DNA of 64,000 bases from Rhodobacteraceae bacterium DSL-40. GTDB lineage: Bacteria > Pseudomonadota > Alphaproteobacteria > Rhodobacterales > Rhodobacteraceae. The stretch covers positions 310,001 to 374,000 of the forward strand of contig QKPN01000003.1 in NCBI GenBank assembly GCA_003258405.1. The letters run 5' to 3'. Made by a program: the position numbers and the translations under genes. Position 1 is the stretch's first letter, and every line of letters starts with the position of its first letter. Below are positions 1 to 64,000 of the stretch, piece by piece. The notes beneath the pieces are model-generated. The model searched no databases and had not been told where the DNA came from. It worked only from the letters and a program-made list of their open reading frames with translations.

Positions 1-193
1 TCATCTCCACCGAGCCTTCGGTCACGTCGTAGCCGTCGCGTCCGGCGAGAACGTAGGAGAGGGTCGACTTGCCCGAGCCGTTGGGGCCCATGATCGCGTG
101 GACCTCGCCCGCCTTCACTTCGAGATCGACACCCTTGAGGATCTTCTTGTCCTCCTCCTCAAGGCCGGCGTGCAGGTTCTTGATAGTCAGCAT
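1..193 (-). CDS. sufC: SufC, Fe-S assembly ATPase (N-terminal part, cut by window edge)
   Basis: The first 64 codons of an ABC-type ATPase are present; the rest lies beyond base 1. The protein begins [10 protein letters not shown] and carries a complete Walker A motif, GPNGSGKST, in the setting [14 protein letters not shown], as expected of SufC. SufC is the soluble ATPase of the SufBCD scaffold that builds Fe-S clusters in the cytoplasm. It is last in the visible leftward run iscR-cysteine desulfurase-sufB-three small genes-sufC, which supports the name. The ATG at 191-193 gives the canonical SufC N-terminus. Seen: Walker A and the N-terminus. Inferred: function from family and position. Confidence 0.93.
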
Positions 194-224
194 TCGTTAT
201 CCCTTTCAGTTCCGGTGTCCCGTC

Positions 225-503
225 TCACTCGCCGCGCCGTGCGGCACGGGCCTCGTCGAGGGCCGGGTTCCGGTCGAATGTGTGTCGCGCGTCCGGATCG
301 TCGGTCCGGTACCAGTGAAACAGCTTCGCGACGAAGTTGTGCAGGTAGTGGAAGATCGTGACGAAGACGGCGGTCTTCAGCACCGCTTCCACCAGTGCGC
401 TGACATTCGTCACGTTCGGCCCGCCGAACACCATGCTCGACAGGTAATTGAGCACGAAAAAGATCGCCCCAGCGATGATTGAGGCTCCCAGAAACTGCAT
501 CAC
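225..503 (-). CDS. Small membrane protein of the suf operon, unknown function
   Basis: This 92-residue protein has a hydrophobic N-terminal segment (about residues 5-27), a second hydrophobic stretch around 40-58, and a charged tail ending ARAARRGE. I do not recognise a family with certainty. The start overlaps the end of the YbjQ-like gene by 4 bases, and the stop lies about 30 bases before sufC, so it should be translated from the suf transcript. Its place between sufB and sufC suggests a link to Fe-S or metal metabolism, but nothing in the sequence shows a mechanism. Confidence 0.75.
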
Positions 504-820
504 ACCCTCTCTATCGTGACCGATGTGCCCGAGGCCGAGACCATGAGCATGCTCTCCCCCACCACCTCGTAATCGAGATCCACGCCCACGACCGCATTAC
601 CGCCCGCTGCCCCGGCACGTGCTTCCAACTCACCCAACGCGGTCTCCCGCGCCTCCTGCAAGCTCTTCTCGTAGGCCGCCGACCGCCCGCCGACAATGTC
701 ACGGATCCCGGCAAAGAAATCCCGGAACACATTCGCCCCGAGGATCGCCTCGCCCACGACCACGCCGTGATAGGCAGTGATCCGGTGGTCCTCGATGGAG
801 GGTGTCGTGGTGACGATCAT
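500..820 (-). CDS. YbjQ-family (heavy-metal-binding-like) protein
   Basis: The 106-residue product matches the small YbjQ/UPF0145 fold family: an N-terminal [14 protein letters not shown] strand, the G-V-V[10 protein letters not shown] segment, a central amphipathic helix rich in Ala and Glu (about 50-70), and the [11 protein letters not shown] strand near residue 80. Family members are about 100 residues, form pentamers and are often called putative heavy-metal-binding domains, but their biochemical role is unsettled. It overlaps both neighbours by 4 bases (stop/start), so it is translationally coupled inside the suf operon. A role linked to metal supply for SUF is inference. Confidence 0.85.
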
Positions 821-1074
821 TCTTCCGCCTCTTTCCCATCGGATGATCCGTTGGCAAACCGCTCAAGGCGAATACCGACCCACACCGCAACTGGCGCTGC
901 GGCCACGAGCCAGACCAGCACGAAGACAATCATCGGTGCATCAGGAACGATGGCCATAACAGGATACAATGCAAGACCACCGGCGACTAACCCCGCCGCC
1001 ACCGCCAAATACCTCCAGCTGGTCTGCGGACTGCGCAGCAATTGCTGCAAGGCCTCTCTGGTGACCCCCTTCAC
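817..1074 (-). CDS. Small two-TM membrane protein, unknown
   Basis: This 85-residue protein has a basic N-terminus, two hydrophobic helices (about residues 22-42 and 46-68) and an acidic, soluble C-terminus ending DGKEAEE. No catalytic motif is visible and I do not recognise the family. It starts 5 bases after the sufB stop and overlaps the next gene by 4 bases, so it is the first of three small genes placed between sufB and sufC. Confidence 0.7.
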
Positions 1075-1079
1075 GCGTG

Positions 1080-2603
<1,524 letters not shown>

Positions 2604-2631
2604 TCTCGTCTCGCTTTCCTTCTGCACCGCG

Positions 2632-3678
2632 TCAGGCCGCTTTCTGCCTGAACCGGCGATACCGTTTCGCCCAGGCCTGTACGAAGCCCAGAATCTCGTC
2701 CTCGCGCGTCTCGGGGCCAATGGAGACCCGGATCGCGCTTGCCGCCGCTTCGGCGGACAATCCCATCGCGCCGAGCACCCGGCTCGTGCGCACCTTGCCG
2801 CTGGAACAGGCGGATCCGGCCGAGATGGCGAATCCAGCCAGGTCCATCTGCATCACCTGTGTCTCGCTCTTCCAGCCCGAAACCGCGAAACAGGCAGTAT
2901 TGGGCAGGCGCGGCACGTTCCTGCCCACAAAGATAAGGTCCGGAGCCTCCGCTTCCAGAGCCGCCTCGAGAAGATCACGCCGCGCGGCGACCTGCTCCCA
3001 GACACCTGCCGCGAGATCCCGGGCGGCCGCTTCCGCTGCCGCGCCGAAGCCGGCAATGGCGGCAACGTTCTCGGTTCCGGCCCGCCGGCCCATTTCCTGG
3101 CCACCGCCTCGCAGCAGAGGCGCAGGTTCGACACCACGGCGCAGAAGCAGCGCCCCAACGCCTTTCGGTCCGCCGAACTTGTGTGCCGAGAGAGCGGCAC
3201 GATCCGCGCCGAGCCAGTCGAAGGCGAATGGCCGTTTGCCCGCTGCCTGGACGGCATCGATGAAGCCGAGATGCTCGGGAAGAGCCTGAATCACGCCCGT
3301 CTCGGAGTTCGCTGCCTGAAGTGCGGTGGCCGGGGGATCGATCACGGAAACGCGGCCCGCGTCATCCACCGTGAGCTCCGGCTGGATCCAGGCCAGCACG
3401 CTTTCATGTTCCACCGGCGCGCCCACCGGATCCCAGCCGGAGAGACCGAGCGCAGCCGCCTCCGTGGCCCCTGAAGTGAAGACGATATCCGCCGCCTGCG
3501 CCCCAAAGGCTTCAGCAACCTGCCCGCGCGCCCGCTCGACAATCGCACGTGCCGCCCGCCCTTCCGCATGAACGGATGAGGGATTGCCCACCACATCAAG
3601 CGCTGCAGCGATCGCAGTGCGTGCTTCAGGCCGCAGCGGCGCCGTTGCGTTCCAGTCGAGATAGGCGCGTGGGCTCAT
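2632..3678 (-). CDS. Cysteine desulfurase (NifS/IscS class)
   Basis: This 348-residue PLP enzyme takes sulfur from cysteine for Fe-S assembly. Family landmarks are the N-terminal [14 protein letters not shown], the substrate-site ANSETG, the PLP lysine in [16 protein letters not shown], and the active-site loop GSACSSGKV with the catalytic cysteine. It overlaps iscR by 4 bases (ATGA) and precedes sufB by 28 bases, so it is the operon's sulfur donor. It is shorter than Escherichia coli IscS (about 400 residues). Its short Cys loop resembles the NifS/IscS class rather than the SufS class, so I give no symbol. Confidence 0.93.
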
Positions 3679-4205
3679 GCCTTGACCGCTCCCTCCACCG
3701 CATCGGCATCTGCCGTGACCTCATCTGCTTCCCGCCCGGTCGCAATCCCCTCGTCGATCACGGCAACGAAGCTCGGCACCGCCGGACAGGGTGCAAGATG
3801 ATCGCCCACCACATCGCCAAGCCGGGTCTGGTGCAGGAGAACATAGACGTTTGCGGAAAGCTGCTCCCAGAACTTGTCGGCCAGCATCTGCTCGCGCGTG
3901 CCGCTCGAGGCGCCTGACGCCCCCGCGCCGCGTGCGAGCGCATCCATGTTCTCGTCGACCGCAGAAAGCACTTCGGCAATGCGGATCTGTTCGATGGGCC
4001 GCGCAAGCCGGTAACCGCCGCCAGGGCCACGCACCGATTCGACCAGCTGCGCCCGGCGCAGCTTGACGAAGAGCTGCTCGAGATAGGCGAGTGAGATATC
4101 CTGCCGCTCGGCAATCTCGGCGAGAGAAACAAGCTTGTCAGCGCCCTGCGCGGCGAGATCGGTCAGCGCGATCATGGCGTAGCGGCCTTTAGTGCTCAGC
4201 TTCAT
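3675..4205 (-). CDS. iscR: IscR-type Rrf2 regulator without canonical cluster cysteines
   Basis: This 176-residue Rrf2-family regulator heads the suf operon. The N-terminal winged helix is intact: MKLSTKGRYAMIAL, the recognition-helix region ISLAYLEQLF, and the wing VRGPGGGYRLAR. Classical IscR binds [2Fe-2S] through three cysteines near residues 92-104. Here that stretch (ARGAGASGASSGTRE) has none, and the only cysteine is Cys140 in APCPAVP. An IscR of this unusual type has been described in Rhodobacter sphaeroides as an Fe-S binding repressor. The gene overlaps the desulfurase by 4 bases. Autoregulation is likely from the palindrome in its promoter. Confidence 0.93.
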   Translation of the reverse strand: MKLSTKGRYAMIALTDLAAQGADKLVSLAEIAERQDISLAYLEQLFVKLRRAQLVESVRGPGGGYRLARPIEQIRIAEVLSAVDENMDALARGAGASGASSGTREQMLADKFWEQLSANVYVLLHQTRLGDVVGDHLAPCPAVPSFVAVIDEGIATGREADEVTADADAVEGAVKA

Positions 4206-4293
4206 CTAGGGTCTCCCGAAATGACGACGGTGTTGACGCCCCGTCCCCGACACCTTAACAGCATCCAAGCTTGGTTTCGCCGCGCGACCAACT

Positions 4294-4329
4294 TAGAATG
4301 CTTCTAGATTGGCTGAGCGATTCCGTCAA
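4294..4329 (-). promoter_or_regulatory. iscR/suf promoter with palindromic operator
   Basis: Read on the minus strand, TTGACG (4324-4329) and TAGAAG (4301-4306) are 17 bases apart and make a good -35/-10 pair about 95 bases before iscR. A perfect inverted repeat, TAGAA-TGC-TTCTA (4294-4306), covers the -10 box, where a repressor would block RNA polymerase. IscR is the obvious candidate, but another iron regulator of this order could bind instead. The boxes are seen; the regulator is inferred. Confidence 0.6.
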
Positions 4330-4364
4330 GTTATTGTCTCAGCCCCGACAGGAGAAGGCTTTTA

Positions 4365-5015
4365 ATGCCCGAGGTGATCTTCCCCGGCCCTGATGGCCGC
4401 CTCGAAGGCCGCTACCATCCGCAGAAAAACAAGGACGCACCGATCGCGATCATTCTGCACCCCCATCCGCTTTATGGGGGGACGATGAACAACAAGGTGG
4501 TCTACAACCTGCATTATGCGTTTCACCGCATGGGCTTCACCTGCCTGCGCTTCAACTTCCGTGGTGTTGGCCGCAGCCAGGGGGAATATGACCAGGGCAT
4601 CGGCGAACTCTCCGACGCCGCCGCTGCGCTCGATTACCTGCAGTCGCTCAATCCGAACGCCAAGTTCTGCTGGGTGGCAGGGTTTTCGTTTGGTGCCTGG
4701 ATCGGCATGCAACTGCTGATGCGCCGGCCGGAGATCGCCGGCTTCGTGTCGGTGGCACCGCCCGCCAACCAGTATGACTTCAGCTTTCTAGCGCCCTGCC
4801 CGTCATCCGGCCTGATCATTTCCGGAAGTGCGGATCGTGTTGTGCCGCCTTCGGAGGTTACGGCGCTTGCCGACAAGCTCAAGCAGCAGAAGGGCATCAC
4901 CATCACCCACCAGACGATCGAGGGCGCGAGCCACTTCTTCGATCCGGGGATGGAAGAGATGATCGGGAACGTCGAGACCTACGTCCGCCGGCGGATGACC
5001 GAAAACACCCGCTGA
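4365..5015 (+). CDS. Alpha/beta hydrolase (serine hydrolase)
   Basis: The 216-residue soluble protein has the alpha/beta hydrolase core: HPHPLYGG oxyanion region (about 32-39), FNFRGVGRSQG, nucleophile elbow GFSFGAW with Ser108, Asp157 in SADRVVP and His190 in GASHFF. This complete triad predicts an active esterase or related hydrolase; the substrate is unknown. Proteins of this compact type, close to COG2945, are widespread in alphaproteobacteria. The ATG follows a GGAGAAGG ribosome site. It is divergent from iscR across a 159-base intergenic region, so it may share regulatory sequence with the suf operon. Confidence 0.9.
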   Translation: MPEVIFPGPDGRLEGRYHPQKNKDAPIAIILHPHPLYGGTMNNKVVYNLHYAFHRMGFTCLRFNFRGVGRSQGEYDQGIGELSDAAAALDYLQSLNPNAKFCWVAGFSFGAWIGMQLLMRRPEIAGFVSVAPPANQYDFSFLAPCPSSGLIISGSADRVVPPSEVTALADKLKQQKGITITHQTIEGASHFFDPGMEEMIGNVETYVRRRMTENTR

Positions 5016-5070
5016 CCGTTTCACGGCCTGGGCTGGCCCTGCTCCAGCCCAGGCCAGAGACTATCTCGGA

Positions 5071-5388
5071 TCAGTAGGTTTCCGCGACGTCGTACATCAC
5101 CGGCTCGAAGCTCTTGCAGAGCGCACTGATCCGGCGGTTGCGGACGCGCATCTCCGTAGAACGCAGCATGGCGAGGAAGTCCTCGCGCTTGCGCCATTGT
5201 GAATAGTTCGCGATTCTCGTCTGGGCGTCGTTGACGTGAAGACCTGCGCCAACGAAACCGTCCTGGTGGCGAATGAACTTGTCATAGGCATCCATGAGCT
5301 CGTCGAGCAGATCATGGCAGGTGCCGGGCGTGGTTTCGAAGGTGGTCAGCACCGTCTGGAATGATGTGTCACCCGTGATCGTCAGCAT
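5071..5388 (-). CDS. Antibiotic-biosynthesis monooxygenase (ABM) domain protein
   Basis: This 105-residue protein is one small ferredoxin-like ABM-type domain, with FETTPGTCHDLLDELMDAYD, GFVGAGLHVNDAQTRIANYS and QWRKREDFLAML in the usual order. Members form dimeric beta barrels and include quinol monooxygenases and haem-degrading enzymes, although many are of unknown function. No haem- or substrate-specific residue can be assigned here. It stands alone between two rightward genes. About 250 bases upstream (5389-5639) hold no gene that I can support. Confidence 0.75.
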   Translation of the reverse strand: MLTITGDTSFQTVLTTFETTPGTCHDLLDELMDAYDKFIRHQDGFVGAGLHVNDAQTRIANYSQWRKREDFLAMLRSTEMRVRNRRISALCKSFEPVMYDVAETY

Positions 5389-5639
5389 GGTATCCTCCCT
5401 ACTGCCTTTTCGGGCGAGCCTAGGCCAAGCTCACGGCGCAGGCAACGGATTGAAGCAGATGCGATTCCATCATGTGAGCAAGGCTGGCCTCTGCACGCCC
5501 AGCGATCTGAAGTTTCGGCAAAACAGCGCAGAAACAATCGTGTAGGCCTCATTCCTACAGTCGCGCGAGAGAAAGTCTCGACGCAAGACAGATTACCGGA
5601 CTAATTTTCGGGAGCGCTTTTATCACCAGGAGAGATGCT

Positions 5640-5912
5640 ATGTTGCGTGCGCTTCTGCTCGTGTCGCTGATCGCCCTGCCGCTCCCGTCGCGCGCCGAAA
5701 TGGGCCGCAGCGAGCCGGTTGCGGGCGTGACGATCATCCGTGGCCCGGCCACATCCCCCGGACCGGCATGGAGGAGCGCAGCGCGCGAAAGACGGGTTCG
5801 GCAAGACCCCGAAACGGACGTGGGCTTCAAGCGGCGTCCGCTGTCGGTGGTCGTGTATGAGGCGCCGCCGCGCATCTATGCTTGGCACCAGGCCTGGCAG
5901 CGGGGCTGGTGA
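5640..5912 (+). CDS. Small secreted protein, unknown
   Basis: This 90-residue protein starts with a clear signal peptide (MLRALLLVSLIALPLPSRA, probably cut after Ala19). The mature part of about 70 residues is basic and Arg/Pro-rich, has no cysteine and matches no family I know. An AGGAGAG ribosome site sits just before the ATG, which supports real translation. It ends 4 bases before the converging upp stop, so the two transcripts meet tail to tail. Confidence 0.55.
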   Translation: MLRALLLVSLIALPLPSRAEMGRSEPVAGVTIIRGPATSPGPAWRSAARERRVRQDPETDVGFKRRPLSVVVYEAPPRIYAWHQAWQRGW

Positions 5913-5916
5913 GAGC

Positions 5917-6552
5917 CTATTTCGTCCCGAACATGCGGTCACCGGCATCGCCAAGGCCCGGCAGGATGTAACCGTGTTCGTTCAGGCCGCGATCGAGGGC
6001 AGCAGTAATGACCGGCACATCCGGGTGCGCCTCGGCCATGCGGGCGACACCCTCCGGTGCGGCAAGGAGACAGAGAAAGCGGATGTCCTTCGCCCCGGCC
6101 TCTTTCAGCAGATCGATCGCCGCAACGGAGGAGTTGCCGGTTGCAAGCATCGGATCGACGGCAATGGTGATCCGCTCGTCGAGCGCTGCGGGCAGCTTGC
6201 AGTAGTACTGCACCGGCTGAAGCGTCTCCTCGTTGCGGTAGAGGCCCACGAAACCGACGCGCGCCGCCGGGATAAGTTCGAGCACACCATCGAGTAGGCC
6301 ATTGCCTGCGCGCAGGATCGAAATCAGTGCGAGCTTCTTGCCTTCAAGAAGCGGTGCCTGCATCGGCTCCATCGGCGTCTCGATCTCGCTCGTCATGAGC
6401 GGCAGGTCGCGGGTGACCTCATAGGCGAGCAGCAGGCTGATCTCGCGCAGGAGCCGCCGGAATCCGGCCGTCGAGGTCTCGCGATGCCGCATCAGGGTGA
6501 GCTTGTGCTGCACAAGTGGGTGATCGACGATCGTCAGGTTCGGATGGGTCAT
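5917..6552 (-). CDS. upp: Uracil phosphoribosyltransferase
   Basis: The 211-residue enzyme converts uracil and PRPP to UMP. It has normal length for Upp, the N-terminal [10 protein letters not shown]...[11 protein letters not shown] segment, the PRPP-binding strand [15 protein letters not shown], and the uracil-binding C-terminus [19 protein letters not shown]. It is last in the leftward operon cdd-deoC-deoA-deoB-add-upp, 9 bases after add. It would recapture the uracil released when uridine or deoxyuridine is cleaved by the upstream enzymes. Confidence 0.97.
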
Positions 6553-6561
6553 CTGTCCTCG

Positions 6562-7557
6562 CTATCCGACCCGCGCAAGCAGCCTCTCGCGGGTCTTCTC
6601 GTCGCAAAAGGCAGCCCTGAGGGCCGTTCGGTTGATGGCGGCAAAATCGACGCTTGTCCAGCCGAAGGCAGATGCCAGCTCGGCGTATTCGTGGATCATG
6701 CCGGTGTGAAAATACGGCGGATCATCGGTCGAGACCGTAACGTTGACACCGGCGCGCCGCAGCCGGTCGATCGGATGCGACCGCCAGTCGGGATAGACGC
6801 CAAGCGCGACGTTGGAGCCCGGATTGACCTCCAGCACGATCCCCTCCTCCGCAAGTCGCGAGACGAGCGCCGGCTCCTCGATTGCACGCACACCATGACC
6901 GATGCGACTGACCGACAGATGATCGAGCGCATCACGAATGCTCTGCGGGCCGCAGACCTCACCGGCATGAACCGTGAGGCCGAGCCCAGCTTCGGCTGCG
7001 AGCTCGAAAGCCGAGGCGAATTCGGCAAGATGCCCGTCCCGCTCGTCGCCGCCCATGCCGAAGCCGGTGACGACGGCCCCGGCCGTCTCGGCGGCCAGGC
7101 GCGCGGCGCGAAGGGCGCGTTCCGGACCGAAGTGGCGGATCGCGGTCGGGATGAAGCGGGTCTCGATCCCGGATGCCCGCCGCGCCGAATCGGCGCCCTC
7201 AATCATTGCGGCAAGGTATTCGGGCCATGCCGCAGGGGACCCACCGCCGCAGAGATCCGGGGCAAGAAAGATCTCGGTGTAGATCACACCGTCGGCCGCC
7301 GACGCCGCCAGAACCGCCTCGACAAGACGACAGAAATCCCGAGGTGACTGCAGCACTGTGCAGGCTGCCTCGTAGGTGCGCAGGAATTCCGCAAAATCGG
7401 CCCAGCGATATCCGCCATCCGCATCGAAGATCGCTGACAGATCGACGCCCTTCTCGGCCGCGAGCCCGCGAATGAAGGCTGGCGGTGCGGCGCCCTCCAG
7501 ATGCAGATGCAGCTCCACCTTGGGAAGTCTTGCCAGATCGGATTTCGGCCCAGTCAC
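6562..7557 (-). CDS. add: Adenosine deaminase
   Basis: This 331-residue amidohydrolase has the metal-binding HxH (ELHLHLEG, His17/His19), the catalytic HAGE segment, the RIGHGVR metal-ligand strand and the STDDPPYF motif, all expected of adenosine deaminase, which makes inosine from adenosine. The length is usual. It overlaps deoB by 4 bases and precedes upp by 9 bases, so it is part of the nucleoside salvage operon. Adenine deaminase is the main alternative in this superfamily, but the operon context favours a nucleoside substrate. Confidence 0.92.
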
Positions 7558-8759
7558 AGGCAGCTCTTGCCGTGGCGCCCCGGTACAAGGCCGAGATGCG
7601 CGGCGAGCGTCTCCCCAACATCGGCAAAATACATGGGCCCGAGCGCGCGCGGTGCAAATCCCGGACCGGTGCCGAGCACTGGAGCCCGTTCGCGCGTATG
7701 ATCGGCTCCGCGGAAGGTGGGATCGTTGCCGTGATCGGCGGTAAGGATCATGAGATCGCCGGGTCGGAGCCGCGCTTCGAGGGCCGGAATACGGGCATCA
7801 AACGCTTCGAGAGCACGGGCATAGCCGGAGACATCGCGGCGATGCCCGTAGAGCGTGTCGAAATCGACGTAATTGCCGAAGATGAAATCACCCTCCCCGG
7901 CCGCATCGAAGGCCTCCAGCGTCCGGTCGAGCAGATCCATGTCATCCTTGCCCTTGGCGAGCGTGGAAATACCGCGATGGGCGAAGATGTCACCGATCTT
8001 GCCGATGGCGTGGGTCCGGCCACCGGAAGCAACGACACGGTCGAGCAAGGTATCCTCGGGAGGCGCGATGGCGAAGTCCCGGCGATTGGCCGTGCGCTGG
8101 AAGGTCCTGGCGGTATCGCCAACAAACGGCCTCGCGATCACCCGGCCCACACGCATCGGGTGAACGATCCGCGCCGTCAGACGACACAGGTCGAGGAGGC
8201 GATCGAGACCGAAGTGCTCCTCATGCGCCGCAATCTGGAGTACGCTGTCAACGGATGTATAGACGATCGGCTTACCCGTTCGCAGGTGTTCCTCTCCGAA
8301 ATCCTCGATCACCGGCAGACCGGAATAATGGCGATTGCAGAGCGTGCCCGGCAGCCCCGCCTCCGAGCACATCCGGTGGGTGATTTCCGGTGGGATGGAG
8401 GGGTCTCCGTCAGGGAAATAGTGCCAGTCCCAGGGGACGGGCACACCCGCCAGTTCCCAGTGGCCTGAAGGTGTATCCTTGCCAAGCGAGATCTCTGTCG
8501 CTGCCCCCCAGAGGCCCTGGGGCGCCACGTCGAAGCCAGGCAGGGCGATGTCGGACGCCGCACGGATCGCCTCACCGATGCCGAGGCGTGCCATGTTCGG
8601 GATGCAGAGCGGTCCGCTTCGGCCCTCTTCGGCCCGCCCGGTGGCGCAGGCCTCGATGATGTGACCGAGGGTGTTGGCCCCCTCGTCGCCGAAGTCGCCA
8701 GCGTCGGGCGCCCCGCCGCAGCCGACCGAATCCATCACGAGCAGCATCGCACGTGGCAT
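7554..8759 (-). CDS. deoB: Phosphopentomutase
   Basis: This 401-residue enzyme of the alkaline phosphatase superfamily interconverts (deoxy)ribose 1- and 5-phosphates. The N-terminal metal and phosphorylation region reads [12 protein letters not shown], and the C-terminal metal site [18 protein letters not shown] is intact. It shares one base with the deoA stop (8759) and overlaps add by 4 bases. It passes the sugar phosphate released by thymidine phosphorylase to DeoC. Confidence 0.97.
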
Positions 8760-10066
8760 CAGGCGATCCTTTCCGCGATCAAGGGCGTTTCATCGGGAGG
8801 TCTGTCGCCGATGGTATAGGCCGCGCGTACTTGGGCAGCCGCAGATGACAGGGCACCGCTGTCAGCTGCGTGGATACGCGCGAGCGGCATACCCGCTTCG
8901 ACCACCGCACCGAGACCGATCAGCGTCTCGAGCCCGACCGAATGGTCTATCGCATCGCTTGCGCGCCTCCGGCCTCCGCCTAGCTCCACCACGGCAACGC
9001 CCAGGGCACGGGTATCGACGGCAGTTATGAAACCGTCTGCCTCGGCGGTCACATCAGCGTTTTCGTCTGCCGCCGGCAGATAATGCTCGAACTCCTCGAC
9101 AAAATCCGCTGGCCCGCCCAAGGCTGCGACCATCTGGCCGAACTTCTCCGCAGCCGCACCGGTTTCAAGGGCGCGATCGAGCCGCTCGGCCCCATCCTGC
9201 GCATCGGAGGCGATGCCAGCAGAGACAAGAAGCTCGCCGCCAAGCGCCACCGTCACATCCCAGAGACGGCTGTCGACAGCATCCCCGCGCAGAAACCGAA
9301 CGGCATTCGCGACCTCAAGGGCATTTCCCGCCGCAGAAGCGAGCGGCTCGTTCATGTCGGTGATGAGAGCGGTCGTCCGGCATCCCGCGCCGTTCGCCAC
9401 TTCGACGAGCGCGCGCGCAAGCCGCTGCGCCTCCTCCAGAGACGTCATGAAGGCGCCGGAACCGACTTTCACATCCAGAACCAGCGCATCCAGCCCGGCT
9501 GCCAGCTTCTTTGAGAGAATCGAGGCGGTGATGAGATCGATCGACTCGACGGTGCCGGTCACGTCGCGGATGGCATAGAGGCGGCGGTCGGCCGGGGCGA
9601 TGTCGGGGGTCTGGCCAATGATGGCACAGCCGACCCCAGCCACGACCCTGCGGAAGGTCTCGGCATCCGGCTGCGTGCGGTAGCCCGGAATCGCATCGAA
9701 CTTGTCGAGCGTGCCGCCGGTATGCCCCAGCCCCCGCCCGGAAATCATCGGCACAAAGGCGCCGCAGGCCGCAAGCGCGGGGGCGAGCATGAGACTTACG
9801 TTATCCCCTACGCCACCCGTCGAATGCTTGTCTATCACCGGCCCCGGCAGATCCCAGTCGAGCACGGTGCCGCTGTCGCGCATCGCTTCCGTCAGCGTCA
9901 CGCGCTCCGGCAGACCGAGGCCACGGAACAGGACAGCCATCGCGAAGGCGGCAATCTGGCCTTCGGTGATACTGTCATCGCACAGGCCCGCGACCATGAA
10001 GCGGATCTCGTCCTCCGAAAGGGCCCGCCCGTCGCGCTTGGCAATAATGACTTCCTGGGCGAGCAT
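8759..10066 (-). CDS. deoA: Thymidine phosphorylase
   Basis: The 435-residue protein phosphorolyses thymidine and deoxyuridine. Landmarks are [14 protein letters not shown] (phosphate and substrate binding), [14 protein letters not shown] and the [20 protein letters not shown] strand, with a normal C-terminal domain. It lies 2 bases after deoC and meets deoB at the stop/start, in the classical catabolic order. Confidence 0.97.
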
Positions 10067-10068
10067 GT

Positions 10069-10839
10069 TCAGTAATTGTCGTCGCTTGACGGGCTATCCA
10101 CGCCGTCGAGCGCCGCGAGCAGCGCATCGAGGAGACCCGATGCTCCGATGCGGAAATGCTTCGGACCGGCCCAGCCCTGCCCCATCATCCGATCGCAGAG
10201 GTCGAGATAGGTCCTGGCGTCCTCCAGCGTCCGGACACCGCCTGCCGCCTTGAAGCCGGCGGAGCCGCCCGCCGTGCGGATCGCCGTCAGCATCACTTCG
10301 GCAGCTTCCGGCGTTGCGTTGACCGCAACCTTGCCCGTCGATGTCTTGAGAAAATCCGCGCCCCCCCTCAATGCCCGCTCCGCCGCGTCGCGGATCAGAT
10401 AGGGCGACTTGAGCTTCCCGGTTTCAAGTATGGCCTTGAGGGTCGTCTCGCCGCAGGCATCACTCACCTCGGCAACGAACTCCTCGACAATCGCGGCATT
10501 GCCCGCGAGCACTTCACGGTAAGGAATGACGAGGTCGATCTCGTCGGCGCCATCGGCGATCGCCTGTTCCGTCGCGGCAAGCACCTCCTGCAGGTCTTCG
10601 GTACCTTCAGGAAAGTTGACAACCGTCGCAACCTTCACACCGGTATGGGCGAGCGCACCTGCGGCCTCGGTCACGAAGCGGGGCCAGACACAGACAGCCG
10701 CCACCGATCCGTGCGGCGTCTGCCCCCGGGCACAGAGCTGCGCGACATCCTCCGCCGTGCAGCTTTCCTCGAGATTGGTGAGGTCGAGGCAGACAAGGGC
10801 GCGTAGCGCCGTTGTGACGGTTTCGCTCTGGCTGGTCAT
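10069..10839 (-). CDS. deoC: Deoxyribose-phosphate aldolase
   Basis: The 256-residue class I aldolase cleaves deoxyribose 5-phosphate to acetaldehyde and glyceraldehyde 3-phosphate. Motifs include [18 protein letters not shown], the Schiff-base lysine in FLKTSTGK and FKAAGGVRT. The C-terminus ends in Tyr (DDNY), as in active DeoC enzymes. It overlaps cdd by 4 bases. This step feeds the deoxyribose carbon into central metabolism. Confidence 0.97.
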
Positions 10840-11234
10840 GTTTCCGCACGCTCCATGTGATCGGACCCGAAACTGCCGGGCAGAAGGGCGCCCAGCGTCG
10901 TTCGGGTGATGGCGCCGTCGAGGCTCGCGAGGATTACCGGCGTTTCAGGTCCGGCGAATTCTGCGATCTTCTGGCGGCAGCCGCCGCAGGGAGGCACAGG
11001 GCTCGGCCCATCCGCGACCACGACGATCTCGGCGATCTTGCGGGAACCATCACAGACCATGGCCGCAATCGCTCCAGCCTCCGCACATGTGCCTTCGGGA
11101 TAGGCAACATTCTCGACGTTGCAGCCGGAATATATGCCACCGTCCGACGATCTGATTGCGGCCCCGACCTTGAAACCCGAATACGGAGCATGCGCATTTT
11201 CACGCGCGGTGCGGGCAACACCAATGAGGCTCAT
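10836..11234 (-). CDS. cdd: Cytidine deaminase
   Basis: The 132-residue homotetramer-type enzyme converts (deoxy)cytidine to (deoxy)uridine. Zinc and catalytic motifs are YSGCNVENVAYPEGTCAE (proton shuttle Glu) and PPCGGCRQ. I chose the ATG at 11232-11234 (MSLIGVARTAREN) because it matches the family N-terminus and follows a GGGGGG ribosome site; a longer frame upstream has no support. It is the first gene of the six-gene salvage operon, so the operon promoter should lie between this start and the sigma-54 activator gene ending at 11327. Confidence 0.95.
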   Translation of the reverse strand: MSLIGVARTARENAHAPYSGFKVGAAIRSSDGGIYSGCNVENVAYPEGTCAEAGAIAAMVCDGSRKIAEIVVVADGPSPVPPCGGCRQKIAEFAGPETPVILASLDGAITRTTLGALLPGSFGSDHMERAET

Positions 11235-11326
11235 GTTCCCCCCGGAAGACTTATTGTCGGGCCGAACTATGGGCGCTCGCCGATCCGGTTGGCAAGGATA
11301 AAGCCGCGCAGGCGGCGAGGCTCCGG

Positions 11327-12763
11327 TCAGGCGCTTTTCTCGACGCTGTTCCAGCTCTCGAGCTTGCGATAGACCGTCGAGGGCGAAAGACCGAGGACCT
11401 TCGCTGCACGCGGGATGGATCCACCGCAGTGGCCGATCGTAGCCTCGATGAACTCCCGCTCCACCTCGGCAAGCGACAGACCGACGAGAGCCGCCACCCG
11501 GCTTTCGCTGGACGCCTCCTTGGGAGCTGCCGCCTGCCAAGGACCGCGGAGAGGTTCGACCCTGCGCGGCGCGGCTTCCTCCTCTTGCACCAATGCCAGC
11601 ATTTCGGAAGGAAGCATATCGGCGGTCACGAACGGGCCATCGTGCAACACAACTACATTGCGGATGACATTGAGCAGCTGGCGCACGTTGCCGGGCCAGG
11701 GATGATTGCGCAGGAGCCGCTCGGTCTCCGCATCAAAGCTCGTGAATCCCTTGCCTTCCTCCGCCGCGAAGGTTGCAAGGCTTGCGCGGGCGACATCGAG
11801 AATATCCGTAGGCCGCCCGCGAAGCGGCGGCATGTGGATGGGAACGACGTGCAGCCGGTAGTAGAGATCCTCGCGGAACCGTCCCGCGCGCACCTCGGCG
11901 AGAGGGTCGCGATTTGTCGCGCAGACGATACGCACATCCACCGGACGGGGCCGCGCCGCTCCCACTGGCTGAATCGTCGATGTCTGCAGGAAGCGCAGGA
12001 GTTTCGTCTGGAGCGAGAGATCCATCTCGCAAATCTCGTCGAGAAACAGCGTCCCACCATCGGCAATCGCCGCGGCCCCGGGTTTGTCGCAGAGCGCGCC
12101 GGTGAACGACCCCTTCAAATGCCCGAAGACCTCGGACTCAAGCAGATCCCGCGGAATTGCGGCGCAGTTCAACGGGACAAAGGGCTTCGAATGCCGTGTA
12201 GAGTTGGCGTGGATCGCCCGCGCGCAAACATCTTTGCCCGTGCCGCTCTCTCCGGTGATGAAGACGGTTGCCGTCGAGCGACCGATCGAGCGGATCATCC
12301 GGTAGATGCTTGCCATCGCCTCCGAGCTGCCGATAAAGCCCTCGAATCCTCCGCCTTCGGCCTCGGCGACAGGTTCCGCGGTCGGATCGTCGAGCGGTGT
12401 AGACGCGAGCGCATTCTGCACTGCATTGACGAAGCGGGAATCGTCGAAAGGCTTCACGAGAAAGTCGAACGCGCCCGCACGCATTGCCTGAACCGCACGA
12501 TAGATCGAGCCGTTCGCGGTGATCACGATCACCCGCACCTCCGGGGATGCGGCGCGAACCTGCTCGAGCAACTCGATGCCGTCCCCGTCCGGAAGCTGCA
12601 GATCCAGCAGCACAAGATGTGGCGCGGTCCTTTCGGCGAGCATCGTCCGGGCCTCGGCAAGAGAGTAGGCACATGTCACCTCAAGCCCGCTACGGATCAG
12701 CGCCTGACTGTAGACCATCGAGAGTGTCTCGGTGTCCTCGACCAGCAGTACGCGTCCCGCCAT
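11327..12763 (-). CDS. Sigma-54-dependent response regulator (LuxO/NtrC type)
   Basis: This 478-residue regulator has three parts: a receiver (1-120, phospho-acceptor Asp54 in LLDLQLPDG), an AAA+ activator domain (about 140-370; Walker A GESGTGKD, Walker B GGTLFLDE, arginine-finger region FREDLYYRLHV) and a Fis-type HTH at 430-470. The sigma-54 contact loop reads GSFTGA instead of GAFTGA. The overall sequence recalls LuxO and NtrC. It lies 3 bases after the kinase-HPt gene, which should be its phosphodonor. Target promoters are unknown; I did not find a convincing -24/-12 site nearby. Confidence 0.92.
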   Translation of the reverse strand: MAGRVLLVEDTETLSMVYSQALIRSGLEVTCAYSLAEARTMLAERTAPHLVLLDLQLPDGDGIELLEQVRAASPEVRVIVITANGSIYRAVQAMRAGAFDFLVKPFDDSRFVNAVQNALASTPLDDPTAEPVAEAEGGGFEGFIGSSEAMASIYRMIRSIGRSTATVFITGESGTGKDVCARAIHANSTRHSKPFVPLNCAAIPRDLLESEVFGHLKGSFTGALCDKPGAAAIADGGTLFLDEICEMDLSLQTKLLRFLQTSTIQPVGAARPRPVDVRIVCATNRDPLAEVRAGRFREDLYYRLHVVPIHMPPLRGRPTDILDVARASLATFAAEEGKGFTSFDAETERLLRNHPWPGNVRQLLNVIRNVVVLHDGPFVTADMLPSEMLALVQEEEAAPRRVEPLRGPWQAAAPKEASSESRVAALVGLSLAEVEREFIEATIGHCGGSIPRAAKVLGLSPSTVYRKLESWNSVEKSA

Positions 12764-12766
12764 TTT

Positions 12767-14329
12767 TTATCCTCTCGCCTTTTGCAGTTCATCCGAAACG
12801 AACATGATCGCCCGGTCCAGTTCCGCGATACACCGCCGGACCAGGTCAGGAAGCCCGCTCGTATCGCTCTCATGCGCAGCGGCATTCACCGAGCGCGCCG
12901 AAGCAAGGAGCCGGTTTGCCCCGACGGCCCCACCAACCGAAATCAGGATATGCGAAGCCGCGCGGATCGGCTGAATATTGAGTGGAGTGAGCGCCGCCTG
13001 GAGATCGTCGCGCGCATTCGCGAGATCGGCGAGCACCTTCTCAAGCAGCTCTTCCATCATCTCGCCACCGATTGCGCCGACAAGCGCGTCGTAAACATCG
13101 CGGTCGATACTTGCGGGCTCCGGCACTTTCACCGCCATCACTTCTTCCTGCCCCTGCGCAGCGACGGCACTGGTCAAGTGGGCCGAAAGGCTGCGGCCGA
13201 GATCCTTGATCCCCGTGATCGGCTTCGAGATAAGTCCATTGGCCCCAGCCTCGGCAATCCGGTCCCGATGCTCACGCAAGGCATAGGCGGTGAGCGCGAC
13301 GATCGGAGTGCGGGATCGCTCGTCCGGCAGAGCCCGGATCGCCCGAATGACATCAAGCCCCGACAGTCGTGGCATTTCGATATCGACGATCACCAGATCG
13401 TATTCGTCCTCGGCAAAGGCCTCGAGTGCCTCGACACCGTCTGAGCAGACCTTCACTCGCGCTTTCAGAGCTTCGAGCATCTGGCTTGCCACCATCTGAT
13501 TGGTCGGATTGTCCTCGGCGAGAAGGACGCGACTGCCGGCAAGGGCCGGAAAATTCGCGGCGGGCTCAATCGAGGGCCGCGTCACTTCGGTTGCCACACT
13601 CCGAATACAAAGGCGTTCAGGCAACCAGATCGCCGCAATGGCGCCGCCTTCCGGTCGATTGCGAAGCGAGAAGCGCCCGCCCAGTTCAGAGGCAAGAGCC
13701 TTGACGATCTGCAGGCCCAGTCCATGCTTCTCGTCTCCCTGCAGTCGCGCCCCGAACCCCGGACGCGACACCGTACGCAATACGGCATCGGATACCCCTG
13801 GCCCACTGTCACGCACGAAGAAGTCGAGTCCGCCTTGAGCAGACCGTGACATCTGCACCTTCACTTCCCCCGCTTCCGCGTGTCGAAGCGCGTTGGAAAT
13901 GAGATTTCCGATCATCCGTGAAAGGTCGATCATCGCGCAGTCGAGCGCTGCGGGGACATCATTCCCCACAACCACCTCGAGTGAAGCGCCACGCGCTCGC
14001 GCTTCGCCCTCCCAACGATTTACGAGAAAGTTGCGATACTCGTGCAGATCCACATAGTCGTGCAGCGGATCGAAGTCATCCACGGACTCGTCATGTCCGA
14101 TCACCTGTTCGATCAGCGAAACCAGTACCCTTGACGCAGCTCGGGCCCGCTCCACCTGCATTGCGGCTTCCGCAGGCAGGGAGACCACATCGATCAGAGC
14201 CATTCCACCGACGACGCCATTGAGGGCTGTGCGTATGTCATGGGTCAGCATTGCCGTGTCGGCGTCGCAGGACAACAGGCTGTCTTGCCTGAAATTCTTG
14301 CGAGAAAAGCCTGTTTCTAGCGCTGTCAT
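12767..14329 (-). CDS. Soluble hybrid histidine kinase with receiver and HPt domains
   Basis: This 520-residue protein has no membrane segment or separate sensor domain. In order it has a dimerization/phospho-acceptor helix (His30 in LTHDIRTALNGVVGG), an ATPase domain (N box NLISNALRHAE, G1 DSGPG, G2 KHGLGL), a receiver (about 265-385, Asp316 in VIVDIEMP) and an HPt domain whose His460 lies in AASHILISVGGAVGANRL. It can therefore carry a full His-Asp-His chain and pass phosphate to the sigma-54 regulator encoded 3 bases downstream. Because it lacks a sensor, its input probably comes from the membrane protein encoded just upstream. Confidence 0.92.
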   Translation of the reverse strand: MTALETGFSRKNFRQDSLLSCDADTAMLTHDIRTALNGVVGGMALIDVVSLPAEAAMQVERARAASRVLVSLIEQVIGHDESVDDFDPLHDYVDLHEYRNFLVNRWEGEARARGASLEVVVGNDVPAALDCAMIDLSRMIGNLISNALRHAEAGEVKVQMSRSAQGGLDFFVRDSGPGVSDAVLRTVSRPGFGARLQGDEKHGLGLQIVKALASELGGRFSLRNRPEGGAIAAIWLPERLCIRSVATEVTRPSIEPAANFPALAGSRVLLAEDNPTNQMVASQMLEALKARVKVCSDGVEALEAFAEDEYDLVIVDIEMPRLSGLDVIRAIRALPDERSRTPIVALTAYALREHRDRIAEAGANGLISKPITGIKDLGRSLSAHLTSAVAAQGQEEVMAVKVPEPASIDRDVYDALVGAIGGEMMEELLEKVLADLANARDDLQAALTPLNIQPIRAASHILISVGGAVGANRLLASARSVNAAAHESDTSGLPDLVRRCIAELDRAIMFVSDELQKARG

Positions 14330-14427
14330 CTTTTCCTCAGCGGCTTAACCTGACCAGCCGCGACTCCGCCCCACAACACGTCACAGTTGAAATAAACCGA
14401 ACAGTTTCATCGTATGATACACTAGGG

Positions 14428-14444
14428 TTTTGCGAATAGCAAAA
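14428..14444. repeat. Inverted repeat between the two kinase genes
   Basis: TTTTGC-GAATA-GCAAAA is a perfect 6-base inverted repeat in the 133-base gap between the membrane kinase and the soluble hybrid kinase. It could be an operator or a weak hairpin. It resembles the TTTGCAAA/TGCGAATTGC family of motifs found near pccB and pccR. Confidence 0.4.
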
Positions 14445-14462
14445 GGCTTTGCAGTATGAGAT

Positions 14463-16100
14463 TCAGGACGCCATTCTGTCGAGAATACGGCTGCGCAGAC
14501 GTCCCATGTCGCTCGGACTCTCCACAACATCGTCGAAGGCGTTGGGGGTTGCTGGCAAACCAAGCGAAATGAAAAGCGCATCGGGATTGGCACCGCGCAG
14601 GCGCGCCATAAGGGTTTCCTCGCCGATGCAGCCGATATCCACGAGGACGATATCGGCCGGCCCTGTGTCTCCTTCATCGACGAAGACCACCCGCTCCGAC
14701 TTCAGCCCCGCCTTGTAGATGGTTGCGAGCGCCACCGAGCGGGTTTCGAGCAGGACACGTACATTGCTGACAGCAACAACTTCGGCGGGAATTTTCACCT
14801 GGATCGCGCGACGGCCTGAGTCGCTGCCCTCGAGACGCAGCGTGCCGCTGCAAGCCGCTATCAGACCGCGGGCGATCAGCGGGCGCAGCGCATCGGCAGA
14901 AACCTGGTCTGGTGCAAGATCCCCGAGCCCCATGAGAAGGTCGAGCTTCCAGTCGACCGCCGGCATGTTGAGCGCGAGACAGATCTCGATGACAAGGTTC
15001 TCGCCATCATGCCGGAATATGAGCTCCACGCAATCGGGGCCGGTGGCCTCCAAGACGTATTCGCATAGGTGAACAATGATCTGCCGAATACGATCGAGAT
15101 CGCCGCAGACCCGCTCGGGTGTGCCGGGAATCACCCGGATCTGCATCGCGGACGCGCCGTCTGAGGTAAGAGACATTCCGGCCGATGCAGCCAGAGTGGT
15201 CAGCGCGAAAGGCTCCGGCTTCAGGCGGAAACGGCCGTCCTGCATTTCCCCATAGTCAAGCAATCCGGCCAGCATCTGCAGCATCGACTGCCCGCAGCTC
15301 TTGGCCTGGTCGACGAGGCGCTGTTGGCCTGATGCAAGATTGCTTTGCCCGAGCAGGGCAAGAGGGCCGAGGATGCCGTTGAGCGGATTGCGAAGCTCAT
15401 GGCTCATCATCGACAGGAAGCGCGATTTTGCCCGGCTCGACAGCTCGGCCGAATCCGCGAGGCGGCGGTTCATGTCAACGAGGTGGCGCTGCCGTCGGTT
15501 CTCACGCAGGATCATTGCGAGCGCAAATACACTCAACAACACGGCGGCAAGACTGATCGCACCTGTGGTCTGCGAGCTCGACTGGATTCTGTCCCGTAAC
15601 GAGGCGCTGGCGGCAGTATCGGCCCGCACAACCCGAAGCGTGTAGAAGCGCAACTCCTGCTGCAGCGCCTGAAGCTTGGCAAGGATCGCCTGGATTGTCG
15701 CCGTATCATGCGGATCCAGACTACTCAGGACAGGATCCACTTCCTCCAGGTAGGAACTGATTGCCGCGAGAGAGCCGTGACCCTCATCATACTGGCGCAT
15801 CAGCTCTCCAACGCGGCCCTTGCCCATCATGAAGACCCGGCTCCAGAGGATGTCAAAGCGGTCAAGGGCGGTATCTAGCGCCTCTTCAGTCTGGACGACA
15901 CCGAGCGTCGCCATGCTGAGCTGGAAACGGAGAAGCTCCACCTCCATCTGCGTCGCAGACCAGAGGATATTGTCCTGGCTGATAACCCGGAGATTGTCGA
16001 CATCGCGGCGGATTGAAAGGAAACCGAGCGCGACAAAACCGGCCATCGCCAGAAGAACTGTCAGGCCAACATATTTCGGAACGGGTCGCATCGCAGTCAC
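14463..16100 (-). CDS. Membrane histidine kinase-like protein with degenerate ATP site
   Basis: The 545-residue protein has TM helices at about 11-30 and 180-198 enclosing a helical periplasmic sensor of some 150 residues. A normal H box follows (His234 in MMSHELRNPLNGILG). The ATPase region has lost its signatures: the N box position reads HLCEYVLEAT, with neither conserved Asn, and the G1 region reads EICLALNMP, without DxGxG. A receiver-like C-terminus (about 440-545) keeps VLVDIG but lacks the acidic pair. It overlaps the upstream secreted-protein gene by 4 bases. It may be a pseudokinase that controls the downstream hybrid kinase by phosphate transfer or contact. Confidence 0.85.
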   Translation of the reverse strand: MTAMRPVPKYVGLTVLLAMAGFVALGFLSIRRDVDNLRVISQDNILWSATQMEVELLRFQLSMATLGVVQTEEALDTALDRFDILWSRVFMMGKGRVGELMRQYDEGHGSLAAISSYLEEVDPVLSSLDPHDTATIQAILAKLQALQQELRFYTLRVVRADTAASASLRDRIQSSSQTTGAISLAAVLLSVFALAMILRENRRQRHLVDMNRRLADSAELSSRAKSRFLSMMSHELRNPLNGILGPLALLGQSNLASGQQRLVDQAKSCGQSMLQMLAGLLDYGEMQDGRFRLKPEPFALTTLAASAGMSLTSDGASAMQIRVIPGTPERVCGDLDRIRQIIVHLCEYVLEATGPDCVELIFRHDGENLVIEICLALNMPAVDWKLDLLMGLGDLAPDQVSADALRPLIARGLIAACSGTLRLEGSDSGRRAIQVKIPAEVVAVSNVRVLLETRSVALATIYKAGLKSERVVFVDEGDTGPADIVLVDIGCIGEETLMARLRGANPDALFISLGLPATPNAFDDVVESPSDMGRLRSRILDRMAS

Positions 16101-16609
16101 TGTGCTTCGATACGAACCACCTGCCAGATCAGACGCGTGATATAGACCGGATCACCGCGAAGTTCGGCATGGTCGGAGATGGGATACATCAACCAGAGCG
16201 GTCCCTTGTCGCGGCGCCCGAGTTTCTTTCCGTCGACCTCCATGGCAAGAATGGCATTGTAGCGCCGGAAATCGCTTGCCGGAATGTCGACATAATAATC
16301 GTTGGCTGCGATGAACCGAAGGCTCTTGGCCCGTTCGAGTCCAAGGTGCTCGAGCACGTCGAGCACGAGAGGTCCGCGATAAGTGGCCTCGCCGTCGGTA
16401 AACTCGTTGCTCGTGACGATCGTGGACTGTGGCAGCGCCTCGAGTTCGGCCATGGAAAACTCGACGGTCTCCGTCCCGCTGGGGGTCGGCCTGCTCAGGA
16501 CCAGAGCCGGGCGCGCGGCGCTCGCCTCCGACTGTGGAAGCAGCAGCACGAAGAACGCCGAGAGGATGAGAGGACTGATCCTTCTGGCGATCAAAGCAGG
16601 GGATGACAC
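16097..16609 (-). CDS. Exported molybdopterin-fold (SUOX-like) protein, probable sensor partner
   Basis: This 170-residue protein has an N-terminal signal/anchor segment (about residues 10-32) followed by one sulfite-oxidase-like fold domain, with FSMAELEALPQ, TYRGPLVLDVLEHLGL, NDYYVDIPASDF and GPLWLMYPISDH. True sulfite oxidases ligate molybdenum with a conserved cysteine, but this protein contains no cysteine. It is therefore unlikely to be a molybdoenzyme and more likely a periplasmic ligand-binding or sensing domain. The start is GTG with AGGAG 8 bases upstream. It overlaps the membrane kinase gene by 4 bases, a strong sign that the two products act together. Confidence 0.8.
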   Translation of the reverse strand: MSSPALIARRISPLILSAFFVLLLPQSEASAARPALVLSRPTPSGTETVEFSMAELEALPQSTIVTSNEFTDGEATYRGPLVLDVLEHLGLERAKSLRFIAANDYYVDIPASDFRRYNAILAMEVDGKKLGRRDKGPLWLMYPISDHAELRGDPVYITRLIWQVVRIEAQ

Positions 16610-16781
16610 GAAACATGCTCCTAATCTTCGCCGCGACCCGAAAACGAGGCAGAGATGCCACTCTCTCCACTCCAGACACTCAGAGCAACATCTATGCCAA
16701 GTTGATATCGCGATTCCTTGATAATCGCAAAGGTAGTTCCGCTCAGCCCCCTCTTATTCTGCGAAAAAGCGCGGCGCCGCC

Positions 16782-16796
16782 GTCGCAAATTGCGAC
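16782..16796. repeat. Perfect 7-bp inverted repeat upstream of the sensory operon
   Basis: GTCGCAA-A-TTGCGAC lies 173 bases before the molybdopterin-fold gene and 40 bases after the prpE stop. No T-run follows on either strand, so it looks more like an operator than a terminator. Its core CGCAAATTGCG resembles the motifs near pccB and pccR. Confidence 0.45.
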
Positions 16797-16835
16797 AGCA
16801 AAGCGCCACGCCCATCTCCCGTGGATCCTCAGACG

Positions 16836-18731
16836 TCAGCCGTGCTGAGCATAACCGATCGAGGAAAGCGTTTCTTCGATCTCTCCCAGGATCGCCGGAT
16901 CATCAATGGTGGCAGGCATCTTGTAGTCTTGGCCATCCGCAATCCTGACCATGATGCCACGCAGGATCTTGCCGGATCTGGTTTTCGGAAGACGATCCAC
17001 GACAACGGCGGTCTTGAATGCCGCCACCGGGCCAATCTTTTCGCGTACGAGCTTCACGCATTCCTTCCGGATCTCCTCCGGATCGCGATCGCATCCCTTG
17101 TTGAGGCAAAGAAAGCCCATCGGCAACTGCCCCTTGAGCGCGTCAGAAACGCCAATCACCGCGCATTCCGCAACGTCCGGATGGCTGGCAAGAACTTCCT
17201 CCATCGCCCCCGTTGAAAGCCGATGGCCTGCAACGTTAATGACATCGTCGGTTCGCGCCATGATCGCGAGATATCCGTCCGCGTCGATAACGCCCGCATC
17301 TCCGGTCTCGTAGTAGCCAGGGAAGGTTGTGAGATAGGAGCTGATATAGCGCTTTTCGGCATTCCAGAGCGTCGAAAGCGTTCCCGGCGGCATCGGAAGC
17401 TTGATGACAACGGCTCCGAGTTCGCCGGCCGGAATCGGATGGCCTTCATCATTCAGGATCTGCACATCGTAGCCCGGCATCGCCATCGTCGGCGAGCCAA
17501 GCTTGATCGGCAGGAGCTCGATCCCAGCCGGGTTCGCTGCGATGGCCCAACCGGTCTCTGTCTGCCACCAATGGTCGATGACAGGCACCTTCACATGGTC
17601 CTGTGCCCAGACGATCGTATCAGGATCGGCGCGTTCTCCCGCAAGGAAGAGGAACTTGAGCGAGGAAAGATCATATTTCTTCACAAATTCGCCGGCCGGG
17701 TCTTCACGCTTGATGGCTCTGAAGGCGGTGGGCGCGGTGAAGAAGCTCTTGACGCGGTATTCCTCGATCACACGCCAGAACGTACCCGCATCAGGCGTGC
17801 CTACAGGCTTGCCCTCAAAGACAATGGTCGTGGCGCCAGCCAAAAGGGGAGCGTAGCAGATGTAGGAATGCCCGACGACCCAGCCCACGTCGGAGGCACT
17901 CCAGAACACGTCGCCCGCCTCGATGTCGTAGATCGCCTTCATGGTCCACATGAGCGAGACCATGTAGCCGGCGGTCGGCCGCACGACGCCCTTGGGTTGT
18001 CCGGTCGTTCCAGAGGTATAGAGAATGTAGAGCGGATCCATGCCGCCCACGGGCACGCAGGGCGCAGGCTCCGCGGATGCGACGAATGCATCCCAGGCGT
18101 AGTCGCGCCCTTCGACCAAGGGAGCCTCGACCTGCGGCCTCTGCAGCACCACGCAGAACTCGGGCTTGTGACTGGAAAGCTCGATCGCCTGGTCCACCAT
18201 CGGCTTGTAGGCGATGACACGGCCAGGCTCGATCCCGCAGGACGATGCAATTATCGCCTTCGGCTTTGCGTCCTCGATACGGACCGCGAGCTCGGGCGCG
18301 GCGAATCCCCCGAAGACTACAGAGTGGACTGCGCCGATGCGGGCGCAGGCAAGCATTGCGACAAGGGCCTCGGGCACCATCGGCATGTAGACGATAACAC
18401 GGTCTCCCTTGCCGACGCCCTTTGCCGAGAGAGCACCGGCGAGGCGCGACGTCTGCTCGAGGAGCTCGGCATAGGTCAGCTTGCCTTTGGCGCCGGTGAT
18501 CGGGCTATCGTAGATAATGGCAACCCGATCACCGTTCCCTGCTTCGACATGCCGGTCCACGGCATTGTGGCAAGCATTGCACACACCGTCGGCAAACCAT
18601 CCGTAGAGGGGCGGGTTAGTGTCATCGAGCGCCTTCGTCGGCGGTGTCACCCAGTCGATGGTATCGGCCGCTTTCAGCCAGAACCCTTCAGGATCGGACT
18701 TCCAGCCCTCGTAGACGTCGCGATAGCTCAT
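16836..18731 (-). CDS. prpE: Propionyl-CoA synthetase
   Basis: The 631-residue AMP-forming ligase activates propionate to propionyl-CoA. Motifs are YTSGTTGQPKGVVR (P-loop), WWQTETGW, the GYYETGDAG hinge region and the catalytic lysine in KTRSGKILRG. The N-terminus (SYRDVYEGWKSDPEGFW) and HSVVFGGFA are typical of PrpE/acetyl-CoA synthetases; overall it fits PrpE. It lies 32 bases after maeB, downstream of methylmalonyl-CoA mutase. This fits the first step of propionate assimilation by the methylmalonyl-CoA route. Confidence 0.92.
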   Translation of the reverse strand: MSYRDVYEGWKSDPEGFWLKAADTIDWVTPPTKALDDTNPPLYGWFADGVCNACHNAVDRHVEAGNGDRVAIIYDSPITGAKGKLTYAELLEQTSRLAGALSAKGVGKGDRVIVYMPMVPEALVAMLACARIGAVHSVVFGGFAAPELAVRIEDAKPKAIIASSCGIEPGRVIAYKPMVDQAIELSSHKPEFCVVLQRPQVEAPLVEGRDYAWDAFVASAEPAPCVPVGGMDPLYILYTSGTTGQPKGVVRPTAGYMVSLMWTMKAIYDIEAGDVFWSASDVGWVVGHSYICYAPLLAGATTIVFEGKPVGTPDAGTFWRVIEEYRVKSFFTAPTAFRAIKREDPAGEFVKKYDLSSLKFLFLAGERADPDTIVWAQDHVKVPVIDHWWQTETGWAIAANPAGIELLPIKLGSPTMAMPGYDVQILNDEGHPIPAGELGAVVIKLPMPPGTLSTLWNAEKRYISSYLTTFPGYYETGDAGVIDADGYLAIMARTDDVINVAGHRLSTGAMEEVLASHPDVAECAVIGVSDALKGQLPMGFLCLNKGCDRDPEEIRKECVKLVREKIGPVAAFKTAVVVDRLPKTRSGKILRGIMVRIADGQDYKMPATIDDPAILGEIEETLSSIGYAQHG

Positions 18732-18763
18732 GTTTCTCCCCCTTCAATAAATTTTACCGGTAG

Positions 18764-21043
18764 TCAGCCGTATGATTGCACCGGCGCCCCTGCGAGCGCG
18801 GCGATATTGAGCAGACCCCTTGCAGTAATTGAGGGCGTGACGATGTGGGCCTTGTTGCCCATGCCCATCAGGATCGGCCCGACTTCCAGGCCGCCAGCGA
18901 CGACCTTCATGATGTTCCGTACACCACTGGCTGCGTCGGTATTGGCAAAGATCAGCGTATTTGCCGGGCCCTGCATTCTCGAATTCGGGAAAATGCGCTC
19001 GCGCAGGGCTGGCTCCAGCGCGGCATCAGAATGCATTTCCCCCTCATAGACAAAATCGAGTTCCTGTTCGTCGAGAAGCTCCAGGGCTTCGCGCATGCGT
19101 AGACCTGATTCATTGTCGAGATTGCCGAACTGAGAGTGCGAGCAGAGAGCAATCGACGGTTCCAGACCGAAGCGTCGGACATGCCGAGCCGCCGCGATCA
19201 CCGTATCGGCAATCTGCTGCGCCGTCGGCTCGGGATGAACATGCGTATCGGCGACGAAGATCGGCCCCTTTTCGGTGATCATCAGCGAGAGCGCTCCAAT
19301 CGGCCGCAGCTTCGGGCTGGCAATCATCTGGCGCACATAGTTGAGGTGCCAGAGATAGAGACCGAAGGTTCCACAGATCATGCTGTCGGCTTCTTCGCGG
19401 TGAACCATGACCGCCGCGATCGCCGTCGTGTTCGTGCGCATGATCGCCTTGGCGAGGTCGGGTGTGACACCCCTGCGCTGAAGATGCTCGTGATAGGTTC
19501 CCCAGTATTCGCGGAAGCGCGGATCGTTTTCCGGGTTCACCACATCGAAGTCCCGCTCGACCTGAATCGGGATGGCTTCACGTTCGCAGCGCATCGCGAT
19601 CACATCGGGCCGGCCGATCAGTATCGGGCGATCCACGCCGTTCTCGCGCATGCCCTGCACAGCGCGCAGCACGCGCTCGTCCTCGCCTTCGGCAAAGACG
19701 ATACGCCGCACGCCAGCAGTCGCAGCCTCGAAGACCGGACGCATGATGAGCGCCGACCGGTAGACCGAATGGTTGAGCTTGTCCTTGTAGGCTTCGATGT
19801 CGTCGACCGGCCGCTGGGCAACGCCGCTTTCCATTGCCGCCTTCGCGACAGCCCCGGCCACGATCGCGAGCAACCGAACATCGAATGGCTTCGGGATCAG
19901 GTAATCGCGCCCGAAAACGAGCCGCTCGCCCTGATAAGCCTCGGCGGCCTCGGCAGAGGACGACACGCGCGCAAGCTCGGCGATCCCCTCGACACATGCG
20001 ATCTGCATCGCATCATTGATCTCCGTCGCGCCGACATCGAGCGCACCGCGGAAGATGAACGGAAAACAGAGGACGTTATTGACCTGATTGGGATAATCCG
20101 AGCGCCCGGTCGCCATGATGACACGAGGATTGGCCGCCCGCGCGATCTGCGGATCAATCTCCGGATTGGGGTTGGCCAGCGCGAATACGATCGGCTCATC
20201 CACCATCTTGCGGACCATATCGCCGGTCAGCACATTCGGCCCGGAAAGCCCAAGAAACAGATCCGCGCCCTCAATGACCTCATCGAGCGTGCGAAGTGCC
20301 GTTTTTTGCGCGTAGGCTGCCTTTTCAGGATTCATGTCCTCGGCGCGGCCTTCATAGACGACGCCATGCACATCGCAGAGCCAGACGTTCTCCCGCTTCA
20401 CGCCGAGCTTCAGCAGCATGTTGAGGCAGGCGATACCGGCCGCGCCGCCGCCGGTGGAAACGACCTTGATATCCTCGAACTGCTTGCCCGCGATGCGAAG
20501 CGCGTTGGTCGCGGCGGCGCCGACAACGATCGCCGTGCCATGCTGGTCGTCATGGAAGACAGGGATGTTCATCCGCTCGCGGCAGAGCCGTTCGACGATG
20601 AAGCAATCCGGCGCCTTGATGTCCTCCAGGTTTATCGCCCCAAAGGTCGGGCCAAGCGAGCAGACGATCTCGGCAAGCTTGACCGGATCCTTCTCATCGA
20701 CCTCAAGGTCGAAGCAGTCGATATTCGCGAATTTCTTGAAGAGGACCGCCTTGCCTTCCATCACCGGCTTCGCGGCCATGGCCCCGATATTGCCGAGACC
20801 AAGAACCGCCGTGCCATTGGTGACGACCGCAACGAGGTTCGCTCGTGCCGTGTAGCGCGCCGCGGTCGAGGGATCAGCCTTGATTTCGAGGCAGGCTTCA
20901 GCGACTCCGGGGCTATACGCCCGCGACAGGTCATGCTGGTTGGCGAGGGGCTTGGTCGCCCTTATCTCCAGCTTTCCCGGCTTCGGCAATTCGTGGTAGA
21001 GTAGCGCCGCTTGGCGCGCGCTTTCCTTGCTTCCGTCGCTCAT
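18764..21043 (-). CDS. maeB: NADP-malic enzyme with C-terminal phosphotransacetylase-like domain
   Basis: This 759-residue protein is the long MaeB type. The malic enzyme part (1-430) includes YSPGVAEACLEI, FHDDQHGTAIV and an NAD(P)-binding GGGAAGIAC loop. The C-terminal 330 residues resemble phosphate acetyltransferase, a domain usually regarded as regulatory in this family. The enzyme decarboxylates malate to pyruvate, making NADPH. Placed between mcm and prpE, it would drain succinate-derived malate produced from propionate towards pyruvate. It starts 116 bases after mcm. Confidence 0.95.
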   Translation of the reverse strand: MSDGSKESARQAALLYHELPKPGKLEIRATKPLANQHDLSRAYSPGVAEACLEIKADPSTAARYTARANLVAVVTNGTAVLGLGNIGAMAAKPVMEGKAVLFKKFANIDCFDLEVDEKDPVKLAEIVCSLGPTFGAINLEDIKAPDCFIVERLCRERMNIPVFHDDQHGTAIVVGAAATNALRIAGKQFEDIKVVSTGGGAAGIACLNMLLKLGVKRENVWLCDVHGVVYEGRAEDMNPEKAAYAQKTALRTLDEVIEGADLFLGLSGPNVLTGDMVRKMVDEPIVFALANPNPEIDPQIARAANPRVIMATGRSDYPNQVNNVLCFPFIFRGALDVGATEINDAMQIACVEGIAELARVSSSAEAAEAYQGERLVFGRDYLIPKPFDVRLLAIVAGAVAKAAMESGVAQRPVDDIEAYKDKLNHSVYRSALIMRPVFEAATAGVRRIVFAEGEDERVLRAVQGMRENGVDRPILIGRPDVIAMRCEREAIPIQVERDFDVVNPENDPRFREYWGTYHEHLQRRGVTPDLAKAIMRTNTTAIAAVMVHREEADSMICGTFGLYLWHLNYVRQMIASPKLRPIGALSLMITEKGPIFVADTHVHPEPTAQQIADTVIAAARHVRRFGLEPSIALCSHSQFGNLDNESGLRMREALELLDEQELDFVYEGEMHSDAALEPALRERIFPNSRMQGPANTLIFANTDAASGVRNIMKVVAGGLEVGPILMGMGNKAHIVTPSITARGLLNIAALAGAPVQSYG

Positions 21044-21148
21044 CGACGCAGTCCCCCAGTGTCATCCCCAAACCGCTCCGGCGTCAGGACCGGGCGGTGA
21101 TCTCGGTCTTCCCCCCGCCGCCCGTCCGGGGGCGGGAGAATGTGCTTT

Positions 21149-21164
21149 CCTGATCCGGATCAGG
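21149..21164 (-). repeat. Palindrome at the end of mcm
   Basis: CCTGATCCGGATCAGG is a 16-base perfect palindrome covering the mcm stop codon, able to form a 6-bp stem with a CCGG loop. A G/C-rich imperfect inverted repeat follows in the mcm-maeB gap (about 21105-21138). Neither is followed by a T-run. They may attenuate or process the transcript; termination is only a possibility. Confidence 0.35.
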
Positions 21165-23292
21165 CGCGAGCCTGACGGATCAAACCGAGGATGTCACGGG
21201 CGGCGTCCGGAATGTTGGTCCCGGGCCCGAAGATGGCACTTACACCGGCATTGCGCAGGAAGTCATAATCCTGCTGCGGGATCACTCCGCCGCAGATCAC
21301 GAGGATATCCCCTGCACCCTGCGCCTTCAGCGCTTCGATGAGCTTCGGTGCAAGCGTCTTGTGGCCTGCAGCCTGGCTCGAAATACCGACAACATGAACG
21401 TCGTTGTCGATGGCATCCTGAGCGGCTTCCTCTGGCGTCTGGAACAGCGGACCCACGTCGACATCGAAGCCGATGTCGGCGAATGCGGTCGCGATAACCT
21501 TCGCGCCGCGGTCGTGACCGTCCTGACCCATCTTTACCACCAGCATGCGGGGCCGCCGGCCCTGCTCCTCGGCGAACTTTTCCACATCCTTCTGGATCGC
21601 GGCAAAGCCCTCATCGCCCTCGTAAGCCGCGCCGTAGACGCCCGCAAGCGTCTTCACCTCGGCACGGTGCCGTCCAAACACCTTCTCCATGGCCATCGAG
21701 ATCTCCCCGACCGTGGCGCGCGCACGCGCCGCTTCCACTGCAGCTTCCAGGAGATTGCCCCCCTCTGCGGCGCGACGCGACAGTTCTGCGAGCGCCGCCT
21801 CGCAAGCGGCTGCATCACGCGCGCCGCGTGTCCGTCCGATCCGATCGATCTGAGCCTGACGAACCTTGGCATTATCGATATCGAGAATGTCGATCGGATC
21901 TTCCTTGGCCAGGCGGTACTTGTTCACGCCGACGATCACGTCCTCGCCGCGGTCGATCAGCGCTTGACGGCGTGCGGCGGTTTCCTCGATGCGAAGCTTC
22001 GGCATTCCGGAGGCGACCGCCTTCGTCATGCCGCCCATTTCCTCCACTTCCTCGATGAGCTTCCAGGCCTCTTCCGCAAGTTGTGCCGTCAAGCTCTCGA
22101 CATAATAGGAGCCTGCAAGCGGATCGACGACGTTGGTGACGCCTGTCTCTTCCTGAAGGATCAGCTGGGTATTGCGGGCAATGCGCGCCGAGAACTCGGT
22201 CGGCAGGGCAATCGCCTCGTCGAGCGCGTTGGTGTGCAGCGACTGGGTTCCGCCGAGCACCGCCGACATTGCCTCATAGGCAGTACGGATGACGTTGTTA
22301 TAGGGATCCTGCTCCTGCAGGCTTACGCCCGACGTCTGACAATGGGTGCGAAGCATCTTCGAGCGCGGATCCTTCGCGTTGAACTCGGTCATGATCCGGT
22401 GCCAGAGCAGGCGCGCGGCCCGCAGCTTTGCGGCTTCCATGAAGAAGTTCATGCCGATCGCGAAGAAGAAACTCAAACGGCCGGCAAACTTGTCCACGTC
22501 CATGCCCGCCGAAAGCGCAGCGCGGACATACTCGCGGCCGTCGGCGAGAGTGTAGGCGAGCTCCTGAACGAGGTTCGCACCCGCCTCCTGCATGTGATAG
22601 CCGGAGATCGAGATCGAGTTGAACTTCGGCATCTCGTTGGAGGTGTATTCAATAATGTCCGCAATGATCCGCATCGAGGGCTCCGGCGGATAGATATAGG
22701 TGTTGCGGACCATGAACTCCTTGAGAATGTCGTTCTGGATCGTGCCCGAGAGCAGTTTCCGATCGTGCCCCTGTTCCTCGCCGGTGACGATGAAGTTCGC
22801 GAGGATCGGGATCACTGCGCCGTTCATCGTCATCGAGACGGACACCTTGTCGAGCGGAATGCCGTCGAAGAGGATCTTCATGTCCTCAACCGAGTCGATG
22901 GCGACACCAGCCTTGCCTACGTCACCCACGACGCGCTCATGGTCGCTGTCATATCCCCGGTGTGTCGCAAGGTCGAATGCGACCGAGACGCCCTGCTGTC
23001 CCGCGGCAAGCGCCTTCCTGTAGAAGGCATTTGACTCTTCAGCGGTCGAGAAGCCCGCATACTGCCGGATCGTCCATGGCCTGCCGGCATACATCGTGGC
23101 CTTCACGCCGCGGGTAAATGGCTCGAACCCCGGGAGCGTACCCAGATGGTCCAAACCCTCGGTGTCCGCATCGGAGTAGAGCGGCTTAACATCGATCCCC
23201 TCGAGCGTATGCCACGTAAGGCTCTCCAGGGGCCGGGCCTTCAACTCCTTTTGCGCGAGCGCTTCCCACTGGCTGATGTCGGCCCTGCTCAT
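21160..23292 (-). CDS. mcm: Methylmalonyl-CoA mutase (adenosylcobalamin-dependent)
   Basis: The 710-residue single-chain mutase converts methylmalonyl-CoA to succinyl-CoA. The catalytic barrel includes [28 protein letters not shown] and [14 protein letters not shown]. The C-terminal cobalamin domain has the lower-ligand motif DGHDRG and the GGVIPQQDY segment. I chose the ATG at 23290-23292 ([10 protein letters not shown]), with GGAG 7 bases upstream, over longer frames. It acts after propionyl-CoA carboxylase, encoded just upstream on the same strand, and needs adenosylcobalamin. Confidence 0.97.
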
Positions 23293-23412
23293 CGCGTCAC
23301 TCCTTGCATCGATACCGGGAGGGCAACAATCAGTCCCGCTCCGGCGAATTCCTGAAATTCTCTCTCGCATCCCGCAACAAAGCGACTAAATCTGGAAGAG
23401 AGGGAGAATGAT

Positions 23413-23889
23413 ATGCATCTGATCGGTCTGATCGTTTTATTGGCCAGTTGCCTGGCAACGGCCCATGCCGGCATGGCGCGGGCGCAGGCCGAAGATGCCG
23501 CCGTGGCACAGACGGCAGCCATGGCCGCCGATGCCCGCTCAGACGCCGTTGCGCAGCCATCGCTCGAGGATCTTCTCTGGATTGCACGGCCAGTCGTTGT
23601 CTTTGCGGACACCCCCAACGATCCGCGCTTCCACCAGCAGCTGGATATGCTTGCGGAGCGCAAGGACGAGTTCGTCGAGCGCGACGTCGAGGTTCTTGTG
23701 GATACGGATCCCGCGGCGCTGGGTCCGCTCCGCACGGCACTGCGACCGCGCGGGTTCGGGCTGGTGCTCATCGACAAGGATGGCACTGTTGTCCAGCGCC
23801 GCCCAGCCCCCACTACTGCCCGCGAACTCATCAACCTGATCGACCGGCTCCCCTCTCGGCACCAGGAAACGGGTTCGCACCGACAGTAG
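23413..23889 (+). CDS. DUF4174 secreted protein
   Basis: The 158-residue protein has a signal peptide (about 1-24, ending ARAQA) and a DUF4174-type domain (about 48-145) with RPVVVFADTPNDPRF, ERDVEVLVDTDP and RPRGFGLVLIDKDG. The domain looks thioredoxin-like, but there is no CxxC, so redox activity is unlikely. It lies on the opposite strand between mcm and pccA, divergent from mcm and converging on pccA. A GGGAG ribosome site precedes the ATG. No function is established for the family. Confidence 0.8.
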   Translation: MHLIGLIVLLASCLATAHAGMARAQAEDAAVAQTAAMAADARSDAVAQPSLEDLLWIARPVVVFADTPNDPRFHQQLDMLAERKDEFVERDVEVLVDTDPAALGPLRTALRPRGFGLVLIDKDGTVVQRRPAPTTARELINLIDRLPSRHQETGSHRQ

Positions 23890-23922
23890 CGCGGGCCGAA
23901 GGCGGCACCGGACGTCCACATC

Positions 23923-25923
23923 CTATTCGAACTCCATGATGATCTCGTCGACGGCCAGGCTGTCGCCAGCCTTGGCGATGATCTTGGTCACCACTGCCTT
24001 GCGTTCGGCGCGCAGCACGTTTTCCATCTTCATCGCCTCGACGGTGCAAAGCGACTGCCCGTCGAAGACCTCGTCGCCCTCCTTGACGTTGATCGAAACG
24101 ACGAGGCCCGGCATCGGACAGAGCAGCATCTTCGAGGTGTCGGGCGGCAGCTTCTCGTGCATCAGTGCCGCAAGCTCGGCATGACGCGGAGAGTAGACGC
24201 GCACCTTCAGGTCAGCACCGCGATGACGCATGCGCATATACCCCGGCATGCTCTGGACCTTGGCAATCAATGCTTCACCGTCGATCTCGCCGCGCGCGAG
24301 AATCTGACCCGGCAACCAGTCGCTGGCGACCTGGAAGCTCGTGCCATCTTCAAAGAGCACATCACTCTCGCCGGGGTTCTGGTCGACCGAGACTTTGAAC
24401 TCGGTATTGTCGAGACGCACAACCCAGTCCCGACCAAGCGCGCGGCGATGGTTTGCCATTGCGCCGGAGATCTGTGTGGCACGTTCCTCCGTCATGACAT
24501 GGAGCCGGACGGCAAGTGCAGCGAGCCGCTTCATCGTATCAAGGGGCAGCGCCGCGCCGCCGAAGCCTTCGGGATATTCCTCGGCAATGAAGGCGGTCGT
24601 AATCTCTCCGGAGATGAAGCGCGGATGATCCATGACCGCAGACAGGAACGGCAGGTTATGCCCGATGCCTTCGACTTCGAAGCCATCGAGCGCATTGCGC
24701 ATCGCCTCGATGGCGGAGGCACGATCGGGGGCCCAGGTACAGAGCTTGGCGATCATCGGGTCGTAATACATCGAGATCTCGCCACCTTCGAAGACGCCGG
24801 TATCGTTACGCACCGCAATCGCATCCGCCGCAACTTCCTCAGGCGGCCGATAGCGCGTAAGGCGACCGATCGAAGGCAGAAAGTTCCGATAGGGATCCTC
24901 GGCATAAAGCCGGCTTTCGATCGCCCAGCCATTGATGCCCACCTCGCTCTGGGTGATCGACAAGGGCTCACCGGCGGCAACGCGGATCATCTGCTCCACG
25001 AGATCGACACCGGTTATGAGTTCGGTGACCGGGTGTTCCACCTGCAGGCGGGTATTCATCTCGAGAAAGTAGAAGTTACGCTCGCCATCGACGATGAATT
25101 CCACGGTCCCGGCCGAGCAATAGTCGACGGCCTTCGCCAGCGCGACAGCCTGTTCGCCCATCGCCTTGCGGGTCTCGGCGTCAAGGAACGGCGACGGAGC
25201 CTCCTCGATCACCTTCTGGTTACGGCGCTGGATCGAGCACTCGCGCTCGTTGAGATAGATGCAGTTGCCGTGCGTGTCGCCGAGGACCTGGATCTCGATA
25301 TGCCGCGGCTGCGTCACGAACTTCTCGATGAAGATCCGGTCGTCGCCGAAGGAGCTGGCCGCCTCGGATTTTGAGCGCTCGAAGCCTTCGCGGGCCTCCT
25401 CGTCATTCCAGGCGATGCGCATCCCCTTGCCGCCGCCACCGGCCGAGGCCTTGATCATCACCGGATAGCCGATCTCGGAGGCGATCTTCACCGCATGCTC
25501 CGCATCGTCGATCAGCCCCATATAGCCGGGCACGGTGCTCACGCCCGCCTCGGCCGCGAGCTTCTTCGAGGTGATCTTGTCCCCCATCGCCTCGATAGCA
25601 CCAACCGGCGGGCCGATGAAGGCGACGCCGAGCTTCGACAGTGCCTCGGCGAATTCCGCCCGCTCCGACAGAAAGCCATACCCCGGATGCACCGCCTCGG
25701 CGCCGGTCTGCTTGATCGCGTCGAGAATCTTGTCGATCACGATGTAGGACTGGTTGGCGGGCGGGGGGCCGATATGAACAGCCTCATCCGCCATCTTGAC
25801 GTGCAGCGCCTCGGCATCCGCGTCGGAATAGACCGCAACCGTCTTGATGCCCATCTTGCGAGCCGACTTGATGACGCGGCAGGCGATCTCACCGCGGTTC
25901 GCGATCAGGATTTTCTTGAACAT
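23923..25923 (-). CDS. pccA: Propionyl-CoA carboxylase alpha (biotin) subunit
   Basis: This 666-residue subunit contains biotin carboxylase (1-450: KKILIANRGEIACR, KASAGGGGKGMR, EMNTRLQVEHPVTE) and a C-terminal biotinyl domain with the lysine in EAMKMENV. It carboxylates biotin for transfer to propionyl-CoA by PccB. The ATG at 25921-25923 (MFKKILIANRGE) gives the exact family N-terminus; the frame extends upstream without support. It follows pccB and three small genes on the same strand and precedes mcm. Confidence 0.97.
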   Translation of the reverse strand: MFKKILIANRGEIACRVIKSARKMGIKTVAVYSDADAEALHVKMADEAVHIGPPPANQSYIVIDKILDAIKQTGAEAVHPGYGFLSERAEFAEALSKLGVAFIGPPVGAIEAMGDKITSKKLAAEAGVSTVPGYMGLIDDAEHAVKIASEIGYPVMIKASAGGGGKGMRIAWNDEEAREGFERSKSEAASSFGDDRIFIEKFVTQPRHIEIQVLGDTHGNCIYLNERECSIQRRNQKVIEEAPSPFLDAETRKAMGEQAVALAKAVDYCSAGTVEFIVDGERNFYFLEMNTRLQVEHPVTELITGVDLVEQMIRVAAGEPLSITQSEVGINGWAIESRLYAEDPYRNFLPSIGRLTRYRPPEEVAADAIAVRNDTGVFEGGEISMYYDPMIAKLCTWAPDRASAIEAMRNALDGFEVEGIGHNLPFLSAVMDHPRFISGEITTAFIAEEYPEGFGGAALPLDTMKRLAALAVRLHVMTEERATQISGAMANHRRALGRDWVVRLDNTEFKVSVDQNPGESDVLFEDGTSFQVASDWLPGQILARGEIDGEALIAKVQSMPGYMRMRHRGADLKVRVYSPRHAELAALMHEKLPPDTSKMLLCPMPGLVVSINVKEGDEVFDGQSLCTVEAMKMENVLRAERKAVVTKIIAKAGDSLAVDEIIMEFE

Positions 25924-25984
25924 GTAACCTCGCTCGAAAAGTCTGGCCCGATGCGCCCGGCTCCAGCGGACGCCGCGGCAGATG

Positions 25985-26167
25985 TCAGGGCAACTGGCCG
26001 CCGGCAGCGGACGGGATCTCGCCGGTCGCCAGCGGATCCATACGGGTAAAGTCGTCGGCGAACTCCTCACGCTCTGCCGGCGACATCTTTGCCGCGCCGG
26101 ACTCGCTGCAGGCAGCGACGAGAAGCACTCCGGCAAACGCCAGCGACAGAACAGTCAATTGTTGCAT
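25985..26167 (-). CDS. Small lipoprotein between pccB and pccA
   Basis: This 60-residue protein has a lipoprotein signal (MQQLTVLSLAFAGVLLVAAC; lipobox LVAAC, Cys20) and a 40-residue acidic mature part. GGAGAGGAT precedes the ATG. It lies 61 bases before pccA in the pcc cluster. The mature sequence matches no family I know. Confidence 0.65.
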   Translation of the reverse strand: MQQLTVLSLAFAGVLLVAACSESGAAKMSPAEREEFADDFTRMDPLATGEIPSAAGGQLP

Positions 26168-26233
26168 CCATCCTCTCCCGTCCGGTTCGCGCCCGGACCT
26201 GTTGTGGCCCCTTCACCGGAGCCTTTCGTCATC

Positions 26234-26578
26234 TCAGTCGATCGCGCCGGGAAAGCTCCGCTGCACCTGCTCCAGATCGAGCCGCAGCAGGGCATCGTAG
26301 CTCTCGGGATCGAAATCTTCCTCGGCCGGGATCACTTCCCGGCCAAGGACCCAGCTCAACCGCCCGGCATCCAGGTTGCCCCGGACGAAAGGTTCCGTAC
26401 CGAAATGCTCGTAGATCGCCGCAAGAAACGCGGCATCTGCGGCGAGATCTGCCCGACGGCGGTCCGCATAACGTTCGCGTGCCCTTAGTGGCGTGGCGCC
26501 GCCGGCCGCTGGCCTGCGAATGGTGAATTGCTGATCCGTTCCCGGCAGACGGCTCGGGAAGCCGCGATGCTTCAGCAT
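26234..26578 (-). CDS. Hypothetical cytoplasmic protein of the pcc cluster
   Basis: The 114-residue product has a basic N-terminal third (RRPAAGG, RARERYADRRRADLAADAA) and an acidic C-terminal part with VIPAEEDFDPESYDALLRLD. It has no signal peptide, TM segment or catalytic motif. It lies 37 bases after the two-TM gene and 66 bases before the lipoprotein gene on the pcc strand, so it is probably co-transcribed with pccB and pccA. Function unknown. Confidence 0.6.
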   Translation of the reverse strand: MLKHRGFPSRLPGTDQQFTIRRPAAGGATPLRARERYADRRRADLAADAAFLAAIYEHFGTEPFVRGNLDAGRLSWVLGREVIPAEEDFDPESYDALLRLDLEQVQRSFPGAID

Positions 26579-26615
26579 GCGATCCTCCTGTCCACCGTCC
26601 CCCCGGACAGGAGCT

Positions 26616-26861
26616 TCAGTCCTCGCCGAGATTCATCACGGCAACGCCCATCGAAACGGCTCCGAAGGTCAGTGCAGTCTGAAAGAAAAGCACTGCTGTT
26701 GCGAGACCAGTCGCATCCTTCTCGAGCAGCGTGCCCAGCCCCGCCAGATCGAAATGGATGAGAACGAGCAGGAACACGCAGCCAATCACGATGCCATTCG
26801 CGATATGGATCAGCATGAAACGAATGAGTTTCGGCAAGGACATCCAGACACGCCGTATCAT
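26616..26861 (-). CDS. Small two-TM membrane protein of the pcc cluster
   Basis: The 81-residue protein has two long hydrophobic helices (about 15-38 and 52-76) and a basic N-terminus (MIRRVWMSLPKLIR). It is the first gene after pccB (102-base gap) and points the same way. No family is recognised. A membrane partner for a cytoplasmic carboxylase is not expected, so a separate role is possible. Confidence 0.6.
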   Translation of the reverse strand: MIRRVWMSLPKLIRFMLIHIANGIVIGCVFLLVLIHFDLAGLGTLLEKDATGLATAVLFFQTALTFGAVSMGVAVMNLGED

Positions 26862-26963
26862 GCGCGGTCCCTCCTTCTGACGAACCTACGAATTCTAGGC
26901 CATTCCGGTCCATTCGTCCAATGCCCATGATCTACGCGCCAAATCCATCCGCAGGGTCCGCCC

Positions 26964-28496
26964 CTAAAGCGGAATGTTGTCGTGCTTCTTGTACGGGTTC
27001 GCGAGCACCTTGGTCCGGAGGCTTGCGAAGGCTCGCGCCACACGCCGACGGGTCGAATGCGGCATGATGACTTCGTCGATGAAGCCCCGTTCCGCAGCGA
27101 CAAACGGGTTTGCGAAGCGATCTTCGTAGTCCTTGGTCCGCGCCGCGATCTTCTCCGGATCGCCAAGTTCGGAGCGGTAGAGGATCTCGACAGCGCCCTT
27201 TGCGCCCATCACCGCGATTTCCGCCGACGGCCAGGCGTAGTTCACGTCGCCGCGGAGGTGTTTCGACGCCATCACGTCATAGGCACCGCCATAGGCCTTG
27301 CGAACGATCACCGTCACTTTCGGCACAGTTGCCTCGCCATAGGCAAAGAGCAGCTTCGCGCCGTGTTTGATGATGCCGCCATATTCCTGGCTGGTACCCG
27401 GCAGAAAGCCCGGCACATCGACAAGCGTCAGGATCGGGATTTGGAACGCGTCACAGAAACGCACGAAGCGCGCCGCCTTGCGGGCACTGTCGATGTCGAG
27501 ACATCCTGCAAGCACCATCGGCTGGTTTGCCACGATGCCGATCGTGGAGCCTTCAAGGCGTATGAAGCCGGTCAGGATATTCTTCGCAAAATCCTGCTGG
27601 ATCTCGAAGAAGTCCCCCTCATCCGCAATCTTCTGGATGAGTTCCTTCATGTCGTACGGGGTGTTGGCGTTCGGCGGCACGAGCGTATCGAGGCTGTCCT
27701 CGACGCGGTTGACCGGATCGAAGAACGGACGCACCGGCGGCTTCTCACGGCTCGAGAGCGGTAGAAAGTCGACCAGTCGTCGAACCTCGCTGAGCGCTAC
27801 AACGTCATTCTCGTAAGCGCCATCCGCAACGGACGACTTGGAGGTGTGGGTCTTTGCTCCGCCGAGTTCCTCGGCCGTCACCACTTCGTTCGTGACCGTC
27901 TTCACCACATCCGGGCCGGTGACGAACATGTAGGAGGAATCCCGCACCATGAAGATGAAATCGGTCATTGCCGGGCTGTAGACCGCACCGCCGGCGCAGG
28001 GCCCCATGATCACGGAAATCTGCGGCACGCAGCCCGATGCCATGATGTTGCGCTGGAACACGTCGGCATAGCCCGCGAGCGAAGCAACGCCCTCCTGGAT
28101 CCGCGCCCCACCCGAGTCATTGAGACCGATGACCGGCGCGCCGTTCTGCACCGCCATATCCATGACCTTGCAGATCTTCTCGGCATGAGTCTCGGACAGC
28201 GATCCGCCAAAGACCGTGAAGTCCTGACTGAAGACGTAGACCTGTCGCCCATTGATGGTGCCCCATCCGGTCACGACGCCGTCTCCGGGAATGGACTGGC
28301 TCGCCATGCCGAAATCGACACAGCGATGCGCCTTGAACATGTCGAACTCTTCGAAGGAGCCTTCATCGAGCAGGATGTCGATCCGCTCGCGGGCCGTCAG
28401 CTTGCCCTTGGCATGCTGGCTGTCGATGCGCTTCTGTCCGCCGCCGAGACGCGCCTCGTTCCTGCGGCTTTCGAGCTGATCTAGAATTTCTTTCAC
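26964..28496 (-). CDS. pccB: Propionyl-CoA carboxylase beta (carboxyltransferase) subunit
   Basis: The 510-residue carboxyltransferase has the two crotonase-like halves of PccB/AccD5 proteins, with [44 protein letters not shown] and AYGGAYDVM. It transfers carboxyl from PccA biotin to propionyl-CoA to give methylmalonyl-CoA. The promoter region upstream holds a TTTGCAAA motif, as expected for control by PccR, whose gene lies close by. It is the first gene of the leftward pcc transcript. Confidence 0.97.
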
Positions 28497-28544
28497 CAGT
28501 CGCTCCCTTCTTCAGTGCGTTTCGTGTGCCAGATACGCAAGATA

Positions 28545-28614
28545 GTTACAAGCAGACTTCGGTGGATTTGCAAAGTGTGTCGCAGGAGTGGACTGCGAAT
28601 TGCATATTTGCGAA
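28545..28614 (-). promoter_or_regulatory. pccB promoter with PccR-type operator
   Basis: TTTGCAAA (28567-28574) is followed after GTGT by a weak second half, GTCGCAGG (28579-28586), giving the TTTGCAAA-X4-TTTGCAAA spacing reported for PccR in Rhodobacter sphaeroides. On the minus strand, TTGCAA and TGTAAC (28545-28550) are 17 bases apart and could be the -35/-10 boxes. A second block (28593-28614, CTGCGAATTGC...TTTGCGAA) lies further upstream. Binding is inferred. Confidence 0.6.
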
Positions 28615-28697
28615 GCGGGAGGCGCTTTGTTGTGATTTTGGCCGAAGGCTGGACACCCTCGGCCCCACATCGCTCAGCCTTCATATACAGATGCAAA

Positions 28698-28719
28698 GCC
28701 GCGGCCAAACAGCCGCGGC
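28698..28719 (-). terminator. Terminator-like hairpin after the DUF3300 gene
   Basis: GCCGCGGC-CAAACA-GCCGCGGC is a strong imperfect palindrome: GCCGCGGC is its own complement, so the two copies form an 8-bp stem with a 6-base loop. On the minus strand it is followed by CTTTGCATCT, a weak U-rich tail, 28 bases after the DUF3300 stop. It would also insulate the pccB promoter from that gene. Confidence 0.55.
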
Positions 28720-28746
28720 ATCATGACAACTTAGCGCGAAGGGTCG

Positions 28747-30432
28747 CTATTTGCAGGTCATATCATTTTCGTCAGGGCAGTGCTTTTTCTTGCCCTTCTT
28801 TTTTTCTTCATGGTTCTTTGCCTTCTTTTCAGCGCCCTGATGTCCCGCGGCCTGCTTTTTGGCCTCGGATTTTGCGGCTTGTCCGGCCTTGTCTTGTGAC
28901 CTTGCGTCGCGAGCCCCCTGTTTGTCTTGCGCCTCCCGTGCCTGCGCCTCGGCGCGCTCCTTTCTACGCTCGATCCTGGCCGCCTTTTCCTGACGCCTTT
29001 GCTCTTCGGCTGCCCGGGCCTGATCCTTCTTGCGCTGCGCTCGCGCCTGCTCTGCCTGGCGCTGCTCTCGTTGTTCCTGCAAGGCGGCATCCTTCTTCTG
29101 CTGCTGCCGCTCTTCGCGTGCACGCTCCTGCTGGCGCTGCTCCCGCTCGGCTTCCTTCAGCCGTTCCTCCTTGCGCCGTTCGTTCTCTTCCGCGCGGATA
29201 CGATCATTCTGGCGCTGCACCCGTTCTTCCCGCTGGTTTTGCCGCGCCTTTTCCTCAAGCCTCTGTTCGCGCCGCTCGTCCTTCAGGCGCTCTTCGCGCC
29301 GCCGTTCACGCTGCAACTTGTCGAGCCGGTCTGCCTCAAGCCGCGCCTCCCGCTCCCGGCGCCGCAATTCCTCCAGCTGTGCGGCCCTGCGATTGTTGTC
29401 ACGTTCTAACCAACGGACTGCATCGCGCTGCGCCTCTATGCGGCGCTGATCGCGCGCCACCTCGCGACGCCACCGCCCGTCGTTTCTGTCCCAATACCGG
29501 TCACGTTCAGCGCGCCAGCCGTAGTTGCTGTGGGGGCGCGCATAGACCTGACGATCTCGCCAGTCGATCGCCTTCTGACGATCCCAGTAGTTTCCCCAAT
29601 CGCCCTCATCATCGTCGTTATGATCATTGTCATCACCCAGGAACTTGCTGACAAGGAAAGCACTTCCGAAGGCCAGAGCCCCTGCAATGATCGGATTGGC
29701 GAGAGGATTCTGGGCGCCCCCCGTCACCGGTGCCGCAGCCTGGGGCGTCGTGTAGACCTGCGACGTGTCGTAGCGCGGGATATAGACCATATCGGGATCC
29801 GTGGGCCGGATGTAGATCTGGTCATCCTGGCGATCGACCTGCTGAGCCTGATTGCTCACGAGATTACCCGCCGTATAGGCTGCCTGCCGCTTCCTTTGCA
29901 CAGCGGCAAGCACATCCCCATCCTGCGACAGCATCGCATCGCCAAGATCCTGGGTCCAGTTGAGGTCGCGCGCCATCATCCGGATCACCTCCGGGAACCC
30001 GGTCAGCAGGATCATGACGCTGGGATCCCAGTCCTGCTCCGCGATCAGCACGCTCAGCTCATCGTCGGTCAGCCCCTCGCTTTCATCAAGAAGGCGATCG
30101 GCCTGCACGATATCGAGAGGGTGGGTTGCCGCGACGAGGATCTGCGCAAGAAGCGTGTCCGGATAAAGGGCGACCGGAGCAACCAGATCATCGAGTTCCG
30201 CAGCACCAAGGAGTGCCCCCTCCGCCGCTCCGAGATTATCAGATCGCGCTGCCGTTGCGTCGAACCCGGGTGCATGCTCGATCAGATCGCGCAGTCCCTC
30301 GGAACCCTGCTGCATCGAGCGCGGCAATGGACGTGGCGGAACGTAATCCTGCGCTGTCACCGGCGGCACGATCGCCATTGAACCTATACCAAGCATGGCG
30401 GCAATGGCCGCAGTATTCGCAAATCGACGCAT
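28747..30432 (-). CDS. DUF3300 exported protein with long charged tail
   Basis: The 561-residue protein has a signal peptide (about 1-28, ending VTAQ) and a DUF3300 domain (about 75-235), with LVAPVALYPDTLLAQILVAATHPL, a QDWDPSVMILL segment and DPDMVYIPRYD. A hydrophobic stretch (about 245-262) precedes an acidic DDNDHNDDDEGD patch. From about 320 to 540 the sequence is almost wholly Arg/Glu/Gln/Ala and predicted to be a long helix or disordered, ending with two cysteines (HCPDENDMTCK). The start has AGGGGGT upstream. It is divergent from pccR across 310 bases. The family's function is unknown; a cell-envelope role is inferred. Confidence 0.88.
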   Translation of the reverse strand: MRRFANTAAIAAMLGIGSMAIVPPVTAQDYVPPRPLPRSMQQGSEGLRDLIEHAPGFDATAARSDNLGAAEGALLGAAELDDLVAPVALYPDTLLAQILVAATHPLDIVQADRLLDESEGLTDDELSVLIAEQDWDPSVMILLTGFPEVIRMMARDLNWTQDLGDAMLSQDGDVLAAVQRKRQAAYTAGNLVSNQAQQVDRQDDQIYIRPTDPDMVYIPRYDTSQVYTTPQAAAPVTGGAQNPLANPIIAGALAFGSAFLVSKFLGDDNDHNDDDEGDWGNYWDRQKAIDWRDRQVYARPHSNYGWRAERDRYWDRNDGRWRREVARDQRRIEAQRDAVRWLERDNNRRAAQLEELRRREREARLEADRLDKLQRERRREERLKDERREQRLEEKARQNQREERVQRQNDRIRAEENERRKEERLKEAEREQRQQERAREERQQQKKDAALQEQREQRQAEQARAQRKKDQARAAEEQRRQEKAARIERRKERAEAQAREAQDKQGARDARSQDKAGQAAKSEAKKQAAGHQGAEKKAKNHEEKKKGKKKHCPDENDMTCK

Positions 30433-30694
30433 GACGACCCCCTAAGACGACCACCAAAGCTGAGCAAACAAGAGCCATGCCGCACAGCCTTCAGCGCAAG
30501 GTGCAAACCCCGGGACACCGCTCCGGTTCCACTCGCTGCCGCGGAATCAGCGAAACCCCGCCGCAAGCTGGACAGACGATATTATGCACGCGCCGCCCCA
30601 GGCGCGTCGAAAGCAGTATTAACCGGTTAAGATCCCCGAACGGAGAAAACACGACAGAACGGCGGCCATACCAGACACAGCGGGCTGGGAATAC
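30433..30694. other. Intergenic region between DUF3300 and pccR
   Basis: The divergent gap contains no gene I can support. It holds a 12-base palindrome, TTAACCGGTTAA (30619-30630), roughly midway between the two starts, which could be an operator or part of either promoter. No riboswitch or RNA gene is recognisable. Confidence 0.4.
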
Positions 30695-30734
30695 TTTGCA
30701 AATTCGGTTACAGAAATATTCTGCGAATTGCGAA
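30695..30734 (+). promoter_or_regulatory. Candidate autoregulatory PccR operator
   Basis: TTTGCAAA (30695-30702) is followed after TTCG by a weak half site, GTTACAGA, and then by CTGCGAATTGCGAA (30721-30734), ending 9 bases before the pccR start. The same two elements, TTTGCAAA and CTGCGAATTGC, occur before pccB. Binding here would cover the pccR promoter and start region. Inferred from known PccR motifs. Confidence 0.5.
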
Positions 30735-30742
30735 GATTGTGA

Positions 30743-32161
30743 ATGATGGCTCAGAAGGCACCCAATCAAGCCAGGAAGCTCTACGCAGGCGTGAAGCTCC
30801 GTGAGGTACGCACACGGCTGGGCCTTACACAGGCAGACTATGCCTCGAAACTCGGCATCTCGCTCTCCTATCTCAACCAGATGGAGAACAACCATCGCCC
30901 ACTCTCCGCGCGTGTTCTCATCGCACTGGCAGAGCAGTTTGGCGTCGCCGTTACCGAAATCGCGAAAGGCTCGTCCGAGCGCATGGTCGCCGATCTGCGC
31001 GAGGCCCTTGCCGATCCGGTCTTCGACACAGCACCGCCCCTCGGCGATGTGCAACTTGTGGCCTCCAACGCACCGAATTTCGCGCACGCCTTTCTCGCAC
31101 TGCATCGCGCGCATCGACAAACGCAAGAGCGCCTCGCCCAGCTCAATGAGGCGCTCGGCCGCGAGGACAGTGCCCTTGCGCCTCTGCCTTGGGAGGAAGT
31201 GCGCGACTTCTTCCATTACTGCGACAACTATATCGACGCGATCGACCGGGCGGCCGAGCGTTTCGCAGGGCTTGTTCCTGCCGGCGACCGGCGCAGGGCG
31301 CTCGCCCAGTGGCTTGAATCCAAGCATGGAATCCGCGTCGTTACCGCCTCGGATGCCCCCCTGCGACGCTACACTCCCGACAGCGGAACGCTCACACTCG
31401 GCGCCACCGCAGCCCCGGCGACCCAAGCCTTCCAGATCCTTCACCAGATCGCCCTGATCGAACACGATCATCTTCTCGAAGCCACCCTGGATCTCGCGCG
31501 CTTCGGCACACCAGAAGCGCGGGCGATCTGCAAGACGGGGCTCGCCAATTACTTCGCAGGCGCGGCGATGCTGCCTTACGATCACATCCTCGACCGCGCC
31601 CGCTTTCTGCGACACGATCTCGAAGCGCTCTCGCGGGAATTTGATGCCTCGATCGAGCAGGTCGCCCAGCGCCTCTCCACTCTGCAGCGCATCGGTGCGA
31701 AGGGCGTTCCATTCTTCTTCTTCCGGGTCGATCAGGGCGGGACTATCACAAAGCGCCACTCCGCGACACGGCTGCAGTTTGCCCGCTTCGGCGGGTCATG
31801 TCCGCTGTGGAACGTCCATAGCGCCTTCGAGACGCCCGGCCGTTTCCTGCGACAGCTTGCCGAGACACCTGATGGTGTGCGTTATCTCTGCCTCGCACGG
31901 GACATCGTGAAGCCCGGCGGAAGCTTTCACGCCCCCATACGTCGATACGCCATAGGTCTGGGCTGCGAAGTCACCCACGCCGACGCGGTTGTCTACTCGG
32001 ACGGTCTCGATCTGAAGGACGACGCCGCCTACGAGCCGATTGGCGTTTCCTGCCGGATCTGCGAGCGGCGGGACTGCGTGCAACGCTCGGTGCCGCCGAT
32101 GGAACGCCCCCTGAATGTCGATCCAAACCGGCGGGATCTGTTGCCGTATTCGATCGGATAG
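30743..32161 (+). CDS. pccR: PccR, short-chain fatty acyl-CoA regulator (XRE/ScfR family)
   Basis: This 472-residue regulator has an N-terminal XRE-type HTH (about 18-75: LREVRTRLGLTQADYASKLG, LSYLNQMENNHRPLS), a long middle region (IrrE-like and short-chain fatty acyl regulator domains), and a C-terminal zinc-like cluster with CRICERRDCVQRS. In Rhodobacter sphaeroides PccR is required for induction of pccB by propionate or acetate. Position beside the pcc genes and TTTGCAAA motifs at both pccB and pccR support the assignment. Two adjacent ATGs (30743 and 30746) are possible; I cannot decide between them. A propionyl-CoA-derived ligand is expected. Confidence 0.9.
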   Translation: MMAQKAPNQARKLYAGVKLREVRTRLGLTQADYASKLGISLSYLNQMENNHRPLSARVLIALAEQFGVAVTEIAKGSSERMVADLREALADPVFDTAPPLGDVQLVASNAPNFAHAFLALHRAHRQTQERLAQLNEALGREDSALAPLPWEEVRDFFHYCDNYIDAIDRAAERFAGLVPAGDRRRALAQWLESKHGIRVVTASDAPLRRYTPDSGTLTLGATAAPATQAFQILHQIALIEHDHLLEATLDLARFGTPEARAICKTGLANYFAGAAMLPYDHILDRARFLRHDLEALSREFDASIEQVAQRLSTLQRIGAKGVPFFFFRVDQGGTITKRHSATRLQFARFGGSCPLWNVHSAFETPGRFLRQLAETPDGVRYLCLARDIVKPGGSFHAPIRRYAIGLGCEVTHADAVVYSDGLDLKDDAAYEPIGVSCRICERRDCVQRSVPPMERPLNVDPNRRDLLPYSIG

Positions 32162-32196
32162 CAGAAACTGCCCGATAGAAATCGGCCTTCTCCGTG

Positions 32197-33102
32197 CTAC
32201 GGCAACTCGGTCACATGTCGCTCGCGCGCGAGCAGCACCTGACGCTGGCGTTCGCGAAACCGCTCACGGTCAGTCGCGTCGTATTCATCGACACATGCCG
32301 GGCAGCAGACACCTTCCTCGAAGGCGTGATGCGCCCTGTCCGCGTCGGAAACCGCCCGGCCGCAGGCATGACAGATGCCATAGTCTCCCGGCTTCAGTCC
32401 GTGGCCGACAGAAACACGGCCGTCGAAAACAAAGCACTCGCCCCTCCAGAGACTTTCGGCTTCCGGAACCACCTCCAGATACTTCAGGATACCGCCCTTG
32501 AGATGGTAAACCTCGGGCACCCCCTCGCCGAGAAGAAAACTCGTAGCCTTCTCGCACCGGATCCCACCCGTACAGAACATTGCCACCGGCCGCCCCTCGA
32601 AGCGGGCGCGATTTTGCCGCCACCAGTCAGGAAATTCGCGAAAATTTCGGGTACCGGGATCAACGGCCCCTGCGAACGTCCCGATTGCGACCTCGTATTC
32701 ATTCCGCGTGTCGATGATGGCGATATCATTCGATGACAGCAGAGCATTCCAGTCCTCGGGCGCGACATACCGGCCGACGCGCGCATTGGGGTCGGCATCC
32801 GGCACTCCGAACGTCACAATCTCGGGCTTCACGCGCACCTTCATCCGCTTGAACGGCTGCGCAGCGGCGTGGCTTTCCTTCACCTCAAGCTCAGCCAGCC
32901 CCGGCAGAGCACGCAGATATGCGAGGACAGCATCGATCCCGTCGCGTGTTCCGGCGATCGTGCCATTGATGCCTTCGCCGGCGAGAAGAAGCGTTCCCCT
33001 GACACCCATATCGTCGCATTGCGCCTGCAGCGATGCGCACAGCGCTTCCGGGCGCTCGAAACGGGTGAATTGGTAGAGGGCGGCAACGACAAGTCCGGTC
33101 AT
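32197..33102 (-). CDS. trhO: tRNA uridine-34 hydroxylase, rhodanese type
   Basis: The 301-residue protein matches TrhO (YceA), which makes 5-hydroxyuridine at tRNA wobble position 34. It has an N-terminal ferredoxin-like domain (LLLAGEGINGTIAGT), a central rhodanese domain (about 115-230: IDTRNEYEVAIGTF; catalytic Cys in FCTGGIRCEK) and a C-terminal cysteine-bearing segment (CHACGRAV, CCPACVDEY). It is convergent with pccR (35-base gap) and divergent from the NUDIX gene. Length and motifs are normal. Confidence 0.93.
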   Translation of the reverse strand: MTGLVVAALYQFTRFERPEALCASLQAQCDDMGVRGTLLLAGEGINGTIAGTRDGIDAVLAYLRALPGLAELEVKESHAAAQPFKRMKVRVKPEIVTFGVPDADPNARVGRYVAPEDWNALLSSNDIAIIDTRNEYEVAIGTFAGAVDPGTRNFREFPDWWRQNRARFEGRPVAMFCTGGIRCEKATSFLLGEGVPEVYHLKGGILKYLEVVPEAESLWRGECFVFDGRVSVGHGLKPGDYGICHACGRAVSDADRAHHAFEEGVCCPACVDEYDATDRERFRERQRQVLLARERHVTELP

Positions 33103-33211
33103 GCAGCCCGATTAACAGCGGCCACCGAGGCTGCCAAGAGCCGAGCCGGTGCTTGCGGCACCATGTCATCGCTTGCAAGGATACCTGAAACCCCGATCTG
33201 AGGAATCCGAC

Positions 33212-33724
33212 GTGACTCGACCGATTTCGGACCTGCCGGCTCGCCCGGGGCTCCTGCACCGTCTGCACCTCCTGGCAGGCACCATGGCGATCAATGTCTC
33301 CAATGCTCTGAGGCCTCGCCTCACACTGGGGGTTCGAATTGCCGCGTTTGATCCCGAGGGGCGGGTCTTTCTCGTGCGCCATTCCTATGTTCCAGGCTTC
33401 TACCTCCCCGGCGGTGGCGTCGAACTCGGGGAAACCTGCCGCGAGGCCGTGATACGCGAGGCATCCGAGGAGGGCGGCCTCGTCTTCGACACACCGCCAA
33501 ACCTGCACCACATCTACCGCTGCGACACGCTTGGACGCCGAGACCACATCGTCCTCTTCGTCGCATACGGTACTCTCACGCCAAACGGCTTTCCGAAAAC
33601 AGGTGGCGAGATTCTTGATGCCGGCTTCTATGCACCCGACGCGCTGCCGGACGACGCCACACGCGCAACACGAGCGCGCGTGGCGGAGCTGATGTCCGGC
33701 GAGGCCCCTTCCGACATCTGGTAG
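33212..33724 (+). CDS. NUDIX hydrolase
   Basis: This protein of about 170 residues contains one NUDIX domain. The box GGVELGETCREAVIREASEEGGL fits Gx5Ex7REUxEExGU with all catalytic glutamates. FYLPGGGVELGE and the preceding RLTLGVRIAAFDPEGRVFL complete the fold. I prefer the GTG at 33212, which follows GAGGAAT, over an upstream ATG at 33149. The substrate is probably a nucleoside diphosphate derivative but cannot be named. It ends 6 bases before the convergent quinone oxidoreductase. Confidence 0.85.
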   Translation: MTRPISDLPARPGLLHRLHLLAGTMAINVSNALRPRLTLGVRIAAFDPEGRVFLVRHSYVPGFYLPGGGVELGETCREAVIREASEEGGLVFDTPPNLHHIYRCDTLGRRDHIVLFVAYGTLTPNGFPKTGGEILDAGFYAPDALPDDATRATRARVAELMSGEAPSDIW

Positions 33725-33730
33725 GCGGCG

Positions 33731-34729
33731 TCAGCCGACAGTGAGGACGATCTTACCGATATGCGCCGAACTCTCCATCCGCGCATGCGCCTCGGCCGCT
33801 CTTTCGAGCGGGAAGGTCTGATCCATCACCGGAGCGATCTTGCCTGCATCAAGCAAGGGCCACACCTCACGCCGCAGGTCGGCGGCAATCGCGGCCTTCG
33901 CAGCCACCGACTGCGGACGCAGTGTCGAACCGGTGAGCGTGAGGCGCTTGACCATCACCTGCGCGAAATTGACCTCTGCCTTCGGGCCGGACAGGAAGGC
34001 GATCATCACCAGTCGGCCGTCCATGGCGAGCGCCCGGATATTGCGAGGGATGTAGCCGCCACCGACCATGTCGAGGATGAGATTCACCCCTTTCTTGCCG
34101 GTGGCTTCCTTCACCGCTTCGACAAAATCCGTCTCGCGATAGTTGATCGCGAGTTCCGCCCCGAGTTCGCGACAAGCCGCGCATTTCTCCTCTGAACCGG
34201 CAGTCGCAAAAACGTGCGCGCCACGGGCGGCCGCGAGCTGAATGGCGGTTGTTCCGATGCCGGATGAACCGCCGTGGACGAGAAAACTCTCCCCGGCCTT
34301 GAGGGCCCCCCGCTGGAAGACATTGCTCCAGACGGTGAAGAAGGTCTCGCAGAGCGCCGCGGCCTCAATCATTCCAAGACCGCTCGGCACCGGCAAGGCA
34401 TGCGCAGCGGGCGTCGTCACGTAGTCCGCATATCCCCCGCCGGGCAGGAGCGCACAAACCTTGTCACCGATCTGCCAGCCTTCGGCGCCCGCGCCGAGCG
34501 CCACCACCTCGCCCGACGCTTCGAGCCCCGGAAGATCCGACGCGTCAAGAGGCGGGGCGTAATTCCCGGCGCGCTGGAGCGCATCCGGACGGTTCACGCC
34601 GGCCGCGTGGACACGCAGGAGGATCTCTCCCGGCCCGGGTTGCGGCACCGGTCGGGTGACAAGCCGCAGGACCTCCGGTCCACCTGGTTCGGAAATCTCG
34701 ACAGCACGCATTTCGGAAGGAAGGGTCAC
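33731..34729 (-). CDS. NAD(P)H:quinone oxidoreductase, MDR family (PIG3-like)
   Basis: The 332-residue medium-chain reductase lacks the catalytic zinc ligands of alcohol dehydrogenases. It has the RPDALQRAG, PGLEASGEVVALG and ALCETFFTVWSNVF segments of the PIG3/QOR branch, plus a cofactor loop around HGGSSGIGTTAIQLA. It should reduce quinones with NADPH. It overlaps the aminotransferase gene by 4 bases, so the two are co-translated. Confidence 0.88.
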   Translation of the reverse strand: MTLPSEMRAVEISEPGGPEVLRLVTRPVPQPGPGEILLRVHAAGVNRPDALQRAGNYAPPLDASDLPGLEASGEVVALGAGAEGWQIGDKVCALLPGGGYADYVTTPAAHALPVPSGLGMIEAAALCETFFTVWSNVFQRGALKAGESFLVHGGSSGIGTTAIQLAAARGAHVFATAGSEEKCAACRELGAELAINYRETDFVEAVKEATGKKGVNLILDMVGGGYIPRNIRALAMDGRLVMIAFLSGPKAEVNFAQVMVKRLTLTGSTLRPQSVAAKAAIAADLRREVWPLLDAGKIAPVMDQTFPLERAAEAHARMESSAHIGKIVLTVG

Positions 34730-35595
34730 GCAGCTCTCCGGGTCTGATGAGCGAATTCCCAGTAAAGCGCCCGCGCGCGGGCAGCCATTCTGGTCGAACG
34801 GAGTTCGTTCGTCTCGTAGCGGGTCACGGGAATGATCTTGCTCGCGTTCGCAGTAGCAAAGATCTCGTCGGCCATGGCAAAATCCTCTGGCCGGAGCGTC
34901 ACCTCCTCAACCCGTATGCCATCCTCGCGCAACAGCGCGATGACCCGCTGCCGGGTGATGCCGTTGAGAAAAGTGCCATTTGGCACCGGCGTGCGCACGA
35001 CGCCATCCTGGACCAGGAAGACATTGGTGGAGCCGGTTTCTGCCACATTTCCCTCGGAATCGAGCGAGAGTGCGTTATTGAATCCGCGGCTCCGCGCCTC
35101 GCGGATGATCCGTCCGTTATTGGCATACTGGCAAGCGGCCTTCGCATCGTTCAGCCCCGATTCGCGCGTTGGCCGGCGGAACGGGGAAAGTGTGAGCGCA
35201 TGAGGCTGCGCCGCGCCGAACGGCAGATCCTCGATACAGATTGCAAAGGCCGTCGACGCAGGATCGGGATCGATCATCGCAGGAGACCCCTCGCAAGACC
35301 ACATCATGGGCCTCAGATAAAGCTCCCGCCCCGCACCGAGCCGCGACACCCCCTCTCGAACGAGATCTTCGATCTCGCCGGCCGAGATGGCAGGCGCGAG
35401 CCCCAGGATCTCCGCCGAACGAACGAGACGGGCACAATGCAGGTCAAGATCCGGGATTGTTCCCTCGAACGCCCGGGCCCCATCGAAGACAAGCGTTCCG
35501 AGCCAGGTCGCGTGATCGGCGGCCCCGAGAATGGGCAGGTTGCCATCGTGCCACCCGCCCTTGAACCAGGTGACACATTCCGTCCCGACAGCCAT
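34726..35595 (-). CDS. Class IV PLP aminotransferase, branched-chain type
   Basis: This 289-residue enzyme has fold-type IV features: RAFEGT near residue 40, the PLP lysine in LNDAKAACQYANN, SLDSEGNVAETGSTNVFLV and GITRQRVI. Length and sequence resemble branched-chain amino acid aminotransferase (IlvE), but other class IV enzymes, such as D-amino acid or aminodeoxychorismate types, cannot be excluded. It is upstream of and overlaps the quinone oxidoreductase gene. It lies 36 bases after the COQ9-like gene on the same strand. Confidence 0.85.
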   Translation of the reverse strand: MAVGTECVTWFKGGWHDGNLPILGAADHATWLGTLVFDGARAFEGTIPDLDLHCARLVRSAEILGLAPAISAGEIEDLVREGVSRLGAGRELYLRPMMWSCEGSPAMIDPDPASTAFAICIEDLPFGAAQPHALTLSPFRRPTRESGLNDAKAACQYANNGRIIREARSRGFNNALSLDSEGNVAETGSTNVFLVQDGVVRTPVPNGTFLNGITRQRVIALLREDGIRVEEVTLRPEDFAMADEIFATANASKIIPVTRYETNELRSTRMAARARALYWEFAHQTRRAA

Positions 35596-35631
35596 CCCTC
35601 TTCCCCTTCGCGCAAGTTCTCGCGCCGGGGC

Positions 35632-36348
35632 TCAGCACTCCCTGCGAAGCGACCCCGGCAAATCAGGGGGCGCAGTATCGGCAGGCGGTTTGACGCGGTC
35701 AAGGATACGCATGGGCCCGCGCATGAGCGCCGAGGCCAACGGGTTCTTGCGAAGCCGCGCCTTCACTTCCTCGAATTGCATCACGTTGTCGATGCGCCGG
35801 CCGACGAACTCGCGCGTCGCGGAGAAGTCACTGGTCTCATCCCCGAGCCAGTAAAGAACCGAAGCCGAATAGACCGCCGAGAGCGTTGCCCGCTTCGTAT
35901 ACCAGTTGAAATCCTGGCTCGAATCACCGAGCGCGTTCCAGATCGTGTCGGCCGTGTGCCAGAGCGCGCGGGCGGCGTCCGGGGCGTGGTGTGGCAAGGC
36001 AAAGAGGGCCGCGGCGCGCCGAACCTCCTCACGCTCACGCGCGACAAGCTCAAGCCGTCGCATGATCGCATAGGCAACCTTGTCCCGAAACCGCATGCCG
36101 GCAAGCTCCGCCTCCGCAAGCTCGGCCGCAAGCTCCGCGTCACGGGCATGGTGGAAGGCCAGGGCAAGATCTATCCCGCCGCGCGGAAAGGCGACCCGAG
36201 CTACGGCGGGGTTCGAACCTGAATCCTCCACCGCCTGTGCGAGCGTCGCATCGCTCCAGCCATCAAAGACGACATGCGGAAGCGCTGCCGCGAGCACGGC
36301 CTGGCGCGTTGCGGTAACTTCAATGTCCTCTGAGGCCCTGGCATGCAT
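35632..36348 (-). CDS. COQ9-family ubiquinone biosynthesis protein
   Basis: The 238-residue protein resembles the alphaproteobacterial COQ9 family: an N-terminal TetR-like helical region (RQAVLAAALPHVVFDGWSDATL), LWHTADTIWNALGD, DFNWYTKRATLSAVYSASVLYWL and the C-terminal R-x-ID-VMQFEEVKARLRK. COQ9 is a lipid-binding partner of the COQ7 hydroxylase in ubiquinone synthesis. I chose ATG 36346-36348 (MHARASEDIE) with AAGGA upstream; longer frames run into the promoter. It is divergent from rpsU. Confidence 0.88.
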   Translation of the reverse strand: MHARASEDIEVTATRQAVLAAALPHVVFDGWSDATLAQAVEDSGSNPAVARVAFPRGGIDLALAFHHARDAELAAELAEAELAGMRFRDKVAYAIMRRLELVAREREEVRRAAALFALPHHAPDAARALWHTADTIWNALGDSSQDFNWYTKRATLSAVYSASVLYWLGDETSDFSATREFVGRRIDNVMQFEEVKARLRKNPLASALMRGPMRILDRVKPPADTAPPDLPGSLRREC

Positions 36349-36409
36349 GATTGATGTCCTTGTTCCGTGCGTTAGGAGAATCCGGGGGAGTGGACAGCAC
36401 CCGGCTCTT

Positions 36410-36423
36410 GCGCTATATAGCGC
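36410..36423. repeat. 14-base palindrome in the coq9-rpsU promoter region
   Basis: GCGCTATATAGCGC is a perfect palindrome in the 124-base divergent gap, 50 bases before the rpsU start. Its AT core could be a promoter element or a protein-binding site. No regulator can be named. Confidence 0.35.
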
Positions 36424-36472
36424 GCTCTTACGAGATATCGAAACTTCGGCAACAGAAAGGTGGTGAAAATCC

Positions 36473-36679
36473 GTGCAGGTAACCGTTCGTGACAACAATG
36501 TCGATCAGGCGCTGCGGGCTCTCAAGAAGAAGCTCCAGCGGGAAGGCGTTTTCCGTGAAATGAAGCTTCGGCAGCATTTCGAGAAGCCCTCCGTCAAGAA
36601 GGCCCGTGAAAAGGCTGAGGCCATCCGGCGTGCTCGCAAGCTCGCGCGCAAGAAAGCGCAGCGTGAAGGGCTTCTCTGA
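36473..36679 (+). CDS. rpsU: 30S ribosomal protein S21
   Basis: The 68-residue protein is S21, with [21 protein letters not shown] at the N-terminus and a highly basic C-terminal helix ([17 protein letters not shown]). The start is GTG at 36473, preceded by AAGGTGG about 9 bases upstream. S21 sits on the 30S platform near the anti-Shine-Dalgarno sequence. The gene is monocistronic, with a strong terminator 75 bases after the stop. Confidence 0.97.
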
Positions 36680-36754
36680 GCCGACGGCCTGATTTCTGAC
36701 CGACAGGTCACGCAAAACGTGTCGTAGCGCGGCTTTCGCTGTTTGGCACTCGGA

Positions 36755-36790
36755 CCCCCGCATGATCCATGCGGGGGTTTTGTCGTTTTT
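36755..36790 (+). terminator. Intrinsic terminator of rpsU
   Basis: CCCCCGCATG-ATC-CATGCGGGGG forms a stem of 9-10 bp followed by TTTTTGTCGTTTTT. This is the clearest intrinsic terminator in the window. Confidence 0.92.
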
Positions 36791-36842
36791 GCGGGCTTCG
36801 CAGATCCGATCACGATACCGAAACCACCCGTGACACCTCGAG

Positions 36843-38234
36843 CTACTCGGCGGGCGTCGCTGCCGGCTCTTCCGACGGAGTGTCGTGGTCGGCCGTCTCT
36901 GGAATCACCAGCGAGAGAATGATGGCGGACAGACCGCTGAGGGTTATCGGCGTCGCAATGACCTGACGCACGAGTTCCGGCAGGTTCTGGGTCGCATCGG
37001 GTACGAGTGTGACGCCAAGACCAAGGCCAAACGAGATTGCCATGATGTAAACGCGGCGGCGGTCGATCTCCTCCGTGGCGAGGATACGGATACCCGCGAC
37101 GGCGATCGTCCCGAAGAGCACGAGGGTCGCGCCACCGAGCACCGGCTTGGGGATAAGCAGGAAAGCACTGCCGATGACCGGAAAGAACCCGAGCAGCACC
37201 AGAATCGCCGCGATATAATATCCAACATGGCGGCTCGCGACGCCAGTCATCTGGATCACACCGTTGTTCTGGGAGAAGGTCGTGTTCGGGAAGGTGTTGA
37301 AGATGGCAGCGATGCCGGAATTGATTCCATCCGCGAGAATTCCGCCCTTGATACGCTTCATGTAGAGCGGACCCATGACCGGCTGGCCGGAAATGACGGA
37401 GTTTGCAGTAAGATCGCCCGTCGTCTCGATAGCCGTGATGAGATAGATGAACGCGATCGCGATGAAGAGGCCCAGATCGAAATCGATGCCGAAGCGAAAC
37501 GGCACGGGCAGCGCGACAAGGGGCCCCGCGCCGAATGCACTGAAGTTCACCATACCGAACGGGATGGAGACGAGGAAGCCGACGATCAGCCCGACCATGA
37601 TTGCCGAGATCCGAAGCATCGGATGGCCTTGAAACGTGGTGAAAATGATCGTGGCGACCACAATTCCACCAAGCACAAGATTGATCGGAGCGCCAAAGGA
37701 CTCACCTGCCCCGAAGCCTCCTGCAAAATCCGTGAATCCGACCTTGACGAGGCTGAGACCGATCACGGTGATGACGATCCCGGTCACGGTCGGGGTCACG
37801 ATGCGGCTCAGCTTGTCGATGAATTGGCTGAGCACGATCTCGACCACGCACCCGACGAGACAAAGCCCGAAGATCATCGCGAGGATATCCTCCGGCGTGC
37901 CGCCACGGCCCTTGACCGCAAAGCCTGCTGCAAGGATCGAGCCGAGGAAGGCAAAGCTCGTGCCCTGCAGGCTCAAGAGGCCGGAGCCCACCGGCCCGAT
38001 CCTCCGGCACTGGATGAATGTCGCGACGCCCGAAACGAAGAGCGACATGGCGATCAGATAGGGGACATACTCGCCCAGCCCCAGCGCACCGCCAATCACA
38101 AGCGTCGGCGTCACGATGCCGACGATACTTGCCAGAATGTGCTGGATAGCTGCCAGAATGGCCGGACCAGGCGGTGGTGTGTCATCCAATCCGTAGATCA
38201 GATGTCCGGGAGGCGTATACTTCACTTCGGTCAT
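36843..38234 (-). CDS. NAT/NCS2 purine (xanthine/uracil) permease
   Basis: The 463-residue membrane protein has about 12-14 hydrophobic segments and the NAT signature QNNGVIQMTGVASRHVG near residue 310, nearly identical to that of bacterial xanthine permeases of the XanQ/XanP type. Proton-driven uptake of xanthine, uric acid or uracil is expected; the signature favours a purine. I took the ATG at 38232-38234 (MTEVKYTPPG) as start. It is alone, with a 600-base upstream region that holds a possible short leader gene overlapping its start region. Confidence 0.93.
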   Translation of the reverse strand: MTEVKYTPPGHLIYGLDDTPPPGPAILAAIQHILASIVGIVTPTLVIGGALGLGEYVPYLIAMSLFVSGVATFIQCRRIGPVGSGLLSLQGTSFAFLGSILAAGFAVKGRGGTPEDILAMIFGLCLVGCVVEIVLSQFIDKLSRIVTPTVTGIVITVIGLSLVKVGFTDFAGGFGAGESFGAPINLVLGGIVVATIIFTTFQGHPMLRISAIMVGLIVGFLVSIPFGMVNFSAFGAGPLVALPVPFRFGIDFDLGLFIAIAFIYLITAIETTGDLTANSVISGQPVMGPLYMKRIKGGILADGINSGIAAIFNTFPNTTFSQNNGVIQMTGVASRHVGYYIAAILVLLGFFPVIGSAFLLIPKPVLGGATLVLFGTIAVAGIRILATEEIDRRRVYIMAISFGLGLGVTLVPDATQNLPELVRQVIATPITLSGLSAIILSLVIPETADHDTPSEEPAATPAE

Positions 38235-38235
38235 G

Positions 38236-38388
38236 TCATTGCCCCATCTCAGGAAACAGATCTTCGCCCGGCACCGCCTTCCCATCCCGCCCGACGCTCC
38301 GGATCAGCATGAGAAACCCGTCTGCACTGCGGGCCTCCATGGCGGCGAGATCGCCTGAACACCTCCGGAACACAGCCCGATGCTCCAC
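38236..38388 (-). CDS. Candidate 50-residue leader ORF before the permease
   Basis: On the minus strand a frame from GTG (38386-38388) or from an internal ATG (38338-38340; MEARSADGFLMLIRSVGRDG) runs to a TGA that lies one base before the permease ATG. The peptide (50 or 34 residues) is balanced, with protein-like composition, and ends PGEDLFPEMGQ. The GATGGGG that could serve as the permease ribosome site lies inside its last codons. I see no strong ribosome site for the leader itself. It could be a leader peptide, a gene remnant or chance. Confidence 0.35.
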   Translation of the reverse strand: MEHRAVFRRCSGDLAAMEARSADGFLMLIRSVGRDGKAVPGEDLFPEMGQ

Positions 38389-38513
38389 GCGGGAGCGTTA
38401 GGGCAACGTCGCTACGAAGAAGATCGGGCCACCCCGGGGCGCCGTTCTTTCACTCCCTGTCGCTCTTGCCGCGATAGAGCCGGTCAACGACCGCGCCCCG
38501 CAGATACGCGAAG

Positions 38514-38547
38514 GCCTGCCGCTCCGCAGGAACTCGGAGCGGCAGGC
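38514..38547. repeat. Perfect 13-bp hairpin in a gene-free region
   Basis: GCCTGCCGCTCCG and its exact complement CGGAGCGGCAGGC are separated by 8 bases. There is no T-run on either side, so it is not a standard terminator. The gap from 38389 to 38832 otherwise shows no gene I can support; on the right it contains AT-richer stretches with short A-runs (around 38558-38690) that may be promoter DNA. It could be part of the permease 5' leader or a small RNA. Confidence 0.5.
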
Positions 38548-38832
38548 AAACTCTGCACAAAAAACAACCGCACGAGATACTCTGTTCATATGTTGGGCTA
38601 CCCTGTGCCCACACAAACTGTGATATGCGCAGGAATTACTCTGCTCTAGAAATCCGAAGGTTGCAATGCACAAAAAACACCGAACAAAGGTCCGATGCCC
38701 ATACTTTCAACACCATTGCAGCGCAACAACAGTCAGGCGATCGCGCAGATGTCCCTGGCGACGGTCTGGTCATATTTTCGAGATTTTTCGGGAGGATGAG
38801 AGAAGGTCAGCCGCGAGCGCACGAGCCCTGGC

Positions 38833-39423
38833 TCAAGGGGCCTTCTGTTCCCAGACCTTGTTCTTGCCCACGTCGACCTCACGCACGTAGCCGTTCTCGA
38901 CCCCGGCGATCTTCGCGAAGTCCTCTCTCACGCCTTCGGGAAACAGGGTGATTCCCACATCCGTGAAGGGCGGGACGGGCTTCAGGGACGCCGTCACGGC
39001 CTCGGCACAGAACATCTTCGGCGTCCGGCCGCGCGCCTCGACATTCGCAAGCACCTGATTGGCCGTCGAGAGACTTACCGGCACCGTCTGCGTATGGACG
39101 TAATAGGAAAAACGGGCGTGATACCGCTCGTAGTAATCCAGAAAGCGCGGCGTGATCCCGTAATGGACATCGCCGCGCCGCGGCAGATCCGGATGCTGGA
39201 ACGTACCGGCGGGATCATAGATCACCTGCTCGGATCCGTTGATGAGCAACGCCGAATGGGCCGAGCGGTTGGTTCGGCTGTTGACCATCGACATCAGGGT
39301 CACCGAGGGCGGCGCGTCGCTCACATAGCGTGCGGATTCGATCTGCTGCGGTTCGGCAGCGCGATACATCTCGCAGCCGGAAACCAGCAGCGTCGCCAGG
39401 ATGACGACCGAAGCCCTGAACAT
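38833..39423 (-). CDS. Lipoprotein, unknown function
   Basis: The 196-residue protein starts with a lipoprotein signal (MFRASVVILATLLVSGC; lipobox LVSGC, Cys17). The mature part has SAHSALLINGSEQVIYDPAG, HYGITPRFLDYYERYHARFS and a later Cys in PKMFCAEAV. The SxHSALxI...YDPAG and C-A-E pattern recalls papain-like/NlpC-type folds, but I cannot place it with confidence. The ATG at 39421-39423 was chosen because it gives the signal; the longer frame runs through the cox subunit gene upstream. Confidence 0.75.
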   Translation of the reverse strand: MFRASVVILATLLVSGCEMYRAAEPQQIESARYVSDAPPSVTLMSMVNSRTNRSAHSALLINGSEQVIYDPAGTFQHPDLPRRGDVHYGITPRFLDYYERYHARFSYYVHTQTVPVSLSTANQVLANVEARGRTPKMFCAEAVTASLKPVPPFTDVGITLFPEGVREDFAKIAGVENGYVREVDVGKNKVWEQKAP

Positions 39424-39454
39424 GCCGCGCCCGCGCCGCTGTGCCGCCCCGATA

Positions 39455-39589
39455 TCAGGTGTTGAAGATCGCAAGGAAGATGAGAATCGCGATGGCTGAT
39501 CCGAACAGAAAGACGAAGAAGCGCAGGAAGCCCTCGAAGGTCTTCTCATGATCCGTGATATCCATCTCGCCGTGCTTGTATTCAGCCAT
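39455..39589 (-). CDS. aa3-type cytochrome c oxidase subunit IV (44 residues)
   Basis: Translation of the minus strand from ATG 39587-39589 gives MAEYKHGEMDITDHEKTFEG followed by one TM helix (about 22-42) and the end AIFNT. This is the small single-helix subunit IV that accompanies aa3 oxidases in Rhodobacter and Paracoccus. It is not needed for catalysis in those organisms. No other oxidase genes are visible here, which is usual for this subunit. It lies 31 bases before the lipoprotein gene. Confidence 0.9.
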   Translation of the reverse strand: MAEYKHGEMDITDHEKTFEGFLRFFVFLFGSAIAILIFLAIFNT

Positions 39590-39679
39590 TTCGCTCTCCT
39601 GTCGCGCCCGGCCCTCATCTGCGCGAGGGGCCGCCTGCCAAGGTTCTAGCCGGATCTGCGCGTTCTGTCAGTCACCTTT

Positions 39680-40720
39680 TCAACAGGCGGTCCAAAGCCA
39701 TACGCCGTCCGGCGTCACGTCGCGCACGACCCGCCCTGTCCGCTGCAGGTGATTGAGGTGCCCGACCGCCTCGCCCAGCGCGAGGCCATATTCCGAGCGT
39801 CCGATCGGCCGCCCGAACAGCACCTCGAAACACTCCGTCGCACGCCGCGGCGTCACGAGAAAGGCCTGCAGGCGCTCGAGTGCTGCAAGCTGATGCACAA
39901 CAAGCTCCTCGAGCCGGGAATCGAGCCCGAGAAAGGGCCGCCGGTGCCCCGGAAGCGCGAGCATTTCCGGGCTCGCGAGAGGATGAAGTTTCCGGCAACT
40001 CCCGATCCAGTCCCCAACTGGATCCGCACCGGGCTCGGTCGCATAGACACCAAGGTTCGGCGTGATCCCCGGCAGAACCTGATCGCCGGTGATCACCAGC
40101 GGATCATCAAGGCTCCAGAGCGTCGCCTGCTCCGGCGCATGGCCATGACCGATCTCGACGCGCCAGAGCCGCCCGCCCGCCAGCAACTCGTCGCCCTGTG
40201 CGATTCGCGTGAACCCAAGCGGCATCGGAGCGACAACATCGGCAAAGTTCATTGGCCGCGTGATTTCCCGCTCGGCATAGATCTCCTCCGCCATTCCAGC
40301 CGCGCGCCAGTAGGCAAGCAGCTCGTCGGTCGGAAGCGGCTGTTCGTCGAGCATGAGCATGCGCGCAAAGAGCCAGGCTGTCCGGGTCGTGACAAGCTCG
40401 GCGCCATGCGTCTTCTGGAGCCACCCGGCATTCCCGACATGATCGGGATGGTGATGGGTGACGATGACCCGACGCACGGGCCTGCCGCCCAGCGGCCCGG
40501 CCAGCAACTCTGTCCAGGCCTCCCGAGCCTTGTCGGTGCCGAGCCCGGTATCGACAACCGTCCAGCCGTCGCCGTCATCAAGTGCGTAGATGTTGATGTG
40601 ATCCGGACGCATGGGAAGGGGAATACGCAGCCATAGCACGCCATCGGCGAGCTCCACTGCGCCTCCGGGCCGCGGCGGCTCGGGAAAGGGATAGCTCACC
40701 TGCCGGATGCCACCATCCAT
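39680..40720 (-). CDS. MBL-fold metallohydrolase
   Basis: The 346-residue protein has a metallo-beta-lactamase fold: VVDTGLGT, the metal motif THHHPDHVGN, the EIGHGHAPEQ His, ITGDQVLPG Asp and PGHRRPF. Its C-terminal part (about 270-346) is a winged-helix-like extension found in the LACTB2 group. The ATG at 40718-40720 overlaps the acyl-CoA dehydrogenase stop by one base (TGATG). The coupling suggests a thioester, RNA or glyoxalase-like role in the same pathway; the substrate is unknown. Confidence 0.88.
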   Translation of the reverse strand: MDGGIRQVSYPFPEPPRPGGAVELADGVLWLRIPLPMRPDHINIYALDDGDGWTVVDTGLGTDKAREAWTELLAGPLGGRPVRRVIVTHHHPDHVGNAGWLQKTHGAELVTTRTAWLFARMLMLDEQPLPTDELLAYWRAAGMAEEIYAEREITRPMNFADVVAPMPLGFTRIAQGDELLAGGRLWRVEIGHGHAPEQATLWSLDDPLVITGDQVLPGITPNLGVYATEPGADPVGDWIGSCRKLHPLASPEMLALPGHRRPFLGLDSRLEELVVHQLAALERLQAFLVTPRRATECFEVLFGRPIGRSEYGLALGEAVGHLNHLQRTGRVVRDVTPDGVWLWTAC

Positions 40721-42411
40721 CACGACGCGATCTCCCAGGCGTAGAGCTGCTCCGCCCCGCCCCGCGCCTGGGCGCAAAGGGCCGGCACTTCGGGAAGCAG
40801 CCGCTCCACATGGAAGGCTGCCAGCGCCTCGCGCTGCGGATCGCTTCCCTCGGCCGCGCCCTTAAGCAGATAATGGCCGCCGAGCGCCAGCGCAAAGGCC
40901 CGCAGATAGGGCACAGCGCCCGCGAAGCGGTCATTGAGTTCGGAGCCGAGCATCCAGTCGGTCGCGGCGCCCAGCGCATCGGCTGCCGCCGCGAGCCGCG
41001 CCCCCAGCGCACCACCAGCGGCGTCGGCGGTTGCTGCGATTTCAGCAATCAGGGCCTTGGCTGCCGTGCCACCGTCAGCAAGCTTGCGTCCCACCATATC
41101 CATGGCCTGAATGCCGTTCGTGCCCTCATAGATCGCGGTGACCCGCACATCGCGGAAGTACTGCGCAACGCCGGTTTCCTCGATGAATCCCATACCGCCA
41201 TGGACCTGAATACCGAGATCCGAAACCGCGCAGCCGGTATCGGTGCCGAAGGCCTTGGCGATCGGCGTGAGGAAAGCCGCACGCGCATCCCAGGCCGCAT
41301 CGCCGGTCGCTGTGGCCATGTCGATGGAAAACGCACAGTCGAGACAGATCGCGCGGGCCGTCGCGGTGAGAGCCGCCATGGTCAGCAGCATCCGTCGCAC
41401 GTCCGCATGGCCCTGGATCGTTTCGACACCCTCTTCCGGCGTCCGCCCCTGTCGGCGCTCCTGGGCATAGGAAATGGCGTCCTGAAGAGCCGCCTCCGCC
41501 TGGGAAAGGCCTTCGATACCCACGCCGAGGCGAGCGTTGTTCATCATCGTGAACATCGCCGCCATGCCCTTGTGTGGCGCGCCGACAAGCCATCCCGTCG
41601 CGCCATCGAACTCCATCACACAGGTCGGACTGCCGTGCAGACCCATCTTGTGCTCAAGTGAAACCACCTTGAGGCTGTTGGCAGCACCGGGATTGCCATC
41701 CGCATCGGGAATGAATTTCGGCACCAGAAAGAGCGAGATGCCCTTCGTGCCCGGCGCGCCGTCAGGCAGTCGCGCGAGGACGAGATGGCAGACATTGCCG
41801 CCGAAATCGTGATCACCCCAGGAGATGAAGATCTTCGTGCCGGTGACGGAATAGGAGCCATCGTCCTTCGGCTCGGCCTTCGAGCGCAGGGCCCCGACGT
41901 CGGACCCCGCCTGCGGCTCGGTAAGGTTCATCGTGCCGGTCCATTCCCCGGAGACGAGCTTCGGCAGATAGAGCGCCTTCATCTCGTCATCCGCATGATG
42001 CTCGAGCGCCTCGATCTGGCCCTGCGTCAGCAGGGGGCAGAGCGAGAGTGCGAGGTTGGCCGAAGCCAGGATCTCGTTCACACAGCTGAGCACCGAAACC
42101 GGCAGGCCCATCCCCCCGAACTCGGGGCTTGCCGCCGTTCCCACCCAGCCGCCATCCGCGATCGCCTTGTACGCCTCGGAAAAGCCTCCAGAGGTTCGCA
42201 CGACGCCATTTTCGAGCCGTGCAGGCTCGAGATCGCCCGCCCGGCGCAGCGGAGCCAGCACATCCTCCGCCAGCCGCGCGGCCTCGTTCAGGATCGCATC
42301 GACCATGTCGCCGGTCGCTTCGGCAAACCGCTCCGTTTCCGCGAGCCGCCCTGCCCCGAGCACATGATCCAACAAAAAACGCATTTCGGTGACAGGAGCG
42401 CGGTAGCTCAT
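40720..42411 (-). CDS. Acyl-CoA dehydrogenase, long C-terminal-domain type
   Basis: This 563-residue flavoprotein has the N-terminal extension (SYRAPVTEMRFLLDHVLGA) and C-terminal domain of the subfamily that includes DmdC, the methylmercaptopropionyl-CoA dehydrogenase of marine bacteria. FAD/substrate segments MNLTEPQAGSDVGAL and FISWGDHD are intact, and the catalytic Glu lies in AIYEGTNGIQAMD. A role in DMSP or fatty acid degradation is possible but not shown; there are no dmd genes nearby. It is coupled to the MBL hydrolase by TGATG. Confidence 0.92.
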   Translation of the reverse strand: MSYRAPVTEMRFLLDHVLGAGRLAETERFAEATGDMVDAILNEAARLAEDVLAPLRRAGDLEPARLENGVVRTSGGFSEAYKAIADGGWVGTAASPEFGGMGLPVSVLSCVNEILASANLALSLCPLLTQGQIEALEHHADDEMKALYLPKLVSGEWTGTMNLTEPQAGSDVGALRSKAEPKDDGSYSVTGTKIFISWGDHDFGGNVCHLVLARLPDGAPGTKGISLFLVPKFIPDADGNPGAANSLKVVSLEHKMGLHGSPTCVMEFDGATGWLVGAPHKGMAAMFTMMNNARLGVGIEGLSQAEAALQDAISYAQERRQGRTPEEGVETIQGHADVRRMLLTMAALTATARAICLDCAFSIDMATATGDAAWDARAAFLTPIAKAFGTDTGCAVSDLGIQVHGGMGFIEETGVAQYFRDVRVTAIYEGTNGIQAMDMVGRKLADGGTAAKALIAEIAATADAAGGALGARLAAAADALGAATDWMLGSELNDRFAGAVPYLRAFALALGGHYLLKGAAEGSDPQREALAAFHVERLLPEVPALCAQARGGAEQLYAWEIAS

Positions 42412-42582
42412 CGGTTTCTCCCCAAACCTTATTTGCAGCCGCGACTTGCGGCTTCCGGATGCACCTGGATGAGACTATGACATCCCGGCCGCAACGCGCG
42501 AGTTTAGGCACGGCCGCGCACCTCGGCAAGGAGCAGGCCACTCTCGGCCCATCTCCCACGCAGCGAAGTGCCGGAAGAACTC

Positions 42583-43572
42583 ATGACGCAGGATCCGCAT
42601 TCGAAGAACACGGTCATTCTCTCCGACAGCCCCCGCGGGCTGCGCGCCGCTGCGGCGCTGCTCCATGCAGGAGAACAGGTCGCCTTCCCGACGGAAACCG
42701 TTTACGGGCTCGGAGCGGACGCACGAAATCCCCGGGCTGTCGCAGGCATCTTCGCGGCCAAGGGGCGACCGGCCTTCAATCCGCTGATCGTGCATGTCGC
42801 CGATGTCGAGGCCGCGCGCGCGCTCGCGGAGTTCGGGGACGATGCCCGGATACTCGCTACGACCTTCTGGCCCGGCCCCCTCACCCTCGTCCTCCCGCGA
42901 CGCCCGGAGGCCGGGCTTGCCGACCTGGCGACGGCCGGGCTGGAGACGGTCGGGATCCGCGTTCCGGCGCATCCTCTCGCCCGTCGCCTGCTCATCGCCT
43001 TCGGAGGCCCCGTCGCCGCGCCCTCCGCCAACCCCTCCGGCCGTGTCAGCCCCACATCGGCCGCGCATGTGCTGGAAGGGCTGCGAGGCAGGATCGCAGC
43101 GGTGGTCGATGGCGGAACCTGCCCGGTCGGGGTCGAGTCGACGATTGTCGGCTTCGACGGCGGCCGGCCCATCCTGCTGCGCCCCGGTGGCATCCCGGTC
43201 GCAGCGCTTTCCGAAGCACTTGGCCGCGAAATCGGACGTCCGGTAACGACCGGCATCATCGCACCCGGCCAGATGACATCGCACTACGCCCCTCGGGCGC
43301 AGCTGCGTCTCGAGGCTTCCGGCCCTGGACCGGATGAGCTCTGGCTGGGCTTTGGCCCGGTCGAATCGCTGCGGCCGGGCCTCAACCTTTCGCCTTCAGG
43401 CGATCTCGCCGAAGCCGCAGCCAATCTCTTCGCCCACCTGCGCGAGATCGATGCCATGGCCACGAAGTCCGGCGTGAAATGCGTGGCGGTCGCCGCGATC
43501 CCGGAAAAGGGCCTCGGGGAAGCCATCAACGACCGTCTTCGTCGCGCGGCCGCCCCGCGTCCTGCGGGCTGA
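42583..43572 (+). CDS. Threonylcarbamoyl-AMP synthase (Sua5/TsaC)
   Basis: The 329-residue protein makes threonylcarbamoyl-AMP for the t6A37 modification of tRNA. The YrdC domain (about 10-200) has FPTETVYGLGADA, KGRPAFNPLIVH, WPGPLTLVLP and SANPSGRVSPT. A linker (PGQMTSHYAP) leads to the C-terminal Sua5 domain, so this is the long Sua5 form rather than short TsaC. I chose the ATG at 42583 with GGAAGAA upstream over the GTG at 42568. The next gene on this strand is the OmpR-type regulator. Confidence 0.93.
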   Translation: MTQDPHSKNTVILSDSPRGLRAAAALLHAGEQVAFPTETVYGLGADARNPRAVAGIFAAKGRPAFNPLIVHVADVEAARALAEFGDDARILATTFWPGPLTLVLPRRPEAGLADLATAGLETVGIRVPAHPLARRLLIAFGGPVAAPSANPSGRVSPTSAAHVLEGLRGRIAAVVDGGTCPVGVESTIVGFDGGRPILLRPGGIPVAALSEALGREIGRPVTTGIIAPGQMTSHYAPRAQLRLEASGPGPDELWLGFGPVESLRPGLNLSPSGDLAEAAANLFAHLREIDAMATKSGVKCVAVAAIPEKGLGEAINDRLRRAAAPRPAG

Positions 43573-43720
43573 TGCCGGAGGATAAGAGCATCTCGCGCGT
43601 GTGCCCACGTCATCTCGTGCGCAATGCGACGGGGCTAGGAAGCGCGGATCCGGTCGTCTATGCTTAAAAATTAGCCATAGCGCCTTATCCCGGCACTGTT
43701 TCCATCCGCAGCACGGCACC

Positions 43721-44479
43721 ATGAAACATGATTTCGCCACCGCACCGCCTCCCGGGGAGGAGAGGGAGCCCCCGCAGCGCATCCTTTTCGTCGAGGACGA
43801 TCGCAAGCTCAGCGCCTTCCTCTGCCGCTATTTTGGCGAACAGGGCTATCTGGCGGCCGCCGTGCATGACGGCCCGGCGATGCGGCGGGCGCTTGCGGAG
43901 GAGAGGTTCGATCTGGTCGTGCTCGATGTCGGCCTCCCCGGCCGGGAAGACGGCTACACGCTGGCGCGCGATCTGAAGAAGGGAGAGGATATCGGGATCC
44001 TCTTCCTCTCCGCCCGGCAGGAAGCCGTTGACCGGATCGTCGGCCTCGAGATCGGTGCGGATGATTTTCTCGTCAAGCCGTTCGAGCCGCGCGAACTTCT
44101 CGCGCGCATTCGCGCCATCCTTCGGCGCCTGCCACTGGGGCAGCCGGCCGGGGCCAAGCTATCCGCGGAGCATCACCTTGCCTTCGACCGCTGGCACCTC
44201 GATCTCGACGCACGGCTTCTCCGGGACGCCGACGGCCGCGTCCAGACCCTGACGACACAGGAGTTCAATCTCCTCAGCATCCTCGCCCAGCGCCCCGGCC
44301 GCGTACTCAGCCGGGAGCAGCTGCTGGATCTTACCGTTGGCCGCCACTGGTCGCCCTACGACCGCTCGATCGATGTGATGATCGGCAAGATCCGCCGCAA
44401 GATCGGTGATCCCGGCCCCGATCACCGCCGGATCCGCACCATCCGCGGCGCAGGCTACATGTTCTCGCCCGATCCCTGA
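43721..44479 (+). CDS. OmpR-family response regulator
   Basis: The 252-residue regulator has a short N-terminal extension, a receiver (about 20-135; acidic VEDD, Asp69 in VVLDVGLPG, Lys in LVKPFEP) and a C-terminal winged helix (about 160-250; TTQEFNLLSILAQRPGRVLSREQL, DVMIGKIRRKIGD, RTIRGAGYMF). The ATG at 43721 is preferred to an upstream start. Its end overlaps the converging receiver-kinase gene by 25 bases. I infer it is the output of the permease-kinase system next to it and may bind the direct repeats before fmdA. Confidence 0.9.
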   Translation: MKHDFATAPPPGEEREPPQRILFVEDDRKLSAFLCRYFGEQGYLAAAVHDGPAMRRALAEERFDLVVLDVGLPGREDGYTLARDLKKGEDIGILFLSARQEAVDRIVGLEIGADDFLVKPFEPRELLARIRAILRRLPLGQPAGAKLSAEHHLAFDRWHLDLDARLLRDADGRVQTLTTQEFNLLSILAQRPGRVLSREQLLDLTVGRHWSPYDRSIDVMIGKIRRKIGDPGPDHRRIRTIRGAGYMFSPDP

Positions 44480-45573
44480 TGCGGCCCGAGACAGGGGAGA
44501 TCCAGCACCGCCCGCGCCCCGCCGCCAACGGCATTCTCGAGCCGGAACCGCCCGCCGGATTGCAGCGCCATATGCTGGATCATCGGGAGCCCGAGCCCCG
44601 TGCCCTCGGGCTTGGTGGTATAGAACGGCTCGAGCACGCGGCGCAGCCCTTCGGGTGTGAGCCCCGGCCCGTCGTCCTCGACCGTGAGCCGGGCATAATG
44701 CGCACCGCGCCAGATGCGTTCGAGCCTGACCACGGCACGCCCTCGCCCTCCGGTCGCATCCCGCGCATTGATGAGCAGGTTGACCACCGCCGTTTCCATC
44801 TGCCCCGGATCGATCGGCGCCAGCACGCCTTCCTCCGGCAGTTCGGCCGAAAGCGTCATCCCGATACAAAGCGAACGTTCGAGCATCGCTACCGCCCCCG
44901 AGACCGGGCCGCGCAGATCCCCGGGCTCCGCCCGATCGAGACGCCCCCGGGCAAATCCCATCAGGCGCGCGACCACGTCGGCAGCGGTTCCCGCGGCCTC
45001 CAGAGCATCACTCGCATAGGGCTTCAGCCGGTCCTCCGCCGCAAGACGTTCATCAATCACCGAGAGATTTGCGAGGATCACCGCCATCATGTTCTTGAAG
45101 TCATGCGACAAGCCCGCGGCAAGCTGCGACGTCGCCTCGAGCTGCCGCAGCAGTGCGAGCTCGTGCTCCGCGCGTGCCTTCTCCCGCCGGAGATCCGCGA
45201 GCTGGAAGCAGCGCTCCAGCGCCCGCATGAGCTCCTCGAGAAAGAACGGCTTGCGCAGGTAATCGTAAGCCCCGGCCTTCAGCGCGGCGACGGCGCTGTC
45301 GACCGAGGCATAGGCCGTCATGATGACGAGAATGAGCTCGGGAAAATGCGCCCGAAGCCGTGCCGCGACCTCCGTGCCGTCCTCATGCCCGAGGCGAATA
45401 TCGAGGAGCGCGACCTCCGTCTCTCCGCCGTCGAGCGCGGCGAGCGCGGCGGCCCCGTCATGCGCGATGTCGCAGTTCACCCCCTCAAGCGCCAGCGCGC
45501 GCGAGGTCGAGATCGCGAAATCGCTGTCATCGTCGATGATGAGCAGCCGACGCCCGGATGCGCGCCCGTTCAT
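44455..45573 (-). CDS. Receiver-histidine kinase hybrid
   Basis: This 372-residue soluble protein is built receiver first (about 8-125; IIDDDSD, Asp58 in ALLDIRLGHEDG, YLRKPFF), then a HisKA helix (His157 in GLSHDFKNMMAV) and a complete ATPase domain (NLLINARDAT, EDDGPGL, GTGLGL). It has no C-terminal receiver. It overlaps the NCS1-kinase gene by 4 bases, so the two are made together. The layout suggests that the upstream kinase phosphorylates its receiver and sets its own kinase activity towards the OmpR-type regulator. The relay order is inferred. Confidence 0.88.
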   Translation of the reverse strand: MNGRASGRRLLIIDDDSDFAISTSRALALEGVNCDIAHDGAAALAALDGGETEVALLDIRLGHEDGTEVAARLRAHFPELILVIMTAYASVDSAVAALKAGAYDYLRKPFFLEELMRALERCFQLADLRREKARAEHELALLRQLEATSQLAAGLSHDFKNMMAVILANLSVIDERLAAEDRLKPYASDALEAAGTAADVVARLMGFARGRLDRAEPGDLRGPVSGAVAMLERSLCIGMTLSAELPEEGVLAPIDPGQMETAVVNLLINARDATGGRGRAVVRLERIWRGAHYARLTVEDDGPGLTPEGLRRVLEPFYTTKPEGTGLGLPMIQHMALQSGGRFRLENAVGGGARAVLDLPCLGPHQGSGENM

Positions 45574-48206
45574 GCCGCCTCGGCGATGCTGAGGCGCATG
45601 AGGGTGCCGTCCGGCCCCGTGCGTTCGATCCAGGCATCACCGCCATGCATCTGTGCCACGCGGCGAACGAGCGAAAGCCCGAGGCCGACACCGGAGGCCT
45701 TGGTGGTAACAAGCGGATCGAAGGCACGCGCCCTGAGCTCGGGCGCGAGCCCCGGCCCGTTGTCCTCGATCTCGAGAACGCTGCGGCCCTCCTCCCGAAA
45801 GGCCCGCAGCACCACACGCGGGCGGTGGCCGGGCACGTCGACCGCCTCGGCGGCCTGCCAGCCGTTCTCGATGAGATTGCGGATGGCAAACTGAAGCCGG
45901 GCAGGATCGCAGCGCAGGAACATTCCCGCCGGCACGTCCAGATCCACATGCGCCCCGGCCGGATGCTCGTCGATCAGCGCCTCCAGCCAGTCCCGCAGAT
46001 CCACTGGAATCGTTTCATGCGCACCCTGTCGCGCGAAATCGAGCAGGATATCGATGATCCGGCTGCACCGGGCGATGTTGCGCCGGATGCGCTGGACATC
46101 CTCCTCCGCTTCCGGCCCGATGCCCGGGCTCCGCGAGAGCACTTCGACCGAACTGGTGATCGTCCCGAGCGGATTGCGCAGCTCGTGGCTGATCGTCGCG
46201 GCGACCTCGCCGACCGCCGCCAGACGCTGTCGGATCGCGAGTTCGCGCTGGGTCGAACCGAGGCGCTGCAGGGCCCCGAGCAGGTTTTCTTCGGTCAGTC
46301 GCCGGCGCTCGTTGGCCATCACCGCCCAGAAGGCAACGAGCGCCACCAGAGGCGCCGACCCGAGGAAGAAATGCGTCATCGCCCCGGTGTCGTGCAGGCT
46401 TCCCGCAAGGTTCAGCGCAATGAGATACAGGCCGCCGAGCCCGGCCATCAGTCCGAGAAACACGGCGCCCACCTGCCAGATCCGCGACCCGAGCCGCGGC
46501 GAGACCCGGTGCAGGCGCACGGCATCGGCGGTCGGATCAATGTCCTCCGGCATCGCGACATGCGGGCGCTTGCAAAAATCCCGGCAATGCGGCTCGAGAC
46601 TGCAGCAGAGCGAGCAGATCGGGCGCTGGTAGAAGGTGCAATAGGCCATGTCGCGCGGCTCGTAGTCATGGCTGCAGATCGCGCAACCGCAGCGCGCGAC
46701 ACCGGCGCCGAAATCATGCGTCCGGCGCGCGACATACCCCCGCCCCTGCCGGACAAGCCCGATCGCCGTTGCCGCGGCAAGCGAGACAAAGAACGCGATC
46801 GGCGGCGACCAGGCCTGCAGCAGCTCCCCACCGAACCCGAGGAAGAGCGCCAGTCCGAGCAAGCCGCCAACTGCCATGCCGCCGCAGCCGACAACGTTGA
46901 AATCCGGCAGATAGGCGCGCTTGAACTCGATCTGCGCCGGGCTGAAACCGAGCGGCTTCAGGATCGCGAGGTCGGCAAAGATCGCGCCAAGCCAGGCGAG
47001 CGCCAGATTGGCATAGATTGCGAGCACCGCCTCCAGCGTCGAGAACACCCCGAGCAGCATGAGCGCGCAACTTATTGCCACATGGAGCAGCAGCCAGACC
47101 AGCCGGCCGGGATGATAGCGCGCGATCCTGAGGAAGAAGTTCGATTGTGCCAGCGACCCGGCATAGGCGTTCGTGACGTTGATCTTGATCTGCGCGACCA
47201 GGATATAGACCGTCGCCACGACAAGCGCCGTGCCCGGGCCGAGCAGATACTCGTAGGCGTGCCAGAACATGCCGATGGGCTCGACGGCAAGGCTCGCGGG
47301 CATTCCGTCGCCAATGGCGAGCCAAGCAAGGAAACTCCCCATCAGGATCTTGGTGCCACCGATCAGGATCCAGCCCGGCCCGGCCAGGATGAGCGCCCCC
47401 CACCACTGCAGGCGCGTGGTGGCCTCGGGCGGCGGCAGAAAGCGCAGATAGTCGACCTGCTCGCCGATCTGGAGCGAAAGCGCACAGAGGACACCGATGG
47501 CGCCGCCAAGCGAGAGCAGCGTCATCGCGGGCCCGGGCGCGGCAAGCCAGGCCCGAACCCCTTCGGGCTCTGCCCAGAGGATCGCAACGAACGGCAGAAG
47601 CGCGAGCACGATCCAGGGGAGCTGGGTCACACGCTGGAAGCGCGAGATCGCGGTCATGCCCCTCGATGCAACCGGCAGGATGACGAGCGCCGACAGGAGA
47701 TATCCGAGCGGCAGCGGCAGCCCGAAGCACACGAAGAGCGCCTGCCCGATGATGACACCCTCGAGCGCGAAGAAGATGATGGTGTAGGTCGCGTAGATGA
47801 GCGAGGTAACCGTCGAGCCGATGTATCCGAAGCCCGCCCCCCGGGTGAGAAGATCCATGTCCACGTTGGAGCGGGCCACGTGATAGGCGATGGGCAATGA
47901 CGTCACGAATATGAAGATCGAGGCCAGCAGCACCGCAACGACCGTCGTCTGAACGCCCCAGGAAATCGTCAGCGCCGCACCGATCGCCTCGAGCGCGAGA
48001 AACGAGATCCCGCCGAGCGCGGTATGCGTGATCGTCGCCGGGCTCCAGCGGCGATGGCTCGCCGGGGCATAGCGCAGCGCGTAGTCCTCGATGGTCTCGT
48101 CGGCCACCCACGACTGGTAACTGCGCGGCGCGGGTTCGAGGCCCGGAAAACGGTCCCTGTCCCGCTCCGGATCCTCCGGCCGATCGTCCGCGCTCCGTCT
48201 GCCCAT
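45570..48206 (-). CDS. NCS1 permease-like domain fused to histidine kinase
   Basis: The 878-residue protein joins two families. Residues about 35-490 form a purine-cytosine permease (NCS1)-like domain of about 12 TM helices (YALRYAPASHRRWSPATI, QIKINVTNAYAGSL). Next comes a segment with nine cysteines (506-545; CGCAIC, CSLCC), two more TM helices (about 578-600 and 612-632) and a full kinase: His674 in TISHELRNPLG, N box NLIENGWQAAE, DNGPGLAPE and GVGLGL. It probably senses a small nitrogen compound through, or instead of, transport, as CbrA-type kinases do with SLC5 domains. It is divergent from formamidase. The ATG at 48204-48206 was chosen. Confidence 0.9.
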   Translation of the reverse strand: MGRRSADDRPEDPERDRDRFPGLEPAPRSYQSWVADETIEDYALRYAPASHRRWSPATITHTALGGISFLALEAIGAALTISWGVQTTVVAVLLASIFIFVTSLPIAYHVARSNVDMDLLTRGAGFGYIGSTVTSLIYATYTIIFFALEGVIIGQALFVCFGLPLPLGYLLSALVILPVASRGMTAISRFQRVTQLPWIVLALLPFVAILWAEPEGVRAWLAAPGPAMTLLSLGGAIGVLCALSLQIGEQVDYLRFLPPPEATTRLQWWGALILAGPGWILIGGTKILMGSFLAWLAIGDGMPASLAVEPIGMFWHAYEYLLGPGTALVVATVYILVAQIKINVTNAYAGSLAQSNFFLRIARYHPGRLVWLLLHVAISCALMLLGVFSTLEAVLAIYANLALAWLGAIFADLAILKPLGFSPAQIEFKRAYLPDFNVVGCGGMAVGGLLGLALFLGFGGELLQAWSPPIAFFVSLAAATAIGLVRQGRGYVARRTHDFGAGVARCGCAICSHDYEPRDMAYCTFYQRPICSLCCSLEPHCRDFCKRPHVAMPEDIDPTADAVRLHRVSPRLGSRIWQVGAVFLGLMAGLGGLYLIALNLAGSLHDTGAMTHFFLGSAPLVALVAFWAVMANERRRLTEENLLGALQRLGSTQRELAIRQRLAAVGEVAATISHELRNPLGTITSSVEVLSRSPGIGPEAEEDVQRIRRNIARCSRIIDILLDFARQGAHETIPVDLRDWLEALIDEHPAGAHVDLDVPAGMFLRCDPARLQFAIRNLIENGWQAAEAVDVPGHRPRVVLRAFREEGRSVLEIEDNGPGLAPELRARAFDPLVTTKASGVGLGLSLVRRVAQMHGGDAWIERTGPDGTLMRLSIAEAA

Positions 48207-48372
48207 GTCTTCACTCCGGCCAAGTCTTCGGCAACAGCGGCGCGCCCTTCGCCGGCTGGAACCGCGCACCCTAGCGCCGAAAGCGACAGCTGTGAATGCG
48301 CGCGGGGTCCCCGCACCTGGCGTGCACGCGCCCGCTCTCCATCGCGGCCACAAATCCGCCACGGCGCAAGGC

Positions 48373-48426
48373 CCGGTTACACGAAATTACATTTGGCCGC
48401 GTTTCGGGACGAACGCCGGTTACACG
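48373..48426 (+). promoter_or_regulatory. Direct repeats CCGGTTACACG before formamidase
   Basis: Two identical 11-mers (48373-48383 and 48416-48426) are 43 bases apart, about four helical turns, in the divergent promoter region between the permease-kinase and fmdA. Between them lies GCGTT-N8-AACGC. Same-face repeats are typical of response-regulator sites. The linked OmpR-type regulator is the likely ligand; this is inference. Confidence 0.5.
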
Positions 48427-48494
48427 GCCGGCCCAGATTGATGCCCGACCGGTGCCCCCCGAGACGGCGCCGGCGCAGAAACAGGGAGGCATCC

Positions 48495-49721
48495 ATGCCA
48501 AAGACAGTCTTCGAGGTCGATCTCACCAAGGCTCCCGAAGAAGCCGCACAGAAGCCGCACAACCGCTGGCACCCCGACATCCCGATGGTGGAGACCTTCA
48601 AGCCCGGAGACGTTCTGCGCGTCGAATGCTACGACTGGACCGGCGGGCAGATCGGCAACAACGACAGCGCCAACGATATCCGTGACGTGGACCTCACGCG
48701 GGTCCACTACCTCTCCGGCCCGTTCGGCTTCGAAGGCGCCGAACCGGGCGACCTACTGGTCGTGGACATCCTCGACATCGGCGCGATGGACGACTCGCGC
48801 TGGGGCTTCAACGGCCTCTTCGCCAAGGAAAACGGCGGCGGCTTTCTCACCGAGCACTACCCCAACGCCACGAAGTCGATCTGGGATTTCGAGGGCATCT
48901 ACACCACCTCGCGCCACATTCCCGGCGTGCGCTATCCCGGCCTGATCCACCCGGGCCTCATCGGTTGCCTGCCGGATCACAAGCTGCTCGCCGAGGCCAA
49001 CCGCCGCGAGGCCGAGCTCATCGCGACCGATCCTGACCGCGTTCCGCCGCTCGCCTGCCCGCCCGATGCCTCCACCGCGCTGATGGGCCTGCTCAAGGGC
49101 ACCGCCGCCGATACCGCCGCCAAGGAGGCCTGGCGCACGGTGCCGCCGCGCGAGCACGGTGGCAACTGCGACATCAAGAACCTCTCGCGCGGCTCCAAGG
49201 TCTATTTCCCCGTCTACGTGAAGGGCGGCGGGCTCTCGATGGGCGATATCCACTTCAGCCAGGGCGATGGCGAGATCACCTTCTGCGGCGCGATCGAAAT
49301 GGCCGGCTGGATCGACATCAAGGTCGAGATCATCAAGGACGGCATGTCGAAATACGGCGTCATCAACCCGATCTTCCGGCCCTCGCCGATCGATCCGCAT
49401 TTCGACGACTACCTGATCTTCGAGGGCATCTCGGTCGATGAGCACACCGGCGAGCAATACTATCTCGACGCCCATGTCGCCTACCGCCGCGCCTGTCTCA
49501 ACGCGATCGAGTACCTGAAGAAATTCGGCTACTCGGGCGAGCAGGCCTACATGATCCTCGGCACCGCGCCCGTCGAGGGCCGCATCGCGGGCATCGTCGA
49601 CATTCCCAACGTCTGCGCGACACTCGCCATCCCCACGGCCATCTTCGACTTCGACATCCGGCCGAACGGCGACGGACCGAAGCGCTCCGTCCCCGACATC
49701 CCGGTCGCCATGACGAGCTGA
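48495..49721 (+). CDS. fmdA: Formamidase (FmdA/acetamidase family)
   Basis: The 408-residue cytoplasmic enzyme hydrolyses formamide to formate and ammonia. The family N-terminus (PHNRWHPDIPM), GDVLRVECYDWTGGQIGNND, HPGLIGCLPDH, REHGGNCDIKNL and GVHFSQGDGE-like GDIHFSQGDGE segments are all present, and length equals that of Methylophilus FmdA. Start ATG 48495 has GGGAGG upstream. It is followed by an AmiS/UreI channel and an FmdB-like gene, a standard amide utilisation set, and is divergent from the transporter-kinase. Confidence 0.95.
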   Translation: MPKTVFEVDLTKAPEEAAQKPHNRWHPDIPMVETFKPGDVLRVECYDWTGGQIGNNDSANDIRDVDLTRVHYLSGPFGFEGAEPGDLLVVDILDIGAMDDSRWGFNGLFAKENGGGFLTEHYPNATKSIWDFEGIYTTSRHIPGVRYPGLIHPGLIGCLPDHKLLAEANRREAELIATDPDRVPPLACPPDASTALMGLLKGTAADTAAKEAWRTVPPREHGGNCDIKNLSRGSKVYFPVYVKGGGLSMGDIHFSQGDGEITFCGAIEMAGWIDIKVEIIKDGMSKYGVINPIFRPSPIDPHFDDYLIFEGISVDEHTGEQYYLDAHVAYRRACLNAIEYLKKFGYSGEQAYMILGTAPVEGRIAGIVDIPNVCATLAIPTAIFDFDIRPNGDGPKRSVPDIPVAMTS

Positions 49722-49860
49722 GGCCCCGCCGCGCCCGCCCCGCACGCCGGGGCGGGACAGTCGGAGCGGGCGGTGCCACGCGCCGCGCCGCTCCAGGACG
49801 TTCAATCAGATCGGACAGGTCCTCCAAACCGGAGCGGCTCCGATCGGGGAGACAAGATCC

Positions 49861-50373
49861 ATGTTGCTCGGATTTCTTCTATTCTACGTCGGCGCCGTGC
49901 TGTTTCTCAACGGGATCTGGCTCATGGGCAAGATCCAGGACCGGGAAATCGTCGTCATCAACATCGTCTCCGGCCTCGTGGCCGCGGGCGTGGTGATCCA
50001 GAGCGCCTTCGGTCCGGCCGCCGACCCGGACACGGTACGCGCCGCAGCCCTGACCCTCATGTTCAGCACCACCTATTTCTGGGTCGCCTACAACCGCCTC
50101 GTCGCGGTCGACGGTCGCGGGCTCGGCTGGTTCAGCCTCTTCGTCGCCATCAGCACGGCGCCGGTCTTCCTCCGCGGGATCGGGTCCGCCGCCTCGCCGG
50201 GCGAATTCTGGCTGGCCGGAAACTGGCTCATCTGGGGCGTGCTCTGGTTCATGTATTTCCTGCTGCTGGCACTCGGGCGCCCGATCCTGCGCCAGACGGC
50301 ATGGGTCACGCTCATCGCCGGGATCGTGACCGGCTGGGTGCCGGGATACCTGCTGCTCGACGGACTGCTGTAA
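49861..50373 (+). CDS. AmiS/UreI-family amide or urea channel
   Basis: The 170-residue protein has about six TM helices (MLLGFLLFYVGAVLFLNGIWL; TYFWVAYNRL; WGVLWFMYFLLLAL), as in the AmiS/UreI family of six-helix channels for urea and short amides. It lies 139 bases after fmdA and 12 bases before the FmdB-like gene. Formamide or short-chain amide uptake is the natural reading. Confidence 0.92.
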   Translation: MLLGFLLFYVGAVLFLNGIWLMGKIQDREIVVINIVSGLVAAGVVIQSAFGPAADPDTVRAAALTLMFSTTYFWVAYNRLVAVDGRGLGWFSLFVAISTAPVFLRGIGSAASPGEFWLAGNWLIWGVLWFMYFLLLALGRPILRQTAWVTLIAGIVTGWVPGYLLLDGLL

Positions 50374-50385
50374 GGGAGCGCTTCG

Positions 50386-50682
50386 ATGCCGATCTACGAT
50401 TTCCACTGCGCCGACCATGGCATCTTCACCGACCGGGTCAGTTACGAGGCGAGCCGGGCCGGCATCGCCTGCCCCTGCTGCGGCAACACGAGCGCGGTGC
50501 TGCCCGCCCTGCCCCAGATCAGCACGCTCTCGAGCGCGCTGCGCCGGGCCGAACACCGGGCGGAAACCAGCTCCGGCGCGCCGAAGGTGGTGAAACGCAG
50601 CCACCTGCCGAGTTGCGGCTGCAACCTCTGCAAGAAGAAGGCGCCGCCCACCTCCCGGCGCTGGATGCTCGGCCAGTGCTGA
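50386..50682 (+). CDS. FmdB-family zinc ribbon protein
   Basis: The 98-residue protein has the FmdB N-terminus (MPIYDFHCADHGIF) and a zinc ribbon with CPCC at about residues 29-32; usual partners are CxxC pairs, and a second cysteine group (CGCNLC) lies near residue 77. FmdB was described as a regulator of amide genes in Methylophilus. Whether it acts on DNA here is unknown. It is co-oriented with the channel gene 12 bases upstream. Confidence 0.9.
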   Translation: MPIYDFHCADHGIFTDRVSYEASRAGIACPCCGNTSAVLPALPQISTLSSALRRAEHRAETSSGAPKVVKRSHLPSCGCNLCKKKAPPTSRRWMLGQC

Positions 50683-50840
50683 GGGCATCGCCGGGGCATA
50701 CCATCCCCCGGCGATGCGCCGCGCCCGCGCCCGAATGACCCTTGACGGGAGCGGCCGAGCGGGTCGTGGTCGACGCCTGGCCACGTCGGGAGACATTGCA
50801 TTCCGTCGCGGCCCGGCAGGACCGAGACACGAGGAGAGCC

Positions 50841-51449
50841 ATGAGCACGACGATCACCGGCCCCGACGGGCAGCCGCGCTGCCGCTGGAGCGCGAGTGCC
50901 GACGAGATGCCCTATCATGACGCGGAATGGGGCATGCCGGTCGGCGACGACCGCCGCCTCTTCGAGAAGCTCTCGCTCGAGGGGTTCCAGTCCGGCCTGA
51001 GCTGGCGGACGATCCTCGTCAAGCGCGAGAACTTCCGGGCCGCCTTCGCGGGCTTCGATTTCGACAAGGTGGCCGAATTCGGCGAGGCCGACGTCGCGCG
51101 GCTGCTGCAGGATGCCGGGATCGTGCGGCACCGCGGCAAGATCGAGGCGGTCATCAACAACGCCCGCCGCGCACGGGAACTTGCGGCGGAGGCGGGCTCG
51201 CTCGCGGCCTATCTCTGGCGCTACGAGCCCGATCCCGCGACATGCGCCCCGCCGCAGACCGTCTCGACCTCGCCCGAATCCGTCGCGCTTTCGAAGGATC
51301 TCAAGAAGCGCGGCTGGAAGTTCGTCGGGCCGACGACCCTCTATGCCTTCATGCAGTCGATGGGCATGGTGAACGATCATGTGGAGGGCTGTGCCTACCG
51401 CGCGCGGATCGACGAGGCGCGCGCCGCGTTCCGGCGGCCGGGCCGGTAG
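50841..51449 (+). CDS. tag: DNA-3-methyladenine glycosylase I
   Basis: The 202-residue enzyme removes 3-methyladenine from DNA. It has the Tag features: RCRWSASADEMPYHDAEWG (active-site Glu, zinc Cys/His), FEKLSLEGFQSGLSWRTIL, the helix-hairpin region and the C-terminal zinc ligands in MVNDHVEGC. Start ATG 50841 follows GAGGAGAG. It runs 158 bases after the FmdB gene. Its 3' end overlaps, on the other strand, the tail of the DUF6525-like gene. Confidence 0.94.
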   Translation: MSTTITGPDGQPRCRWSASADEMPYHDAEWGMPVGDDRRLFEKLSLEGFQSGLSWRTILVKRENFRAAFAGFDFDKVAEFGEADVARLLQDAGIVRHRGKIEAVINNARRARELAAEAGSLAAYLWRYEPDPATCAPPQTVSTSPESVALSKDLKKRGWKFVGPTTLYAFMQSMGMVNDHVEGCAYRARIDEARAAFRRPGR

Positions 51450-51765
51450 CGTCCGCCGCGCCCCCGGTCGCGGCTTCGGGATGCCCCTTCCCCCAGACCG
51501 CGCCGGTATCGCGGGCGAGCGCCCGGGCCTCGAGCGCATCGAGCGCGGCAATGGCGCGGGCCACGTCGCCCCCGGCCGTCTCGATGGCGCGGGCAAAGGC
51601 GCGACGGACCGAGCGCGGGCTCCAGGGCAGCCGCGCGCCCGCGAGCCAGGCGCGCAGACGCGGCGGCAGCGCATCGAACTCCGCCATGGGGTCCCCGCTC
51701 CGGCGGCGGCGCGGCAGGGCGCTCGCACCATTCCGCCCGCCGCGCGGCTCAGGCCGCTGCGCCAT
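51349..51765 (-). CDS. DUF6525-like protein
   Basis: A 138-residue frame starts at ATG 51763-51765, overlapping the CobW gene's 3' end by 17 bases. The sequence [20 protein letters not shown] and [15 protein letters not shown] with [10 protein letters not shown] fits the small Rhodobacterales DUF6525 family as I recall it; the usual length is about 100 residues. The last 35 residues ([14 protein letters not shown]...) are low-complexity and lie antisense to tag, so the true end may differ from family expectation. Function unknown. Confidence 0.55.
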
Positions 51766-52975
51766 GTGCCCAGGCCGGAAACGGATCGGCCAGCCCTTCC
51801 CAGCGCTCCGGCACGAAGGCCTCCGGCCCGACCTCGCCCATGAGGCAGGCATCGAGCGCCGCGGAAATCGCCTCCCGGTCGAGGTCCGAGCCGATGAAGA
51901 CGATCTCCTGCCGCCGGTCGCCGAAGGGCTCGCACCATTCCGCGGTCATGCGCTGCACCATCTGCGGATCGTCGGGCCAGTAGCGCTTCGGCACCGCCGC
52001 CCACCAGCGTCCGAGGGGTCGCACGCCCGAAACCGCACCCGCGAGGCTGAATTCCGCCACCCAGTCGGGCCGGGTCGCGATCCAGAAATGTCCCTTCGCG
52101 CGGATGACGCCAGGCAGCGGTCCGTTCAGCACCGAATGGATGGCCGAGGGGTGAAAGGGCCTGCGCGCCCGGTAGACGAAGGACGAGATACCGTATTCCT
52201 CGGTCTCGGGCGTGTGTTCGGCGAAACCGTAGAGCTCCTTGAACCAGAGCGGGTGGCCATGCGCGCGATCGAAATCGAAGAGGCGTGTGTCGAACATCGC
52301 GGCGGCCGGCACCCGGCCATGGTCGGCCTCGATCAGTCGGGCCTCGGAATTGAGGCTGCGGATGATGCGCCGCGCCGCCTCGGCCCGCTCGGGCCCCGCG
52401 TCATGCACCTTGTTGAGCACGATGATGTCGGCGAACTCGATCTGGTCCACGAGCAGATCGACCAGCGTGCGCGCGTCGTCCGCACCGAGGCTTTCGCCAC
52501 GGTCGGCGAGGAAGTCGTGGCTCGAAAAGTCCCCGAGCAGGTTGATGGCGTCAACCACCGTGATGGTGGCGTCGAGGCGGGCGACATCCTCGAGGCTCCT
52601 GCCCTCCGCGTCGCGGAACTCGAAGGTGGCGGCGACCGGCAGCGGCTCTGATACCCCGGTCGATTCGATCACCAGCGCATCGAACCGGCGCTCGCCCGCG
52701 AGACGGCGCACTTCCGTCAGCAGGTCCTCGCGCAGCGTGCAGCAGATGCAGCCGTTGGTCATCTCGACGAGGGTTTCCTCCGCGCGCGAAAGCTCGGCCC
52801 CCCCGGCGCGGACGAGATCGGCATCGATGTTCACCTCCGACATGTCGTTCACGATGACCGCGACGCGGCGCCCCTCGCGGTTGTTGAGAATGTGGTTGAG
52901 CAGCGTCGTCTTCCCGGCTCCGAGGAACCCGGAGATGAGCGTCACGGGAAGGCGCGTATCGGCGGCGGCGGGCAT
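51749..52975 (-). CDS. CobW-family GTPase, probable zinc metallochaperone
   Basis: The 408-residue G3E GTPase has Walker [17 protein letters not shown], the metal motif [10 protein letters not shown] (CxCC), ESTGVSEP and the NKVH guanine motif, with a C-terminal CobW domain. COG0523 proteins of this length, called ZigA/ZagA/YeiR types, deliver zinc during shortage. A perfect Zur box sits 35 bases before the ATG, which strongly favours a zinc role over cobalt or nitrile hydratase maturation. Confidence 0.92.
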
Positions 52976-53009
52976 GCAAGTCTCCCTGCTGGATGGGTCA
53001 GGGCTATAT

Positions 53010-53024
53010 TGTTATAGTATAACA
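53010..53024 (-). promoter_or_regulatory. Zur box
   Basis: TGTTATA-G-TATAACA is a perfect inverted repeat matching the alphaproteobacterial Zur consensus. It lies between the CobW GTPase and the divergent acyl-CoA ligase, nearer to the GTPase (35 bases). Zur-Zn would repress the GTPase when zinc is plentiful. Confidence 0.8.
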
Positions 53025-53089
53025 TATCATACCGCAACCGGTCCGAAGGGTGCATTGCAGCAAGTCCGGGATGCCGCTACGAATGCCGC

Positions 53090-54640
53090 ATGACCCAGGA
53101 CGCACTCTTCGACGAAGGGCCGTTTGCGCCCTGCCCCGAGACCTTCAACATGGCGGCGCACACCTTCGCCCCGGCCCTTCGCGCGCCCGAACGGACGGCG
53201 CTGGAGGTCCTGTGGGCACCGGGTGAGATGGCCGAGCATTGGACCCACGGGGCGCTGCGCGAGGCGGTGCTGCGGGTGGCGGGGGGGCTTGCGGCGGTGG
53301 GGATCGGCCGGGGGGACAGGGTGCTGCTCCGGATCGGGAACTCCTCGGATTTCCCGCTGCTCTTCTTCGGCGCCATCGCGCTCGGCGCGGTGCCGGTGCC
53401 GACTTCATCGATGCTCACGCCCCACGAGATCGCGGTGATCCTCGCCGATCTCGAACCGGCATTCATCTGTCGCGGCGAAGGTCTCGAGCTGCCGGATACG
53501 GGCGGGATCCCGGTTCTGGGGCCGGAGGAAATCCGCGAGCTGCGCGAGGCCGGGCCGGGCGAATTTGCGGCGACGCGGGCGGAGGATCCGGCCTTCATGA
53601 TCTATACCTCCGGCACCGGCGGCCGGCCCAAGGGGGTGCTCCACGCCCAGCGGGCAGCCTGGGCGCGGCGGATGATGTGGCAGGGCTGGTACGGGCTCGG
53701 CGCGGATGACCGGATGCTCCATGCCGGGGCCTTCAACTGGACCTACACGCTCGGGGCGGGCCTGACCGACCCCTGGGCGATGGGGGCGGCGGCGCTGATC
53801 TATGCCGGCCCGCCGGACCGGCATGTCTGGCCGCACCTTGCCGAGGCGCACCGGGCGACGATCTTTGCCGCGGTGCCCGGGGTCTACCGCCAGATGCTGG
53901 GCGATGATGCGGCGCTTGCGCGCGGGTTTGCCCATCTCCGGCACGGGCTGAGCGCGGGAGAGGCGCTGCCGAAGCAGGTGGCGGCGGCCTGGAGCGGAGC
54001 GACGGGGAAGCCGATCCATGAGGCGCTGGGCATGTCGGAGATCTCGACCTACATCTCCTTCTCGCCCGACCGGCCGAGGATCGAGGGCCGGGCGGGCTAT
54101 CCGCAGCCGGGGCGGCGGGTGGCGATCCTGGCCGAGGATGGCGGGGCGGAGGATCTGGCGCTCCGGGGCGAGGACGGGCTGCTGGCGGTCTCGCGCCGCG
54201 ATCCGGGCCTGATGCTCGGCTACTGGCGGCGGCCGGAGGAGACGGCGGAGGCGTTCCGGGGCGAGTGGTTTCTGACCAGCGACCGGGCCCGGATGGACGA
54301 GGACGGGGCGATCACCTATCTCGGACGGGCGGACGACGTGATGAACGCGGGCGGGTTCCGGGTGAGCCCGGCGGAGGTCGAATATGCCCTTCTCCACCAC
54401 CCCGGCGTCGCCGAGGCGGCGGTGGTGGCGACCCCGGTGCGGGAAGGGGTCTCGATCATCACCGCCTTCTACGTGCCGCGCGGGGCGGCGGTGGCCGAGG
54501 AAGAGCTTGCGGCCCATTGCGCGGGCGAGCTGGCGCGCTACAAATGCCCGCGGGCGTTCCGGGCGGTCGAGGCGCTGCCCCGGAGTGCCAACGGCAAGAT
54601 CCAGCGACGCCACCTCAGGGCAATGGAGGGAGATGCATGA
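53090..54640 (+). CDS. Acyl-CoA ligase (benzoate/medium-chain type)
   Basis: The 516-residue AMP-forming enzyme has the P-loop YTSGTGGRPKGVLH, the GMSEISTYIS substrate/adenylate motif, the SDRARMDEDG...YLGRADDVMNAGGFRVSP hinge and the catalytic lysine in SANGKIQRRH. It resembles benzoate-CoA ligases and related acyl-CoA synthetases. The acid is unknown. It overlaps the DsbA-like gene by 4 bases (ATGA). Confidence 0.88.
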   Translation: MTQDALFDEGPFAPCPETFNMAAHTFAPALRAPERTALEVLWAPGEMAEHWTHGALREAVLRVAGGLAAVGIGRGDRVLLRIGNSSDFPLLFFGAIALGAVPVPTSSMLTPHEIAVILADLEPAFICRGEGLELPDTGGIPVLGPEEIRELREAGPGEFAATRAEDPAFMIYTSGTGGRPKGVLHAQRAAWARRMMWQGWYGLGADDRMLHAGAFNWTYTLGAGLTDPWAMGAAALIYAGPPDRHVWPHLAEAHRATIFAAVPGVYRQMLGDDAALARGFAHLRHGLSAGEALPKQVAAAWSGATGKPIHEALGMSEISTYISFSPDRPRIEGRAGYPQPGRRVAILAEDGGAEDLALRGEDGLLAVSRRDPGLMLGYWRRPEETAEAFRGEWFLTSDRARMDEDGAITYLGRADDVMNAGGFRVSPAEVEYALLHHPGVAEAAVVATPVREGVSIITAFYVPRGAAVAEEELAAHCAGELARYKCPRAFRAVEALPRSANGKIQRRHLRAMEGDA

Positions 54641-55278
54641 CCCGGCTCGAGATCCTTTCGGACCCGATCTGCCCCTGGTGCTATATCGGGGCGACAAACC
54701 TGATGCGGGCGATGGAGGCGCGGGCGGACCACGGGCTGGCGGTGAGCTGGCGGCCCTATTTCCTCAACCCCGACATGCCGCCGGGCGGCATGGAGCGCAC
54801 CGACTATCTGGAGGCGAAATTCGGCGGCAAGGACGCCGCGGTGAAGGCCTACATGCCGGTGCAGGCGGCCGCGGAAGCCGCCGGGCTCAGCCTTGATTTC
54901 CGGGCGATCGCACGGACGCCGAACACGCTCGATGCCCAGCGGGTGATCCACTGGGCGGGCACCGAAGGCGCGCAGACGCGGGTCGCGATGGCGCTCTTCA
55001 AGGCCTATTTCGAGAAGGGCGCCGATCTCGAGGACCCGGAGACGCTGGCCCGGATCGCCGGCGAGGCGGGGTGCGACGCGGGCGTGATCGGGCGTCTGCT
55101 GGCGGGAGACGCCGACCGGGCGGAGATCCGCGCCGCGGCGGCGGAGGCGGCCCGGATGGGGGTGACGGGGGTTCCCACCTTCATCCTCGGCGGGCATTAC
55201 GTGGTGCCGGGCGCCCAGCCTTCGGACCTCTGGACGAAGGTGATCGACGAGCTGGCCGCTGCCGCCGCGGGGTCGTAA
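54637..55278 (+). CDS. DsbA-family oxidoreductase (FrnE-like)
   Basis: The 213-residue protein lacks a signal peptide and has a thioredoxin-fold CPWC motif (SDPICPWCYIG) with the cis-Pro loop GVTGVPTFI. This is the cytoplasmic FrnE/2-hydroxychromene isomerase-like group. It is coupled to the acyl-CoA ligase by a 4-base overlap. Activity could be disulfide exchange or glutathione-dependent isomerisation. Confidence 0.9.
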   Translation: MTRLEILSDPICPWCYIGATNLMRAMEARADHGLAVSWRPYFLNPDMPPGGMERTDYLEAKFGGKDAAVKAYMPVQAAAEAAGLSLDFRAIARTPNTLDAQRVIHWAGTEGAQTRVAMALFKAYFEKGADLEDPETLARIAGEAGCDAGVIGRLLAGDADRAEIRAAAAEAARMGVTGVPTFILGGHYVVPGAQPSDLWTKVIDELAAAAAGS

Positions 55279-55296
55279 TTCGGACCCCTCTCCCCC

Positions 55297-55315
55297 GTGA
55301 AAACGAGCTTTTCAC
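55297..55315 (+). terminator. Possible terminator or processing hairpin after the DsbA-like gene
   Basis: GTGAAAA-CGAGC-TTTTCAC is a perfect 7-bp inverted repeat 19 bases after the stop, followed by CCGTGAAAATCTC, which repeats the left arm. It lacks a T-run, so efficiency is doubtful. Confidence 0.4.
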
Positions 55316-55531
55316 CGTGAAAATCTCAAAACAGCGCTGAAATCATTGGATTTTCGTAGTTAACATATCATGAATGCGGTCGATGCGCCGCTCTCCGGAC
55401 GGGCTTGCGCATCGGGACACGGACGCTGCGCCATGCGGGAGCGGGTCAGGGAGGCCGGGGCGCAGGGGGCTGGTCCACCGCGCGGGTGGTCCGGTCGGGC
55501 CTCTGGTTCCCGAGGCGGCGTTCTCGATTGT

Positions 55532-55575
55532 CCGGCCTGTTGGCCGGATTGCATTTCCCCCGCCTGTTGGCGGGG
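55532..55575. repeat. Twin hairpins with TGTT loops
   Basis: CCGGCC-TGTT-GGCCGG (55532-55547) and CCCCGCC-TGTT-GGCGGGG (55558-55575) are two perfect stems with the same tetraloop, 10 bases apart. They lie in the 411-base gap before the MFS gene, which otherwise shows no gene I can support. Candidate 5' leader elements or a small palindromic repeat family. Confidence 0.5.
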
Positions 55576-55689
55576 CCCCGTTCCTGCCCGATAGGGTTTC
55601 TGCCTGTATGAAATCGCTTTCCGGGGGGGCGCGCCCGGCCGGGAGGGCGGGGTTGCACCGTCGGGGTCGGTCGGGTCTAACGGGGGGCG

Positions 55690-56952
55690 ATGGGCCGGAT
55701 CGTTCGCGACACTCTCCGCTTCTTTCGGGACAATGCGCGCTGGCTGGCGGCGGGGTTCCTGCTCACGTTCTTTTCCTCCTTCGGCCAGACCTTCTTCATC
55801 GGGCTTTCGGGCAACGATCTGCGCGCGGCATTCGGGCTATCGGGCGGGGCGTTCGGGGCGCTCTACATGGTGGCGACGCTGGCGAGCGCCTCCACCCTGC
55901 CCTGGCTCGGGCGGACGCTCGATCTCATGCCCGGATGGAAGGTCGCGCGCTTTACCCTCCCCGCGCTCGCCGCGGCCTGCGTGCTGGTGGTGCTGGCGCC
56001 CAATGTGGCGGTGCTCGGGCTCGCGCTCTATCTGCTGCGGCTTTTCGGGCAGGGCATGATGACGGAGATCGCCCATACCGAGACCGGGCGGTGGTTCATC
56101 GCGCGCCGGGGCCGGGCGATGGCGCTGGTGGTGCAGGGCCAGCCCGCGGGCTCGGCCGTTTTGCCGATCCTCGCGGTGCTGGTGAACGGCGCGGCGGGGA
56201 GCTGGCATGCGGCCTGGCTCTGGGCGGTGGGGCTGCTTCTCGGGGTGGCGCTGCCGCTTCTTCTCTGGCTCATGCGCGTCGGGCGGGTGCCGGAGGCGAT
56301 CGAGGTGAGCGCGCGCGGGCGGCCGATGGCGCGGGACTGGAGCCGGGCGGAGGCGGTGCGCGATCCGCTGCTCTATCTGCTGCTGGCGGGGCTGCTGGCG
56401 CCGCCCTTCATCGGCACGACGATCTTCTTTCATCAGGGCTATCTGACGGAGCTGCGCGGCTATGCGCCGCTCGCCTTTGCCGCGGCCTTTCCGGTGATGT
56501 CGGTGGCTACGGTGGTTTCGGGGTTCGTCTGCGGGCATCTGATCGACCGCCACGGGGCGCTCGGGCTGCTCCCCTTCGTGCTGGCGCCGCTCGCGCTCGC
56601 CTCGCTGCTGGTGGCGGTCGTGGTGCCGGTCTGGGGGATCCATGCCTTCATGCTGCTGCTCGGGATCAGCAACGGCTTTACCGGGACGCTGATGGGCGCG
56701 CTCTGGCCGGAGGTCTACGGGCTCGCCAATCTCGGCGGCATCCGCTCGATCATCCTGTCGGCGATCGTGCTGTCGACCGCGATCGGGCCGGGGATCACCG
56801 GGGCGCTGATCGATGCGGGGATCGGGCTGCCGGTGCAGATGCTCGGGATGACGGCCTGGTGCGGGCTTGCCTCGCTCCTCCTCGCGCTGGCCGCGCGGCG
56901 GATCCGGGCGCGGGAGGCGGCGTGGCGGGCGGGGGTGGCGGCGCGGGCCTGA
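55690..56952 (+). CDS. MFS transporter
   Basis: The 420-residue membrane protein has about 12 hydrophobic helices and MFS features (GRTLDLMPGWKV in the first loop, a weak version in loop 8-9: HLIDRHGALG). It resembles oxalate/formate-antiporter-like and NreB-type efflux permeases only in general shape. Substrate unknown. It ends 42 bases before the converging murD. Confidence 0.85.
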   Translation: MGRIVRDTLRFFRDNARWLAAGFLLTFFSSFGQTFFIGLSGNDLRAAFGLSGGAFGALYMVATLASASTLPWLGRTLDLMPGWKVARFTLPALAAACVLVVLAPNVAVLGLALYLLRLFGQGMMTEIAHTETGRWFIARRGRAMALVVQGQPAGSAVLPILAVLVNGAAGSWHAAWLWAVGLLLGVALPLLLWLMRVGRVPEAIEVSARGRPMARDWSRAEAVRDPLLYLLLAGLLAPPFIGTTIFFHQGYLTELRGYAPLAFAAAFPVMSVATVVSGFVCGHLIDRHGALGLLPFVLAPLALASLLVAVVVPVWGIHAFMLLLGISNGFTGTLMGALWPEVYGLANLGGIRSIILSAIVLSTAIGPGITGALIDAGIGLPVQMLGMTAWCGLASLLLALAARRIRAREAAWRAGVAARA

Positions 56953-56994
56953 GCGGCCCGCCGGGCGCCGCGCTTTCGGGCGCGCGGCCGCGGG

Positions 56995-58398
56995 TCAGCC
57001 GAGGGCTTTCACCGCGGCGGTGAAGGCATCGCCCCGCGCCTCGAAGCTCGCGAACTGGTCGAAGCTCGCGCAGGCCGGCGCGAGCAGCACGGTCTCGCCC
57101 GGCTCGGCCTCGGCGGCGGCCTGGGCGACGGCTTCCGCGAGCGTCCCCGAGATGGTGTGGGGGACCTTCCCGCCGAGGGTCGCGGCGAATTCGCCCGCCG
57201 CCTCGCCGATCAGGTAGGCCTTGGCGATGCGCTCGAAGAGCGGGCCGAGGGTGGTGATGCCGCCGGCCTTGGCCCGGCCGCCGGCGATCCAGCGGATGCG
57301 TTCGAAGCTTGCGAGCGATTTCGCCGCGGCGTCGGCGTTGGTGGCCTTGGAATCGTTGACGTAGGTCACGCCGCCGATGGTGGCGATGAGCTGGGCGCGG
57401 TGCGGCAGGCCGGGGTAGCTCGCCATCGCCGTCTCGATCTGGCGCGGGGCGAGGCCGAGGCTGCGGGCGGCGGCATAGGCGGCGCAGGCGTTCTGGTGGT
57501 TGTGCGCCCCCGGCAGGGTGAGGATGGGGCGGAGGTCGATCGAGGCGAGCTGGCGGCGGCCGCGCCATTCGGCGAGGAAGCCCTTGCGGGCGAAGACGGT
57601 CCAGCCGGGACCTGCGAGCTTGCGGCTCGCGGAGATCATGATGACGGGTTCGGCACTTTCGGGCATCTCGCGCATCACGTTGGCGAGGAAGCGGCCTTCC
57701 GTCTCGTCGACGCCGATGATGCTGCGCTCCGGGCCGCCCTGGGTGAAGAGCCGGCGCTTGGCGGCGAAGTAGCCGCCCATGCCGCCGTGGCGGTCGAGGT
57801 GATCGGGCGAGATGTTGAGGAAGACGGCGATGTCGGGCTGGAGCGCGCGGGCGAGCTCGGTCTGGTAGGAGGAGAGCTCGAGCACGACGACCATGCCGTC
57901 CTCGGCCGGGTCGAGATCGAGCACGCCGCGGCCGATGTTGCCGCCCATCTGCACCGGGCGGCCGGTGGCCTTCAGGATGTGGGCGAGCAGTGCCGTGGTG
58001 GTGGACTTGCCGTTGGAGCCGGTGATGCAGACGACCTGGGGCGCGCGGTCGAACCAGTCCCAGTCCTCGGTCGCGAAGGAGCGGAAGAAGAGGCCGACGT
58101 CGTTGTCGACGGCGACGCCCGCGTCCCAGGCGGCGGCGATGGCGGGGTGCGGCTCGGGGTAGAGATGCGGGATGCCGGGGCTGACGATCAGCGCCTTGAC
58201 GTCCTCGTAGGCGCCGGGCCGGGTGAGGTCGACGAGGGTGACGCCCGCGGCGGCGGCCTTTTCGCGGGCGGGCGCGCCGTCGTCCCAGGCGATGACCTCG
58301 GCGCCGCCCTCCTCGAGCGCGCGCACGGCCGGAAGGCCCGAGCGGCCGAGCCCGAGCACGGCCACGCGGCAATCCTGGTATCCCCGCACCGGGATCAT
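56995..58398 (-). CDS. murD: UDP-N-acetylmuramoylalanine--D-glutamate ligase
   Basis: The 467-residue enzyme adds D-Glu to UDP-MurNAc-L-Ala. It has the N-terminal Rossmann [17 protein letters not shown], the ATP loop [48 protein letters not shown] and [12 protein letters not shown] motifs. It is downstream of murF-mraY on the same strand, but about 4.4 kb separates mraY from murD. ATG 58396-58398 has no close strong ribosome site. Confidence 0.96.
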
Positions 58399-58525
58399 CG
58401 AACCGGCGCTCCGGGCCGTGAGTTCATCGTCATGCCGCCAATTGCCTCGCGTCGAATCCTGTCTTCGGGTCGTTATAAGTGCTTGTCCGGAGGATGCAAA
58501 TCACCGGGCTGCGGGAGGGGGGAAA

Positions 58526-58912
58526 TCAGAGCTGCGCGCGGATCGCCCCGGTGTCGATGAGCGACCAGACCCGGAGGATTCGGCCCTCCTCGAGCTCGTG
58601 GAAGACGTTTTCGGCGAAGCGCACGCGCCGGCCGTTGACGGGGAGGCCGAAGAGCACGCCCGCGGGCGTGCCGTCGAAGGCGAGGCGGCTGGCGATCCGG
58701 GGCGGTTCGGACACGAGGAGCGCGATGGTGAAGCGGAGGTCGGGGATCGCGCGGAAATCCGCCGCGAGCAGGGCGCGGTAGCCGGCGAGGCCGAGCGGGC
58801 GGCCGTTGTGCTCGGCACGGGCGTGGACGAAGGCGCCGAGGCTCTCCCGGCCCTGCCGGTTGAGGCAGGCGATGTCGCCGCGGTAGAAGTCCGAGAGGCT
58901 CTCGGGGCTCAT
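58526..58912 (-). CDS. SnoaL-like (NTF2-fold) protein
   Basis: The 128-residue protein fits the SnoaL/NTF2 fold: an N-terminal helix region LSDFYRGDIACLNRQG, GRPLGLAGYRALLAADFRAIPDLRF, the RLAFDGTPAGVLFGLPVNGRRVRF strand pair and a C-terminal strand ILRVWSLIDTGAIRAQL. Such proteins are ester cyclases, isomerases or binding proteins; no substrate can be given. It lies 127 bases upstream of murD. Confidence 0.8.
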   Translation of the reverse strand: MSPESLSDFYRGDIACLNRQGRESLGAFVHARAEHNGRPLGLAGYRALLAADFRAIPDLRFTIALLVSEPPRIASRLAFDGTPAGVLFGLPVNGRRVRFAENVFHELEEGRILRVWSLIDTGAIRAQL

Positions 58913-59182
58913 GGCGCGGCGCTCCCGGTGCGGCGGCCGGAGCCGGGTTTCCTCGCGCCTTCCGGTGGCGGTGCGGACGCGGCGGGACTTGGCATGAGGC
59001 GGTGGCCGTTCGGGATGCTGGGGGTGGGGCCGGCCTTGCGGGCCGGGCTCTCTGCGGTCTTCCTCTCCACCATGGCGGTCATGGGAGCCTTCCGCAATCG
59101 GGGTCCATGCGCCGGGGCTTTCGGCGTTAGGGGCGGTCGGGGCGCTGTTCGTGACGGTGCGGGTCTGGCTGGCCCCGGAGCC

Positions 59183-59428
59183 TCACATCCAGCGGCTGGC
59201 TCCGGCGAGCCATGCCGCCTGATCCGGGTAGCAGTCCTTGCAGGGCGTGAAGCCCTGCTGCCGGGCCGCTTCGGGCGTGTCGAAGAACCGCACGCCGTCG
59301 CGTTCCGGGCGGGTCCGGCAGATCGGCGAATGATAGATCCTGTCCGCGTCCCGGCCATAGACGAAGGTTCCCGCCGCCTTCACGTCGCAGGTTTCGATGG
59401 CGCGCCAGCGGCTTTCGTCATCGCACAT
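59183..59428 (-). CDS. Ada-like zinc-binding domain protein
   Basis: The 81-residue protein resembles the N-terminal zinc domain of the Ada methyltransferase: AGTFVYGRDADRIYHSPIC, GVRFFDTPEAARQQGF and PCKDCYPDQAA. In Ada the methyl acceptor is Cys38 of the Y-C-R-P-S-C motif; here the corresponding residue is His (YHSPIC). Zinc may still bind with His and three Cys, but phosphotriester repair is not expected. It is a stand-alone domain in the interrupted dcw region. The 270 bases downstream (58913-59182) show no clear gene. Confidence 0.75.
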   Translation of the reverse strand: MCDDESRWRAIETCDVKAAGTFVYGRDADRIYHSPICRTRPERDGVRFFDTPEAARQQGFTPCKDCYPDQAAWLAGASRWM

Positions 59429-59638
59429 GCCGCGGCTCCCGTCCTCGGGGCAGGCCGGGGCCCGCTAGAGCCGCGCGGCGATGGCCAGTGGCGCCGGGGC
59501 GCGCGGGACGTGATCCCGGAGCGGGACGGCGAGAAGCCCCTGCCATCGGGGGGATGGGGCGTTGCGGCGGGGTGATCGGATGCATTGTTCCTCCTCCGGT
59601 TTCCGGGGGAGGACGGAGCCGCTCGGCGCGCGCGCTTC

Positions 59639-60370
59639 GGGCATTTCCTCCTCCCCATGGCAGGATCATGCGGCGGGGGTGCAGCACCGGGCGATCCGTT
59701 TCTTGCGCTTAGATCAGGACAGGACGGCTTTCTCGCGCGGCCCGGGAGGCTCGGGCGGATCGGTGCCAGCCCTGGAGCGCGCGACGGCCTGCTCGCGGGC
59801 GCAGGGGCGTCCGCCGTGCATGGGGGAGAGACGATGCGGGGGCGGCCGCCCGCGCTGATGCAGGCTTCCGGTCGTCGCTTTGCGGGACAGGGGTTTCGGC
59901 AGAGGGCCTGCACCGATGGCCGGGCAAGGACGGAGCCCGCGCGCGGCAGGACCGCTCAGGAGAGGGAGGCAGATCGTGTGGAGGATGGGACCGGATGGCC
60001 CCCGGTCATCGGGCGTTTCCTCCTCCCCATGGCGGGATCATGCGGCGGGGGCGCGGCGCCGGGCGATCCGTTTCTTGCGCTTAGAGCAGGACAGGACGGC
60101 TTTCTCGCGCGGCCCGGGAGGTCTGGGGCGGATCGGGGGCTCGACGGCCTGCTCGCGGGCGCAGGGGCGTCCGGCGGGCATGGGGGAGAGACGATGCGGG
60201 GTCGGCCGCCCGCGCTGATGCGGGTTTCCGGTCGTCGCTTCGCGGGAAAGGGGTTTCGGCAGAGGGCCTGCACCGGTGGCCGGGCGAGGAGGGAGCCCGC
60301 GCGCGGCAGGGCCGCTCAGGAGAGGGAGGCAGGTCGTGTGGAGGATGGGACCGGATGGCCCCCGGTCATC
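59639..60370. repeat. Two tandem copies of a ~370-bp unit
   Basis: Copy one (59639-60010, 372 bases) and copy two (60011-60370, 360 bases) match base for base over long runs, with about two dozen substitutions and a net 12-base gap. Each begins TTTCCTCCTCCCCATGGC and ends GGCCCCCGGTCATC. Differences do not favour any codon position, and the open frames through it are low-complexity, so I read it as non-coding. Together with 59429-59638 it makes a gene-free stretch of about 1 kb. Confidence 0.85.
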
Positions 60371-60514
60371 GGGCGGGGCGCTGGCCCCGGTGGCGGGGCG
60401 CGGGTGGCGGGGCGCAGGGCCGAGGGCGCGGGGCGCACGGCCGCAGGTGGCGGGGCGGAGGGCCGAGGGGGCGGAGCGGGCCGGTCTTTCCCGGCCCGCG
60501 CGCCCTCGAGGGCG
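60371..60514. repeat. G-rich imperfect minisatellite
   Basis: The stretch consists of degenerate repeats of GGCGGGGCGC, GGGCCGAGG and similar blocks, and ends beside the ClpP-like stop with CGGGCCGG...CCGGCCCG, a possible hairpin (about 60477-60500). I see no gene. Confidence 0.5.
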
Positions 60515-61138
60515 TCAGCCGAGTTCGGCCGCGGTGCGGATGAGCTTGCCGCAGAGGCCGTAGTCGATCGCCTCGGCGGCGGTCAGCCAGAAGTCGCGGC
60601 CGGTGTCCTTCTCGATCTTCTCCTGGCTCTGGCCGGTCGCCTCGGCGAAGAGCTTGTGGAAGCGCTCGCGCATGATGCGGATCTGCTCGGCCTGGATCAT
60701 CATGTCGGTGGCCTGGCCGCCGATGCCGCCGCGCGGCTCGTGGAGCAGGAAGCGGGTGTTGGGCAGGCAGTAGCGGTTTTCCCGCGCGGCGCCGACGAAG
60801 ATCAGCGCGCCCGCGCTCGCCACCCAGCCCGAGCCGATGGTGCGCACCGTCGGCTTGATGAACTGGATCACGTCATGGACCATGTCGCCGGATTCCACAT
60901 GGCCGCCGGGCGAGGAAATGAAGACGTTGATCGGGTCGTCGCTCGCCTCGGCCAGCGCGAGAAGGTGGGTGACCGCGCGGCTTGCGAGCTTGTCGTTGAT
61001 CTCGCCCGCGATGATGACGTTGCGGCTCCGGAAGAAGAGCGCGTCGATCCGGCCGGGCGCCTCCTTCTCTTCCGGCTTGTCGCCATCTTCCTGCTTTTCA
61101 CGATCGTTGCGCAGGTTCGATACCATGTCGTTCTCCAT
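60515..61138 (-). CDS. ClpP-family serine protease paralogue
   Basis: The 207-residue protein has the ClpP fold and triad: Ser108 in GWVASAGA (in place of the common QAASMGA), His133 in FLLHEPRGG and Asp182 in GRDFWL; oxyanion loop SSPGG is present. The N-terminus is a charged extension (EKQEDGDKPEEKEAPGR) instead of the usual propeptide. No Clp ATPase gene is near. The start may be the ATG at 61136-61138 or the one at 61124-61126, which has GGAG 7 bases upstream. It sits inside the dcw region. Confidence 0.9.
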   Translation of the reverse strand: MENDMVSNLRNDREKQEDGDKPEEKEAPGRIDALFFRSRNVIIAGEINDKLASRAVTHLLALAEASDDPINVFISSPGGHVESGDMVHDVIQFIKPTVRTIGSGWVASAGALIFVGAARENRYCLPNTRFLLHEPRGGIGGQATDMMIQAEQIRIMRERFHKLFAEATGQSQEKIEKDTGRDFWLTAAEAIDYGLCGKLIRTAAELG

Positions 61139-61281
61139 GTCGGCTTCCGCCGGGGCCCGGGCCTTGCGCGGGGCGGCGGATCGGTCGCCAACTGTTGACG
61201 CCTAATCGCGCAGATCGCAAGGCAGATTGATGCCGCCCCCGCCCGGGCGCCCGCGCGGGCAGGTGGCGGGATTGGCGCGGA

Positions 61282-62700
61282 TCACGCGAAGCCCGGGACC
61301 TCCGCCGCCGCCACGGCGCGCTTCAGGGCGGCGTAGCATTCGGGATCGATCGCCGACCCCACCATGGCGTCCATGATCTCGTAGGTCTTGCGGAGCGGGG
61401 TCGCTGCGCGATAGGGGCGCTCGGCCGTCAGGGCATCGAAGATGTCGGAGACGGTGAGCACCCGGACATCGCGCGAGAGCTCGGGCGCCCTCAGGCCGCG
61501 GGGATAGCCCTTGCCGTCGAGCCGCTCGTGATGGGCGCCGGCGAGCCGCGCCATCGGGCGGAACTGGTCGACCTGCGCGAGGATCTCTTCGCCCATCGCC
61601 GGGTGCCGCCTGATGACGTCGAATTCCGCATCGGTCAGCCGGGCGGGCTTGTCGAGGATGCGGTTCGAGACCCCGAGCTTGCCGATGTCGTGCATCAGCG
61701 CGGCGCGGCGCATCCAGCGCCGGGCCTCGGGCGCGTAGCCGAGCTCGGTGCAGATCAGGTCGGTGTAGAGCGCGACGCGCGCGGAATGGCCGTGGGTGAA
61801 GGGGCTCTTGGCGTCGATGACCCTGGCGAAGGCATGGACGACGTCGTCGAGGCCATCCTCGTCGAAGGCGCGCCCCGCCCGCGAGGGTTCGGCCACGAAC
61901 ACCCGCCGCGCGAGCTCCGGCCCCTCGAGTTCGGCCCAGAGCGCCGCGCCCCGGCCGCAGGCCAGTGCGGCCCGCGCCACCTCCGGGTCGAACCACCGCC
62001 CCGCGCGGGCGGCGATCTCGCTCATCGCGGCCTCGCGGCCCGCGCCGGTGTGGAAGACGTCGATGACCTGGGCGGCGAGCGCGATCCGGGAGAAGAGCGG
62101 GATCTCCCGGCCCCGGAGCCCGGCCGGGCGGCCGCCGCCGTCCCAGTGCTCGTCGAGCGCCTGGATCCCCGCGCAGACGGCGGCCGAGAACCCCATCATG
62201 CCGGCGATCTGCGCCCCCTGCTGGCAGCGGGTCTCGATCAGTTCGGCGACGATGGTGTCGGACTGCCGCAGGACCCTGGCCAGCGCCCCGAGGCGGCGCC
62301 GGAGATCGGCGCCCGGCCCGGTGTGGCGCAGCACGAAGGCCAGCGCCCCGCGCCGCGAGCCGTCCACGGTCTTGAAGGCGTGCTTGAAGGGCTGGTCGTC
62401 GGCCAGATAGAGCTGGCAGATCCGGGCGGCGTTGGAACTGCAGCCGAGATCCTTGAGGAGCAGCGTGTAGTAGAGATCAGCGATCCGGGCCTCGTCGAGG
62501 CCCATCTGCCGCGCGATCCGCATTCCGATCCAGCAGCTCCGCACGCAATGGCCCTTCGGCTGGCCTTCGGTGAGATCGAGCGCGTGGCTGAGCGCGCCGA
62601 GCACCTGGCCGAAGTTGAGGGCCGCCACGGGGGGTGCCTCGGGGGACCCCTCGGGGGGCGCCTCGGGCCGGGTGACCGCGGTCGGTGCCTCTCGGGCCAT
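61282..62700 (-). CDS. Tandem HD/HD-GYP domain protein
   Basis: The 472-residue protein has a C-terminal HD-GYP phosphodiesterase domain (about 285-460) with MHDIGKLGVSNRILDKPARL and HHERLDGKGYPRGL, expected to hydrolyse cyclic di-GMP or related dinucleotides. The N-terminal half (about 30-260) looks like a second, decayed HD-GYP domain: LLLKDLGCSSNA in the HD position and HWDGGGRPAGLRG in the GYP position. No receiver or TM segment is present. It lies 101 bases after mraY. Confidence 0.88.
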   Translation of the reverse strand: MAREAPTAVTRPEAPPEGSPEAPPVAALNFGQVLGALSHALDLTEGQPKGHCVRSCWIGMRIARQMGLDEARIADLYYTLLLKDLGCSSNAARICQLYLADDQPFKHAFKTVDGSRRGALAFVLRHTGPGADLRRRLGALARVLRQSDTIVAELIETRCQQGAQIAGMMGFSAAVCAGIQALDEHWDGGGRPAGLRGREIPLFSRIALAAQVIDVFHTGAGREAAMSEIAARAGRWFDPEVARAALACGRGAALWAELEGPELARRVFVAEPSRAGRAFDEDGLDDVVHAFARVIDAKSPFTHGHSARVALYTDLICTELGYAPEARRWMRRAALMHDIGKLGVSNRILDKPARLTDAEFDVIRRHPAMGEEILAQVDQFRPMARLAGAHHERLDGKGYPRGLRAPELSRDVRVLTVSDIFDALTAERPYRAATPLRKTYEIMDAMVGSAIDPECYAALKRAVAAAEVPGFA

Positions 62701-62801
62701 GATGCGCCTCGCTTCGAGCCTGGGGCCCGAAGCATGGCGCAGAGGATCTTAACAGACCGTGCCTGCGCCCCGGCGCGGGGCGCGCGGCGGGGGGCGGGCC
62801 G

Positions 62802-63887
62802 CTAGCGGAGCTTGAGGGTGGCGAGGCCGATCATCGCGAGGATGAGCGAGATGATCCAGAACCGGATGACGATCTGGGGCTCCGCCCAGCCGAGCTTCTC
62901 GAAATGGTGGTGGATCGGCGCCATGAGGAAGACGCGCTTCTTGGTGCGCTTGTAGTAGGCGACCTGGATGATGACCGAGAGCGCCTCGACGACGAAGAGG
63001 CCGCCGATGATCGCGAGCACGATCTCGTGCTTGGTCGCCACCGCGATGGCGCCGAGGGCGCCGCCGAGGGCGAGCGAGCCGGTGTCGCCCATGAAGACCG
63101 CCGCCGGCGGGGCGTTGTACCAGAGGAAGCCGAGCCCGCCGCCGATCAGGGCCGCGACGAAGATGGTGATCTCGCCGGTTCCGGGGACGAAATGCAGGCC
63201 GAGGTAGTCGGTGAAGTCCACGCGGCCGACGACATAGGCGATGATCCCGAGCGAGGCGGCGGCGATCATCACCGGCATGATCGCGAGCCCGTCGAGCCCG
63301 TCGGTGAGGTTGACCGCATTGGCCGCCCCCACGATCACGAACATGGCGAAGGGCACGAAGAAGACGCCGAGGTTCAGCAGGTAGCGCTTGAAGACCGGGA
63401 AGGCGAGGTCGCCGGAGAGATCGGCGGGGTGGAGATACATCGCCCAGGCCCCGGCGATCAGCGCGATCGCGAAGCCGGCGGCGAGCCGGATCCGGCCCGG
63501 CACCCCGGCATGGGTGTATTTCTTCACCTTGGCGTAGTCGTCGGCGAAGCCGATGAGGCCGAAGCCGAAGGTCACGAACATCACCAGCCAGACGAAGCCG
63601 TTGTCGAGCCGCGCCCAGATCAGGGTGGAGACGAGGAGCGCCGAGAGGATGAGGAGCCCGCCCATGGTCGGGGTGCCGGCCTTGGCGACGATATGGCCTT
63701 CCGGCCCGTCGGTGCGGATCGGCTGGCCCCGACCCTGGCGGAGGCGCAGCGTCTCGATGAGCGGCCGGCCGAACAGGAAGCCGAAGATGAGCGCCGTGAG
63801 GAAGGCACCGCCCGCGCGGAAGGTGATGTAACGGAAGACGTTGAGCAGACTGATGCTGTCGGAAAGGTCAGCGAGGTAATAGAGCAT
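62802..63887 (-). CDS. mraY: Phospho-N-acetylmuramoyl-pentapeptide transferase
   Basis: The 361-residue membrane enzyme makes lipid I. Ten TM helices are expected; signatures are [49 protein letters not shown] and the HHH motif in [13 protein letters not shown]. Start ATG 63885-63887 follows GGAGGGAT, which overlaps the murF stop region 10 bases upstream. It is the usual neighbour of murF in the dcw cluster. Confidence 0.97.
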
Positions 63888-63897
63888 CGGGGATTTG

Positions 63898-64000
63898 CTA
63901 TCCCTCCTCGGAGTTGGCAGGGCGTGCCTCGCCCAGCTGCTTGATGGCCTCGACCACGAGCCCCATGCGCGAGCCGAAGGAGCCCTTGACCATGGCGATG
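63898..64000 (-). CDS. murF: MurF C-terminus (partial)
   Basis: The last 33 codons before the TAG at 63898-63900 read [10 protein letters not shown] followed by [14 protein letters not shown]. The VKGSxxxRM segment is the conserved C-terminal element of MurF, the D-Ala-D-Ala adding ligase. The rest lies beyond the window. It directly precedes mraY, in normal dcw order. Confidence 0.85.

Follow-up and report, generated by a model that had tools for sequence, protein, structure and literature searches.

How did a permease-like domain come to be joined to a histidine kinase beside a formamidase operon, and what would such a protein sense? The question is raised by one gene of Rhodobacteraceae bacterium DSL-40, analyzed here in a stretch of 64,000 nucleotides (the window). 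Fusions of transporters to kinases are already known for the SLC5 and Amt folds, to which NCS1 would be an added fold. We propose, with good confidence, that the kinase is an NCS1-derived membrane sensor, which would respond to formamide here and to urea in its urease-linked relatives, and would thereby steer the amide and urea genes beside it.

Domain architecture of the sensor kinase

The features of the locus are listed in Table 1. The kinase frame is open throughout, and 15 relatives (37–50% identity) retain the same architecture, so that the frame is not a chance one; 12 of the 15 have an extra receiver domain. In Pfam, HisKA scores 54.2 bits (cut-off 26.9) and HATPase_c 67.8 bits (cut-off 26.4), and the presence of an H-box histidine in HisKA together with HATPase_c identifies a sensor histidine kinase. 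Family-averaged hydropathy over residues 1–660 gave 17 segments, which inspection by eye resolved into 12 helices ahead of residue 485 and two further helices at about 588 and 622, where four fragments of 1–3 residues were joined to their neighbors and one long segment was divided into TM3 and TM4. All rows of the 16-row alignment share eight cysteines (C508, C511, C523, C531, C534, C535, C541 and C545). The cluster is probably cytoplasmic and metal-binding; its metal role is a guess, because the resemblance to zinc fingers and rubredoxin comes from weak matches.

The start of the receiver-kinase gene overlaps the stop of the kinase gene, with four bases in common (45570–45573), and its product has a HisKA match of 23.8 bits, under the cut-off of 26.9. 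FmdA scores 748 bits against the NCBIfam equivalog model NF045496, whose cut-off is 500. A first-pass annotation of this DNA had described 12 NCS1-like helices, a cysteine cluster, two more helices and an intact kinase, encoded divergently from fmdA-amiS-fmdB, overlapping a receiver-kinase gene by four bases and adjoining an OmpR-type regulator; coordinates, strands and domain matches agree with it on all these points.

Table 1. Positions of the sensor kinase, its domains and its neighbors in the window
Feature	Position	Strand	Remarks
OmpR-type response regulator	43721..44479	+	3' end overlaps receiver-kinase gene by 25 bases
Receiver + HisKA-like + HATPase_c protein	44455..45573	-	372 aa
NCS1-like sensor histidine kinase	45570..48206	-	878 aa, ATG start
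HATPase_c domain	45585..45908	-	residues 767–874
HisKA domain	46023..46211	-	residues 666–728; predicted phospho-acceptor H674
Two extra TM helices	46317..46475	-	about residues 578–630; hydropathy
Eight-cysteine cluster	46572..46685	-	residues 508–545
NCS1-derived 12-TM input domain	46707..48131	-	about residues 26–500
Candidate operator TGTAATTTCGTGTAAC	48376..48391	-	10-bp direct repeat between kinase gene and fmdA
fmdA, formamidase	48495..49721	+	NF045496
amiS, AmiS/UreI amide channel	49861..50373	+	AmiS_UreI 189.8 bits
fmdB-like zinc-ribbon protein	50386..50682	+	Zn_ribbon_8 32.4 bits, slightly below cut-off 34.4

Ancestry and distribution of the input domain

Pfam found no match in the N-terminal 500 residues of the kinase, and at E ≤ 1 it found PF02133 in none of the 16 rows of the relatives' alignment; the matches at this threshold likewise include no SSF. 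Profile–profile comparison was required. Using hhalign, the input domain matched NCS1 at 98.5% (E 1.5e-15, 390 columns), compared with 0.2% for the SSF control and 0.4% for the APC control, and with a 58-row alignment the homology to NCS1 spans 430 columns. The NCS1 profile was built from 19 loci, of which 17 were aligned (L142 and L149 were left out). The SSF control started from 14 loci and 13 frames, eight of which were aligned, the five omitted being frames of low hydrophobicity that are probably on the wrong strand; for APC, 13 of 14 loci were aligned. The comparison supports descent of the input domain from NCS1 transporters. The earlier description of this part as NCS1-like thus stands on hhalign, while Pfam is blind to it. 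The closest stand-alone relative found (L047) is 26% identical, has part of the cysteine motif and passes the PF02133 cut-off; it is a bridge between PF02133 and the kinase input domain. No PDB sequence matched the input domain, alone or as a 16-row profile, and viral contigs, scanned once with the full-length window kinase as query, yielded no relative.

The input module occurs in Pseudomonadota, Cyanobacteriota, Campylobacterota and Myxococcota. In Sulfurimonas the same module is fused to GGDEF or GGDEF-EAL domains, and Klebsiella accounts for 342 of the 531 plasmid records that match the input domain. Among the records examined, relatives are named 'ATP-binding protein' or hybrid histidine kinase.

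Genomic association with formamide and urea genes

Of 394 genomes of the family, 17 contain the fusion, 16 a close FmdA and 16 both, and fmdA is present in all 16 flanked loci, that of the window among them. A draw of 398 genomes of the phylum gave the input domain in 52 (37 of 213 genera), FmdA in 40 and both in 39 (Fisher p 1.4e-41); these linkage counts include ties inherited from common ancestors, so the genomes are not independent of one another. We counted 57 of the 58 domain matches in the phylum search, omitting one (G603:C40, E 5e-44, fetched as L229), a 552-aa open frame that looks like a distant protein of the stand-alone type. In 39 copies fmdA lies no more than 20 kb away; of the remaining 18, 16 adjoin urease and/or urt genes (gene names were assigned on representatives) and two (L218 and L228) lie on cut contigs, so that each of the 55 copies with enough flank adjoins fmdA or urease/urt genes. 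One genome of this draw (G528) has FmdA without the input domain, and another (G606) has an additional FmdA unlinked to it. No separate uptake route lies within the sequence fetched for the urease-linked loci L215, L222, L224 and L226.

In a larger set, 90 of 94 well-flanked loci have FmdA, AmiF, an AmiE-like gene, urease or urt, although this set was chosen (it holds many Bradyrhizobium, and L210–L226 were fetched for want of a linked fmdA) and the 398-genome draw is the fairer count. The other four, two from Sulfurimonas (L060 and L064) and two from cyanobacteria (L070 and L122), have no amide or urea gene of the types searched, nor do 11 more rows with short or partial flanks. In the tree, rows were labeled F when their neighbors were a formamide-type ABC transporter alone, AmiF or an AmiE-like gene (L061), and U when their sole marker was a urea-type urt; two were labeled by hand, L128 (urease and a formamide-type UrtA) as U and L227 (both enzymes) as F.

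The first-pass annotation had made its proposal depend on homologues being linked to amide genes, and had suggested a survey of neighbors; the family loci and, more widely, the phylum copies show this linkage. Of the ligands it named, formamide or urea is therefore favored, while a product of nucleobase breakdown finds no support among neighbors searched for amide and urea genes. The urease branch, the candidate operators, the GGDEF/EAL fusions and the lysine at the predicted sodium site all go beyond that annotation.

Conserved pocket and predicted sodium site

E149, Q246, E249, Q250, D252, Q339, K341, N343, N346 and Y348 are identical in all 117 rows, and I342 in 116. The pocket residues that could be mapped are the same in formamide-linked and urea-linked rows. 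The alignments behind the mapping to Mhp1 have 15% identity and a gap of one residue in TM8; on these, K341 corresponds to Ser312, or to Thr313 if the gap is removed, and the invariant N346 to Asn318, which holds an N/O face of hydantoin by a two-pronged bond (PMC4195764). In CodB the Ser/Thr pair of the Na2 site on TM8 is Thr278/Thr279. By alignment, the kinase family has Lys-Ile in place of this pair, which suggests that the invariant lysine replaces the sodium ion.

Such a lysine bears on whether the NCS1 part still transports. It could be a true transceptor that carries formamide or urea, perhaps along with protons, and signals meanwhile, as CbrA does with histidine: CbrA moves histidine by way of its SLC5 domain and has K196, a lysine that can be titrated, at the Na2 site (PMC13022988), and K341 maps to a comparable place. 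We regard this as unlikely, if well short of negligible, because most loci already have another uptake route in AmiS or a urt-like ABC transporter, and the fused transporter domain of Ks-Amt5 is reported, in the portion available, to be inefficient in transport (PMC8534201).

Candidate operators and the nature of the signal

TGTAATTTCGTGTAAC is the sole exact match to TGTAAYNNNNTGTAAC in the host genome (4.37 Mb). The direct repeat TGTAAT-N4-TGTAAC lies upstream of fmdA in 14 of 17 AmiS-type loci, against 7 of 680 dinucleotide shuffles; when 680 windows were taken at random from these loci, 21 contained it with up to two mismatches, and some of the 21 are necessarily the site itself. The TGTAA repeat is absent from three betaproteobacterial AmiS-type loci. 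Loci of the fmd-ABC type have a palindrome, TACGTCA-N2-TGACGTA (≤2 mismatches), in 38 of 66 cases against 1 of 1320 shuffles. Among 30 loci held out from its discovery it occurs in 12 and is missing from 18, compared with none of 1200 windows of mainly coding sequence and one in 1200 shuffles, and it is present at the same tolerance in 4 of 20 urea-linked loci. The palindrome, which would go with a LuxR-type regulator, is absent from the window, as expected of an OmpR-type locus. As candidate operators, the two sequences fit their partner regulators, the direct repeat with OmpR-type and the palindrome with LuxR-type proteins.

The kinase could instead sense ammonium or general nitrogen status, with the amide genes merely as nitrogen-scavenging targets. 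In its favor, formamidase and urease both release ammonia, and the two kinds of locus share their mapped pocket residues. We find it improbable: a single exact operator in the genome (exact matches counted) is less than control of nitrogen use in general would call for, the genes linked to the kinase are those for amides and urea, and NCS1 ancestry suggests an N–C=O ligand. A hydantoin-, lactam- or pyrimidine-type compound, as sensed by ordinary NCS1 proteins, is more doubtful still. L047 does adjoin genes resembling subunits of caprolactamase and hydantoinase, which score under the cut-offs of those models, but the 55 evaluable phylum copies adjoin fmdA or urea genes (the types searched being amide and urea genes), and the position of Mhp1 Trp220, which packs against the hydantoin side chain, is occupied by V, L, S or A in all but 22 of the 117 rows (95 rows). 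A role in defense was dropped because PADLOC returned no match.

Proposed mechanism and significance

In the amide-sensor reading that we prefer, the NCS1 fold would take a small amide from outside, formamide at the window locus and urea in urease-linked relatives. Together, the cytoplasmic cysteine cluster and the final pair of helices would relay the movement of the fold, which would alter autophosphorylation of H674. Phosphate would probably pass to the coupled receiver-kinase protein and on to the OmpR-type regulator, which would act on TGTAAT-N4-TGTAAC to turn on fmdA-amiS-fmdB. Architecture, NCS1 descent, linkage, co-occurrence and the conserved operator-like sequences are computed results, whereas the ligand, transport, the direction of regulation, and phosphotransfer and its order are what we infer from them. 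In the commoner relatives, the fused receiver and a LuxR-type regulator would act on TACGTCA-N2-TGACGTA, with a urt-like ABC transporter plus formamidase, or urt and/or urease, as targets. Since relatives in many bacteria mostly adjoin formamide or urea genes, this is probably a widespread and so far uncharacterized sensor of formamide- and urea-type nitrogen compounds.

More tentatively, and at somewhat less than even chances, these proteins may form an unnamed receptor class derived from NCS1 transporters, in which the sodium site has become an invariant lysine, transport is lost or vestigial, several formamide/urea switches have occurred on the same pocket, and the outputs are histidine kinases in most bacteria or c-di-GMP enzymes in Sulfurimonas. 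If correct, this would be the first dedicated two-component receptor for urea or formamide, as far as the literature was searched. The kinase family itself offers a testable receptor for these two sources of nitrogen and, in Klebsiella, a candidate for the regulator of a common plasmid module. It also offers a transporter-to-receptor series whose natural formamide/urea switches would be useful for mapping specificity, with possible use as an amide biosensor.

Comparison with known systems

Among the literature matches listed, the portions available describe no NCS1–kinase fusion or two-component receptor for formamide or urea. The transporter–formamidase sets on Klebsiella pKPN-307 (a urea transporter with AmiF, in the text available; PMC5506382, PMC13060141) and in Pseudomonas veronii (urtABCDE-formamidase, for which formamide uptake was already suggested, again in the text available; PMC13209695) are of the same kind as the set at our Klebsiella locus L132, where, as at L120, AmiF, unrelated to FmdA, occupies the equivalent place. 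The main texts of these three papers do not contain the terms 'histidine kinase' or 'two-component'. Elsewhere a hybrid kinase and a LuxR-type regulator are drawn beside a urtABCDE set, and the available part does not take them further (PMC13296017).

CbrA and CrbS resemble the window kinase in having an N-terminal transporter domain, an intracellular linker module and a C-terminal histidine kinase, and CbrA also has the Na2-site lysine, as far as the available text describes them (PMC13022988). They differ in transporter family (the window kinase matches SSF at 0.2% in hhalign, a profile of eight SSF proteins), and the window kinase family is linked to formamide and urea genes. CbrA has STAC where the window kinase has the cysteine cluster and two TM helices; among the models of the Pfam copy used, which may or may not include one for STAC, the relatives' matches at E ≤ 1 show none of that kind. 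Ks-Amt5 is alike in placing a transporter fold ahead of a kinase as its sensor (PMC8534201, available portion), but its fold is Amt and its ligand ammonium, whereas that of the window kinase is NCS1. Mhp1 and CodB share the fold by descent, and their TM3 aromatic residue and TM8 asparagine are retained. By alignment, the window family differs from them in having Lys-Ile for the Na2-site Ser/Thr and Glu for Gln121; it also lacks a Pfam PF02133 match and carries fused output domains.

Architecture and gene neighbourhood

Coordinates of the features are collected in the table below. In the window kinase both HisKA and HATPase_c are intact and exceed their Pfam cut-offs. A family-averaged hydropathy profile, judged by eye, gives the order along the protein as 12 helices, a soluble part with eight cysteines, two helices and the kinase. 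The eight cysteines are invariant, both in 16 aligned rows and in 80 aligned relatives from genome contigs (the best 80 of at least 587). The downstream receiver-HATPase gene overlaps the end of the kinase gene by four bases, an OmpR-type regulator gene is convergent with this pair, and fmdA-amiS-fmdB is divergent from the kinase gene. Four Paracoccus plasmids show the same order; their input domains are 82–85% identical to that of the window. For three of these it was taken from gene tables, where the kinase is annotated 'ATP-binding protein', and for the fourth (P. denitrificans, L131) it was established by frame comparison. This shared order makes Paracoccus, or a genus near it, the probable source of the window.

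Coordinates of the sensor gene and of features at related loci
Feature	Location	Strand	Remarks
NCS1-like sensor kinase gene	window, 45570-48206	-	open frame, 878 residues
Stand-alone NCS1 protein	L047:9151-10908	-	C-terminal CxxC...CxxC motif
Klebsiella plasmid cluster described as urea transporter (UTS)	L132:3876-13348; also L120		formamide-type UrtA (72% vs 41%)

Ancestry of the N-terminal domain

The N-terminal part has no Pfam match in any of the 16 rows, and neither phmmer nor the 16-row profile matched it to a PDB chain. Profile comparison with 17 NCS1 proteins of related genomes gave 98.5% (E 1.5e-15, 390 columns), and 98.2% when repeated with a 58-row alignment; the controls SSF and APC, which are families of the LeuT-like fold, gave 0.2% and 0.4%. 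The stand-alone protein at relative locus L047 lies above the PF02133 cut-off (25.6 vs 23.5 bits). Its identity to the window protein is 26% across 512 positions (E 2e-29), and the two have part of the cysteine motif in common. As judged from its sequence, it is a bridge between NCS1 proteins and the sensor input domain, and may resemble the transporter stock that gave rise to the sensor. It adjoins genes resembling caprolactamase/hydantoinase subunits, which score under those models' cut-offs.

Predicted pocket

Residues were mapped onto the transporter Mhp1 by alignment through the NCS1 profile. Trp117 corresponds to F145 (F in 110 and L in 7 of 117 rows) and Trp220 to position 240 (V 44, L 29, S 11 and A 11 of 117), while Gln121, Asn318 and Ser312 (Thr313 if a gap is omitted) correspond to E149, N346 and K341, each in 117/117 rows. 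The N/O face of hydantoin is also present in formamide and urea, which lack its side chain. We take Ser312/Thr313 to be the counterparts of the Thr pair in TM8 of CodB. In Mhp1, Asn318 binds the N/O face of hydantoin by a two-pronged bond, and Trp220 packs against the hydantoin side chain, its loss barely affecting uptake (PMC4195764); the CodB pair binds sodium (PMC9379551); and CbrA has a lysine within the Na2 site (PMC13022988). The sensor family has K341 at the mapped Ser312/Thr313 position. On this mapping and these comparisons, the input domain can reasonably be read as an amide receptor that works independently of sodium.

Distribution and linkage to formamide and urea genes

The fusion was found in 17 of 394 family genomes, in one of which (G381) it is fragmented over short contigs; four more weak matches lack the kinase. 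Across the phylum, 52/398 genomes have the input domain. The genome-contig scan confirmed at least 587 stretches, and the best 80, used onward, include cyanobacteria, Sulfurimonas and Polyangium. Plasmid records matching the domain number 531, of which 342 are from Klebsiella.

Close FmdA (67–89% identical, or the window's own) occurs in 16 of the 394 family genomes, all 16 of which have the fusion; six other FmdA-like matches are remote (33–36%). All 16 flanked family loci have fmdA within the stretch. In the phylum, 39 of the 40 genomes with FmdA (of 398) also have the domain, the exception being G528; the Fisher p of 1.4e-41 overstates the evidence because the genomes are related. One genome, G606, has a second FmdA unlinked to the domain. 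FmdA is found within 20 kb of 39 of the 57 domain copies, the window's own among them. The remaining 18 were fetched: urease and/or urea-type urt genes accompany 16 of them, and the other two, L218 and L228, are on cut contigs. UreA, UreB, UreC, UreG, UrtA and UrtE were confirmed by NCBIfam on representative loci, and the urease-linked and formamidase-linked forms of UrtA make two branches, about 40% alike. Four loci (L060, L064, L070, L122) have none of the amide or urea genes searched for (FmdA, AmiF, AmiE-like, urease, urt), though their flanks are ample.

The Klebsiella formamidase is AmiF (NF009803, 602 bits) and not FmdA, so that function is retained with a changed enzyme family; AmiF is a member of the nitrilase superfamily (PMC10781810). 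The Klebsiella UTS cluster has AmiF and an NCS1-like sensor as well as the formamide-type UrtA, and may therefore serve formamide rather than urea. An aliphatic-amidase-like gene, 34–39% identical to AmiF, was seen at 25 loci (including L072, L101, L112 and L126), many in Bradyrhizobium, Pseudomonas and Burkholderia and mostly close to fmdA.

Candidate operators

TGTAAT-N4-TGTAAC is among the best-kept blocks of four Paracoccus-type intergenic regions. With up to two mismatches it lies upstream of fmdA, on the same strand, at 14/17 AmiS-type loci, including all ten alphaproteobacterial loci (L031-L033, L051-L057) that belong neither to the discovery set nor to the four plasmids; at this tolerance it was not found in L059, L062 and L097, all betaproteobacterial. 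Dinucleotide shuffles contained it in 7 of 680 cases. The window has a single exact match (expected 0.00), and the 4.37-Mb genome contains no other exact copy (reversed control, 0).

For the commoner, LuxR-regulated type of locus, 46 non-redundant 420-base regions upstream of the input domain were compared by word counts, which yielded a dyad, TACGTCA-N2-TGACGTA, the best word occurring in 33/46 regions (shuffled maximum, 9). Its seven-two-seven layout is, to our eye, reminiscent of NarL-type sites. With up to two mismatches it was present at 38/66 formamide ABC-type and 4/20 urea-linked loci, and at 0/14 AmiS-type and 0/12 other loci; the background was 1.2% of random windows from the formamide ABC-type loci themselves, site included, and 1/1320 shuffles. 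Among 30 held-out loci, some of which are closely related to the discovery set and three of which are AmiS-type or window-type as judged by frame length, 12 have the dyad, against 0/1200 mostly coding control windows and 1/1200 shuffles. Genus g417, which groups with Bradyrhizobium on the tree, often has the variant TACGC-N6-GCGTA, which replaces the dyad at L182, L184, L187, L192 and L193; this hints that the palindrome co-evolved with its LuxR-type regulator.

Two wirings and other outputs

At window-type loci the kinase lacks a receiver and is accompanied by a coupled receiver-kinase protein, an OmpR-type regulator and AmiS. In the commoner type the receiver is fused to the kinase, the regulator is LuxR-type (about 305 residues) and a urt-like ABC operon is usually present; Pfam was used to assign regulator classes at two loci only, the window and L045. 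On a quick 117-row tree, with 34/114 inner branches open, formamide/urea labels set by hand from neighbouring genes change six times (for the urea label, starred branches alone force five changes), the hand-set window-type group once and GGDEF output twice. Within the AmiS-type group, the inner branch that carries the window protein and L131 is very long (1.37 changes per column), and their lineage therefore seems to have evolved unusually fast. In Sulfurimonas the same NCS1-cysteine module is joined to GGDEF-EAL (L064, L068, L108) or GGDEF (L075) in place of the kinase, which is kept in L060; these GGDEF and GGDEF-EAL fusions are likely to be a c-di-GMP switch.

Proposed function

Taking the observed architecture, ancestry, linkage and operator-like sequences together, the best reading is that the window protein would be a formamide receptor and its relatives at urea-linked loci urea receptors, controlling the adjoining uptake and hydrolysis genes. 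We infer the ligand, and likewise transport, phosphotransfer and the sign of regulation. SLC5-STAC kinases and Amt kinases have the same mode of working, but the input domain of this sensor belongs to neither family.
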